64,000 bases of DNA from contig NC_134031.1 in the NCBI RefSeq assembly GCF_964204645.1, forward strand, positions 16,613,307-16,677,306. Direction: 5' to 3'. The position numbers were made by a program, and so were the translations under genes. Below, in pieces: positions 1-64,000 of the stretch. Every line of letters begins with the position of its first letter. Within the stretch, counting starts at the first letter, position 1. This DNA is from Tubulanus polymorphus. Taxonomy: Eukaryota > Nemertea > Palaeonemertea > Tubulaniformes > Tubulanidae. The notes beneath the pieces were generated by a model. It made no database searches. It worked only from the letters and a program-made list of their open reading frames with translations, and was not told the origin of the DNA.

Positions 1-109
1 TTTACTCAATTTACATATCAAGATACCAGTAACCTATCGATCTTTTACTATGTTGACAAATACTGAGTTGGATATAAGGTGTTGGATATAATTTGAACAT
101 TTAAAAAAA

Positions 110-330
110 TTCCACCCCAGTGCGGTGTACAACTGGCCTACTGCTATAGTGAGTTGTATCGTTAGTTTACTAATGTTTCCCTGTGTTGGACAAGTGCTGC
201 CATCTTTCAATGGAGATAAAAACTAATTACTAATATTACACCAAGGTGCGGTTTACTGGCAAAGTCCATCACCGATTCATACACCGCATGGTGTAGACGC
301 ACCTAAAGGGTCTTTGGGAGTTATCTTTAG
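110..330 (-). repeat. Degenerate copy of the TTAA-flanked (piggyBac-like) MITE
   Basis: This stretch matches, in reverse orientation, the internal sequence of the elements at 10006-10303 and 41768-42051. Shared words include TGCCATCTTTCAATGGAGA, ACTAATTACTAAT and CACCGATTCATACACCGC. The terminal inverted repeats are eroded, so its exact ends are unclear. It lies upstream of the first visible exon. Confidence 0.65.
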
Positions 331-396
331 ATTTTGAAATTATATTCTTTTCGGACGCGTATTGCAATATAGACTCACACAATTTCTTCATTATAG

Positions 397-3300
397 AAAC
401 GCCTGAGCAGGAAGATTCGAAAGTGAAAGAATTCGTCGTCGAAGAAGAAAGGTTCGAACGCAGAGAAAAAGATTTCGGGCATTCGCGAAATTCTAGTTAC
501 GCCAGTCAACAATCTAGAGGATCAGGGTATTCCAGTGTTCATAGTCGACAAAACAGCTATGGAACTGATCCATTTGGACATACAAGGTCAGCCTAACCCC
601 ATCCGGCGCATATTTCACCACCGATTAGAAATGCCATTCCAAAAAGATCGGGTATATGTATAAATGCTCAAAATGCATCAGCCTGGTCCATTATGCGCAC
701 TTGCTTTATTGCTATTGGAGGGTCGTACAAAGCAGGGGGCCACCCCCCACCCCCAGAAATGTTTGAATTGGTGCTTTTTGCAAATATTGTTACATCCACC
801 GGCCTCGTTCTGGTTTCTTTCCCCCAAAAATTCAAATGCTACATACGGCCCTGTATCGGAATTAAATTTGAAATGGATTTTTCCTTTAAAAGATTTCTCC
901 TTAAAACGACCGATAATCTGAGCCAGAACTACTGAATTCCGGATGATTTATCCCGTAGCAGATTCTTCTCTCCCTTTCGTTGATTTTCTTTTATAAAATT
1001 AACGAGCTGCCTCGATAAAATAATCGTTCCTGCTCATCTGCGAATTTTCCACGCCGAAAAATGAAAAATGATTTCGAGTTCTCTAACCGTATGAATTGTT
1101 GCTCACTACAGTCGAACTATAACTATCATCGGAGAATCTTCCAAAGTATCGTACGAGCTACAACTGCCGAGGTTTGTTTTAAAATCAAAACATCTCCACA
1201 TAATTCACCGCGTGTGTGTAAAGCTACGTACCACACTTTAACGACCGATCCACGGCGTTTTGATATATCGAATATTTCCCGCTCTAAACCACAGCTTTTT
1301 TACCGTAACGCTTGTGTAGTGGTTTAACGTATTAGGCTAAAAGGATTCTAAGCTTCTTTTAGAATACTCCCGAGTCCCGATAAGTCTTATCTCTTTTAGT
1401 TTTTACCTTATTCTTGAAACGTTCGTGTGTGAACCAATACAGGCTATACATACTCGGCGCGGGTCAATTTTCTGCGAATAAAAATGAATTTCATACTTTT
1501 TCCATGAATATGATGAGACCGACCTATTTGTGTCCAACTGGTGAAGATGATTATTAACATATGATTAGCTTGAAGAACGTTGCATGTTCTGCCTGTTTCT
1601 AAATATTTTATTTGATCCATTCTGTTACATTATTTGCGTACTATTTCTCATTATAACCATATTATTATATGTATTGTATGTACATGTACACTGTTATGCA
1701 ACAGTTTTCACAGCGATTCGATGTTTTTCCCACGTCCTTGCGTGAGACGGGACGGATCAGTTCGTGCAACTGAATGAATTACTAGCAGCAGAAAAATTCT
1801 CAATCAAAATCATATTATTCATAGATTTACCTATCCCCTGCTTGGTACTATAGTTTTGAGTACCAGTATATGAAAACATTTCCTAATGCATGTGTATATG
1901 TACTCGTACATTGCTTTTCAACTAGTTGCAGCTAAGTTAGTTCAAATTCTTTTTAATTCAAATTTGAATATGTGTCTATCACACAACATATATGCGTTTT
2001 TCGCAGGGCCCTGACGCAAAAAGTTTTTGACCACAGTATCCTAGGTTCTATATATAAAACATGGTGTATATAATACCTAGGATGCTGGGTTCAAAAACGT
2101 CCGGACCCTGTGGTGTTTGTAGATAATTTCGTTAGGTTATTCCTGCTTTCACCTGCAAAGTTTAACGTTATTGCGATTTTTCAGTTCTAAAACAATACGA
2201 TTTTATCTGACGCTACTTGAAATGTAAATATCAAATGTCTAGAATGATAAGTACCTTGTTGACCTCGATTTTGATAGAAATATCTTGGAAAAATGAAGAT
2301 TTGTGTATACGTTCTGCTGAAGACAAACATATCACGGTTAACCGAGTACTTCATCTTTTATAGAGCTTTAAAGTTACTTCATGAATTTGTTTGATTTTTG
2401 ACAAATTTTAATGTAATGGAATTTTCGTTTTCAGAAGTCCAAGTGCCGGTTCAGGAGTGGTTGATTGTGGAAGAAGGAGGGTCAGTACTAGTCACATAAA
2501 TCAGGCAGGGAGAATTTTTTACCATTTTCAGCATGGTTGTCCTGTGGCGCCATCACGTGGTATTATATTCCTCTGTGCTATCCTTACCTTTGTTATCCAA
2601 TAGACTTAAAGAAGTGTAAACGTAGTTAAATGCAAAAAAAACAGTCACTGCATTGTTGATGCAGGTTCGAAAATATGAAATGGGAATCGGGGATCTGTTT
2701 CTCGACTGGAATTCTGCTATTCTTTCATTGGCTGTTCGTTGGGAGGTAATGGAAAAACCTACTCAAAATTGGCCAGTGGCTTCGTGGTTTGTAATATAGC
2801 TGACCCATTACCTCCATGGTAGTTTGAATTTAGACGTCAATGTGTATTCCGTAGTGTTTTGAAAATCTACTTTGTTTGTTTCAAGTTTTTATGTCCATTA
2901 GTTAAGTATTAGTTTAGTCAAGATGTACTGCACTAAAAAAGTTTGATTTTTATCTATTAAGTTCTAAGTTGGTATAGCTAACTTTCCTTACCCCCATAGA
3001 ATCACAATGAATGATATTTGAATTCTAACTAAATTGCAAGTATATTGAGGAAACATAATACACTCATATGTGCTAAAGTTTTTTTTTTTGAATTTCAACA
3101 AAAATCATTCTGTTTGCGCAAGAATAAAAACATTATTGTTATCCATGAACAAGTTCTATCACATAGACAAGTTTTGTATCAGTCCATATTGATCAACGTA
3201 AGTGTGAATCTAACTTTCAAATTCTAAAGGTTCTTCAGCTTATAATCGTCAGCCATATATGTAATATATTATACCCTATTTATACCTACAAACTACATAC

Positions 3301-4140
3301 ACTCGTCTACTCTTCTAAACACTGCAACGATTCTTAAGTAATTCAAGACTTTCAACTATAGTCACATTATTGACATATCTAAACAGTTAACCTACTTTCT
3401 CAACTCTATTCATATTGACATATTAATCATCGGCTAATATTAAAGACGTTTGTTTGTTTTTTAAATGAATATTGGTAGAGATTGAAACCAGAGGCGGATC
3501 CAGAGACCAATTGTGAAGGACTCGTAACATCCCAGAAGGGTACTTAGATGTCCAAAAAGGCGATATAACGTGTATCCCGCAAGGAGGGCCAGTTAAAAAA
3601 AACTTATCACATCCTAAAAGGCCACTTTGATGTCCACAAAGGCAATAGTCAATATGCGCTTTCTTGACTAAATAGAAAATGCCACTCAAAAAAGATTTGA
3701 TGGACTTGTAAAAGTCTCATTATCCCTCTGGATCCACCCCTGATAAATTGTGTCAAATAAGGTACGTTTGGTTTGCCGCAAGGCGTCGGTCAATGTGTTA
3801 TTCATGTTTTTTCCTCATATTTATAGAAACTCGACAGTGATAGCACGAAAGAACGCGTAGATTCAACGAGGCCAGTAGCTGAACAGTTAGTCGATGATCT
3901 TATCAAGACATTAGATGAAAAGCCAGTCGCGGGTGAGTTTTTCATCGGATCATAGAAGTTTTTCGCTTAAACCCTACGAGTAAATCCGAACGTTTAATGT
4001 ACTGCTTTCTCGTCTTTGTAGATTCCGAATCCCGAGTGGATTTACAGCTTTTTATCGGCAAAGGTGGCGTTACCGCAGTGGGTAACTCGGGAATGGTACA
4101 AGACATGCAGCCAGTAGTCATAGCAAAACCAAAACGATAG
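397..4140 (+). CDS. C-terminal part of an unrecognised Ser/Arg-rich protein (four exons, 5' end outside or not found)
   Basis: Four exons join in one frame: 397-586, 2435-2480, 3827-3932 and 4022-4140. Each is bounded by AG acceptors and GT donors, and the phases agree at every junction. The 153-residue piece begins with an acidic, charged stretch, passes through a Ser/Gln/Gly/Tyr-rich segment (SYASQQSRGSGYSS) and ends with a compact segment containing LFIGKGGVTAVG and the terminal VVIAKPKR. The exon at 397 begins in mid-codon, so coding exons lie upstream. An AATAAA follows the stop at 4214-4219. I do not recognise the family. The composition resembles disordered tails of RNA-binding or scaffold proteins, but no domain is visible. 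Confidence 0.7.
587..2434 (+). other. Intron of the gene at 397-4140, with a foldback element
   Basis: An 1848-base intron with a gtcagt donor and ttttcag acceptor. Short open frames inside it (for example 664-935 and 1061-1327) show no domain and are not bounded by matching splice sites. The only recognisable structure is the foldback at 2004-2110. Confidence 0.5.
2004..2110. repeat. Short foldback (MITE-like) element
   Basis: CAGGGCCCTGACGC, followed by AAAAAGTTTTTGACC and CCTAGG, is mirrored by CCTAGG, GGTTCAAAAACGTCC and GGACCCTG. The arms are imperfect, about 40 bases each, around a short AT-rich loop. It lies in an intron. Confidence 0.6.
3489..3742. repeat. GGATCC-type foldback MITE, copy 1
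   Basis: The ends CAGAGGCGGATCCAGAG and CTCTGGATCCACCCCTG are inverted copies. The same ends recur at 5666-5830 and 11520-11744. No coding capacity is visible. Confidence 0.6.
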
Positions 4141-4213
4141 TCGGCAATTGCAGTGTAGAATTTCGCTGTAAATAGAATTGACGATACACAAACATTTCAA
4201 GCAATATTTATGA

Positions 4214-4219
4214 AATAAA
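4214..4219 (+). promoter_or_regulatory. Poly(A) signal AATAAA of the gene ending at 4140
   Basis: A canonical AATAAA lies 74 bases after the TAG stop, on the same strand. Confidence 0.6.
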
Positions 4220-5665
4220 TGAATTTGAAAATGAATGCAATTTATCGATGAAATGAATTCGTTTCTGATGCTAAATTTAGAAATTGATATGTGCGTATGT
4301 CATAGAGTTGAATTCTATTATAATATATGATTATTTATTTAAGCCCGGGGTCGGTATGGAAACGGGTACCCCATCCATGATTCCCCTGGCCATGCGGAGC
4401 CAGATTTGTAAGAGCGGTATATTTTCGTCTCGATTATTTGTGATAACGTTTTATTTCGTAACATGTTTTAAAAACCAATGTGAACTCTTGCGCGGTGGAA
4501 TGAAAGATCTATTCGAAAATATTGTAGAATATTGTAGAGGCTGTTGTTCCTTGAACTGGTGAATGGTAAGGATATTCGACCACATGGTGCTACTGAAATC
4601 AAATTTATTTACGTACCGCTATATTCAAATTCACGACGTTAAAGATTCATATTTTTGTGAGTGTGAAAGAATAATAAGAACATGTGGGTACTTTGTGTGA
4701 AAATCGCACGAATACAACTTATCTAGATTTGTCATTTGTCAGAAAAACGAAAGATGAAATAAGCTGTTATTTTTGTAGATTGGCTATTTTTCATCGATGA
4801 ACTGCTTGTTTGTATACGAACGCAGTTTGCCTACCTTCTTACTTTACCGCCGCAATGAATGCATGATCCAATACAGCAAAACCAATCTGCTAGATTTAAA
4901 AAGACTGCGTAATCTCTGTGCCTTATCATTTCCGTAGCGCGTCTGAGAGCTAACTAATGCAGAGCAAATATGGAGTCTGATAATGCGCCCGAACTACCTA
5001 CTGTAAATATTGTTGATCCGCGTAAAGTTTCCAATTTCATCAATAGATGTCGTTCATGTAGGTCTATATACGTAGATACATGTACCGTGTTGTATGTAAA
5101 AATTTTAAAAGATGAATCGTTTTTATTTTTGAATATTTTTATGATGAATGTTGTACTTCTCTTGTTGTGACGAGAGAAAAAAAAACAGAAAAACGTTTTA
5201 GAAATTTACGGAAGATTATGTTGCAAATCAATTTCAGTTCTGTTGATTTTATTTTGTTAGTTCGAAAAAAGGATTATCAAATTTATGCTCTACACTAAAA
5301 ATTAGCGGGCCTAGTGTATACTACAAAATTCTTCCAGTACGCGGTTGTATTTTTTGCTTTGGTGCAAGCGGTAAAAAGAATATATGCAAGGTTTTATAGA
5401 TGTAGTCGGTTTTTTTAGAGAGAAATTTATTTATATTTTGTGATGATTTAAGTTTAAATTATGTTGTTTATCATCTATTTGTAGTCAATAACTTGTGAAA
5501 TGAAGGTACATATAGAGTTGATTAGTGAAAACTCTCACTCTGTTTACGAGTAGTTTAAATGGCTATTGAACTGATGAAATTAGTGTTTCACAAACTATCC
5601 ATTTCAATCTTTCAAAATTCTAGAAATCTAGCACCTCAGATCTTAATGTAATATCCTGTTTGGCT

Positions 5666-5830
5666 CAGGGGCGGATCCAAGATAACATTTTCACAACCTG
5701 GCTCAAGAAAGTTACACATACTGTGGGAAATTAGTGCCATGCTCAGAAAATGAATCATTTTTCAAAATTTTCTATGGTGACCTCGCATTTTTAGCTCCCA
5801 CCCCTCATCCAAAATTCCTGGATCCGCCTG
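5666..5830. repeat. GGATCC-type foldback MITE, copy 2
   Basis: Terminal inverted repeats CAGGGGCGGATCC and CTGGATCCGCCTG enclose 165 bases. The flanks share TGGCTC on both sides, as expected of a target-site duplication of about 6-8 bases. This suggests a hAT-type non-autonomous element. Confidence 0.6.
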
Positions 5831-7539
5831 TGTGGCTCCATACCCATTGAGGCACTTCATTTGAATATCAAACTGCCTTGAAAATGATAGCGCACACCGA
5901 TCTTGCTAGATGTTGAATGATTATAGTACAACTGCACATCTGCATATATGTACATTCATTTTATTTTTCACCTAACTTGCATTTTGCCTAAATCTTTTGA
6001 TTTCGACTTTAGAGCAATACAATGTCTGCATATACAAAATCTTGGCTCACCTTCGACTGAGTTATATACATATCTAGGCCTGGTATATTGTACGCTGTGC
6101 TCAGAATTTCGCCCAATCCATTCTGCGGTGATATGTATTGAAACTATTGTGATTATTGATAAATCAGCTGGTTCTGATTACCATATTGATAGACTTATTC
6201 ATAATAACCTTCGTTTTATTCATGGCTTAAAGCATAATCATTAATGCTGCTAAGAGATTTCTGAAAGAATGCAAAATGTCAAATACTAAAACAACCATTT
6301 AGAAGAGTGATGATAGTTATGTTACCAGGGTTAATGAAGATTTTTGCTCGAAATCTGAAAATACCTCGAAAATGACATTTTATTTTACGCTCTTTAAGGT
6401 CAGCAAAATCATAACGCAATAGTTAACAATTGTTGGAGCTGAATACAAGCTTTGTGAAGCAAATCATTCTAAGCATTTATTACTTTTGTGATGTTTTAAT
6501 GTAAAATGGATTTAGTTGTCTGTACCTCTGTACTTAATTTCAGATTTTGATTAACCAACGTTCACAAAATTTGACTTAATCCACTTTCGAATTCTTAAAG
6601 TCTGTTTAAATGTTGTACATGAAAATATTGTAACACAATTTTAGCCACGTTTTGCAGTGAAGGTATTTCCACTAATCTTGAAAACTTAAATTGCAGTTAT
6701 ACATCAAAAGAGCTTTAGTCATCAATCCATATAGTAAAACTGTGCCATGTTGTTCGCATTGATGAATGGTTGACTTGTAAAAAGTGAATATAATTTTGGT
6801 AATGGGCATTAGTTACGAAAGTGTTAACTGTTTCCAATCGATTTGATGATCTTTTTGCTGTTGTATGATCGTTTGTTAAGCCTTCTTGTCAGAAATGAAG
6901 AAAAACCTAAAGTTTGAATGCAGGAAAAAAATTTTTATCCAAAATATGGAATATGGTTATGATGTTATTTGTACATGTGTTTGATAATGACGGTGATAAA
7001 ACTGAAAACTGAAGACGTGTTTCGTTGACGATATCGCAGGAAAGCAATTGATGTACCTGGTGCTATTACAATCGAATTCTTTGCCTCGACAAAAAGTCTT
7101 TAAGTATAAATAATGTATGAAGTATTTGAATAATGTTTGTAAACGAGACCTACATATTGTGGTTGTCTGTTGGGGCTTCGCTTACCTTTGGAGGCTTAGC
7201 TGAAATAATTCATCAAGCTCTTGTCATCAAAACTATAATTACGATTACATTACGTACAGATGTATATGTAGGTGCTGGGTATTGAAATACAATCTTCCTT
7301 TCCTCTGAATGTACAGGCTTGAACAATGGCATCATCCATACATAAGTTTTTTTCGAGTCGGTACGTATTTTTGAAATGATATGCTTTTAAAATAAATAAG
7401 GAATACTTATGAGAAGAAACTTCAGTTTAGAGTTTATTGTTGTTGACGATACGTCTGAGGTTAGTGGGAAACTGCGCACCATTACAGAACTATCATAAAA
7501 GAACGCGAAAATCCTGTGCTAAACTGACGATATCCTGGA

Positions 7540-7622
7540 AAATCTTAACCCCTAGCTCTAACCCCAGCAGGGAACTTTTAGTATTAGAGCCCTATGTTCT
7601 AACCACTAGACCACCTAGGTAG
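7540..7622 (-). repeat. tRNA-derived SINE fragment
   Basis: Read on minus, the stretch contains GGTGGTCTAGTGGTTAGAAC, which resembles the start and A box of a tRNA. It is followed by an anticodon-loop-like part and GGGGTTAGAGCTAGGGG, a weak B box. The tRNA fold is imperfect and no 3' CCA-type end or intact acceptor stem is evident, so a SINE relic is likelier than a functional tRNA gene. Confidence 0.4.
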
Positions 7623-8846
7623 TGCCAAGCTTTAAAGTTTGGCTTGTCTTGTCCAGTGTAATGACGAGTAACATGGTTTGTAGCAATTCAATAATTCTTT
7701 TGCTCAAGAAAAAGGTTGTTTCGGTGCTTCAGGAGTTTCTTCGGTGACTGATCAAGAAATTTGAGATTTGTTACCATTAGGCTGATAAATGCTTGATCTG
7801 ATACGAAACATTCTTAAACTAAGAAAAACGCTAAATTTTGTGAATAATTAGTCTTTTTTATTCAATCTGATTTTGTTTCTATAAATTAAAAAATATGTAC
7901 AAATGCTAAAAAAGTGACTTTTTCTAATACCTGTATGAAACGAAAGATGTTCTGCGACTGCAGCTACGTACGACAACTGAAAAATGATTTAGAGTCTCGG
8001 GATCTGCCATTTGTTGCGTATTATATCAATTTTGTAAATGTGTACCATATAATTACTGATAAATATATAGAGAAATACATTGCTGAAAATGAGTACAGTG
8101 CACCATCCATAGTTGGGGGAATATTTTTAATATACATGTATATAATTACGAATTAATGAGTTAATTATTGCAGAATGGCCAGATATAACACGGCTACGCA
8201 AGTTTATGCTAATTCATTCACATGTGATGTGGCACAAGTAAGCATATGAACTAAGGGATTTTTGAATTTCTTCGAAATTAGCACCTATCGTGAATTTAAC
8301 GTACGAACAATTTCAACACCTACAACAACACGCTCCTACAGAGCAGCAGCTTATACAAATACGTATTGAATACTGGGACGATAGACATTAGGACCCAGTT
8401 AGATCTATGTAGAGGGAACTGGATCATCAGATTTCCAGGTTCGCTAAGATCTATAGAAGACAATTCTCGTAGTAACCGATACGCCGCGAAGCTCGGCTGA
8501 CTTCGAAGAATTTCTTACGTTGCTACGCGTTGTTGATAAAATTTACGCTCCACAAATATAAAAGTATCACAGACATTAAAACAATACAACTTCAGTGTAA
8601 TTTTCCGGCGTACATAAATATTCCAACAGTAATTAAGACAAATAAATAAAACAATTCCGTCATAAAAATGTCAACTAAAAATACAAATACAAATGCCAAA
8701 TGCTTATAGTTCGTATTTTTGCTTCTTTTTCCTGATTCACGTTTTGAATTCGTAGAAATGAAATATTTCGGTCGCCAAGTTATGAGACATTCGACAATAA
8801 CACGTTTACCGTTGTACATTTAATTCAAATGTAATCCGTTCAGATT

Positions 8847-11800
8847 TCAATACGACGGATTTCGACGTATATCGATAATACGCTGAACGCCGCTGGCGAC
8901 CGCATCTTTGATATCGTCGTAAACTTCGACAGCTTCCTTGTTCGCCAATTCCATCAGATACATGCGACCTCGGTTATAATCCTTAACAGCTTGACTAGAT
9001 AACTGAAAATCAATGATAAGTTACAAATTATTCAGTCACAGGTAGTAATTCAGAATGCGCAGGAATCATTATGCACAAAATATGACAAGTGTACATAATG
9101 AAATACGAATGTTACAAGGTATTTGCCCTCAAAACTATGCAACAATAACTTGCCAAGTTCCCTTTACAAAACCATTCCTCCAGAATGGTTTTTAGTTGAG
9201 AACAGAACATTCAGTTTTCCTGATCTATTTTTCTATGCTTTAGATCTTTCAGTTTTTTCATTATTGGTTTAGACACTGGATATTATGGTAAAACAATAAT
9301 CATCACATTCGAACATCTTTTTTTTATTCAACACTTACTTCTTCTCCTTCGATTGTAGCATGTTCTTTGACATTCTCAATGCACAGAACAACATCGCAGC
9401 CCAGACCGATATAATAACCAGCCTTCAACACAAACGAATAAAACTGATTAGAATTAGACAAGCGACAAGTGTGTTATCTGGAAGGCATCAGCTTTCGACA
9501 TTGAACTAGGGAATTGTCCCTCTAGTCTATTTTGATTGATTTGATGTAATCATTTGGGGCGGCCCTAAAACCCACCACAACTGCTGGGAATGAAACAAGG
9601 CCTCGTTTTAAACAGGGGGAGATCGAGGTTAACTGTAGAGGGTAGCACTACGCTCAACTAATAAGGGCATAATCTATGACAAACCCCAAAAATTGTTTAA
9701 AATTTATTGCTTTTTGCGCAATTTCCAAGCGAGGCCAAGGGCGCGAAACTTAAACGACAGTAGCACATGCCTCTGAGGCTACCGTTAGAATCCGGGCCTG
9801 TTAACCATACCTCTAACATAGCAGCAGTAGCACGCGTGTCACCAGTTATAATGAACAATAACAAGTAGCAGTTCTCTTTGATGTTCGCCTCGATAGGAAT
9901 GTATCGTTCACTCCAATAAGGTGTCTGCGGGTTGAAATACGATATTCCGTGTTTCCTACAAAGATTCATAGTTACCGCATTAGCATCGTACTTACTGACA
10001 AAGCCTTAACCCTTTCAGTGCATATACACCGCAGTGCAGTGTATGAATCGGTGATGGATTTTGCCAATACACTGCACTGCGGTGTATTGGTATAATTAGT
10101 AATTAGTTTTAATCTCTATTGAAAGATGGCGGCAGCACCTGTCAAACATAGTGAAATATTAGTTACTAACGATACCTGCACCACGGTGTAGACGCACTGT
10201 AGTGGTATTCCCGTTATTCAACACACTAGGGCGAAATTTTTCAAAATTTTCAAATTATCTCCAGCACTATAGGGTATTGATTAGTTAGCACTGAAAGGGT
10301 TAATAAATTACCGAGGTGGCCACTCTAATTTGACTTGCTTTTTCCCTGACATGTTATTTTCCAGTCAAATACGTAAGACGTAGACAGAAACTGTTTGATC
10401 TTACGCGTGATCTTGCAATCTCAACCAATTTCTCTGACTTGACCAAAATTTCTAACTTCGTTTGTTAAAAAATTCCCCGACTATCCCCTGACTTTTTTAT
10501 AAAGAAGAGAAAATTCGCCGACTTTTCCCCTGATTTCCAGGTAAATGGCCACCCTGTATTACTTGTTTCTATTCGCGCTCACCGTAAAAGAGGTATAGCG
10601 ATTTCAGTTCTCCAGTTTGTGTCGCCACAACTTCCGCCGAGGAATATATCGCGACTACTAAATACATTATCGGCTGGTTCTTCATTCCTGCTTCGTTCTG
10701 TCAAAACACATTATCATACAACATTACATCTTAATCACACTCAGTTGATGGAATTAGTCAAACCCGCTTAATTTGAATTGGTTTACCGGTACTCCATTTA
10801 TAGTCCATTTATACATGCATGTGTTAAGTTTGATTGATGGTTAATCTGGGGCTGGTTGCACAGCCATGACTTAAGTCTAAAAGTGGTCTTAAATCTTAAA
10901 GCCGGGCGTAGGTCGACCTTGGGCGTAGGTTGCGTCACAAGTGGGGGCGTAAGTCGGTTGCGACACGATTGTCAGCGACTGTGTGCGACTAGTTGCTCGC
11001 AGCCGCAAGAGCGCGTAGATCGGTTGCGACGGTCGCGTCGCATCGTAGAAAGTAGAACATGTGCGACTCATTGCGACTGGCGTCGCTGCCAGTCGCAACC
11101 CGTCGCTGGCAGTCGCAAGGTAGCGTAGGTTGGTTGGTCGTTGCGACGCGATCGTCGCTGGCGGTCGCAGTGAGTCGCGTCGCAGTGAGTCGCAAGCCGT
11201 CGCAAGGCCGACCTACGCCCGGCTTAAGATTGGTCTTAAGTTGTTAGATTGGCTACAGAACTAAGTTGGTCTTTGACTGATCTTAAGTCCAAGGCTATGA
11301 TGACTATGCAACTGACCCCTGGATTTTTCATTAATCGTACTATAAATTTCATCGGTCCGGTCATCCGAACTAAACGGGCTCTATTGTATTGCTTAAACAT
11401 AAGAATCGACTTACTGCAAGGATGGAAGATGGAATGTAAAAACGATTTAAACTGCTGAATGGGACTTTGTGGCTATAAAAGAAAAACACGTCACACTGTA
11501 TTCGCAATATTTCATTAAACAGGGGCAGATCCACTGTATTCTAGAATTTCGTCAGAAAAATGTGAATTACATATCTCCTAGAAGTACCTTATCTAAGAGG
11601 TCCAGAATGCCTTTAAATACAAGGAAAAAAAGTCATTTTTCAAACTTTTAATGAGTTTGTGTCTCAATGAGCTCTGTCGCTGGCATATCATTGAGCAATA
11701 ATTTTTAAGATTATATTCAAATATAGGCTGGATATCCACCCCTGAATAAGTTGTTAGAGTTTAGCTGTGAGGATTCTTGTGGTGTTCGTCCCAAGCGGTA

Positions 11801-14800
11801 CTCAGAGGAGTTGGACACAAAACTGACGTCAACATACCCCATATTTATACTCGGTGACGAGACAGCAGAATTCACTGAGCGAGAACTGGGCGTCGTGGGA
11901 ATGCTTCGACGATGGCAAAGACGTCCGATGTAGTTCCGAATTGGTCAACATCTTAAATGCTAAGGACGCCTACAAGAAAGGAGAATGTGAGTATTTGAGT
12001 TTGAGAGACAGCTGTTCAATCAGTATTAAACCCTGTACCGCAGATACTTACATCATCAAGACCAATGCTTCCTTTATGACCAACATCAACTGCATTGAAT
12101 GCTTCTTTGATTTTACTGAAATGAATACCAGTATTGTATCTTAATGCAGAATTGTTTTTTTTTAAATGTTACTTTCAAACATTCACTTACATGTATTTGT
12201 CGGCTACTCTGATATGTGTAAATTTGACGGGTTGCGCCCCGTCTGCTAATGTCAAATCAGGTACTGATTTACCCTGTGAATAGAGCACAATTTTCTGATG
12301 AAAAATTTTTATGTGAATCTTACAGAAATTCTATGTCAATGCTTTTTATTGCGATTCAATGAATTCTAACAAATAAATTGTATAGCCACGTTCACACTAT
12401 CTCTAGGTAGTCCTTTGTCATTCAGCCCATACATGGAATGCACCAATTTAGAATCGGACCAAATCAATGCACATTTTCATATCAGTTAGACACAGCACTG
12501 TGATTAACAGGCAATTGAAGTGATGCTTCTATTCACAAACAGAAAAATAATCTGTTTTAAAATTTTGAGCAGACCTGGATCAGTTTCATCAGTTGGTCTA
12601 AATTAGTTCGTTTAAAATCGAGTGGTCCAGTCTAGAAGAAACTTCCTGCTAGAGTGAATTCTTGGTCTAAATTGGAATGGACTAAATTCGCAACGTTCTC
12701 AATAATGAAGTGTGAATGTGGCTTATGAAAATGACAGTTTATCGCGCTAAAAAATACCTCATGAATAACTGTAGAAGTGCATTGTAACGCTACTTGAATG
12801 TCATCGAATACGGGTAACCGGCGACGTTCGACTAGGTCCTGTATGAACGCTTGAGCTCGCGTCAGTGATGAATACTCTCTATCAAAACAATCATAACATA
12901 ACTGATTGAGCAACAACATCTGCCAACCACAAGATTAATCGTAGTTCATGTTCGGCTATCATTGCCACGACGTGTTATCTCTCATAGCTAATCCTTCTTA
13001 CAGGTTGCAGCCACTTTCCACCCATTTACAAATCCCCTGGGACCGGTTGCATAGTCATGGGACTTAATACCAGTATAAGACCAACTTAGTTCTATAGCCA
13101 ATCTAACAACTTAAGACCAGTCTTAAGATTTAAGACCACTGTGGGACTTAAGTTTCGACTATGGAACTAGGCCCTGAGTTTTCCCTGATTTCTCCATGTG
13201 TTTACACAAAATTCCCCACGAAGATCAGAGAAATTTTTAAAATGTTACAATTCATTCATTTTTCATTGAATCGCATATGGATAAGGAAACACATGACCAA
13301 TAGCATAATTCCCAGAGTTTTCAAGGCATAATTTGTCGAACTCCCCGATTTTTCTAGATTTTTTTCTGATTCCCTGGGTTTCGCAGGCCAGTGGCCATCC
13401 TGTGTTTGACATTTGCCCTGATATTGACAACTGGAATGACACATGTGAACAAACTCTGCGTCATTCTCAACATCGAACTTACGTGTCTGATATGACTTCA
13501 CCCATGATTTCCACGCTCGGATCAGGCAACGGTTTTATCACCAGTATCAACTGACTTCCCGATCCTGCGAAACAATCACATTTTACTTTCATCGTCTATC
13601 ATTACGCAACGCTTTAGATGGAAACGACGATAAGTCATACGAACCTGCTAAGTACGCGGCCTCGACTAATGACGCAATACATCTAGTGAAGTGATGAATT
13701 ACGAAAAAGTGAACTTGCGCAATCTGTAACGAATTCAACAACAAATTAGACACAATTATAAGCCACGATCACACGGAGACGATTCGGCCCTGGATCAGGC
13801 CTGAGGCAAATTTAGCCTGTTTCCAATTAGGAGAGTGCGTTCATACACTTAAACCACTCACTCGACATTAAACAATGCTTAAACAAAGCGAAGTGAGTCA
13901 CTTCGACGAACAGTTGCACCCGAGCTAAAATTTGGCTCAGGCCTGGGCCGATGTTTTTGGTGCAGCCAATTAGGCCTGGACCCATTTGGCACCCATGTGA
14001 GCAGTTGTTTGTGGTCAAATACTCGTGTGACCACGGCTATAATGACAATCAACGGGTCCCAAATTCAGATACCGCGCACATACACTTTTAGCTTGTTCTT
14101 CTATTTCTATCAGTTCCGGGCGCCATTTCGCAACTTGCTGTAAAAATAAATAAGCATAAAATTTCTCTATACCCTTTCAAAGTTCAGATTTCTTAAGAAA
14201 ATTGCTTAATTCATGATACGTACCGGGTTGTAGAATGTAATATTGTGTTTTTTCAGATAAGGTATAGCTGTATCGGCCCGCCACGTTGTAGGATTACAAG
14301 CACCACCCAGAAACACTGCACAAAAATACAATCAGTCCAATTTATGATAAGTTTAAATTGCCACGTAACATCCTTCGATATTCAGTTAACTCGCATGCCC
14401 TGGACAATATGTTACAAATTGTTCTACTTCGATTGATCGCGATATTGACTCCGCGTCGACTACCTGATATTTGCATATCTCTCTAGAGAGAATCTAATCT
14501 CTCTACTATAGCAGTATTTCAGAACGTAACATTTCCAATTATCGTTAAGATCGATTAGAATTACAACTGAAATTTCACGGTATTTCAACATTCACGCTAC
14601 ACATTACCTTGGAAATTATTCACCAGCCCTGAAAACAGAAACATCATTTGAAATTATTACAAGAGACATTTGATCTTGGCATTATTATGGCATATCCAAT
14701 GAGCGACACTACTGCAACAAGAGAAATTCCACCAGAATCAGCCAGCTTATTTTGGCAGTTCAACATTGAGAGGACATTGGTGACATCTGATACCTTGGTG

Positions 14801-15404
14801 GTGCCATCTTACGGCATAGCTGGTATACCGATAAACCCATTAACCCGTGTCCCCTTACCTTCAACTTTACGTTTATGACGTTTTGACTTGGTGCGTTTTC
14901 TTGACAGCGGCACCAGACTGGGAACGCTGGACAAGATTTAAAAAAAAAAAAAAACATTATTAGTTAATAGAGACAATTGCTGAATATCTAACAATGATGA
15001 TCTATCAATTGAATGAAGATCTAACAAACTATTTTCCGGTCCATCAAAGTCTGTCAAATCAATTTGTGAAATTTGGTCATCATATACCTTTTCTTATATC
15101 CATCTTCTAAAGCCGCACACAAAACACAGAATTTTGAAAACGGCAAAACAGCATTTTCAGGTTGGTCGCCGTATGTGTGCAACGCTTCATAAACTTCATA
15201 CGAAAATACAGAAAAACCGAAATTACTGATATTTCTAAAAAGTTTGCAAGTTTTTAAATAGATTCATTTCAAGAGACGATATAACGTTGCTTACTTTGAG
15301 ATTTAGTCGGATAAAGATGGTACTCGTTCAAGGCTCGTCTCACATCATCGGTGGTCAGATAAGATTTTTTCTTCGAATATTTTTCAAAATGGTTGTAATA
15401 CTTC
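8847..15404 (-). CDS. Tandem nucleoside 2-deoxyribosyltransferase-like protein with EF-hand-like exons (5' end missing)
   Basis: Exons in order (minus): 15404-15295, 15234-15088, 14926-14859, 14628-14608, 14315-14224, 14137-14084, 13723-13645, 13564-13483, 12878-12758, 11969-11838, 10697-10583, 9955-9811, 9422-9339 and 9002-8847 (stop). About 470 residues are recovered. The first two exons look EF-hand-like, and the third encodes a basic linker (SRKRTKSKRHKRK). Domain 1 starts at VFLGGACNPTTWR and carries RCIASLVEAAYLAG. Domain 2 starts at IFLGGSCGDTNWR and carries ATAAMLEAGYYIGLG. Both retain the Glu that acts as nucleophile in this superfamily, and both end in the family's R(A/G)xxxxxLxxxxxVxVxxDI pattern. 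The exon at 11969 encodes another EF-hand-like segment between the domains. Known members cleave or transfer N-glycosidic bonds of deoxynucleosides, and the animal proteins are largely uncharacterised. Two junctions are unresolved: 15295/15234, and 11838/10697, where a small exon is probably missing. No start codon was found upstream of 15404. Confidence 0.82.
10006..10303. mobile_element. piggyBac-like MITE, copy 1 (TTAA target site)
   Basis: Terminal inverted repeats CCCTTTCAGTGC (10010 onward) and GCACTGAAAGGG (ending 10299) are each flanked by TTAA (10006-10009 and 10300-10303). The 290-base element has no open frame and carries internal CACCGCAGTGCAGTGTAT palindromes. TTAA duplication with a CCC start is typical of piggyBac-type transposons. 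It lies in an intron of the deoxyribosyltransferase-like gene. Confidence 0.8.
10314..10556. repeat. GTGGCCAC-type foldback repeat, copy 1
   Basis: GGTGGCCACTCTAATTTGAC at the left is mirrored by AAATGGCCACCCTG at the right, with several degenerate internal copies of TCCCTGACTT. Related copies are at 13172-13403 and 56561-56779. It is intronic. Confidence 0.5.
10846..11321. repeat. GGTTGCAyAGTCATGG foldback MITE with a nested second palindrome
   Basis: The outer arms start CTGGGGCTGGTTGCACAG and end CTATGCAACTGACCCCTGG, with TTAAGTC/GACTTAA motifs inside. Between them, 10899-11226 forms a second palindrome bounded by AGCCGGGCGTAGGTCG and its inverse, filled with many GTCGCA/TGCGAC words. Sister elements without the insert are at 13036-13176, 55441-55576 and 61781-61899. 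Confidence 0.65.
11520..11744. repeat. GGATCC-type foldback MITE, copy 3
   Basis: CAGGGGCAGATCCACTG at the left and GGCTGGATATCCACCCCTG at the right are diverged inverted ends matching the copies at 3489 and 5666. It lies between exons of the deoxyribosyltransferase-like gene. Confidence 0.5.
13036..13176. repeat. GGTTGCATAGTCATGG foldback MITE
   Basis: CCTGGGACCGGTTGCATAG at the left pairs with CTATGGAACTAGGCCCTG at the right, around inverted GACTTAA/TTAAGTC and ACCAGTCTTAAG motifs. It is about 140 bases long and intronic. Confidence 0.6.
13172..13403. repeat. GTGGCCAC-type repeat, copy 2
   Basis: It begins with TTTTCCCTGATTTCTCC next to the previous element and ends with CAGTGGCCATCCTGTG. 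It resembles the copies at 10314 and 56561. Open frames inside it (13256-13554) are repeat-derived. Confidence 0.45.
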
Positions 15405-16649
15405 CTGCGAAAATAGAGAACGATTCATTCTGAATTGAACGCAATGAAGGCTAGGTGGATGCATTACGATTGGCACTGCCATGAATGGAAGATACCGATT
15501 ATGACAGTATCAAAGTTCTAGTGCTGTAAGGGCTAATGAAGCCCCCTAATGATGCGTAAGGTTAAAGTTAAATTCCTGATTGAAGTTAGTGAATATTAAA
15601 CATATCACCAAAAGCCAAGCATAATAACCCACGTCATTGAAACTAGACAAATTTCAGCTAAACATCACATACATTAAACTGCTCAATATAGATTGGAGCA
15701 ACAAAAATCTGCTTGTTGCTCCAGAAAAAATCACATTCAGCGCTTTCTAAAGGGGAGGTCAGGCAATCAGAATCAAAAACTGAACAATTTCGATGATGAA
15801 ATTTAATAATCTATTCAGTATTACGTATATAGGTTTAGGGGTTAAACCAGTAAAACATCGACAGCGAGCCATTTTTAAAGACTGTTTATGGATGATATGT
15901 TGAAAGTTTGTTAGTAAAGATTCGAGTCGAAAGAGGTCCTCTCCGGGGTTCATTGACACCTGACTGCATGAAGTCAAGTCAGTCAACCCCCCCCCCGATA
16001 TACCACTATACTCTCTGTACCGCCAAAAACGTTCTGTACCGATGTGGGCGGTATATCCGGGCTTGACTGTATATTTGTAATGGCATTGGTGACAGAACCG
16101 GAAATACGAATCGATTATCAAACATGTTAATATATCTGATAGTGAGTTGTTATACGCTTTGCCAGGATTTCAGTTTATTCAGAATTTATATAGGCGGCGA
16201 TGGTGAATTTCGGCCATACCAGTACGTGTTCGAAGGCAAAGAGTTAATGAATTGGTACAACTGAAACAGGAATAAGTCAGTGATGGATTAAACAACGTAT
16301 AAGATAGAATTGATAACATGTCTTAGGATTTGTTGAATTTTAAAATTGGTTGATTTTTGCAGTGGTAAGTGATGCATTGATTGGATAGATTATGCATTTT
16401 ACATCACATGACTTAGAAAAAAAACATTGAAGATACCAAACATTGGGTATTTCATAGCTAGAGCAGAAACATGGGGTGTCAGATTTATTTTTAAATCAGC
16501 TGATTATCTGATTATTTCTCAACAACTCAAAATCATTCAGTCCTATTTTGAAGCATTGAAACCTGACCACTGAACGGATATCGTGTACCAACACCATATG
16601 AAAAAGATGCAATTATTTGCTGTTAAAAATACACAGTGTTTTTTTAAAG
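15405..16649. other. Intergenic stretch with repeat pieces and receptor 3'-flank DNA
   Basis: The 5' exons of the deoxyribosyltransferase-like gene should lie here or farther upstream, but I could not find them. The 120-codon minus frame at 15759-16121 is repeat-derived. The part from about 16137 resembles the downstream flanks of the receptor genes near 23350 and 26200, including the word GATAGTGAGTTGTT, so it belongs to the receptor duplication unit. Receptor-gene fragments at 16556-16680 are listed separately. Confidence 0.5.
15871..15973. repeat. Copy A of a dispersed repeat containing GGTCCTCTCCGGGGTTCAT
   Basis: About 100 bases match 18555-18670, from ATTTTTAAAGACTG through GAGGTCCTCTCCGGGGTTCA to GACACCTGACTGC. 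On minus both copies read the same peptide word SQVSMNPGEDL, so the repeat may carry an old coding piece. A C-run and a foldback (GGCGGTATATCCGGGC) follow at about 15990-16060. Confidence 0.5.
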
Positions 16650-16680
16650 TTATAAAACGCGCCATACGATTGGGGCACAT
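16556..16680 (-). pseudogene. Receptor gene fragments: a C-terminal piece joined to a TM4 piece
   Basis: 16556-16632 resembles the TM7/C-terminal coding DNA of the array's receptors (compare 16740-16770 and 23940-24000). It is followed directly at 16646-16680 by sequence matching the TM4 coding segment found at 17160-17195. The order is not that of an intact gene, so this is a scrambled relic. The stop codon of the neighbouring receptor lies inside the TM4-like piece. Confidence 0.7.
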
Positions 16681-17639
16681 ATGTCACAGCATTGATCCCT
16701 AACCACTGAACGAATATCGCGTCCTAACATCACGTATATGTAGAAATTGATGCAATTATTTGCGGTGAAAAATACGCCGCTGACCTCGTCGGCCATATTG
16801 AATGAGAATGTTTCTAATAGATGTGGTAAAAACACTCGGATGAAAGTCATCACCGTAATTGGTGAATAGCAGATGACAAAACAAATAGATGTTCCCAACA
16901 ACATGACAGTAGCTCTTATTGTTGATGCTTGTTTTCCACTACCCTGACCAAAGTCTTTCTGTTGGAAAAGCAAAATCACCGTCGTGCAGTTCAGTATAAC
17001 TACTAAAGACATTGGACAAATAATAAATATACTTCGACTATAGATATAAGCACGAGGGGCTGCTTCAGAAGTTATCACACACCCAATGCCAGGTACAAAT
17101 ACACCATTTGGTATATTAGGCCACATTTGACTGCAAAGACCGAGTAGACACATGATTAAAGTTATAAACCGCGCCGTACGAGGGGTGCACATTAGTCGAC
17201 CTTTCATCGGGAATAAAACGACCACGAAACGTTCGAAAGACACTAAAACGATCAACCATGATGAAACGAGATGAAAATAATCGCCGAGAATTTCGACGGT
17301 CAAACAAGCGGCTAACGACTGATCCAAACGTATTAGCACTGAAACATTGCCGAAAACATGAACGTAGAATAAATTGATTAACATGAATAAACGTAGCGTC
17401 ATACAAGCATTGTCCGAAACAGAGAGAACTATTAGATATGTGCTGTATGAATGCTTTCTTAAGTCGGGGGAAATCATTACCAGAAATGCTAAACAGTTAC
17501 CGACAATTCCAAATATGCAGAGAAATCCATAAGAAAAGATGTAAACGATAGCTCTTCGATAACTGATGCCGTAGATTTCAATCATTCCAGTGAAGTAATC
17601 TTTAGTCCATTCAGCTGGTAAGGTAGAATTTGCTGACAT
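16650..17639 (-). CDS. Intronless class A GPCR, array copy 1
   Basis: 329 residues with seven hydrophobic segments. Class A marks are GN in TM1 (FGIVGNCLAF), LSVSD in TM2, ERF in place of DRY after TM3, CYSP in TM6 and NNCINFYIY in TM7 in place of NPxxY. The N-terminus has an N-glycosylation site (NST). Divergent peptide-type receptors (FMRFamide-receptor-like) look closest, but the ligand is unknown and a chemosensory role is equally possible. The last dozen or so codons (from DICAPIVWRVL) do not match the sister genes. They come from a misplaced TM4-like fragment. The 5' flank (17640-17825) closely matches that of copy 6. Confidence 0.9.
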   Translation of the reverse strand: MSANSTLPAEWTKDYFTGMIEIYGISYRRAIVYIFSYGFLCIFGIVGNCLAFLVMISPDLRKHSYSTYLIVLSVSDNACMTLRLFMLINLFYVHVFGNVSVLIRLDQSLAACLTVEILGDYFHLVSSWLIVLVSFERFVVVLFPMKGRLMCTPRTARFITLIMCLLGLCSQMWPNIPNGVFVPGIGCVITSEAAPRAYIYSRSIFIICPMSLVVILNCTTVILLFQQKDFGQGSGKQASTIRATVMLLGTSICFVICYSPITVMTFIRVFLPHLLETFSFNMADEVSGVFFTANNCINFYIYVMLGRDIRSVVRDQCCDICAPIVWRVL

Positions 17640-18986
17640 CGCTGAACTGATAATATTTCGATTTTCATAATGCTGAGATATGAAATCTTATCGTCTGAAC
17701 GGTGAATATCGTTGTGTACTGAGAAACTTGCCTGAGGGTTTAAGAATAATTTTCTTCTAAGTTCGGCGTTTTCATGCTGTGGCAATTTGATTCGAAAACC
17801 GACTGGCTGAAATACAATCTACGCTTTATCGATCAATTTACTTAGTGCGTTTTTTCTGAGTTATTGCAGAATAACCACTCAAATCACGGATAGGGTCGGC
17901 GAATTACATGCGCACCAATACGAGATGGTCCGTTTTTATTAACGCTATTCCCTTAAAATTTCTGTGTTTATTTCGTACTCTATAATCTGTCTCTAAAGTG
18001 GTTCCACCTATTCTGGAGCCAATCCGTTGCACTATTTGCTTAGTGTAATTCGTATGAGCTGTTGGGAATAAATTTCTAGTGAAAACATATTGCAATGAAG
18101 CCTTGAGGAGGTTTAATTTAGAATTTTTTCGGACGATGTTCTATCACAACAGAAAAACTACTTCCAATAATCCATTAAACAATACTTTTTGACAATAGGC
18201 GCTCAATTTGAAATAATCCCTAAACATTTCTTTATCAGAGAAAATTGATTTCATTTATATTTGACCACGGATCTTCACTTACAGAAAAATTAATTTTCTT
18301 TACTTTGACTGTGATCAATTTTTGTTGGATATTAGGGCAATTCTCTTTGTATGTTTCACACTGAACACAGGTGTCTTCAGTAAAATCTACGTTTTCACAT
18401 GCAAAATTCTAAATCATCGCGTTGAAGAGCACTGCCCAAATCAAAACTTCAATCTAGAGAAAATGGGATTTTCCCCGGCTGCTGCTGCGCTGTGGTTCTG
18501 CTGTGTTGTGTCGTGTGTGTGTACAGTTTCGACTTTTTTGACACAGAAATCATTGATTTTTAAAGACTGACCTGGTTAATGGACCGTATATGAAAGTTTC
18601 GGCGGTTGTTTGTATAGAGTCATGTCGGTGGAGGTCCTCTCCGGGGTTCATCGACACCTGACTGCGTGAATTTAAACAGTTTTTCGACTTGTTTTCATCG
18701 CTGTCACTCTGACCACCACCGTCCGCCATGATGGAGCGCCATGGGGTAAGGCTAAATTGCGGACTCGGATTCACCTGCTAGTCCGTGAACCGGTTAATAG
18801 TGCTTCTACTATGGTGGTCGTTGAAGCGTGGGCGAGAAGCCGGACAAAAGAATCATTGTTCATGATCTGACGGCGTTTGTTCTGTGAAGATTAGTAAATG
18901 TAAGTTATTTCTCTGTTCCTTCTGTTTACGTTTGTGAATAGCATGTTGGTTGTCATGAATGAAAAATGCTTCAAAAAGCTGTTGGA
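17640..18986. other. Receptor 5' flank and intergenic sequence
   Basis: The first 190 bases are the promoter-type block shared with receptor copy 6. Farther on is a dispersed repeat (18555-18670). On minus there is a 60-codon open frame starting at 18729 with MADGGGQSDSDENKSKN. It looks like a genuine translation start region but has no identified downstream exon. Confidence 0.4.
18555..18670. repeat. Copy B of a dispersed repeat containing GGTCCTCTCCGGGGTTCAT
   Basis: It matches 15871-15973. On minus it is read in frame with an ATG at 18729 (MADGGGQSDSDE...), giving ...SRSQVSMNPGEDLHRHDS... The shared peptide word in both copies makes a retroposed or duplicated first exon possible. Confidence 0.45.
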
Positions 18987-20333
18987 AATTGGTGGTCTCC
19001 TGATACCCCCACAGGGACTTGTCACAATTGATAGTGAATGAATAAAACCAATATCAATGACCAGGTCCACTATCCCTGTATAATATAAAAAACAGGGGTG
19101 GCAACAAATTTTCAATCTGACAATGACTTCTCCACTTCAATCGACTGTAATTCCAAAAATTCTCAACCGATTCACATGAAATAAGCTTTAATACAACCTA
19201 GAAGACTTTCTGCTTCCAACGAGCCTTTAACCACCACTCTAGGACAATTATCTCACAACGAAATCACCGTTTTTTGACGAGAGATAGCTCAAATTGGAGG
19301 TGTACCGATTCTATGGTGGACAGCAAAATGGTCGTATTTTTCACTTCAAACGATGATTTCTATGTGAAATCTTAGAGATAACCCCAACAAACCATACATT
19401 TTTTAAAACTACGCGGTCATACCTGTACGCTTATCTCATTTATTTGTATAATCCACGCGATGGGTGAGCTCGCAAGCTCAAAATCGAACAAATATACGAA
19501 AAAGTCACCTCGCACTATCGCGCTGGCGGCCATTAATCACGTGACGTGCAGGTTCGGGCTATGTTAATAGAACCGCGACAAGTCTACGTCTGTAGACTTG
19601 AAAAAAGGAAATATTTGCTAATAATACCACCCCTCAGACGAATGTTGCACTATATTTTCATAATACGGATATTTTATTAATTAACAGAACTTTTAATAAA
19701 TTTTGTAATGTTTTTCGAAATCTCTAAGCCAATCAATGCGCGTGAAATATTAAGCCCGTTTCTACGATATCACGTGATTAATGGCCGCCCAGTTGATGAC
19801 AAGTTGAACGCCGTGTTCATCCTCATTTTCGATTTTGAGCTTGTGAGCTCACCCATCGCGTGGATTATACAGATAAATGAGATAAGCGTACAGGTATGAC
19901 CGCGTAGTTTTAAAAAATGTATGGTTTGTTGGGGTTTTCTCTAAGATCTCACATAGAAATCATCGTTTGAATTGAAAAAAACGACCATTTTGCTGTCCAC
20001 CATAGAATCGGTACACCTCCATTTTGAGCTATCTCTCGTAAAAAAAGGTGATTTCGTTGTGAGATAATTGTCGGAGAGTGGTGGTTGTAGGTTCGTTCGA
20101 AGCAGAAAGTCTTCTAGGTTGTATTAAAGCTTATTTCATGTGAATTGGTTGAGAATTTTTGGAATTACAGTCGATTGAAGTGGAGAAGTCATTGTCAGAT
20201 TGAAAATTTGTTGCCACCCTTGTTATTTTATTATACAGTTGCAGGGATACTGGTACCCCCATCATTGGTCTCATCCATTATCAGTCGTGACAAGTCCCTG
20301 TGGATACCCCTGCCGAAACTGACCACCACCAAA
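18987..20333. repeat. 1.35 kb inverted repeat with arms of about 560 bases
   Basis: The left arm 18987-19544 and right arm 19770-20333 are inverted copies with scattered mismatches. Anchors include GGTGGCAACAAATTTTCAAT, ACTTCTCCACTTCAATCGA, TCTATGGTGGACAGCAAAAT and CGCGATGGGTGAGCTC, each mirrored at matching distance. The loop of about 225 bases contains a smaller hairpin (AGTCTACGTCTGTAGACTT). No long open frame spans it. It could be a foldback transposon or a source of long double-stranded RNA. Confidence 0.85.
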
Positions 20334-21882
20334 GCTAGTTTTGCAAGCAAGCTATATGTCCTAGGGTTGAATTCTATTTGTTTATAAGAGCCTATTATTT
20401 TTTCAGAACCCATCTCAGTCATTTATGACTTATACTAACGCCAATTTCAATCAGAGCGGTCACAACACCGCAACACACACGGACCCTGTACAGACACCCG
20501 AAAACTAATGACACTAAAGTGACTAGAAATTGAGATTTGTATTCCGGATGTCAAATTTTTCCTCTGGACGTATCGGCCCCACTCCGGCGGCTGCACCACC
20601 GCGCGGGATATACGCGAAGCAGCGAACACAAACATGGCCACTCTCTCAATTTTCAATGATAGAAATCGTGTGTGCATTTCAATTATTTCGGATGTTAGGG
20701 TTTTAAGGCACAATATAAGTTGATGATGTGATATGGCGATGTTAATTAATGATAATTCCGCAGTGAAGCTAGTCACAAATGGTGCCGATTCAGTGTACAG
20801 CTGCCAAAAACACTGAAATGTGCATAGTTGCGTAACTATTTGCAGTGAATTGCAGACGAAACATGAAGCCTTAACGGCCGTTTAAAAAAAAATTATACCA
20901 ATCGCAATTGTAAAATAAAAATGAGATAGAACCTAAGGTAAAATTCTGGCCACTTCTAAAATGTTATTACTAATTTTTAGTCAGTGCCGAACGTTTAGTT
21001 TTCCAACAATAATGAGGGGTGGTAGGTAGTCATGCAATTCAAGTCATCATTTATTACACGTTACTTCCGTGTTGTTGAAAATCTCGCGAGTCCTGGACCA
21101 AACCCCATTGAACAATGTGATCTGTGTGCTGGCCATAAATGCACACAGATCACACTACACTACCCATTACACACTCCAGTACCCACAGCTTTCATGTATC
21201 CATCCAAATATTTAGAGTGTCTTTCTTCCTGGATCCCAAAGACCTATGTATGGATTGATAAGAAGATGATTATTCATTCCATTTGAAGAAAAAATGTAAA
21301 TGCTGTTAAGTTTGAAATGTGCCAATTTTTGTTGTTGATGGTGTTAGAATGTAACGTACGTTACTTTAGAGTTCATGGAACTTAGGCTTCGTTGTGGTTT
21401 GTAAACTATGTTGATGGAATAATATATATATATTTATGTAGAATCACCCTCAGGCCTAAATCATTCACAAAGTCAAAGAAAGTAGAAGTCCAAGGGTAGT
21501 AAGTTTTGTGAAAGACCTTCTTTAGTCGCTTTGCAAAACATACTTAAAGAAAAACACCCGAAAATATTGTCAGTTAGAAAAAAAGACTACCTACAAATTT
21601 TCAGTTTTTTTTGAAGCATTGAAAATTTCGTTGGAAAAACGTGGAAAAAAATAGACAATTTGAATATTCTCGCACACAAGAAGCAATAGGAGCTTAATGA
21701 AGCTCTGTGATGTTTATGAACTTGTAATTATATCAAAAGAAGTAAGTTTCATCATCAGAGTTGTGGTCAATATGAAATGAATACCGGTAGGCTATATAAT
21801 AATGGCTGGTACAGGCAACAGAGTTCTTGTTGATGCGTATTCGCCTATGTTTCCTGAATTTCAATGGATCCCTAATACGGAT
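20334..21882. other. Intergenic stretch upstream of GPCR copy 2's 3' end
   Basis: No supported gene. A locally CpG-rich stretch at about 20570-20640 surrounds ATGGCC on plus, but no splice-supported coding follows. A perfect 14-base inverted repeat is at 21116-21154. The open frame 21032-21286 spans that hairpin and shows no domain. Confidence 0.4.
21116..21154. repeat. Perfect short hairpin
   Basis: TGTGATCTGTGTGC (21116-21129) and its exact inverse GCACACAGATCACA (21141-21154) flank an 11-base loop. Confidence 0.8.
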
Positions 21883-22893
21883 TTATAATTTCTGACATCC
21901 TTTCAAGCAGATTTTCTGAATCACCGAACGGATGTCGCGTCCTAGGAAAACGTAGATGTAGAAATTAATGCAGTTGTTAGTCGTGAAGAATACGCCGCCG
22001 ACCTCCTGGGCCATATTGAAAGAAAACGTCACTAACAAATGCGGTAGAAGTATGCGTACGAATGTCGTCAATATAAGAGGCGAATAGCAGATGACAAAAC
22101 AAATAGATGTTCCCAACAACATGACGGTAGCTTTCATCGTTGATGCTTGTTTTCCACTACCCTGACCAAAGTCTTTCTGTTGGAAAAGAGAAAGTACTGT
22201 CGTGCAGTTCAGTATTACTACTAAAAACATTGGAACAATTCCTATTATAGTTCGTCCATAGATATATGTGATTAGAGCTGCTTCAGATGTAACCACGCAT
22301 CCAACGCCGGGTACAAATACGCCATATGGTATATTCGGCCACATTTGACTGCAAAATCCGAGTAGACACATGATTAAAGTTATAAACCGCGCCGTACAAG
22401 GGGTGCACAATAGTCGACCTTTCATCGGGAATAAAACGACCACAAAACGTTCGAACGACACTAAAACGATCAACCACGATGAAACGAGATGAAAATAATC
22501 GCCGAGAATTTCGACGGTCAAACAAGCGGCTAACGACTGATCGAAACGTATTAGCACCGAAACATTGCCGAAAACATGAACGTAGAATAAATTGATTAAC
22601 GTGAATAAACGTAGCGTCATACAAGCATTGTCCGAAACAGAGAGAACTATTAGATATGTGCTGTATGAATGCTTTCTTAAGTCTGGGGAAATCATTACCA
22701 GAAATGCTGAACAGTTACCGACAATTCCAAATATGCAGAGAAATCCATAAATGAAGATATAAACGATAGCTCTTCGGTAACTGATGCCGGAGATTTTGAC
22801 TAATGCTGTGAAGGCATCTATTGTCCATCCTTCGTTGAGCGTATCATTGATAGGGGTGGTGTCCATATCCGTTTCACATTCCATCAAGTTCAA
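21883..22893 (-). CDS. Intronless class A GPCR, array copy 2
   Basis: 336 residues. It shares the array's near-constant TM1-TM4 block (for example DLRKHSYSTYLIVLSVSDNA and SWLIVLVSFERFVVVLFPMK) and the ERF, CYSP and NNCINFYIY motifs. It differs in the N-terminus (MNLMECETDMDTTPIN) and in the loop before TM5 (SEAALITYIYGRTIIGIVPM). It ends RSVIQKICLKGCQKL. One N-glycosylation site (NDT) lies near the start. Its 5' flank resembles neither promoter type seen at the other copies. A plasma-membrane receptor is expected and the ligand is unknown. Confidence 0.9.
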   Translation of the reverse strand: MNLMECETDMDTTPINDTLNEGWTIDAFTALVKISGISYRRAIVYIFIYGFLCIFGIVGNCSAFLVMISPDLRKHSYSTYLIVLSVSDNACMTLRLFTLINLFYVHVFGNVSVLIRFDQSLAACLTVEILGDYFHLVSSWLIVLVSFERFVVVLFPMKGRLLCTPCTARFITLIMCLLGFCSQMWPNIPYGVFVPGVGCVVTSEAALITYIYGRTIIGIVPMFLVVILNCTTVLSLFQQKDFGQGSGKQASTMKATVMLLGTSICFVICYSPLILTTFVRILLPHLLVTFSFNMAQEVGGVFFTTNNCINFYIYVFLGRDIRSVIQKICLKGCQKL

Positions 22894-23887
22894 CGCGATA
22901 TTTAAACCCCATTGATTATTTGAGAAGAGATGGATTGATTTTCTTTATAAAGTTCTCAAATTTCTATCATTTCCTGAATGTCGAGTCTCTATAGTTGGAT
23001 TGAATTTCCTAAAAGTGTGCGGACCTTACATCTCTAATTTCTATCGGTGATGTTTGGTCGATTCTACAATAATTGAAGTTCGGTCGACCATCCTAATCAC
23101 TTGAAATATAAGCCTACTAAAAGTGACCGGTATATTCGTGTCATTGGCCATTGATTTTCATTCAAAACTTTTATACATTTGAGCTATTTTCATCCCATAT
23201 ATCTACAAGAGGCTTAGGTTCTCGAGTTTTTCGGTGGGGTGAAGACTTTCAGATCCATTAGAACTCTCCATTAGAGACGCCAATGAATTTAGTAGTTATG
23301 GAATACATGAAAAATATTCCTCCACTTAACGTGTCATCCTTCAAATTTATATATTTGATAGTGGGTTGTTAAATGAATTAATGGTGCAAAACTGAATTTG
23401 GTCTCAGTCAGCAATTGATATAAGGCTAAGGAATTGATACATCATTTCTCATTTCTGCTTAGCTTATAAGTTGACCCGGCCTGCCGCCTACCTATGGTTT
23501 TACATTTTTTTTTTTTTTTAAATCATGATCAAACCACCTCCCTGATCAAACTAACCATAACAGATCATCAGGTAGTGTTATAGAAATGATCTGATTACCA
23601 ATTTTATTGCAGTTTACTAAATGACCCCGCCGATTAGGAGAAACAAGGTGTCATTTTATTTTAGCCTAACAACATTTAAGTTTATAGTAAAAGGTCCCTT
23701 ATGATTTTATGTATTCTGAATTTGGATGATCTTTGCCACAATCAGTATGTTTCGATTGAATTGATTATGCATTTTATATCATGCTAGCCTTTCCCGAAAA
23801 AAGGTAGATTCTGAACACCAGGTAATTAATAGCAAGTGCAGATGATAGACGTTGGATGTTTTTTAAATCAGCTGGCTGCTTATTTCT

Positions 23888-24879
23888 TTATTTCTTTGTG
23901 AAAATTGTTCCTCCTATTCTGAAGCATTGATTCCTAACCACTGAACGGATGTCGCGTCCTAACATCACGTATATGTAGAAATTAATGCAATTATTTGCTG
24001 TAAAAAATACACCCCCGACCTCGTCGGCCATATTGAATGAGAATGTTGTTAATAAGTGTGGTAAAAATACTCGGACGAAAGTCATGACTGTAATTGGTGA
24101 ATAGCAGATGACAAAATAGATGTTCCCAACAACATGACAGTAGCTCTTATTGTTGATGCTTGTTTTCCACTACCCTGACCAAAGTCTTTCTGTTGGAAAA
24201 GAGTAAATACTGTCGTGCAGTTCAGTATTACTACTAAAAACATTGGACAAATAATTAGCAAACTTCTAGCATAGATATATGTGATTAAAGCTGCTTCAGA
24301 TGTAACCACGCATCCAACGCCAGGTACAAATACACCATTTGGGATATTCGGCCACATTTGACTGCAAAATCCGAGTAGACACATGATTGAAGTTATAAAC
24401 TGCGCCGTATGAGGGGTGCACATTAGTCGACCTTTCATTGGGAATAAAACGACCACAAAACGTTCGAACGACAGTAAAACGATCAACCACGATGAAACGA
24501 GATGAAAATAATCGCCGAGAATTTCGACGGTCAAACAAGCGGCTAACGACTGATCGAAACGTATAAGTACCGAAACATTGCCGAAAACATGAACGTAGAA
24601 TAAATTGATTAACATGAATAAACGTAGCGTCATACAAGCATTGTCCGAAACAGAGAGAACTATTAGATATGTGCTGTATGAATGCTTTCTTAAGTCTGGG
24701 GAAATCATTACCAGAAATGCTAAACAGTTACCGACAATTCCGAATATGCAGAGAAATCCATAAATGAACGTATAAACGAAAGCTCTTCGATAACTGATGC
24801 TGTAAATTTCAACCATTCCAGTGAAGAAATCTTTCGCCCATCCAACGGGTAATGTGAAATTGATAGGTGTCTGTTCCAT
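23888..24879 (-). pseudogene. Class A GPCR, array copy 3, broken by a 4-base deletion
   Basis: The frame 24879-24082 reads as an intact receptor (start MEQTPINFTLP) through TM5, then shifts to an unrelated tail within TM6. The lost reading resumes in another frame at 24085-23888 (MTFVRVFLPHLL to the end). The sister genes read GATGACAAAACAAATAGATG on plus where this one has GATGACAAAATAGATG (about 24107-24120), so four bases are missing. Everything else remains receptor-like, so the break is recent or an assembly error. If real, the product would lack TM6-TM7. Confidence 0.85.
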
Positions 24880-26486
24880 GATGAAAGTTATACCGATACG
24901 TAGATATAATGCTGTAGTGTTAAAAAATGTGATATTTAAACCTAATGGAATATGTTCGGTGGACGAAATGATTGATTTTAACGCTTCAAATTACGTTAGA
25001 TTCTGTTACTCATATTGCTGTCTACTTCGTTTTCTATCATTTCTATCTAATGAAAATTGGTCCTGTCGTCTCTAGTTTAGAAAAGTTTTTTCTTTCAAAG
25101 GTAAACCTTTGGAGTCATAGAGGAGCCGCGTTAACCTAATGTCAAATCAGTAAACAGGAAGACTGGGGGCCCAAGACGTTAAGGTAACTTGGGTTTATTG
25201 AAACTATGAGGCATAGTAGCTTCTTGAGATGAATGAGTAAAGTTAATGGACAAACAACAGTATTCATAGGGAGAGCCCTATAAATAGAAAGCTTTTATTT
25301 TTGGTTTACCTTTATTGTTGGCAATCTACCAAGCTGGGGTCCGTTGCTCGAAAGATGGTTAGAGTTAACTGATGAATAGTTGACATAGTGACAATTGAAA
25401 GTTCATCGTTACTTTGGTATTTATCCACCTTTTAGCTTGAACCAACTTTTGAGCAACTGGCCCCTGTATGTTAAATTGTGCAATAAAATTTAGTAAATAT
25501 AGCGATTATATCTGTGGGATTGTTTACTTATTGTGAAGCAAGTAAAATTGATGTGCATAGGTGAGACTAGAAGCTCGAAATGGATGATGCAATATTTTTT
25601 GCATCATCTGATGCAATATTTTCTGAGAAAAATGCTTAAAACTCTGATGAAAATCTTTTGCTTTCTACAACTTTCTCGCTGTGACCTATATTTGTGCTTT
25701 TGACAGGAAATTCTGAGAATTTTGGCACCTCTGACGTAATTATGGAAAAGCCACACTCTGATTGGTTGGCTTAGGAATTTCGTTATTGAGGAAGCTGAAC
25801 GAGATGGTGAGAAACTTCTCCACCAACTGGATAAGGAAATTGAACACGAGCAAATCAATCGTATTTTCTCTGGCTTTTTCTAATTCCTGCCAGGCTAATT
25901 CTGATGGGCATTTGTATGATGCTCTGCCTAACTCCGGCGATGATCTCATCAAGCTTCGATGATGGTTCCCGCAGATTAAGCATATCTTCCTGCGGCTTAG
26001 GTACTATTGAAATCTCGCTATCCTGATATTCTCTTTGAGGAATTCCGTGAAATTATTTTGACTCCTACATAGTGACCAAGAGTTTGCTTTCACCTTATTA
26101 TGGTTGAATCCATCAAAGTTTCGATTGATGGTGAGCGATTCCCCAAGGAGGATGTTTGTGACTTGGTTTGTGTCTCTTATGATGTTATGATTAGTTTGTC
26201 GGATAGTGAGTTGTTTAAATGAATTGGTGGTGCTTAATTGACACAACTGAAATTGATCTTCATCAGCAATGGCTATAACAACATATAAGTTTAGATTAAT
26301 AATGCACCTTTTGAATTGATGAATTTGGTGGATTATCTAAATGATGAGTATGTTCTGATTGGATATAATTTGCGTTTTATATCACAGTAGGTTTCCCAAA
26401 ACATCAAAGATTACAAACATCTGGATATTATGGAGCGCAGATGATAAAAGATAACAGATGTTTTTTTGAATCAGCTGATCGTTTCT
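24880..26486. other. Spacer between receptor copies 3 and 4
   Basis: The first 110 bases hold the promoter-type block shared with copies 4 and 5. A foldback MITE is at 25334-25465. The region from about 26150 is receptor downstream flank, similar to 16137 onward and 23350 onward. Open frames at 25604-25962 overlap on both strands and show no domain. Confidence 0.45.
25334..25465. repeat. Foldback MITE with GTTGCTCgAAAG ends
   Basis: CTGGGGTCCGTTGCTCGAAA at the left is mirrored by CTTTTGAGCAACTGGCCCC at the right, about 130 bases in all. Confidence 0.55.
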
Positions 26487-27482
26487 CTATTTCATTATGA
26501 AAATCGCTCGTCCTGTTTTGGAGCATCGAGTCCTAACCACTGCACGGATATCGCGACCTAACATCACATATATGTAGAAATTGATGCAATTATTAGCGGT
26601 GAAAAAAACAGTTTCGACCTCATGGGCTATATTGTATGAGAATGTATTTACTGAATCTGGTAAAAACACTCGGACGAAAGTCATGACTGTAATTGGTGAA
26701 TAGCAGATTACAAAACAAATAGATGTTCCCAACAACATGACTGTAGCTCTTATTGTTGATGCTTGTTTTCCACTACCCTGACCAAAGTCTTTCTGTTGGA
26801 AAAGTGAAATCACTGTCGTGCAGTTCATTATCACTACTAAAAACATTGGACAAACAATAAAAAGAATTCCAGCATAGATGTATGTACTAGGGGCTGCTTC
26901 AGGTGTAACCACACATCCATAGCCAGGTACAAATACACCATTTGGTATATTAGGCCACATTTGACTGCAAAATCCGAGTAGACACATGATTAAAATTATA
27001 AACCACGCCGTACGAGGGGTGCACATTAGTCGACCTTTCATCGGGAATAAAACGACCACAAAACGTTCGAACGACACTAAAACGATCAACCACGATGAAA
27101 CGAGATGAAAATAATCGCCAAGAATTTCGACGGTCAAACAAGTGGCTAACGACTGATCGAAACGTATCAGCACCGAAACATTGCCGAAAACATGAACGTA
27201 GAATAAATTGATTAACATGAATAAACGTAACGTCATACAAGCATTGTCCGAAACAGAGAGAACTATTAGATATGTGCTGTATGAATGCTTTCTTAAGTCT
27301 GGGGAAATCATTACCAGAAATGCTAAACAGTTACCAACAATTCCAAATATGCAAAGAAATCCAAAAATGAAGATATAAACGATAGCTCTTCGATAACTGA
27401 TGCCATCGATTTCAATCATCACATTGAAGAAATCTTTTATCCATCCATCGGGCAACGTGAAATTGATAGGTATCGGTTCCAT
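26487..27482 (-). CDS. Intronless class A GPCR, array copy 4
   Basis: 331 residues from the ATG at 27482 (MEPIPINFTLPDGW). The open frame extends to an earlier ATG at 27533, but the later one aligns with the starts of copies 3 and 5, so I prefer it. The seven-helix layout and the motifs ERF, CYSP and NNCINFYIY are conserved. The loop between TM6 and TM7 differs (DSVNTFSYNIAHEVETVFF), as does the loop before TM5 (PEAAPSTYIYAGILFIV). It is head to head with copy 5, and their 5' flanks are inverted copies. Confidence 0.9.
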   Translation of the reverse strand: MEPIPINFTLPDGWIKDFFNVMIEIDGISYRRAIVYIFIFGFLCIFGIVGNCLAFLVMISPDLRKHSYSTYLIVLSVSDNACMTLRLFMLINLFYVHVFGNVSVLIRFDQSLATCLTVEILGDYFHLVSSWLIVLVSFERFVVVLFPMKGRLMCTPRTAWFIILIMCLLGFCSQMWPNIPNGVFVPGYGCVVTPEAAPSTYIYAGILFIVCPMFLVVIMNCTTVISLFQQKDFGQGSGKQASTIRATVMLLGTSICFVICYSPITVMTFVRVFLPDSVNTFSYNIAHEVETVFFTANNCINFYIYVMLGRDIRAVVRTRCSKTGRAIFIMK

Positions 27483-28255
27483 GATGAAGTTACGGTGATA
27501 GATTTGATGTATAGTCAAAAATGTGATATTCAAAACGTAATTGAATATGTTCGTCGGACGAAATGATTGATTTTAATGATTTCTAATTTCAGTCATCTTT
27601 GTGAATTGTTTGGGAGTTATATCCAGTTACACATCGCACTGCCTGCATCCTTTACTTTTTTGAATGAATGTTTATTAGATCCTGTCATCGGTGAAATTCG
27701 GAAAAATTGTTTTTTTTTTCTTTTTAAGATAAACCTCACTGAACGATAGCAAAATCTGTCACTTGAAAGAGGAGTTGTAGAAAAGCCGCGTTAACGTGGT
27801 GACACATCTGTGAATGTGAAGACTGATGCATAGTACCAAAAATGCATAAATGATACATTGTCTCTTTATGTATTTCTGATGGTACTTAATAGGTTAACCT
27901 GATTTTATCGAGATATGAGGCAAAGCAGCTTCAGTTTGGTACTATCCATCAGTCTTCACATTTACTGATTTGACACCATGGTTAACATAGCTTTTTTACG
28001 ACTCCTCTTTCAAGTTACAGATTTTGGTATCGTTCAGCGAGGTTTATACTTTTCTAAACTACACTTACGACGGGATCTAATATACATTTGATAAGGTAAA
28101 AGAAGGAAGCATGATGTGTAACGGAATCTAACTCCTAACCAATTATCAAAGATGGTTGAAATTTAAAGCCTTAAAATCGATCATTTCATCCACCGAACAT
28201 ATTTAGATTACACATTTTTATACACTACTGCATATCTATCAGTATAACTTCCATC
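27483..28255. promoter_or_regulatory. Palindromic shared promoter region between receptor copies 4 and 5
   Basis: The first and last 100 bases are inverted copies: GAACATATT, ATCATTTCrTCC and CACATTTTT occur at matching distances from both ATGs. Farther in, an outer pair (GTGAAGACTGATG at 27816-27828 and CATCAGTCTTCACA at 27948-27961) is also inverted. Further inverted pairs flank it (GAAAGAGGAGT / ACTCCTCTTTC). The same ATG-proximal block occurs upstream of copy 3 (24890-24985). Confidence 0.6.
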
Positions 28256-29230
28256 ATGGAACCGACACCGATCAATTTCACGTTGCCCGATGGATGGGTA
28301 AAAGATTTCTTCACTGTAATGATTGAAATCGACGGCATCAGTTATGGAAGAGCTTTGGTTTATATCTTCGTCTATGGATTTCTCTGCATCTTCGGAATTG
28401 TCGGTAACTGTTCAGCATTTCTGGTGATGATTTCGCCAGACTTAAGAAAGCATTCATACAGCACATATCTAATAGTTCTCTCTGTTTCGGACAATGCTTG
28501 TATGACGCTACGATTATTCATGTTAATCAATTTATTCTACGTTCATGTTTTCGGCAATGTTTCGGCGCTAATACGTTTCGATCAGTCGTTAGCCGCTTGT
28601 TTGACCGTTGAAATTCTCGGCGATTATTTTCATCTCGTTTCATCGTGGTTGATCGATTTAGTGTCGTTCGAACGTTTTGTGGTCGTTTTATTCCCGATGA
28701 AAGGTCGACTAATGTGTACCCCTCGTACGGCGCGGTTTATAACTTCGATCATGTGTCTACTCGGATTTTGCAGTCAAATGTGGCCGAATATACCAAATGG
28801 TGTATTTGTACCTGGCTATGGATGTGTGGTTACACCTGAAGCAGCCCCTAGTACATACATCTATGCTAGAAGTTGTTCAATTATTTGTCCAATGTTTTTA
28901 GTAGTCGTACTTAACTGCACGACGGTGATTTCGCTTTTCCAACAGAAAGACTTTGGTCAGGGTAGTGGAAAACAAGCATCCACAATAAGAGCTACTGTCA
29001 TGCTGTTGGGAACATCTATTTGTTTTGTAATCTGTTATTCACCAATTACGGTGATGACTTTCGTCCGAGTGTTTTTACCACATTTATTAACGACATTCTC
29101 ATTCAATATGGCCGACGAGGTCGGAGTCGTATTTTTAACCACAAATAATTGTATCAATTTCTATATATACGTGATGTTAGGACGTGATATCCGTTCAGTG
29201 GTTAGGAATCAATGCTCCAAAATTAAATGA
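28256..29230 (+). CDS. Intronless class A GPCR, array copy 5
   Basis: 324 residues, start MEPTPINFTLPDGW. It has the same TM1-TM4 core as its sisters. One striking change places an acidic residue in TM3: SSWLIDLVSFERF, where all other copies have WLIVL. TM7 reads TTNNCINFYIYVML. The C-terminus is short (RNQCSKIK). N-glycosylation is possible at NFT. It is transcribed away from copy 4. It is probably a surface receptor, and the buried Asp could alter ligand or G-protein coupling or reduce function. Confidence 0.9.
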   Translation: MEPTPINFTLPDGWVKDFFTVMIEIDGISYGRALVYIFVYGFLCIFGIVGNCSAFLVMISPDLRKHSYSTYLIVLSVSDNACMTLRLFMLINLFYVHVFGNVSALIRFDQSLAACLTVEILGDYFHLVSSWLIDLVSFERFVVVLFPMKGRLMCTPRTARFITSIMCLLGFCSQMWPNIPNGVFVPGYGCVVTPEAAPSTYIYARSCSIICPMFLVVVLNCTTVISLFQQKDFGQGSGKQASTIRATVMLLGTSICFVICYSPITVMTFVRVFLPHLLTTFSFNMADEVGVVFLTTNNCINFYIYVMLGRDIRSVVRNQCSKIK

Positions 29231-30061
29231 TTTTCTATTGAAATAGATATTAACAGACCAATGGTCTTCTAGACCATTAACTAATACATCGTTTAGAATT
29301 GATGGGTAAGTGAAAAATGCTTTGCATTAGTCGGTTTAGAGCATTTCTTGGACCTGTCTGTGACAATCATTTTTTTCAATCATTCCATTCAGTGACATCA
29401 GCTCCTATGTATACTCGTCCACTGTAGAGTATTGGGAAGATATGACTTTCCAATGGAATATGTAGGGATCCAGAGGATCAGATCAGGCGACTGTCTCTCT
29501 TTTTCCCTTTCTCAATCCTCTCTTCTATTCCCAAAACTCATCAACAAAAAAAGGGTTAGAGGAAATAGGTTTTATTTCTAAACAAGATAAAAAGGCTTGG
29601 CAGCTAACCTCTCTTATCCAAGTTATCCAAGGATAGGTATCAAACAAGAAGTTACCAAAGTACAAGTTCAACCGGCAGCAACAATCCGCCGAAAATTGCG
29701 TCATTTGGTTCAAAATATAGCAAGGGGCGTGAAGCCTTCAGCCCGAATTCACGAGAAAAAGTCTGCTAGGGTACAAGTCACCCAGAGAATGATGAGGAAT
29801 TTCCCAAAAGCGCGAGCCAAACAAAGGTATGAGAACCGAGGAAAAGACCTGTAGAAACCTGTAAACATCCAAGGGCTAGATATTTTTTTTTGATCTTGAA
29901 ATAGGGATTGTCCCTGTTACTTATTTGGTTGGTAAATTTCGTAGCTTGATGACCAAATTTTCAAGTAAGTCGTATCACATGCAATGGATCAGATGACAAT
30001 GATATAAGCTTACTATAATACAAGTGTTGCAGCCTGAGAGAGATCTTAGTAATAAAAAATT

Positions 30062-30255
30062 ACAAAATTTACACTGTCGAACCTCACTAGTTTGAACAAA
30101 ATTTACACTGTCCAACCTCACTAGTTGGTGCAAAATCTTTGAGGTCCAACCTAACTAGTTTTTCCAAAATCCTGCATAACTCCCTGTAGTTGACACGAAT
30201 CTTTACTGCTCAACCTCACTAGTTAGCGCAAAACTTCGAAACTCCAACCTCACAA
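30062..30255. repeat. Degenerate minisatellite, unit about 40 bases
   Basis: Four to five copies of AACCTCACTAGTT, each followed by CAAAA-type spacers and ACTGTCCAACC or close variants. Confidence 0.65.
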
Positions 30256-30390
30256 TACTCGACCAAGCAGGCTGAAGTCTTCAGGCAAGATTGAAGGAAA
30301 GATTGATTTTAAAGGGATCAAATTTCAGTCATCTTATGATGACTACCCAGAAATTGATAGATGGATGTCCATATGGACAAATTCAATTAC

Positions 30391-30510
30391 CCAGCCCAGT
30401 TTCACACAAAGGATTAAGGCTTAAATTGATTTACCCGGTAAGATAAACTGAATTAATGAAGAAATGAAATTGATTTAAGATTTAAACCTTTTTGCGAAAC
30501 TGGGCCCTCA
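30391..30510. repeat. Foldback MITE with CCAGTTTC ends
   Basis: CCAGCCCAGTTTCACACAAA at the left pairs with TTTTTGCGAAACTGGGCCC at the right, with internal inverted TTAAGGCTTAAAT / ATTTAAGATTTAAA motifs. Confidence 0.55.
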
Positions 30511-30837
30511 GGTCTGGTTGTAGATTCTACTGAGATGTATCCTATAAGAAAGATAAATTCCTCTATTGCACAAGCCATAAAATGTCTCCAAGTTAACGCA
30601 AAGATGAATGAAAATATTGTACTTAAGGAAAGTAAATCGACCAACGAAGTGTAGATTGTATTTCATGTAGCCAGTCGGTTTTCGAATCAAATTGCCAGAC
30701 CATGAAAACACCGAACTTGAAACATAATTCTTAAACCTTCCGGCAAGTTTCTCAGTACACAATGATATTTACCATTCAGATGATAAGATTTCATAATATC
30801 TCAGCATTATGAACATCGATATACTATCGGTTCAGCG

Positions 30838-31827
30838 ATGTCAGCAAACTCTACCTTACCACCTGGGTGGACGAAAGATTTCTTCACTGGATTGGTTGAA
30901 ATCTACGGCATCAGTTATCGAAGAGCTATCATTTATATCTTCATTTATGGATTTCTCTGTATATTTGGAATTGTCGGTAACTGTTTAGCATTTCTGGTCA
31001 TGATTTCACCAGACTTAAGAAAGCATTCATACAGCACATATCTAATAGTTCTCTCTGTTTCGGACAATGCTTGTATGACGCTACGTTTATTCATGTTAAT
31101 CAATTTATTCTACGTTCATGTTTTCGGCAATGATTCGGTGCTGATACGTTTCGATCAGTCGTTAGCCGCTTGTCTGACCGTCGAAATTCTCGGCGATTAT
31201 TCTCATCTCGTTTCATCGTGGTTGATCGTTTTAGTGTCGTTCGAACGTTTTGTGGTCGTTTTATTCCCGATGAAAGGTCGACTAATGTGCACCCCTCGTA
31301 CGGCGCGGTTTATAACTTCCATCATGTGTCTACTCGGATTTTGCAGTCAAATGTGGCCGAATATCCCAAATGGATTGTTTGTTGAGGGTTATGGGTGCAT
31401 TGTCACATCCAATGATGCGGCCATCACTCACATATATGCCCGGGCCTTTCTTATAATCGTTCCCATGTTTTTGGTTGTATTTCTCAACAGCACAACAGTA
31501 CTTTCTCTTTTCCAACAGAAAGACTTTGGTCAGGGTAGTGGAAAACAAGCATCAACAATAAGAGCTACTGTCATGTTGTTGGGAACATCTATTTGTTTTG
31601 TCATCTGTTATTCACCAATTACGGTGATGACTTTCGTCCGAGTATTTTTACCACATTTATTAACAACATTCTCATTCAATATGGCCGACGAGGTCGGGGG
31701 TGTATTTTTTACAGCAAATAATTGCATCAATTTCTACATATACGTGATGTTGGGTCGCGAAATTAAGTTCATATTAAAATCCCAGTGCTTCCGAATGTGT
31801 CCAATAGAAAATGGTGCGAAAGAATAG
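30838..31827 (+). CDS. Intronless class A GPCR, array copy 6
   Basis: 329 residues, start MSANSTLPPGW, nearly the same as copy 1. It has the core motifs ERF, CYSP and NNCINFYIY. The most divergent part is the second extracellular loop and TM5 (GLFVEGYGCIVTSNDAAITH), and the C-terminus is its own (REIKFILKSQCFRMC...). Its upstream 185 bases closely match the flank of copy 1, at the other end of the array and on the opposite strand. It converges with the ankyrin-SOCS gene. Confidence 0.9.
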   Translation: MSANSTLPPGWTKDFFTGLVEIYGISYRRAIIYIFIYGFLCIFGIVGNCLAFLVMISPDLRKHSYSTYLIVLSVSDNACMTLRLFMLINLFYVHVFGNDSVLIRFDQSLAACLTVEILGDYSHLVSSWLIVLVSFERFVVVLFPMKGRLMCTPRTARFITSIMCLLGFCSQMWPNIPNGLFVEGYGCIVTSNDAAITHIYARAFLIIVPMFLVVFLNSTTVLSLFQQKDFGQGSGKQASTIRATVMLLGTSICFVICYSPITVMTFVRVFLPHLLTTFSFNMADEVGGVFFTANNCINFYIYVMLGREIKFILKSQCFRMCPIENGAKE

Positions 31828-32142
31828 ACAAAAACACATTTTTATTTGTTATCAAAGTAAAAAAAATACTTTTAAATGATAATCCTGAATATCTGGTCTT
31901 TGCTCTTTTATGATGCTTTGAATCATCGTTTGACCCGGTCTTCAGATGAAATGTTCGAACGGGATCAGTCTACAACTGACTGTTTTTAATATGAACATGA
32001 TTTACAGTTATATATAACAGTAAAAAATAGTAATTACATTTATTACTGATAGAATATTGTATATAAATCTATTGAAACAATTGAAATTATCAGCTTTGTT
32101 TTTCAAATGATTATGTCATGCATTGTGAAAATGAAAAATAAA

Positions 32143-32188
<46 letters not shown>

Positions 32189-32252
32189 AAAAGTGATGTA
32201 AAAAATAGAAATAACTTATTAATAAATGGAAAAAGTGTCACATTCTTGATAT
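31828..32252. other. Convergent 3' region with poly(A) signals and an (AT)n microsatellite
   Basis: A plus-strand AATAAA lies at 32137-32142, and the inverse TTTATT, which serves the minus-strand gene, at 32039-32044. An (AT)n run covers about 32146-32184. No coding is seen. Confidence 0.6.
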
Positions 32253-34442
32253 TCATTGTTGGTCTATGTTTCTCCATGCGATGAAACGAATAATTTTCGC
32301 CGGCGTATGAATGCGAGATAGCGCATTTACGACGCTAGATCTCCCCGCTACGGCGACCGCGCGACGGAACGAGATGCGACAATGCGAAGACAGCGTTAAC
32401 GGTTGAGACAGCGATTCTCGTATGGATTTCTTGAGCGCCGGCGGTATCGACGGACAGTCGCAAAACACTCGATTCATCAACGTACGACTGGTTTCCCCGA
32501 GTAAATTACACTCTCTTAGACGAGTTATGAATTCTAAAGCGTACGGTTTCTTACATATCGCGCGCACGTACGCGTCTAAACGCCGGTCCTTTTCATGTTC
32601 TAAACGAAGGTATCCGCAGCACTCTTCGACGACGGCGATTTCTAAGCTGTAGTTTTTTATTGTCGCCAGAGTCTCGAGACGTATATCGCCGATGCCTCCC
32701 GTAAGATCGATGATTTCGCGAATTGCCCTGACCATGACGAACGTATTTTGTAAGAACGCCGGCGGACTCGCCAACAACGAACCTAAAGACATTTTCGGTA
32801 TACCGCGTTTAATGTCGTCCGGTGAAAGTTTCGATTTCAGTAGTTGAAGATACGGCGGGTACAAACACGCGTAGACGAACGCGTTGTATTTCGAACTCGG
32901 GTTCGGACGCGCGCCGTGATCGATCAGCGAAGAAATGATCGTCTCCATTCGTTCGTAAAACGTGCCGGCGATTTCGTGGCCGACCTGCGGAGCGTAACTA
33001 CGACAAACCATCAGCAGTATGGATTCGTTTAAACCGGGTAAGATGTAACGAGCGTCTGCTCCGTTCTCGAGCAGAAGCTTCGTAACTGCCGCGTATCCGT
33101 TCCTCGCGGCAACGGCGAGAGGAGTCATCCCGCCTTGAGACGTTTGATCGACATCGGCGCCCGCTTCGACGAAATATCGAACGAGTTGGAGATTTTCGGG
33201 AACGAGCGCGCACGCTATACTTATCGGAGACTGGTCGTGGTGTCCTTTTGAATTGATATCAGCTCCGTGCTCAACCAGGAGCTCGATTATCTCATGCCTT
33301 TGATAGATGCATGCTGTGTGTAGAGCAGTTTGATCCATCCAATCTTTCAGCGAAATGTCCGCATCATTCGCGAGGAGAAATTTCACGATTTCAAAACGAT
33401 CGCGTTTTACAGCGATGTGCAGCGGTGTCCGATTTGTGCTGTCAACGGCGTCGATATCGGCTCCTCGAGACGACAGTAGTCTGACCATATCGATGTAACC
33501 CTTCTGGACTGCCAGATGCAGCGACGTTTTTCCTTGGTCGCTCGCGAAATGATAATCAATCGGCCAGCCGATCTCTAGTAGTTCTTCGGTACACGTTACG
33601 CAATTGTTCTTGATGGCTAGATTAAACAGAGTTTCATCGCGCGCTTCGATCCATTCCGGGTTCAAATTAAGCAGACTGAATTTGTAGACGTATATTATTT
33701 TTAAAATGTCATCGCATATCGGTGTTATCGCGCGCAGCTCCGATGGATTCGGTAGATACGATATCAACAGCTTCACGACGGCCGAGTGTCCCCATCTGCC
33801 GCTCAACAGTAACGCTTTCTGTAACTGATCGGGCAGACGACATTCCGGATATTTGACGAGATACGGCCGAACGATTTCTTCGCGTCCCCACGAGCATTCT
33901 TCGTACCAAATACATAGAACGAGTTCGGACAAACATTTACAACCGTAATGTTCTAGAATCGTCCGATTCGTGGCCAGTTCGTGGTCGAGCAAAGTCTGCA
34001 GTACGCCTTTCGATTCGAATTCGCATTCGAGTTCGCGTATACGGCGAACGGAGAAAGCTTCCTCGCCGTCCTGTACCAGCGTCGTACAGATGACGGATAT
34101 CGCTAACGGAGATCGCATCGACGTCATGTAATCGGTTTCGACCGCGTGTCGTAACAGCACGGCGATCATTACGTAGAAACCGTTCTCGACGACGAATCGT
34201 AGATACTTCGACGACACCGACGATTTCACTTTCATCCTGTCGGCGAAAAGGGCGTCGACGATTTCGGCGACTTCGACTTGCAGACGGCTGGTGCTGTGTA
34301 GTACGTGAGTGAATAGATACGTAACGTCTACGTACGCTCCGATCGATGAGTAAGATTCTCGTAGTTCGACGATCAGACGTTTGTTACCGGTCTCAACGGC
34401 GTGAATGACAGCGCTGTTGATGTACGCTTTAGAAACACCCAT
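32253..34442 (-). CDS. Ankyrin-repeat protein with a C-terminal SOCS box (ASB-like)
   Basis: 729 residues from the ATG at 34442. The open frame runs 15 codons farther, but a strong acceptor (TTTCATTTCTTTCTCAG) ends just three bases before this ATG, so the upstream codons are probably intron and the 5' UTR exon is separate. Residues 1-300 are helical without clear repeats. About 305-470 hold at least five ankyrin repeats (TPLHIAV, ALHTACI, TPLAVAA), with a degenerate one near 500. About 680-725 match a SOCS box (LTLSSHCRISFRRAV, then PAKIIRFI). ASB proteins use the SOCS box to bind Elongin B/C and Cullin 5 and present substrates for ubiquitination. The substrate here is unknown. The gene is GC- and CpG-richer than its surroundings. 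Confidence 0.88.
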   Translation of the reverse strand: MGVSKAYINSAVIHAVETGNKRLIVELRESYSSIGAYVDVTYLFTHVLHSTSRLQVEVAEIVDALFADRMKVKSSVSSKYLRFVVENGFYVMIAVLLRHAVETDYMTSMRSPLAISVICTTLVQDGEEAFSVRRIRELECEFESKGVLQTLLDHELATNRTILEHYGCKCLSELVLCIWYEECSWGREEIVRPYLVKYPECRLPDQLQKALLLSGRWGHSAVVKLLISYLPNPSELRAITPICDDILKIIYVYKFSLLNLNPEWIEARDETLFNLAIKNNCVTCTEELLEIGWPIDYHFASDQGKTSLHLAVQKGYIDMVRLLSSRGADIDAVDSTNRTPLHIAVKRDRFEIVKFLLANDADISLKDWMDQTALHTACIYQRHEIIELLVEHGADINSKGHHDQSPISIACALVPENLQLVRYFVEAGADVDQTSQGGMTPLAVAARNGYAAVTKLLLENGADARYILPGLNESILLMVCRSYAPQVGHEIAGTFYERMETIISSLIDHGARPNPSSKYNAFVYACLYPPYLQLLKSKLSPDDIKRGIPKMSLGSLLASPPAFLQNTFVMVRAIREIIDLTGGIGDIRLETLATIKNYSLEIAVVEECCGYLRLEHEKDRRLDAYVRAICKKPYALEFITRLRECNLLGETSRTLMNRVFCDCPSIPPALKKSIRESLSQPLTLSSHCRISFRRAVAVAGRSSVVNALSRIHTPAKIIRFIAWRNIDQQ

Positions 34443-35819
34443 CGCCTGAGAAAGAAATGAAATAATTTCGTCAATTTTCAATATCATATTATCTGATATA
34501 GATTTGCATTATTGATGACATTTCAGAGATGTCAACTGTTCCTGATTTTCAGTATTTGTTACTATTTCATGATGAGAAATACTGATTCGATTTGATTTGT
34601 TTGATGCATACAGAAATATGAATGATGTTACTGAGGGTTTTACTGTTAATGACTGATTAATTGGGAACATTTTCTTTCATTTTTCAATGTAATGTGACTG
34701 AAAAAAATTCAACTTGTTACTGATACCGCTTTTCAGAGGTTGGCAGCCTGGACATTTGTAAGTGCAATAGATCACAGGGTTGTACATGAATTTTATTGGG
34801 TATCCCGTCTCTGAATATGAGACGGTTTTTCAATCAGGCTGGTTTTTGGGATCATATGACAAGACAAATAATACTTGAAGGTTAAGAAAATTTTTTTTCT
34901 TAGATGATCTGCTCATTTACCTGATGAAGTTACTGTATACTAGTAGGGAAAACTTGTAATTGGAATAGAAGCAGGTTAACCTTCAAAGTACAACCAGTCT
35001 TCACGATTACTCATTCGACACCAGGTAACACAGCCCCTCCATAACTCTTGTCACAAGAGATCTACCAAAATATTATTGATAGTGCCCTAAGATATTGTAT
35101 TGTTATTGGTATATTGAGGCTACTCACTTGAGACAATTCAACACATTTTTAAAAAGTGACTCATTGTTAGGTTAAAAGACTGGTACCAACCCGATTCAGT
35201 CTTGTTTATTTACATTTTCGACGGTGTCATGACGGAATCGTATGTACGACAACAGTTGTCACATGACTGACAAAATGTCCGCCGAACTGGGTTATAGATA
35301 TTCGTATGATTATCACATTCTGTCAGTCATTCTTATCAATGCTTTTCAATTATTCCAACACTATCACAATGTACATATGATCGAGATCTCAAAATTTTGA
35401 CAATCGATTTCGGACACTTTGACCTGAGGTACGGTTTTCAACATAAGTTTTTCTCAACATATATAAACTTGGCTTTTTATCAACCGAATGGTTTGACGAT
35501 TACAAATCGTACTATATTTAGTTGAGATCTTTTGTTGAAGTTTCAATCAGGCATATTTTATGACCCGCGGGTATGATATTATTGTCTTGTAGACCTACTT
35601 GTTGACATGAACAGTCATAATTCTATTCTATTAATGCACGTCTCATACGTGCTGTTTTAATGACTTAACTTGCGTACTTCAATATCACACGAACAATCGG
35701 GTGAAATAGATAGGTCTTAACCGGCATTGGATTTAGTCGTTAGAAGAGAACTGCTGTGAACTGCTGCTGTGAATTTGTCGTTTCTGTAATAGTGAGATAT
35801 ATTTCTCATATAGGTGGAA
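34443..35819. other. Intergenic region between divergent ankyrin-SOCS and p67phox-like genes
   Basis: About 1.4 kb without coding evidence. It should hold the 5' UTR exons and promoters of both genes. An AG acceptor at 35812-35813 implies a 5' UTR intron in the p67phox-like gene as well. A segment near 34990-35050 (CCAGTCTTCACGATTACT...) resembles sequence in the receptor spacers at 25130 and 27950. Confidence 0.5.
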
Positions 35820-37885
35820 ATGGATCTTTCAATGGATACAGTAACGACGTGGATAACTGCAATGAAGTTTGCCGATGAAAAAAACTACGAACAGAGTTTG
35901 CAAACGTTCCAACGAATAAACAGCAAATCATCGAAGATACTCTATAATATGGGATGTATCAGTGCTCTGTTAGATAACCAGTCACAAGCAATAGAGGTAT
36001 CTATCTATGTCCTTCTTAAGTAGATATTGTTTGTCTCATGTCATGGATTTGATAAGGGCTTGTTGTCTGTTTTGAAATTTTGTTGAAAATCTTTTCTGTA
36101 ATTGTCTATATTTCTATCTAGTATTTCAGTGAAGCTTTGAGTAAAGATAACCGTTCAGTTGTGGCACTTCTTCAAAGAGCAAATATCTTCTACGCTTTAA
36201 ACCGGTCAGTATTCGGGTATTTCGTTGATAGATTGATTTCAATGATTCAATTGATAAAGATGAAATAGATCTTAATCGGTCACTCGCCTTGAGTCTATAC
36301 ACACAAAATCAAATCCTAAGGGACATAACCATTTAAGCTTGAAATCAAATCATTAAATGACCAGGAGGGACGATCATCCCTATATCGAAAACAAATGGAC
36401 ACATTTTTTTTACTTTCAGGATATCCGAATGTGAGAATGATTTGCTGATGGCTTTAAACTTTCTGCCTGAACTCTGCTTGATCAGTTACCAATCGGGTCA
36501 ATTTGGTTTAAGAGTAAAAGTTTCCACCTGTCAGGTACAATAAATCACTATACATGAGAGGAAAGAAATTCACTGTACAGCAATATTCAAATACTATGCG
36601 TTCTTTATCTATTTCCTTCAGGTTCTTCACAATTTAAGTTTGTGTTACTGGTTTAGTGGTAGTTACGAAAAAGCTCAATCACAACTTGTAGACGCCAAAA
36701 AGTGTTCTTGTAAAGTTCAAGGTCGACACAAGTTTATCGATGACACGTTGACCGCTATGCAAGTATGCCTTTTTAATTCTTAGATGTCAAGTTATATGTA
36801 AAAGGTGAGTTGTTTTAGTAAGCTTTCGTCTATCTTTTTCAGAGTGGTGAGAATTTGAAACCCGTTCGCATTTCGTACGATCGTCTGTTCCGTCCAGCGA
36901 AAGCGATTATCAGCAGCACTAAAGACATCGATTACCTCGAGCGGGACAAAACAAAGGTTTGTAAATACGCAAAGAAGCCAGGTGATGCAAGCCCATAGCA
37001 TGAGAGATGGGAGTGCGTTCGTTGTTAATTTGGCTCGATTTGAACGGGGTTCAGAGGCCCTCCCCAAGTAAATTTGGAAAATGTGATGCTCTTATATGGT
37101 CTTAGAGCAATTTCTGATATAACAAAGGTCGAAGTTAATAAACAAATTTGATATACATGAATATGTCGTGATAGTTGAAAGTGTTAGATTTTTGCTTACA
37201 AATTAAAAATGAGCGGAACTGAATTTTTTGCGGAGGGATCGTTCGAACGGGCCTGTGATGTCAGCCAATGATTTATGCTTGATTGAAGATGAGATAGTAC
37301 TTTCAATTGATGCTGGTAATGGTTGAATGAGTAGATTTTTCTATTATTTTTCAGATCATTGCAGCACACTCTCCAGATGATAGAATTACTGGATTTATCG
37401 GACCACACATTCGTTCATTGACTCCACCGCTCTCGAGAAGGCAACCTTTACCTCGGACTAATGAGACAGTTCGATCGATTACTCCACCTCCGATTCGATT
37501 ACGGCCTCCACCTCCTCCGAGGCCGCGTTCTTCGCCTTCTCCGGTTTCTAATGAGCAGAAGAGTGCGCCCGTCTCGAAGAACTGTGACCTGTCAGCGTCG
37601 AAAAACAAACCTCGGATGACTGTTCATTCCGGCGTCGAAAGTTTGGCAGCCGCCTTCGAAAATAAGTCGCGACTTAATAAAAAACCTGATGATAGTTCGA
37701 TGAACTTCCGAAAAGTGATAGATAAGGAACATTTACATGGTCCAAATCTTCCGACGTTCTGGAATAATGACTTTAAGCGTGACTCTAGCAGTATTAGTAG
37801 TAGGAGTGTCGTAACAAATAGCGATTTATTGTCGCCTCCAACCCGTATACCACCACGAGCTCCTGTACACCTTAGAAAAACCTAG
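35820..37885 (+). CDS. p67phox/NoxA1-like NADPH oxidase activator lacking SH3 and PB1 domains
   Basis: Six exons: 35820-35996, 36122-36204, 36420-36534, 36622-36762, 36843-36956 and 37355-37885. All phases agree, giving 386 residues. Residues 1-172 form the TPR domain (YNMGCISALL, VVALLQRANIFYAL, VLHNLSLCYWFSG). The segment LFRPAK, then DYLERDKTKIIAAH, then DDRITGFIGP (about 192-226) matches the p67phox activation domain. A Pro-rich stretch follows (about 229-262, RLRPPPPPRPRSS). The protein then ends about 124 residues later with no SH3 or PB1 domain, unlike vertebrate p67phox (about 526 residues). In the family the TPR domain binds Rac and the activation domain switches on Nox2-type oxidases. 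A longer isoform cannot be excluded. Confidence 0.88.
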
Positions 37886-38680
37886 TGAACATGCAAAGAT
37901 CCTCAGGTGTAAAAAATGTACAATCATTCGGTGTTAACCTCCTATTTTTGATATAACTTTAGGAATGAAAATTTAGCTGTGATGAAATTTTATTTTATTG
38001 AATCATGTTACATTGTCTCCTGTCATTTATTGATTACCGTTTTTATTCCGCTAGCAAGCATGTTTGATTTAGACGATAGAAATGTTAGATTTGTTTTACA
38101 TCACTTGTTAATTATTACATGATTAAAATCGTATAATCTGAAATGATATCCAGATATTGGTGCTCTGAGAAATACAATTTTTATGATGAAAAACAATATT
38201 GCTGATATGTCTCAATAATTATTTTGCATAAGATTATGTGCATTATAATTTAATCTATGAAATAATCATACTGCTCGTACCTATACTATATATACATAAA
38301 TCAACGTGTGCCATTTTTTGAACTTTTCCTTTGTATCACGAATTTAACTGTTGTGAACAGAGTTTTTACATAATTGCAGTATCAGTTATATTCGGATACA
38401 TAGCGAGATTGTAGTACAGTAGACTCCGCTCGAATCGCCTCAGTAGTTTGTTGACATATATGTATGTAAAACATAACATCCAACTCGGATATCACTGAAG
38501 TCGGACATATTCTTATGGTCCCAAAAGGTCCGATTTAAGCGGAGTCTATTGTAGTTTGTTGGTTTTGACATTAAACTAGACGCAAAGATATTGCAGTTTC
38601 TAAACACAATCTGCTGTTGTAACATGATGTGGTAAGCATTTCTAATTACCAGTTATTAATAAAGAATTACCATGTAGAGT
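37886..38680. other. 3' flank of the p67phox-like gene, convergent with the lectin gene
   Basis: AT-rich, with no coding. A pogo-like MITE is at 38417-38551. An AATAAA near 38658 on plus could terminate the p67phox-like transcript. Confidence 0.4.
38417..38551. mobile_element. pogo/Tigger-like MITE, copy 1 (TA target site)
   Basis: CAGTAGACTCCGCTCGAATC at the left and GATTTAAGCGGAGTCTATTG at the right are inverted, flanked by TA on both sides. The 135-base element has no coding capacity. Confidence 0.7.
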
Positions 38681-39661
38681 TTATAATCGAGGTGTTTCAC
38701 AAATATATCTCATTTGGCGCTTAAGTGTTATTGAAAGAGTAGCTTTTGGCGGTGCATCAGTAAGCCAGTGCTCGGATGTTGGGTCCAAGAGCTTGAGTTG
38801 TATACCGATGATAACTACAGCAGAGGATTCTGCCAAGAGGCCATCTGGTTGATTATATCCCCAACCTTTAAATGATTGGTCTATGATCTGTCCACTTGGC
38901 AGCCAGAGGAATGTACCGTTTGGCATTCTGTATCCACCAGTCCAGAAGTCATGCGTATTTGGGGCTGTTAGATAAAAACAAATGGAAAAATATTTGGCAA
39001 AAGTTTTTCCCGAAGTGTGACCACCAGATTTTTTAAGATATGAAAGCTTTTTGCTTACTGTTCTGACTTCGGATATAATTTCGTATAGTTTCAAATTCAG
39101 AATAAGTTTCCGTTTGGAGTAAACGGCCATTTGACATGTTCCGACATGTTGCCTCCGCGTCCTTTTGTTCCAAGACAAATTCATCACCGAAGAAATAACA
39201 CCCTTCGCCGAGTACAAAGTAGTTTGGTGAACATACTGCAAACCGAAAGGTATTTAGCAAATTGAATTTACGTGCACATTTAGATTAGAAAAATGTGTTG
39301 AAAATATTGTATAGTTACCAAATAGTTCTGAAGTATTATCCATACCACTTGACTTCCCAAAAAGATTTGCGGTCTGTCTGATTATGGTTGCCATCAGAAA
39401 ATTGTCATCACTTGCTTTTCTGTACAGAATGCACTTTTCTGATGCAATTGAGTATGAAAAGTGAGATACACCATCAGTCATAAGGGCCTGTACTGCACAT
39501 ACGAAAATACTTTCTTTCAAATATTGATCATATTGTGTAAGGCGCGCTTCATTTGAAAATAGTTCATATTCTTGTTCTCGGAATTGTTCAGCTTCGTTTA
39601 GACTTGCCGACGAAACACAGAAAAGCCACGCCATTATCGCAATAACCTTCCACATTTTCAT
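38681..39661 (-). CDS. Secreted C-type lectin-like protein with an atypical domain
   Basis: Three exons on minus: 39661-39319, 39235-39059 and 38964-38681, giving 267 residues with consistent phases. A signal peptide (MKMWKVIAIMAWLFCVSSA) is followed by a region of about 95 residues that could be PAN/apple-like (YSIASEKCILYRK). The C-type lectin-like domain runs from about 115 to the end: CSPNYFVLGEGCYFF, ATCRNMSNGRLLQTE, DFWTGGY, WGYNQPDG and the closing MRYICE. The outer disulfide cysteines are present. The usual inner pair, near the WND region, is absent. A QPD motif, typical of galactose-type binding, is in place, but WND reads as WLTD. Calcium-dependent sugar binding is therefore uncertain. 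The open frame has an earlier in-frame ATG at 39697, which I judge upstream of the real start. Confidence 0.82.
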
Positions 39662-40442
39662 GAAAAAATACTTCAAAATACCTAACACTAGAATCACAAG
39701 CTGCGTTGTAATTTGTTAATAGCTTTTTCCAAGATCGTTGCGTGCGCCAACTAAGCAACACAACCACAAAATACTGATATATATGCAATTTTCATAATGA
39801 ATTCAGTGTTGGCTAATTAGTTGAAACTACTCAGTAGTTATCAATAGAAAAACTTAATCCAGATAATTAATTCAGTTCGAATGTAGTAGTGATGATGATT
39901 TAAATTCATTTCGCGATGCAAGCGAGATTTGTTGCAAACTAACGTTAAGAATTTATTCAAATGATTGGCAACAAGCCTATGAATTATTACCATTTTGATA
40001 TTTCAAAATGGTCATAATTCATTTTTATGAAATGATCGATTCGCTTTTCCTGAATGTTGATAGAAGCAGGAAGAGTGGACATAACTGAAATTTGACAAAT
40101 ATTGGTTTCTTTGATTAAATTTTCAATTTTGGAAGTCGATACTGCATCTCTTCCTTACTGCTTTCCCTCTGGCTCCGTATATTTTGGGACATATAGCTAT
40201 CACAAAGTGAGCAGATTTGACCAATATTTGTCTACTATGCTTAAATTCTCAATTCTTGAAGTTGATACTGCATCCACATCCTCCTGTATCCTTAGGGGAG
40301 ACACAATGCGATCACAGTCTGCAATGATTTTGCCAGAGAGGCTATTTTTGAATCCTAGTGAATCCTCCCATGTCTATTCATTCAGTCGTCATGATTTGCA
40401 GAGATAAAACTGGTCAAGATTTATCATAGTTTCTGTATAGTA

Positions 40443-40599
40443 CAGTGGAACCTAGTTATAACGAAATCGGATATAACAAATATAGAATTGTGTTCCAAGT
40501 AAGACAATTAAATTCATTTGATACTGAATATAACAAACTATCGTTTATAACAAACAGATTTTCTGGTCCCCTGAGGTTCGTTGTATCGAGGTTACACTG
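40443..40599. mobile_element. pogo/Tigger-like MITE, copy 2 (TA target site)
   Basis: CAGTGGAACCTAGTTATAAC at the left and TTGTATCGAGGTTACACTG at the right are inverted, with TA on both flanks. Such ends are typical of pogo/Tigger-type elements. No open frame is present. Confidence 0.72.
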
Positions 40600-41610
40600 T
40601 AGTCATTAGCAAATACGCTAGATAACTCCTCTAATGACTGCAGTAAAATACCATAACGGCACGAAGAAAAAAAACTATTAATACTATATGTATGTTCGTT
40701 CATTAGAAATTTATTAATCACAAACACGATTTATAGGTTCACATCATCATATTACTCATCCATTCATTCATAGACCCTAAATCATTTTTAGAGTCTACGA
40801 TTCATCGTAACATAAAAATAAGAACACGCTTTCACCACAAATACAGGGTACTGAACGGCAGGAAACGACATTTCAAAGAAACGCATCTTAAATCTCGATA
40901 ATTTACGTAGTTGAGATATTCAAAGATGAACTGATCTACTCTACACCATAATAATAGAAACATTTTGTCAGACATGTATCAATACTTCAATTGGCTGTGA
41001 ATTCACAAATTCTGCACATTTCATGACATAGTTTTCTGTGAACGTGAAACACGACGAAAAGAATAGTATCAATAGTAATGTATGAATAGTATCAATTTCA
41101 CAAAAAATGTAGGGCTCAGTTCCATGAATACATTAAGCTCGGTTTTTGGTTAAGTCTGGGTTTATCAATTTACATTCTTGTTCTTTACTAGCCTAACGAT
41201 TATATCTTAACCTGGATAAAAGTATAAATTGTTTTTTTTTGTGACGATGTTATACAACGATGGCGAAAGTTCCACGAAGCAGTTATCACAAAATTATTCG
41301 AATTAAAATGAAATCTTTCCCTGAGAGAAATTGTGGTCAGACGTACAAAATGAGCTTAACACAACACAATTTTGAACATAAAATTTATGAAGTGTGCAAT
41401 GTATCAAATAATGACTGAATGATTTGTGAATCCCAAAGGCCCAGTTTCACCAAGACACAATATTAATGATAAGTTGCCAGAGACGACTAACTCTTTCATT
41501 TTTTTCGATAACATATACGGTAGTGACTTTTGAAAACGTTTTCAGACTCATAACCAAACAAGACTAAAACACTAGACATATCATTAAAACCTAAGGAGTA
41601 ACCTATCAAT

Positions 41611-41722
41611 CAGGACCCAGTTCCACAGTTGTTTGAGATAACTCTTGAGTTAAAGTTAGTTCATTTTCAATGATTTGACTCGTGAGTCAAATCTTAACTC
41701 AGAACTGTGGAACTGGACCCAG
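41611..41722. repeat. Foldback MITE with CCAGTTCCACAGTT ends, copy 1
   Basis: GGACCCAGTTCCACAGTTGT at the left is mirrored by GAACTGTGGAACTGGACCC at the right, with inverted TTGAGTTAA and GAGTCAAATCTTAACTC inside. A sister element is at 62301-62379. Confidence 0.65.
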
Positions 41723-41767
41723 GGGCATCATCAAGATTAACTCGAAATTTTCCATTAGTTGGCTTCC

Positions 41768-42051
41768 TTAACCCTTTCACTACATCTACACCGCAGTGTG
41801 GTGTATAAATCAGTGATGGGTTTTGCTAGTACACCGCACCGAGGTGTATTGGTGTAATTAGTAATTATCTCTATTGAAAGATGGCAGCACCTGTCAAACA
41901 GTGAAATATTAGTAACTAACGATATACCGCGCCAGGGTGTAGACACACTATAGTGCTATTCCCGTTATTCAGCACACTAGGGTGAAATTTTTCAAAATTT
42001 TCAAATTATCTCCAGCACTATAGGGTTTTTAGTCAGCACTGAAAGGGTTAA
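41768..42051. mobile_element. piggyBac-like MITE, copy 2 (TTAA target site)
   Basis: CCCTTTCACTAC (from 41772) and CAGCACTGAAAGGG (to 42047) lie between two TTAA tetranucleotides. The 276-base interior closely matches the copy at 10010-10299, in the same orientation. Confidence 0.8.
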
Positions 42052-42455
42052 TGAGAATATTATGAACTAGATTATTGTTTTCTTTTCAATCGAGCCTAAC
42101 ACGGCGACAATTGATTACATGAAAGTGAAATAAGTTATAAATGATGACGACCGCTAATCACAAGCTCTGCACAGAAAAATCATACAATAACAATTCAATA
42201 GATTGAATTAATGGTTGAATACATTGTAACAGTGTATGTTTAAAATTCCTTCTAGCACCAATTGATCACAAAAATTCCATGAATCTTCATCTTAAAATTG
42301 TCTTTGCGCGATCGAAAATGTCATGAGGAATGATAAGGAATGTTTCATGGTCCCCGAAGTTACCGGGGAATGTCGGAACCGTCAACGCAACGTCTTTCCG
42401 CTGGAATAAAGCACGAATAATAGTGGAGTTAGAAAGTTCGGATGTAAGAATACGG

Positions 42456-45400
42456 TCAGTCAGATATGTCTATGATTTCATCGGGATCGGGTGGATTGAA
42501 TATCTGTTGGTTGGTCGACAACGATTTGTAAGACTGAATTTTAATCGGCGAGGTATTGATCGATGACATGACGTCCCTCGCATGCGCGCGAAATTCCTCG
42601 GACACGTTCAGCATCAAGTTACCTCCGAGCGGCGATGGTTCGACCGACTCGGCGACCAGTCTCGGCGCCGGACTGCGATTGACCGGCGAAACTGAACGCG
42701 TATTACGACAATAACTGTACCCGGTTTTACGCAGGAGCGCCGTCACCGGCGTCACCGACCGAGACGAACTCGGCGACTCGCTAATAACCGGTCGCTGCTG
42801 GTCGCGTATTTCTAACATGTTCGGCGAAATGCTCGGCGAAAACGACGACAAGTTCTCGTTTACGCGTACAGCGCTAGTATGACTAGTATTCGTAGGTATT
42901 TGTAGCATTGATGTGCTAGTACTCACGCTGCCCTTCGATACAGTTACCGGTTGCGATTGCGGAGATCTTTTTATTTCTTTCGCAACAATATTTCCCTGAT
43001 TTTCCGATTTCGAAACCTCTTTAACTTCATCGTCATCATCATCATCATCATTTTCATCATCGCTAATTTGAATTTCGGGAATAATCCGCGTATTGTTCGT
43101 CGATGATTGCACATTTTCAGCTGTATTTCGACTTCGTGATTGCGACGAATCGCTGTTGATTTGGATTTCTGGAACGCAGCGCGAGTCGTCGGTGTCCCGA
43201 ATAGATATTGAACTCGTTTTGAGAGTATCACCGGCGCTGACGGTTTTTTCCGGAATATTACAAATACTGTGCGGCGTACGCGAATTATCTTTCAACGATT
43301 TGTTGACAGTTTCGCGAGAATTCGAATTTCGATTCGACAACAACCGATCGATGATTGCCATATCATTCGACGTAGGTTTACTCGGCGTGTTATCGCAAAC
43401 CTCCACCGACAGTCTGCGCATTTCGACTGGACAGTCGATGTTTTGGCAACGGATTTTCTTCCGCGACGGGCCGATATCCGTACGTTGAGAATTGTCGACG
43501 TCAATAATCGTTAACGGACTGGCAGACGGCGGCGGCGACTTCGAAGCAGACGGAGCGTCGATTAAGATGACGCGATCGTCTAACGACGACGCGCTAATTA
43601 CATCGATACTCGACGCGTGGTTACGTTTTAGACGTTTCAATCGCGTCGCGGCAGACGTCTTCACGACAATGCAATCGTCGTTGCTCGTTAATCGTCTCTT
43701 TTTTGGACTACACTGAGCTAGAATAACACAATCGTCGTTCTTAACCGGTCGTTCACAGTTGGACAGCGTCTCGGTTATTTGACAGCTACCTTCCGGCTGT
43801 CCAACATCCGCGGTATTTGTGCTCGGAGTTTTATCGGCAGTCGTTTCGGGACTACGCGCTTGACTCAATTCCGATTGAGTCAAATCAACGATTTTATCAT
43901 CGACATACGTCTGTGCATCGGCTTTCGGTTGACTATCAACCAACTCATCGTTAACAATCATTTCTTTATTCTCCTGACTACCGCTCAACAGAATTACATC
44001 GACCTCATTCGTCGTCTCTGCGTTTGAACTAATTCCGAGATTTTCAGTTTTAACGACAGAAGTTTTCGATTTTCGAGATTCGCGCGGCGACGGACCGTGA
44101 TATTCGATAATGCAGACGCTATCGTCGTGTTCCAATTCACTTGTCCCGGTTACGTCGTCGGTAAATATATCTTCGACGCTACTCCGATGGTGAACGATCG
44201 ACTCGCTCGATTGGTCCGGAGTTTCTATCGCGTGGTTCTCCGAATGTCCGACACGTTCATCCGCCGCCATCCGGTCACCAGTTTTTCTAGCGAAATCACT
44301 AAGAATATTAGTCCATTTACCGGCATCGGTGACAGATGCGTTAAACGTTCCATCGACTGAAATAGAAAACAAGAATCGCTCTTCTTTATCCAAACACAAA
44401 ATGAAACAAATCATAGCACATTAAGCACGTGGTTAGTGAAATTCCTTACAAGACACTTGGTAGCTGTCAAAAGTACTAGTTTTCCCGTTGAAATGGCGGG
44501 AAAACGATGAATCCAGAACTATCAGTAGACTGAGTAGCCACACTTTTATTGCCAGGGGGAAAATATCAAGCAGTGAATCATCAGAAGACAGGAGAATGTT
44601 AGATGTTTTGGTATCTGCTGAACTAGGCCTCGGAAAATGGCACAGCACTACAAACTACGCCCATATTTAGCAGTCAATCGATTAAAAGCTTGATGAATAT
44701 ATACAATTCATACAGGCCTCCTTGACAGCATAATAAAACGCAGTGTCCGATTTTATGGCGAGAGAATAGGGCAGAAAAGCTTGAAGAGATGATTGTGAAA
44801 GCAGACGTACTAAAAATTCAATGATTAATTGACGAACCTTCTTCGCGGCCTGCTGGTGTTGATTCAACCGGTTTATCCTCGTCAATGTCATTCAAAACTG
44901 TCTCCAGCTCTACATAATAATCATAAACATAATAATCAAAAGAAAACAATTATGTTTGACAACAATTTACCACCTACCGAATATGACAGATTCCTTCAAA
45001 TTCAGGCATTTTCATCAAGAAATGTTTTCCATACATGGTAGGAAATTATAGACAGACGAACACCAGTGAATTTAAACGCTAAAATCAACAATATTCCTCA
45101 CCTGCATCGGGCAATTCCTCTTCGCCAGCAGTATCTTCTTCATCCTCGTCATCATCATCATTTTCGTCGTCGTCGTCTTCGTACTGTTTACGGGCAAATT
45201 TGTTGATGACCTTCAATTGATTAAGAACAAAATCAATGAACACTGAACAATAGTCTGCCTAGAGCTGAAACGCATTTGAGCTAGATGGCCTCGTTTCGCT
45301 AAAACCAATTCATATTAACTGAAACTGAAATTTCCTATTATGTACTTCGATTTAAACAAAAAAATTCTGTAAATTCGACTGCTGATCATGCAACTATATC

Positions 45401-48400
45401 TGTACTTCGATTTCCAATTTCAAAATCGAAGGAACCTCCCTGTTATGCTGCCAGCCAGTGTGGTGGGTTTGTAAAGGACACCAAATCAAAACAAATCATA
45501 TGAAATCTATCAATCAAATAAATAAATAACAGGGTCAAACTCAATTTTATGGAAAAAAAATAATTCATATTCAATATATTCATTCCAATGATATTTAAAC
45601 TAGGCAATCTTACATCATCCAGTTTCATCTTTCCAGCTTTCTTATTTTGATCCAGTTGTCGGCGAAGTTCTAAATTATAAATAGCCGGATCCGCTTCCGT
45701 TCTGAATACACAGAAAAATATAAAATATCTTTGAGAAATTAACGTCGAAACCAAACAAAATTTAAAACCCTAAACGAAGGAGTTCTACCTACCTGACTTG
45801 ATCGGTTAGTTCACATCCGAAATCGGACACAAAATCCTGCTGTCTTCGTTTCTGTAACCGATCACCGATATCTGTGAACGCCTCACGAGCGAGTGCCTGA
45901 ATCTTTGATGCGCTGGAAAGATTTGGAATCAAAATTTTTCGATAAATAACTCGGTACCATTTCATAATTAGAAAATATTTCATAGGGTCCCTACAGTAGC
46001 CTTAAAACTACTGTCTACTAAATTCAGTTTCTTTAGTAACAGCCTAATTGGGTAAAGAAAAAATTCTGATCCCAACCGTTCCCAGTTACTGTACAACTAC
46101 AAACATTTCCAATAGCCTATTTCTCAAAATTGACAGAGTTTTAAAGTAGTTTCAGGCATTTGCTCATATTAAAGGAGTTTCAAGCAACTTTAATGGCATT
46201 TTCAGTTTAGAGGGAGTGTTTTTAAGGAATCAAGGTGTCGTAGGGACCCTGTCTATATGATTGTTATATTACGTACTTCAGTCCGAGGTTGTATTTTTTA
46301 TTCGACTTCGAGATGACGCGTTTCACGTCATGGTAATCGGGAAACGATTTCGTGTTGTTGATGAATCGCGCGAGTAGTTTATTTATTTCTCTGAATCTCG
46401 TACCTGAAAAAAAATAGCAAACGTGGCAGTCACACTTAAATCACAAATATACGATCCCACAATGAAAAATAGTGTCCGAAATGTTTACTTAAGCTTATAA
46501 TGTATTTCGATGTTTCGTTCATATCCTAATAGTCATCTTCAGGAATAATAATTCACATCAAAATTAAGAAAACAATGAAATAGTCTTTTTTTTCTCGATA
46601 TTTTCTCATTTATAAGAACTTCCAACCAAAATTCTTAGTCTGGCAAGTCTGGCAAAAGGATTTTCTATGTTAAGTGGTCACGTGGCTCCAAACTTTCAGA
46701 TGCTGATTTGAATGAAGTACTGGTTTACTTGTTGGAGTCCTGCATTTTACCCTATAATATGGAAGATCTAAAAAATTTTGGCTCTCACCATTAAACTTGA
46801 ATTTTCTATCACTGATACGCCCTACGTGTATATCGCGGCCTTTTATTTCACAAAGTTTCGTCCAACACTTCGTAAATCGTTGAGCGAGTTTGTGTTCGAG
46901 AATGTGTGAATTGTCCTCCTTGTCTAAATCATCGAGCGACAGCTCTTTTTCCTGAAGTTTCTTTATCTTCTTGTGAATAGCCTTCAACGAATAAACAAAT
47001 GTTTTCAACCCACCCAGCACAGCATTCATGGTGTAAATCTAGATGGAGGAAAACTGATTGACGATAATGAGGACCCCATGCCACCACCAGCTATCCCACT
47101 AGATGGTGTGTGTATCATTAAGAGAACTACCCGGTAAATGAAAATCTAGTTCATTCGTAATGAACTTTTATCTGAATTTTTAGCTTCCCACACAAGAAAT
47201 TAGGCAAATCGTGCCTCTCGATGAATTAAGATCGATCTTAAGGGTTCATTCATAGCGCACTTTTGATCTACAATTCATAGTACACGAGAAATATGGATAG
47301 ATCTAAATTGAATCTGAGAAGAAATCCGGCATCATTGTCTAAATACACCACTAGCGTGCCTGATGGATCATCGCATATCACTAAAGCAAAATCCTCAATT
47401 ATCACAGTCCAACCCTCGCATCAAGCTAATGATTTAATACAAACCTCAAGTAACGTCTCCAATTTTTCTATTTGTCGCCGTGAGCCTTTCTTCTTTGAAT
47501 TACTTGCCGATGAGGCTTCGATATTTTCATCATTACCGGTATTTTCTGGTTGTGATTCATTATCGTCCTCAGTTTCGACTTGTATCGGCTCAGTTAGCGT
47601 TTCACCGTCCATCAACGTTTTAGACGTACCGGCGCGTGGTTCCGGATGACAATCAACTGTCTTCGTTACGCAATGATCCGGCGAAAAACTACGAACATTT
47701 ATCGGTGAATTCAGACTCGGTTGGATTTCATTTTCGCTAACGTTTTTATCGTCGTCATTTTTCAAACACTCGTTGCTCGTGTTTATATCGTCGATACCGT
47801 TTCGTTCGGCATCGTGAGCGCGAGATTCCGTCTCAGTTTCAGCAGCCGCGCAGCGCGATACCAACGGAATATTTCGCGATTCCGGCGAAGAATCCCTGCT
47901 ACTGCTGGCGCTCACGTTTAAGCTTTTCACGCGATCGACGCGTACGAGACGCAGTTGAAGTCGACGCGGCGTTTTCGTTTCGATTCTCTGATTGAGATCG
48001 AGCGAAAAATCCGTATCGGTCGAACTACAGCGAAACTTCTTCGCAGCCGCTGCCGCCGCCGGGGGCTGTGATGCATCGGAATCGCACGAGTTTTTACGTT
48101 TGGTCGTTGTTTTTTCAGGCACGCGACGATTCGCTTTCAATTCGTGAACTAAATCGCGAATATAAACGTAAATATTGTGCGGATCGTTGGAAATCTTTTC
48201 CGACAGGTTCGTCAGCAGGTTCCGATAGTCTTTCGAACCGAGGTATTCGGATTTCGCGGTCGCGTGCCGATTTTTTATGAACTCTAAGAACTTTTTATCG
48301 TCCGAAGAAGTGAGATGCTTCTTACACTCATCCTGAAACTGATTTTTAAAAGCAAGGTTGGATTTTTATTTAAACGATCTTATTTAGATTAGAAATAGAA

Positions 48401-49378
48401 AATTCCTTCCTTCCTCAGCAGGGATTGGAAACCAAAGCCTGTCTCAAGATCGTCAAGGCTTGAAACACCTGGGCTGGGTTTCATAGATATGGACGGAAAA
48501 TAGTCCCTAGGAACATTATTGAAATTTGTCAGTTTTAACCATGGTTTCTCATTTTAACTATGGTGGTTGTCACCCAGATTGAGGATTTACCCCTAGGGAT
48601 AACTTTGATACTCAGTCTATGAAACCTGGCCTTGGTTGTTGAGAGAATATTTGCAGTCTTGATGAATCATTCAGAGAATGTTTATTTTTCCAAAAAGTTT
48701 AACTGATCCATGAAAAACTCAGGGTCCTACTTATTACAGAGATGACACAAGTTACTGAGATGAACCAAGATGACATGAAATAACGTATTTTATTTTATTT
48801 TTGTAAATTTGCGTCATTCTAGTAATAAGTAGGACCGCAAACTCATGATGCATCAGGTTCCAATCCACAGAAAAATATAATGTATAAAATATCCTGCCTG
48901 GTGTGAAAGAGGATAAAAATATGATACGTCTACAAACCTTAACTAAAAGCTCCTCATTTTTTTCTTGCGGTGATAGAACGACTTCATCAGTCTGAGCAGC
49001 AATGTCAACAGCAGCCGTTTCTTTCGTCGTGATCAACGATAAGTTTGGGGAATTCGATCGAGGACTGCCGGAATCTCGTCGCAAAGACGACATCTTTCCA
49101 ATTTTTGACGCGGACTTACTGTCACAGTCGGACATTTGTTTATGTAAACCGGATTCATTTTTTACTCCGTCCACAACTGATAAGGATAATGACGAAGGAG
49201 ACGAAGAGTGGGAAGACGAAGTTCCCTTCGTCGAAGAGGAGATAGAAAGAAATGTTTTTCCGTCATGTTTCTTTCTAACGCGCGCATCTTTTCCTTCGTT
49301 GTCGGAATCGGCGCTGTCTTCATCCGACGAGTCGAGAATGATGATGCACTGCTGACGTTTTTGATTAGTTTTAGCCAT
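42456..49378 (-). CDS. DAXX: DAXX, H3.3 chaperone and SUMO-binding corepressor
   Basis: Nine exons on minus: 49378-48938, 48332-47445, 46981-46789, 46403-46277, 45912-45793, 45701-45614, 45210-45102, 44909-44838 and 44356-42456. All junction phases agree, giving 1312 residues, much longer than human DAXX (740). Residues 1-20 carry a SIM (CIIILDSSDED). The helical bundle spans about 148-225 (YVYIRDLVHELKA). The histone-binding domain runs from about 430 to 655 (GSRRQIEKLETLLE, KKLQEKELSLDDL, FPDYHDVKRVI, EAFTDIGDRLQKRR). An acidic run follows (EDDDDENDDDDEDEED). The last exon is a disordered tail of about 633 residues rich in hydrophobic-acidic SIM-like patches and ends in EIIDISD, a C-terminal SIM. 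In the family, DAXX works with ATRX to deposit H3.3 and sits in PML bodies. Confidence 0.95.
45984..46252. repeat. Foldback MITE with AGGGTCCCTAC ends (DAXX intron)
   Basis: ATAGGGTCCCTACAGTAG at the left and GTCGTAGGGACCCTGT at the right are inverted. The interior of about 240 bases has no coding. Confidence 0.6.
48471..48633. repeat. Foldback MITE with GGTTTCATAGA ends (DAXX intron 1)
   Basis: GGGCTGGGTTTCATAGATA and AGTCTATGAAACCTGGCC are inverted, with inner TCCCTAGG / CCTAGGGA and AACCATGGTTTCTC / TAACTATGGTGG pairs. Confidence 0.6.
48722..48835. repeat. Foldback MITE with GGTCCTACTTATTAC ends (DAXX intron 1)
   Basis: GGGTCCTACTTATTACAGA is mirrored by TCTAGTAATAAGTAGGACC. AAACTCA on both sides fits a target-site duplication of 7-8 bases. 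Confidence 0.65.
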
Positions 49379-50327
49379 CGATTTCTGCAGAGAAACGGCG
49401 CAACGAACTTATATAGATTCGTATTTTGAATTCCGGAATTCCCCACAAATAAAAAGATGGCGGCGGTATCGATCAATTCAATATAAATTAATCCATTTTA
49501 TTGAGAGTGGCAGCACTGTACGGTCTAGTGAATTGAATTGAATAAAGGTAGCTGTCAGAAAATACTCCCAACTGTATTGATTCATTTCCAATTGTTCGAA
49601 TCATGTTTAAATGAAGAAGTCGTTCTATGTTTGTGTGAAGAGGTTCGTATGTTTTGCTTTAGTTTTCATTCGACAAAAATTAAAAGTGAATTGTTTTTTC
49701 AATGGGGGCGAGAGGGAAGGAAGTGACTGAAAGGCGGTGAAAGAAAAGAATCGAATTTCATCTCAATTCTTATTCAGGCGGCTGAATGTATTCTGGTTTA
49801 TGAATAGTTATTCCGGATGACAAATTCTTTACAGGCCGCTCCTACAAGATTTTACAGAATGCTATTTCGGAATAGGTGTATGGTAGAAACGAACAAAACA
49901 ATAGAAACGAACGTACGGTACAGCTTAGAATAAAAGAAACATCGTTTACGTTTATTTTCCGTTTCGTTTGCATTTAAAACGGAAATCGATTGGCATTTTG
50001 GAACATCTTTTCAATTGGAACGATAACCAAGAACGCGATGCGTTCAACACGTAAACGATGCGCAATTTTCGTTAAGTTAATTCTAAGATGTACAGTAGGC
50101 CTACCAGAAGAGAATTCCCGAATCGGTAGGCCTAGAGACAAATCAAGACCTACCAAAATCTCTAGCAGTCACTTTTATCAGGTTAACAGATGACACTATT
50201 CGGGAATAGGTAGAGCGTATTCTAGTCGAAATGGATGCGGATGGATTGATCCGAAATCTGCCTGCTCAATTCATTTTTCACGAATAGCGGTTGATGTTTA
50301 TCAGTTTTACTTTCAGATTATTCAACG
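49379..50327. promoter_or_regulatory. Bidirectional upstream region between DAXX and the Ig/FN3 receptor
   Basis: The 949 bases separating two divergent start codons. No coding is seen. 50080-50220 holds a repeat related, in inverse orientation, to 54405-54500. A polypyrimidine-AG at about 50303-50316 just before the receptor ATG suggests a 5' UTR intron. Confidence 0.45.
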
Positions 50328-53300
50328 ATGAATGTGTTACCGTTTTATCAGTTGTCTCTTGTTATTCTGTCCGTGTATTATCAATTGGACAAAGCTGATG
50401 CAAAATTAAGTACGTGACATTTCTTACATGATTACAACAGCTATAGTCGATACGCACTGAATGGTCCTACTGCAGTTTAGGTCACCCTACCACCTATGGC
50501 TTGATTTTCCAGTGTCCTGACAGTATTCAATTGTTTTTGGGATACTAAACATTTAGATAGCCTAAAACAATCCCTTATACACTTCTAATTTTTTCCTGGA
50601 TTTTCTCAATTAAAAAACTTAGGCCTAAATCAAATTTAGTCTGGGCTACCGAACTTTGACCCGGGATACTGACGATGGATCTCATATCCAGCGAAGATAC
50701 TCTAAAATTGAGAGAAACCCACAATATCGATTTGAACAAATGTTGTTGTTTTTTTCGATAACAATTGTTTAAAATCGACATTGCGGTCTTCTCTCGATGA
50801 TATTCACGAAGATCAGAAATAGTCTGAACTATTTACAACCACGAAAAGAGCATGTATATATTTGATTTCAGATTTCGTAAAGGAACCGTTAAGTCAAGCA
50901 GTTATGATCGGTCACAGTTTGCGATTAGATTGCGTTGCTGTAGACTCATTAACCGCAAAGAGTGACTATATAACGTATGTTTGGTATTTCGGGAACCAGT
51001 CGATGATTCCGTCTGCCTCGATATTCGCCAATAATTCCCTGTATATCGCGTCTTTTCGATCGAGTCACTACGGAAGTTATCAGTGTACGGCAGGCACCAC
51101 ACAGTATAGTAACGAAACTCTGCAGAGTTCAGCAGCATCGATTATTGCTCCTTGTAAGTAAAATTATCATTGAAATTTCAGAACCAACTTTAGTTCACCT
51201 ATGGCCAGCAGGTGAGAGAACTCTAGTATCGACTGTGGCAATCCAGGATCCCGCCCTATCAAGGAATGGCTTCTTGTTCTAAAATCCTCAAATCGTGGTC
51301 ATGGTCCTCGAATAGCATATCCCTAGTATTACCTGAATACATTTAATACGTTTTTGTGGGGTCTAGTAATAATAGTCAGATGAATCAGCTCATCTTCCAT
51401 CTACACTGATTCTATTCCGATTCTAGTGAATGATGAATCATTGACTTCTATAAAGTCGAACATTTTATTACAAATTATCAACGATTGTTTTTCCTAAATT
51501 GTGTAGATTTGGATGATTTCGTCGTCGATCCGGTATCCATGACATCGAATGGTCGATCGTCTGCTGTTTTTACTTGTACGTCAGGTAGCAGCGCTCCGCC
51601 CCCTGTCATCACCTGGCGCAAAGACAACGAAACATTTACCTCCGGTAATATCGAGACCGCTATATACGGCGTTACTGGGCGAGGTGGCAGCCAACAAATG
51701 ACTAGTGGACTTCAGATAACTTCTTTTGTAAACGCATCGGGGCAGTATAGTTGTGCGGCTAAGAATCCACTCACAGGAGCTATTAAATATAGTCAGGCGG
51801 CTACGCTTATCATAAACTGTAAGTTCTTTCAGAATCGCGGTTCTTTTCTGCACTCTCTACTCACTTTCTGTTTCAAAATTTAACACATTCGCTGCCACTG
51901 TGAGTTGAAACGTACTTGGCAATAGAGCTATCAGCCTACATAGTCGTCCATAGTGAAATTCATAGTCCACTGACAAATGAGCATTGAGAATGAAGCTGAG
52001 TTTGTTTGCATTGCCAGCCAATCGGGTGTGCCAAAGTGTAAATATCTAACATTGAAGGATCAACTAAGAACTTACTCTCATGTGTTAAGATATTTTTGGA
52101 TTTTATGATATTTTTCAGTGTTAGTCGAAGCGCCTTCCTTGAAGAGCCAGCCGCCAAACGCGATTACTGCCGCTGCTAATCTTCCGTTTTCATTGAAGTG
52201 CTCGATAAGTGGATACCCGATTCCACAAGTTACGTGGCTGAAGAATAGCTCAATTTTGACGCCAGACGGTAACCGCATTACTTCTGATGCGAACTCGGGT
52301 CAGTTGCGATTTAAAACCCTCGACGAACAAGACACCGGTGTATATATCTGTAATGGATCTAATTCGCAAGGATCGGTCGCCTCATCCGGAACAAAACTAA
52401 CCGTTGCGAGTATGTATCCTTAAAAAGCAGTCTGTCAATTTTGTTACAGTATAGCGTTGATATTTTGTATCTTTCGAAAATTTCAGTAATTTACTCGAAA
52501 TTTATATTGGAGCCTTCGAACACGAGTGTTTTTGCTGGACAGCCCGTGTCGTTACAGTGCTCTCCTCCGTACAGCGTTCCAGCCGCTCAAGTCGTCTGGT
52601 ATAAATCGAATAATCCGTTCGCTCAGCGACCGGGAGAGTTTGCCGTCACCGTATTGAATACCGGTGATCTGTATTTCTCGAACGTTCAACAGTCCGACGA
52701 AGGGATGTATTCGTGCGTCGCGTTTAATGATAAAGCAGCCCCAACCACTCGCATGTCTAGATCAGCCTGGCTTACTGTTTCTGGTAAAGATGATAGTTTG
52801 CATTAATAACCATTGATGAAACACTCTGTCCATGTTGTGATGATGATGATATGAAATAGAAGAATGAAAAAATAGAGTCTGAAAAGTTTCATTGAGCTAG
52901 TAGGTTATTCAATGTTTCGACTACATATTGATAGTCATCTTCAAGAATGCTGATATTATAACAAATTATGAGATATTCAATCCAGAACAAATATACTACT
53001 CAAGGAAACTCTATTTTCTCAGTGTGGCATTTTATATTTTAAGTTTGCATCGAATTTGGATAGATCACCTATTTTTTATCGCCATTGATTTTATACTCGT
53101 CACGTTATAGGAGGGCCGAAGATTCTGGAGCCACCGGTTCCCGTGTCGGTTATCAAAGGCAGGTTATTACGACTGAAATGTAAAGTTGACGGTGAACCAT
53201 TCCCTACAGTTACATGGTTCAAGGATAGCCAAAAACTCAATCCCGATTTTCGTATAAATTTAAGGTAATTTCATCACTATCACTCGATATTTTCACCAGA

Positions 53301-56300
53301 ACTTAAAAAATGAATTATCATGTTGATTCCTGCTGTTTCTCATTGTAGCATGCGAAATCAAGAATTACTAATCAACGTTGTCGATAAAGTTGACGAGGGA
53401 ATTTACGTCTGCCAAGCGACAAATAAGTTCGGTACAAGTAAAAGTCAACCGGCGAAAGTGAATGTGATTGGTAAAATAGTCATTACGTGTATCATACTTT
53501 GAGTTGTATCAGTTTCTACTGAACGGTATTCTAAATTGATGATATGATCCCATTTCAGTACCGGTCGCTATCCTCCAGTCTGTCGCGAGTGTTACCGTCA
53601 ATGAAAGCCAACCGGCTGTTTTAAAGTGTATCGCGTATTCTGATCCGGGACCGGTCATCACCTGGTTGAAAGGTATCATTTCATACATTACTCGTATTCT
53701 GATGGTATATCCATCGATTTATTCGCATATCTTTTAATATTTCTAGATGGTCAAGTTATTACGTATACTGAACACATACAGAAAGTAGCGGAAGGCTTGT
53801 ATATAAAGAAAGCTGTCGCAGGAGATGCTGGAACGTATACCTGTCAGGTTTCCAACCCGGCTGGCATGAAAAGTTCGCATGCAGTTCTCACTGTGTACAG
53901 TAAGTTCGAAAAACGTTACGTTATATCTTGATGGCTTCCATCAACTTCATCTTGTTTAAATTGTATGAATATGTCCTTGTATTCTTTACAGCTAAACCGC
54001 AGTTTACGGAGACTTCATTGGAAAATGTTGTCAATGTTTCTGATACCGTTGTTTTATTGTGTAAAGCTAAAGGTGTTCCTGTACCTTCTATTCAGTGGTT
54101 TTATAATGTAAGTATATTGTCCTATCGTTTTAAAGATTCGTTCATTTATCTGCATTTTGTCCGCATAAAGAATACATTCTTTCTTTACAGGGCTCTAGAC
54201 TGATATTGAAAGATATGAAATTCTCGAGTAATAACTCTGTGGTAACGATCAACTCAATAAATATCCATCAAACTGGAGTTTACAAATGTATTGCCAATAA
54301 CTCATTAGGACGTGCTGAAAAATCTGGATTTCTTAAAGTTCAAGGTTAGTACATTCTTTAAATACTCTACCGATTACAGAATGTTCTTCTGGCGCCTTTG
54401 TTACGCTCTACCTATTCGGGAATAGCATAATCTGTAAACCTACTGGAAGGCCGGTAGAGATTTTGTAATCCTGTATTGCTATTCCTAGATCGGAATACGG
54501 CCTAAATTACAGAGTAGACTCATATATTCTGTTTCGAGTCCTTTTAGACACAGTTATCGTTATTCATTTTACAGTGGCTCCTGTTTTAAGATCGTTAGGT
54601 CGGCCTGGATCATTAGTCGTTAGTCGCGGTCGTAGTATAGAATTGAAGTGTCGAGGTGCCGGTATTCCAGACCCTGTTTATAGGTGGTTTCATAACGACA
54701 CCGAGATAAAACCATCGCTCGATAAGCGTGTTTCATTCCCGACGTTTAATCAGTTACTCGTGCAATTCGCTACAGAAAATGACGCTGGTAATTACAAAAA
54801 TCTTTCCGATTCACGGTTTTTATAACTGATAATTCAAATTTCTAATAAGTTTTTTCGATGTTCTATATATAAAGGTATTTACAAATGCGAAGTCACTAAT
54901 ATACTTGGTCGACAGGAACTTACAAAGATAGTTTATGTCAGAGGTAAGGCATGGTTTGATGTAATAAACATTTGGTAAAGACTTGCTTTTTGCTCAGCAA
55001 ATGTTCGAGTGAATTGATGTCTGGTTGTGGCATATATTTTTTTCCTACAGGTTTGCCGCGTCCGCCAAAACTTGAAATACCGACCCCCTTGTCGCAAAGT
55101 TCTATCAGATTAAACTGGATTCCGGCAACTCAAGCTCCACAGAATTCCGTTTTGAATTATGTGATTCAGTATTCTCCGAAGTAAGTGTTCGTGAATTGAA
55201 CGTCTTTCTGATTGAATTTATCCGTATTAAACGAGGAGTTTTGCTTTTACTTTGAAATAGAATTGGTGGAAATCCAGTGAAAATGATCGTTCCTAGTTCT
55301 GTCGTGTCGCTCAGTGTAGATAGTCTAAACACTGCAACTGAATATCTGTTCTGGATCGCTGCTCAGAATGAAGTTGGAACCGGTCAATTCACTGGCAAAC
55401 TTAAAGCGAAAACATTTGAATCCGGTAAGAATTAATAAACCTGGGCCCAGTTCCATAGTCCAAACTTATGTCCCAAATTGGTTTCTTAAGACTTGTCTTG
55501 TTAGATTGGCCATAAAACTAACTTGGTCTTTAGGCTTGTCTTAAGTCTAAGCCATGACTATGGAACCGGCCCTCTGGTAGTTAACCCAGTAGTTGTATTC
55601 TTGTATTACCAAAAGATTTTGTTTCAAAAGCTAACGTTCTATGGATATTGAAAGAAAAGAATGCTCCATTCCAGCTCCTACTGCACCGAGGAATTTGAAA
55701 GTGATTAAAAAGACTAAGTCTAGTTTGATGTTGGCGTGGGAAGAACCTGAATTTAAGAACGGTGATATAACCGATTATGAAGTTCAATACAGACAGCAAG
55801 GTTATACTGGTCAGTTCTACTCAACCATCAAACTGATTTATGTTTCTACTGAAATAGTTATTTAAGAATTGAAATCATCGTGCCATTATCGATTGCAGAA
55901 TTCAAACTCATCAAGATATCCAATCCAAAACTTCCATATCAGGAGCTAACAGTCGTAGAATTGAAGGCATATACGCCGTATGAATTTAAAGTTCGAGCAG
56001 CTACAATAGAACGCCAGGTTCCGATATTTGGTTCATATACACCTTTGATAAGTGATATAACTAGTATGGATGGTAAGAACCAGTAACGTAAAAATGGCTG
56101 CATTCTATGATTAAGATTATGATTATTATTACTATTATTATTATTTCTTTTTTTTAGCACCCACAGCAAGTCCTCGAAATATAAATGTAACGGTTTTAAC
56201 GAACACGTCCGTGTTTGTCTCCTGGGAGGTAAGATCTTCTGGTGATGTTGCATGATGAATTCATTTCATCACTTTTCATTTACTTTTTGATTTTGATTTA

Positions 56301-59300
56301 CAGCCGATCTTGTCGCAGTATCAACACGGTGCAGTGAATCTGTATAGAATCTCAGTTGAACAGATGAATCTGCCATCGACTCGCGTTGTGAAAACTGTTA
56401 AATCGACCTCGTTGAGTACGACTTTAACCGGCTTGTTGCCGTGGAGGTACTATTCGCTAACAGTCACAGGTGTCAACACGATAGGACCGAGTCCACCGAG
56501 TCCAGCCGAGATTTTCCAGACTCTTCCAGGAGGTAGGTGATTTATACCATCTCTACTTACCTGGAAATCAGGGAAAAGTCGGGGAATTTTCCTTTCTTTG
56601 TAAAAGTCCGGGAATAGTCAGCATTGTAAAAAAGCTAAAAAATTAGGGAAAAGTCATGGAAATTTGTTGAGACCGCGTGTTAAGATAAATAGTTTCCGTC
56701 TATCGAGTCAGGGCAAACACTGTGCGTATCAGGGAATAGTCAGGGAAAAGCAAGTCAGACAAAAGTGGCCACCCTGTTTCATCTGAAATTGTCAAGTTCA
56801 GTTTGTATTTTCTAATGTATGTGTGTTTATTTTTAGTACCCAGTGGGCCTCCGCAGGATATAAAACTGGGTGTCAATAAATCGTCTATTTTCGTTACTTG
56901 GAAGGTAATCTTTAAAAATCCAACAACTGAGTTGCATGATCTGATTGGTAATGGGGTTCTGCTTAATGGCTTGTTTGTTTTTGTGTAGAGATATAATAGA
57001 TTCATGAAAGGTTTTTGTGCATTTAAAAGGAAAAAGGCATCTAATACATTGCTTCTGCTTCTAACTTCGATAGATATACTGTAGTACCCCAGCAAACTTG
57101 CCCTTGTATAAGATTTATCCAGATGATTTTGAGTTTTAGAACTTTTCTGTAGTCATACAATTTTGCTACATATATCTAGTCTTAACTAGCAATGGAATCA
57201 TTACCGGTAGTTATATAGTAACCATTATAACTGGTGTTGAGTAATTCCATATTGAACTGAAATCACGAAATTGAAAAAATAACAAATTCTGAATGGATTA
57301 AAGATGATTATTGTTCTCATATAATCTCGAAAGCCTTGTATATGTATAAGCGAATGAGAATATTTCGAGAGAAAAGCATTTATCAATTGCATGTTTTTGT
57401 CGTCTGCTGATGCGAAGGAAGTATGTTTGTTATTGTGTGTTAATACATCCTACTGTAGGAAGTAGCTGATGATCAATGTAACAGTATCATTCATGGATAT
57501 ATTTTACGTTACGGTGCTGCTTGTTGTAACTGGTCTCGTCAAGTGCAAATTAACCTGACTAATCAGCTTAACTATACTATAAGGTAATCAGTTTCTTTCA
57601 ATTGTGTTGTTGATGTTGTGCGTATTAAACCCACTAAAAGTGCAGCGGAAAAATTCTAAAATATTCTTAAAGATTTTGATGAAATTTGTGGTGCCATTTG
57701 CCCCTAATTATGACAGATGCGAATGCTGCTCTTTAGGGCGTTATATGAATGTTATCGCTGTGCTTCTTGTGTTAGAACATCTTATAAGTATGTCGCATTG
57801 ATTTGATGAGCCTCTTCAATCAAGAGCGATATTCCATTATTCTGATTGTTTCATATAAGTTTCATATCGAATTACAGTGAACTGAAACCATGGACAATGT
57901 ATTGGATTGAAATACGAGCTTTCACACGGCAAATACCGGGCGGCTTCGGTCCATTCTCGCAACGTTATGAGATCCGTACTTCACAACACGGTATGTAATA
58001 AGTGCTATTAATTCATGACTGGTAGCTACTAACTTATTTGGTTATTATCTTCAGATTTGCGAAGACTCTCAGTTTAATGTACATTTCATTATGATATTTT
58101 AGTTCCCGGTCCCGTTAAGAACGTGAAGGCTACTGCGATGTCGTATTCTGCTCTAATAAGTTGGGATACCCCGGATGAAAAGAATGGTGTCATAATACAT
58201 TATATCGTCACATACGTCACTATTGGCTCCGTAGAAACAACTACTGATCGCAGTTCTACCGTCGGTAATCAAAAACAAACTTCGTCTACTCGAACTTCAG
58301 TTTCTAACTCATCTAGAAGTACCGCTATCGCGAGTAGAACAACAGGTAAGATGCAAGTTATATTGAAATTTCTTTTCTAACTGCGATCATTTGAACAAGG
58401 AATGCAGTAAACCTCGCACAAACTGGGACTGGCAAAAATTGGTCAGAAGTAAGCGAAGTCTTGAGTTAAGGACAGGAAAATATGTTAGGAAGTTAGAAAA
58501 AGTTTGTTTTGAGTTAGTCGAGAGTCTGAGTTGACCGTGTATGTCCCAAGTAAGGCGAGGTTTACTGTATTTTTATTTCTCAAGTTTTTCGGTAACTCAG
58601 ACCGTGCTCGAATATCATTTGGGGACTTTACTCATTTTTAGCGATTCCATCAAAATCGAGGAAACGTCGACGAGAACCGTCGCATAACTCGACGCTTCGC
58701 ACTGTCACTACAAATGACACCGATGTTAGATTGGATTCTCTGCTGCCAAGCACGTTGTACAGCGTCAGTGTTAAAGCTGCCACCAAGGTCGGGCCGAGCG
58801 TTACACCTGTTACAATCACATTTACAACTTGTAAGTTTATCAGTCAGAAGGTTGTTCAGTCTTACCTATGGAAAGGTTATATTATCAGCATCTTGGAAAT
58901 GATTTCTTTTTAGTGCTTATGAATGTTGATTTTAACCCTGATAATACGATGTCTATTTCAGTATTCCCTCCAACCATTCCCTCTACCAAAGTCTCCCAAC
59001 CTATGACCTCTAGTACCTTGAAGTTAACTAGTAATGAAGGTTAGAGTATAATCTTAAAAAGCACCATCTCACAGAACATCTCACCGTGCACAATTGCTTG
59101 AACCATCTAGAATATTAAGGTTTTACTGGGGTTTTTTGCACATTGGATATTTCCATTTTAAGCAATCAATTCCTCTCGCACTAGTGAATTTTTCTACATT
59201 TTAACGAAGTATTTTTTTCATTCCTGGCAGTACAAGCTACAACTTCAACATCCGCGCCCTCAGGAGGTGGAAGGCAGTTGTCGGTGCTCGGGATTCCTGA

Positions 59301-61651
59301 ACATCACATGCCGTATTTCATCGGAGGATGTACCGCTGCTCTTCTGTTCATATTGATTGTTTTGATTATCGTAATCATTTGTTGTTGTCGAAAGAAGCGC
59401 AAGTCGCACGCGAAACCGATGAAGTTTTGTAAGTAATAAAACGCTGAAGTTAGGAAGGTCTATTTAGTAATATTTGTACCGTATTACATTTTATACTTCA
59501 TAATGTCATTTTCAGTCATTCCTCCTCCGAACATGCATGCGGATATCACAGACACGACAGACGATTTTAGTCTGACTGATAATCAGAGGTCTTTCGATGA
59601 CACTTTATCTTCATCGTCACCATCGATTGCCTCAACTGCTGCCGGAGACGTCAGAAAATCTGTAAAACCTAAATATTCCCAAAATTCTCAGCCTTCAATG
59701 GTGAGTCTTTATCTGAACTTATGACACTGATATATTATGATTATAAATCTAAAGGGGCTCCTTTCATCTTTGTGCAGGCAACACCATCTTCAGAAAATAC
59801 TGGACCATCGTCTTTGTCTTATGTGGGCTTGTCCACAAATTTGTCTTCAACTTCAACGCAACAGTTCTCAGGTAATGAAGTCATATCACATGGCACAGCG
59901 GCCGAGTGTTTTAAGCCACAGTTCACTGGTCTCGTCAATCTAAGGTTCGTGGGATTAAACTCTGGTAGCAACAGAGTTTCTTGGCCGAAGGTTCTTCCCT
60001 GGTCTCTCCCCTTAATTGGCAAAAAAGAAACATCAAACCTGCCAAAAATGCTCTGTGTGTTGAGGGAAAAAAATTAGTCATGAACTTTCAGTCAACTCAT
60101 TTTAATTTGCTGTGTATCAAATTCTCTGCCATTTTAGGAATCCCGAATCCCGGTTATAATTTACCGACTGATAGAGATTCGGAGCCATCTTTAACGACAT
60201 TATCATCTACGCACGCTTCTCCACCGGTCGCTACGTCTACTCCCGATTCAAAGGTTTCTAAGGTATGTCCGTAATTCAACCGTAGATAATGTATGAGTAG
60301 TTATGAAGATAATGATGACACAGACTGTGGGATTAATTTTATAGGTTTTCACTGATTACTATGACTCTAGTAGTACCCGGTACCTATTATCTGTAATGTA
60401 GGACTTTTGGTATGTGTATAAATATTGTAGTTAGTGCCAATTTTCTATGAATTTATTCTTTTTAATCGCGATCTTCTTCAGTAGCCTGTTAGCAATTTTT
60501 CAATGAATCGACGACCAGCAGTAGAAATTGTGTCTTTATAAAAGTTTTCTTAAATATTTCATACAAATATTTCATATATTCATCTTTCACATTATCTTAG
60601 ATAGATTTATCTAACACCATGCGTCGTTAATGAACTTTTCGCTTTGTGGAAGTTATCTTTTCAAGCTTCAATTGGCCGTGTCTACATTGCCATCTGATAA
60701 TGATAATGATAATGATAATGCTATATTGTGATATGTGCGATTCTTTTTTTATGCTTTCAGTATCATCGCAGGTAAACCTGAGTGATTGTATATGCTTGTG
60801 TGATGTTGTGCTTAACAAAATTTATATCAAATTTAAAGAAAAAATGCACCATTTCTTTGGAAGATAAAGGAATGTGGTTCACAAATATGTGTGTACATTA
60901 TCGAAACAAACATTGTTTGAAATGTGGTTGGTTTTGGTGAATTGTTGTCGTGAGGTGTGCTTAAACATTCTGTTACTCTGTACTAGAAGAAAAGTGGTTT
61001 AGATTCCATATTTTATCAAAATATATACCTGGCATAAGGAAAGTTACTGTAGTCCCAGGTTGCCTTTAGACTATAAATAGTGAATTTATTGAAACGTAGT
61101 AATTCCGACGAACAAAGGGTCCTAAATCTGAGTATCCTTCATGGATAAATGAGTTATGTTGATTTTTGCTACCACAAATATGGTTGAAGTGTATACGAGT
61201 GGCTGCAATTTTTTTCTGGGGTTATCCTCAGGGTTACCATGCTCTTGAATGTGGCAAGGAGAGTTCAGCACCAAAAATTGAGTATACCCGTGAACAAATA
61301 TGTCGAGTGCTATACTTGAAGGGGTACTCTGAATTGAGTATGTCTTGATAAATTCACCTTATATAAATAGGTCTTGGCTATAGACCTTTATCATTATTAT
61401 AGGGCCAGTAGATAGGTGGATTCGAGGTATTGACGTCAATATCACATTGTAATGATACTAAAATCCACTCTTTATGTTGTTTGTTTCAGAAGAGATCCAT
61501 TACCAAGAAGCATAATTTAAGAATGCGCAATAAAAACGCGGCGGCAATAGCTCGGGACCGCGAACGAAAATCGAGTTTCAATTGCGATGATATGGATATT
61601 CTGATCGACAATGAAGCGATCATCGTATTTGAGGAGAGAACAGTTCTATAA
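50328..61651 (+). CDS. Single-pass cell-surface receptor with eight Ig and five FN3 domains
   Basis: Thirty exons with fully consistent phases: 50328-50409, 50872-51153, 51507-51818, 52119-52409, 52487-52783, 53111-53264, 53349-53470, 53559-53672, 53747-53899, 53992-54107, 54191-54344, 54575-54787, 54875-54943, 55051-55180, 55261-55424, 55675-55809, 55899-56072, 56158-56228, 56304-56532, 56837-56904, 57459-57583, 57878-57990, 58103-58345, 58642-58830, 58962-59039, 59231-59428, 59516-59700, 59778-59871, 60138-60262, 61490-61651. The product is 1613 residues. After a signal peptide, eight Ig domains (28-786) each show Cys, Trp and a GxYxC-type end. Five FN3 domains span 787-1333. A Ser/Thr linker leads to the membrane helix (about 1387-1412), followed by CCCRKKRK and a disordered tail ending RTVL, a possible PDZ ligand. 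Each of Ig5-Ig8 and every FN3 domain is split by an intron. DCC/neogenin, Dscam and sidekick proteins are relatives in style, but their domain counts differ. Confidence 0.9.
54405..54500. repeat. Dispersed repeat with CTACCTATTCGGGAATAG core
   Basis: It matches, in inverse orientation, the sequence at about 50085-50220, including CGCTCTACCTATTC and TAGAGATTTTG. It lies in an intron of the receptor gene. Confidence 0.5.
55441..55576. repeat. GGTTCCATAGTC foldback MITE (receptor intron)
   Basis: CTGGGCCCAGTTCCATAGTC is mirrored by GACTATGGAACCGGCCCTC, around inverted TTAAGACTTG / GTCTTAAG words. Same family as 10846, 13036 and 61781. Confidence 0.65.
56561..56779. repeat. GTGGCCAC-type repeat, copy 3 (receptor intron)
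   Basis: It starts CTGGAAATCAGGGAAAAGTC and ends AAAAGTGGCCACCCTG, with repeated AGGGAA(A/T)AGTC words inside. It is inverted relative to the copy at 10314. Confidence 0.5.
56905..57458 (+). other. Receptor intron (554 bases)
   Basis: Splits the fourth FN3 domain between TGG AAG and GAA GTA. AT-rich, with no repeat or coding recognised. Confidence 0.5.
60263..61489 (+). other. Last intron of the receptor gene (1227 bases)
   Basis: Phase 0. It contains a short (TGATAA)n run at 60695-60720 and no other recognised structure. Open frames here (60627-60867, 61166-61348) show no domain. Confidence 0.5.
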
Positions 61652-61780
61652 AGTGTTCATTCATACTGCTGCAGTTACAACTCAATTTACGGAGCAAAAA
61701 CTTTAAAATCAGAGTTGCTCGCTTAAAAATAGAACAAATAGGCTGGGGATATTTTTACGGGTGTTGAATATCGCAATTTC

Positions 61781-61899
61781 TGGGGCCGGTTGCATAGTCA
61801 TGGCTTAGACTTAAGACCAACTTTGGTCTATAGTCAATTTAACAGTCTTAGGATTTGAGACCACTTTTGGACTTAAGTCACGACTGTGCAACTGGCCAC
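61781..61899. repeat. GGTTGCATAGTCATGG foldback MITE in the receptor 3' UTR
   Basis: TGGGGCCGGTTGCATAGTCA is mirrored by CGACTGTGCAACTGGCCAC, with inner GACTTAAGACC / GGACTTAAGTC. If transcribed, it would form a long hairpin in the mRNA. Confidence 0.65.
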
Positions 61900-62218
61900 T
61901 GTATCCTTTCTAAACAACCATAACCCCTTAAGCCTAAAGAAAGGGAAAGGAGTTATCCAACTGCTGATATTATTTTGTGGTGTTTTTTAAGTCACTAAGA
62001 GATTTATGTCTGTATGCAGACACTATGCATTATATATTCAACAAATGTTTGTTATTTTGTAAATTTTGTATTCAAATTTCTCGAGTGCTGTGGATTTTAA
62101 CGATATTCATATATTGATGTATTAATAATGTATTGTGTACATTATCTTTGTTATAAAAACCGTCCTTGATCTGCTGATTATGTTAATGTATTATTATGCA
62201 TGTATCACTTGTATTTAC

Positions 62219-62224
62219 AATAAA
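62219..62224 (+). promoter_or_regulatory. Poly(A) signal AATAAA of the Ig/FN3 receptor gene
   Basis: Canonical signal 568 bases after the stop at 61651. No other same-strand AATAAA was noticed closer. Confidence 0.6.
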
Positions 62225-62300
62225 TGTGAGGATTAATTAACCGTAACTGAACTTTACTACCTTACGTTGACAGTACTAACCAGTACCAGTAGTCATGCAT

Positions 62301-62379
62301 CTGGATCCAGTTCCACAGTTCTCAGTTAGAGTTAACTCTGAGTCAAATCTTAACTCACAACTGTGGAACTGGGTCCTGG
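62301..62379. repeat. Foldback MITE with CCAGTTCCACAGTT ends, copy 2
   Basis: GGATCCAGTTCCACAGTTCT and CAACTGTGGAACTGGGTCC are inverted around AGAGTTAACTCTGAGTC. The family is the one at 41611-41722. Confidence 0.65.
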
Positions 62380-62504
62380 GCATCTTCCAAAGTTGATTTA
62401 AGTTCCTCTAAGCGTTGATCGGGTTACCACAGTTCAGAATTTGTGTTAAAAGGACCTGTGGAGTTGTTCCTCGAGCAGGTAATAAACAATGCAAAAATGT
62501 GCAG

Positions 62505-62669
62505 GAATTGTCAGGACAGGACTTGATTAGAGCCAAGGATGATGATGACAGTAACATTGTTCAGCCAGGACAATCAAAAGCACTCCCAAAGCTCTCCTCG
62601 TCTCCCTCTAATGAGTCGGGACTGGTAGAATTCCACAGAGCCAAATTACAGCAATACCGTTCATTATAG
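62505..62669 (+). CDS. Candidate alternative last exon of the Ig/FN3 receptor
   Basis: An acceptor-like AATGTGCAG precedes a 54-codon frame starting ELSGQDLIRAK and ending RAKLQQYRSL before a stop. The frame is phase 0, which fits the phase-0 donor after the exon at 60138-60262. It could therefore replace the tail encoded at 61490-61651. The composition (acidic run, then Ser-rich) looks coding, but I recognise no domain. The open frame extends upstream to 62415, and another acceptor at about 62440 would also be in phase. It might instead belong to an independent transcript or be non-coding. Confidence 0.35.
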   Translation, partial: ELSGQDLIRAKDDDDSNIVQPGQSKALPKLSSSPSNESGLVEFHRAKLQQYRSL

Positions 62670-64000
62670 ACTTAAATATATTTATGTATATAAATTACTC
62701 ATAATATTTCCTCAACGATACAAAAAGATACATGTAGATTTTCAACTTGTTTTACAGCAAAAATGCAAAAATCATCATCTATGATATTATATGACATGCC
62801 GAATAGTACGTAGTAAAAGTTTGAAATTTGTTTTTGCGGAGATTTTTTTTGGATTGATATTTTCGATATTTTGCGATATATCGTACGGGACACACATGCA
62901 CAAAACATACAATGTATAGACTCGATCACAACACTGAAATGACAATACGTAGCTACAGGCTTACAGCCACCTCAATGCACTATTACAATTACCCTTCCCT
63001 AGTTTGATACCGGTCATAGGAGCCTGTTCCACAGTTGCGACCTATGATTATCAGACCAGGCTATGCCTATTTTGTTCTATCCAACCCTTGGAAACGGGTC
63101 ATATATCTATGATTTAAGTCGAATAAGTGTTGAGCATGGCAGACGTCAATACATCATGGCTGACGATGATTCAATGAATTTATTTCATCATAAACCCTAA
63201 ATCTCGCGTCTTATTGAACATTCCAGGAGCAGAATATCGAGTAAAATTTAACTACATAATTCGGTTTAAAAATTCTCTCTAAAACATAATAATACGTCCT
63301 CGTGTATACACTCGAAGTAAAACACTCGTAAAAATTTACCTTCGAAGCTTGATTTTTGGATAAAATCTCAGAGAACAAAATCAAAATACAGATATGCAGA
63401 CTTAGTTCCTTAAATATCGTACCCCCTCCCCCATCCCCTCCCCTGTATATGTGCATGTTTAAGCATTACGTATATAGGGAAAAAATTACCGGGTACGAAT
63501 ACTAATTAAATAGATCACCCCCCCTTTTCCCCAGCCCCCAATTTTAGCAAAAGCAGATCTTTAATACCAAATAAACATCGACTTGACTCCATCTAATGAC
63601 TTATCCCTCTTTCTATATACAATATACATGTCACAAATAAATAGCTATTCATTATGCCATTAAGATCGTAGCATTCCTAGATCTCGCCGTCAATTTTGAT
63701 TATGGTTAAGCTGTCATGATAATTATTCGATTTGATTTTCAGTTGATGTATCAGTTCAGGTGGGTTTTGTCGATATCCGATTCATAATCTTCTATCGATG
63801 CATTTCATTCGGACCTTTCATCGGTTTTGTACATAGTTCAACGATCGATTTTGTCAAAGCACATATAAATAGTACAGTAGAGAGCCCGCTCAAAATCCGG
63901 ATTTGATCATTTTATGACCGATGAAATTCATCTGGTTTACAGAGTAATCCGGATCAAAAAAAATCTTATTTTACTTCTACTCGTGAATAGATGGACTATA
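62670..64000. other. Terminal stretch without a supported gene
   Basis: AT-rich sequence with C-runs (63420-63540). At 63875 a pogo-like end (CAGTAGAGAGCCCGCTC) starts an element cut by the window edge. Minus frames at 62699-62929 and 63211-63456 show no domain. Confidence 0.4.
63875..64000. mobile_element. pogo-like element, truncated by the window end
   Basis: TA followed by CAGTAGAGAGCCCGCTC resembles the left end of the element at 38417. The right end is outside the window. Confidence 0.45.

Follow-up and report, generated by a model that had tools for sequence, protein, structure and literature searches.

We propose that a gene on the minus strand of the nemertean Tubulanus polymorphus encodes an N-glycosidase-type enzyme with twin PF15891 (Nuc_deoxyri_tr2) domains, structural EF-hand-like modules, and a substrate of the nucleotide-signal class; taken as a whole, we give this reading a probability of about one-half. 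The gene lies between positions 15404 and 8847 of the window (the whole stretch of DNA analyzed, 64,000 nucleotides), where 17 coding exons join into a single 516-codon open frame. Under this proposal, at least one of the two domains would cleave a nucleotide, or a derivative of one, at its N-glycosidic bond. The protein appears to be a real enzyme and possibly an active one, two active heads are possible, and we infer from the sequence that both halves are carried on one transcript. Should it be active, animals would have another N-glycosidase in addition to DNPH1. We found no animal protein of this architecture in the literature on PF15891 or on deoxyribosyltransferase domains combined with EF-hands; the architecture may already be present among annotated animal proteins as an unnamed EF-hand protein.

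Gene structure

The original prediction had placed the gene at 8847-15404, and its coordinates and strand logic were right: The frame runs on the minus strand and ends with a TGA stop at 8849-8847. Reading both strands, we placed the exons by eye from open frames and splice signals on the minus strand. A script check of these exons found all 16 introns to be GT-AG and every junction to be phase-compatible. The splice sites were picked to fit the frame, so that phase agreement alone is no independent proof of the gene model. Exons 5-9 and 14-17, however, each add up to a complete domain that is collinear with bacterial proteins lacking introns, and the model is therefore independently supported. 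The 16 introns, within a large contig (the window lies at C7:16.6 Mb), also rule out bacterial contamination.

From its 5' side, the gene model consists of a first EF-hand-like pair (15088-15404; exons 15404-15295 and 15193-15088, joined by an in-phase GT-AG intron), a basic-linker exon encoding KRTKSKRHKRK (14859-14926), a 21-base microexon encoding GLVNNFQ (14608-14628; GT-AG, phase 1 on both sides), and PF15891 domain 1 (12758-14315; exons 14315-14224, 14137-14084, 13723-13645, 13564-13483, and 12878-12758). A linker exon between the halves (12191-12273), in phase 0 to exon 12878-12758 and in phase 2 to the next exon, leads to the second EF-hand-like pair with its tail (11415-12115; exons 12115-12052, 11969-11838, and 11454-11415) and then to PF15891 domain 2 with the stop codon (8847-10697; exons 10697-10583, 9955-9811, 9422-9339, and 9002-8847). 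At 10900-11220, in the intron that separates exon 11454-11415 from exon 10697-10583, GTCGC/GCGAC words recur and resemble a local repeat.

The first exon found (15404) begins with a G in phase 2. A candidate 5' exon on the same strand would end in the donor TTTAAT/GTATGT, whose AT, at 15674-15673, would give with the G at 15404 a split ATG and a protein start MKYYNHFEKYS... This donor scores 10.5, compared with 5.5-11.5 for the other donors of the gene, and across the window, the minus strand has only three AT/GT sites of comparable strength. The split start codon may complete the protein at 517 amino acids, and residue numbers given here refer to this 517-amino-acid model.

It is conceivable that two neighboring genes, each with one EF-hand-like pair and one PF15891 domain, have been wrongly joined. 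The frame of exon 12878-12758 runs about 40 codons into its intron, which makes an early end possible, and that intron contains one AATAAA, at 12350. Yet donor, acceptor, and phase all fit across 12758/12273, the linker exon has no Met, and the stretch between the halves contains no ATG exon followed by a suitable donor; we consider two separate genes very unlikely. The junction initially proposed between the halves, 12758/11969, skips exons 12273-12191 and 12115-12052.

In a whole-genome search, the protein matched only the gene's own exons; to the extent that an exon-wise search can show, no other copy exists. Before joining, the raw exons gave only one match in the genome, below the cutoff.

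Two PF15891 domains and their relatives

The joined protein matches PF15891 twice, at 65.9 and 69.7 bits (Pfam cutoff, 30), which bears out the two deoxyribosyltransferase-like domains in compatible phase that had been predicted. Both are full members of the family by score and keep its FLGG..C...WR and NP motifs and its Glu; the match of the protein to PF05014, the family of the nucleoside 2'-deoxyribosyltransferases, is below threshold (13.8 versus 28.8 bits). A search against NCBIfam gave no match. The two domains are 34% identical to each other over 135 residues (E 8e-32). For each of them, relatives from a bacterium (L016) and a phage-like contig (L009) give higher scores than its animal counterpart does, and a tree, with long branches, did not show whether the two animal domains are sisters.

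We searched for relatives in prokaryote and virus collections, where full-length ones are rare; the figures given here are lower bounds. A contig scan with the two animal domains as queries gave no relatives, and a rescan led by the phage relative gave four bacteria. Full-length relatives were found only in these four bacterial genomes, namely metagenome-assembled genomes (MAGs) of Parcubacteria (L015), Lentisphaerae (L016), and Uhrbacteria (L017) and an uncultured bacterium (L018), and in the phage-like contig L009. They are collinear with domain 1 and 38-40% identical to it; L009 is 39% identical to both animal domains. The relatives are single-domain proteins of about 150 amino acids that lack EF pairs, whereas the animal gene has many introns and encodes two domains in tandem along with the EF-like pairs. 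L016 and L017 are 87% identical and may not be independent, and the binning of the MAGs may be wrong. Wider sampling of 379 genomes from the phylum group of L015, 288 from that of L016, and 379 from that of L018 (a list that largely overlaps the L015 one) gave no further relatives. Other phage and plasmid matches were set aside as shorter or as members of other PF15891 subgroups; in the tree, a clade of their own is made up by the viral contigs L020-L022 and L026-L033. On an Aureispira plasmid (L011, 1486-3201), a short PF15891 gene immediately precedes two TIR-domain genes, a further link of the PF15891 family to nucleotide signaling or defense.

Predicted fold and active site

An AlphaFold model of the L016 relative, whose sequence is 48-54% identical to other relatives, reached a pLDDT of 84 and a pTM of 0.81. 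Its best structural matches are a putative deoxyribosyltransferase (4mcj, Z 12.7), YtoQ (11.6), human DNPH1 (10.8), and MilB (10.5), with TIR domains ranking close behind. This bacterial relative models as a deoxyribosyltransferase/DNPH1 fold, which we predict for the animal domains as well. MilB is a CMP N-glycosidase. DNPH1/Rcl, MilB, and the nucleoside 2'-deoxyribosyltransferases appear to share with the animal domains both the predicted fold (Z 10-11) and a nucleophile-type Glu, and the TIR/DRHyd/SLOG group of nucleotide-signaling domains belongs to the same fold class. We know of no NADase or cyclase activity in the PF15891 family.

The catalytic residues of DNPH1 are Tyr24, Asp80, and Glu104 (PMC10603095, PMC10483697). 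A profile comparison with DNPH1 alone (hhalign) gave no significant alignment, so that the residue pairing given here is positional; a profile search of the PDB returned no nucleoside 2'-deoxyribosyltransferase structure, and its top rows were kelch designs, which matched through a short NP..W motif. Two Glu columns, which hold Glu146 and Glu172 in domain 1 and Glu412 and Glu438 in domain 2, are invariant in all seven sequences compared, and in the L016 model they sit in the second and third helices, where the topology puts Asp80 and Glu104. By the order of strands and helices, Glu172/Glu438 would take the place of the nucleophile Glu104, and Glu146/Glu412 would by topology replace Asp80. The catalytic-type Glu noted originally in both copies, Glu172 and Glu438, is indeed kept, and cleavage of N-glycosidic bonds, as had been suggested, is plausible given PF15891 membership, the fold modeled on the bacterial relative, and this retained Glu. 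In the proposed mechanism, a glycosyl-enzyme intermediate would form on Glu172/Glu438, and Glu146/Glu412 would act as acid/base. The two domains would pack as an internal pair, standing in for the homodimer that DNPH1 needs.

Compared with DNPH1 and the nucleoside 2'-deoxyribosyltransferases, the animal domains differ by position in having Phe for Tyr and probably Glu for Asp: Phe104/Phe370, where the first strand ends, would occupy the place of Tyr24. In rat DNPH1, the Tyr to Phe change lowers kcat/KM 280-fold (PMC10483697). Moreover, the five bacterial and phage relatives all have an Asp where the preceding strand ends, whereas the animal domains have His161 and Thr427 there; activity may therefore have been changed or lost.

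These changes bear on the main rival to our proposal, namely that the protein is a pseudoenzyme or has a structural role, perhaps in cilia, with fold and glutamates kept and the domains serving as nucleotide-binding or structural modules. It would account for the Phe in place of Tyr and for the conserved Asp lost in both copies, and it would suit the degenerate EF pairs described below. Phe at the Tyr position, however, is the rule in all bacterial and phage relatives compared, and because the bacteria share it, it is no sign of decay of the animal copy. Both glutamates, in addition, have been kept across domains only 34% identical to each other, and in the bacterial relatives. We therefore regard a pseudoenzyme as rather unlikely, if the most serious of the alternatives.

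EF-hand-like pairs

An EF-hand-like module is likely present before each PF15891 domain, and a phase-2 intron lies immediately upstream of each pair. The original prediction had placed EF-hand-like exons before both domains and expected Nuc_deoxyri_tr2 and EF-hand from a Pfam search of the joined exons. The first expectation held; for EF-hand, no match passed the Pfam cutoff. The EF-hand_7 score of pair 2 is 20.2 bits (cutoff 30), and its alignments with centrin and aequorin are weak. Pair 1 has no EF-hand match in Pfam, and the similarity between the two pairs is not significant, with 42 of 500 shuffles scoring equally well. In the PDB, pair 1 matched only Tetrahymena CFAP115 (E 3e-4), in the EF-hand pairs of that protein, which belongs to the doublet microtubules of cilia (PMC10105768); the match would favor a ciliary pseudoenzyme, but it is weak and speaks to fold, not to location. 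Each of the four EF-like loops, YSKKKSYLTTDD, DQPENAVLPFSK, DVGHKGSIGLDD, and KHSHDAQFSLSE, was scored by a simple ligand count against a 12-residue calcium loop with Asp at position 1, Asp, Asn, or Ser at positions 3 and 5, and Glu at position 12. None of the four is canonical: The best, KHSHDAQFSLSE, has three of the four scored ligands and a Lys at loop position 1, and the others score 0.5-2. Because no loop has the full ligand set, the calcium sensing originally attributed to the protein is unsupported, and calcium control by the EF pairs is unlikely. Degenerate EF-hand pairs are common in cilia. In the enzyme that we propose, the EF pairs would be docking or spacing modules, not calcium switches.

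Bacterial LSDAT neighbors and a possible role in nucleotide signaling

In L015 and L016, the gene adjoining the PF15891 gene encodes a protein of 750-970 amino acids on the opposite strand, tail-to-tail with it. The C-terminal part of this neighbor is an LSDAT_prok domain ("SLOG in TRPM, prokaryote"; 37 bits, Pfam cutoff 25.4); the rest of the large protein, taken from L015, has no Pfam match. One LSDAT_prok protein was detected per genome, always as the convergent neighbor of the PF15891 gene, in all four bacterial genomes (minus strand; L015 4585-7497, L016 3469-5721, L017 4673-7681, L018 4631-7525). The two virus records have no LSDAT_prok protein. The sensor region of TRPM channels is likewise made of LSDAT domains. 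Nucleotide binding is a property of SLOG/LSDAT domains, and ADP-ribose is a ligand of the LSDAT region in zebrafish TRPM2 (PMC13143021); DRHyd-class domains have been proposed to make or destroy nucleotide signals (PMC9503650, PMC7159879).

The bacterial pairing is the strongest functional hint that we have. With an LSDAT protein tail-to-tail with the PF15891 gene in four of four bacteria, it suggests nucleotide signaling, or a conflict system, rather than salvage. The fold of the PF15891 domain belongs to the DRHyd class, and to our knowledge no substrate of the family is known. From the bacterial neighborhood, we would expect the product or substrate of the animal protein to be a nucleotide signal of the kind bound by LSDAT/SLOG domains (ADP-ribose-type ligands) and not a salvage intermediate. 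If the enzyme is active, the fixed bacterial pairing would also be a direct and testable clue to what LSDAT domains bind. The role in defense also raised by the original prediction fits the LSDAT/SLOG neighborhood in a general way only, and no PADLOC defense model was matched.

Nothing was found in favor of the nucleotide salvage that had first been suggested. A DNPH1-like enzyme that sanitizes the nucleotide pool or serves salvage, with modified dNMPs as substrates, would agree with the modeled fold match to DNPH1 and MilB. An exon-by-exon search, which can miss exons, detected no DNPH1-type PF05014 exon in this genome, so the gene could substitute for DNPH1. The differing active-site Tyr and Asp speak against such an enzyme, as do the bacterial relatives, which adjoin LSDAT genes and not genes of nucleotide metabolism; we hold it to be distinctly unlikely.

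The proposed N-glycosidase-type enzyme could also be given a more specific partner. LSDAT_euk (TRPM-type) genes number at least four in the T. polymorphus genome, and the twin-domain gene adjoins none of them. Speculatively, the animal enzyme could make or destroy a nucleotide signal that LSDAT/SLOG sensors, for instance those of the four TRPM-type genes, would read; it would then represent, in animals, a bacterial system with two parts, PF15891 enzyme and LSDAT sensor. We think this scenario improbable.

Other features of the window

Beyond the twin-domain gene, the window contains at least six very similar single-exon open frames resembling rhodopsin-like GPCRs, in both orientations, between 16650 and 31827. 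Four are on the minus strand (16650-17639, 21883-22893, the shorter 24082-24879, and 26487-27533) and two on the plus strand (28256-29230 and 30838-31827). They are followed, on the minus strand at 32253-34487, by a single-exon open frame of 744 amino acids that by eye is ankyrin-repeat-like.
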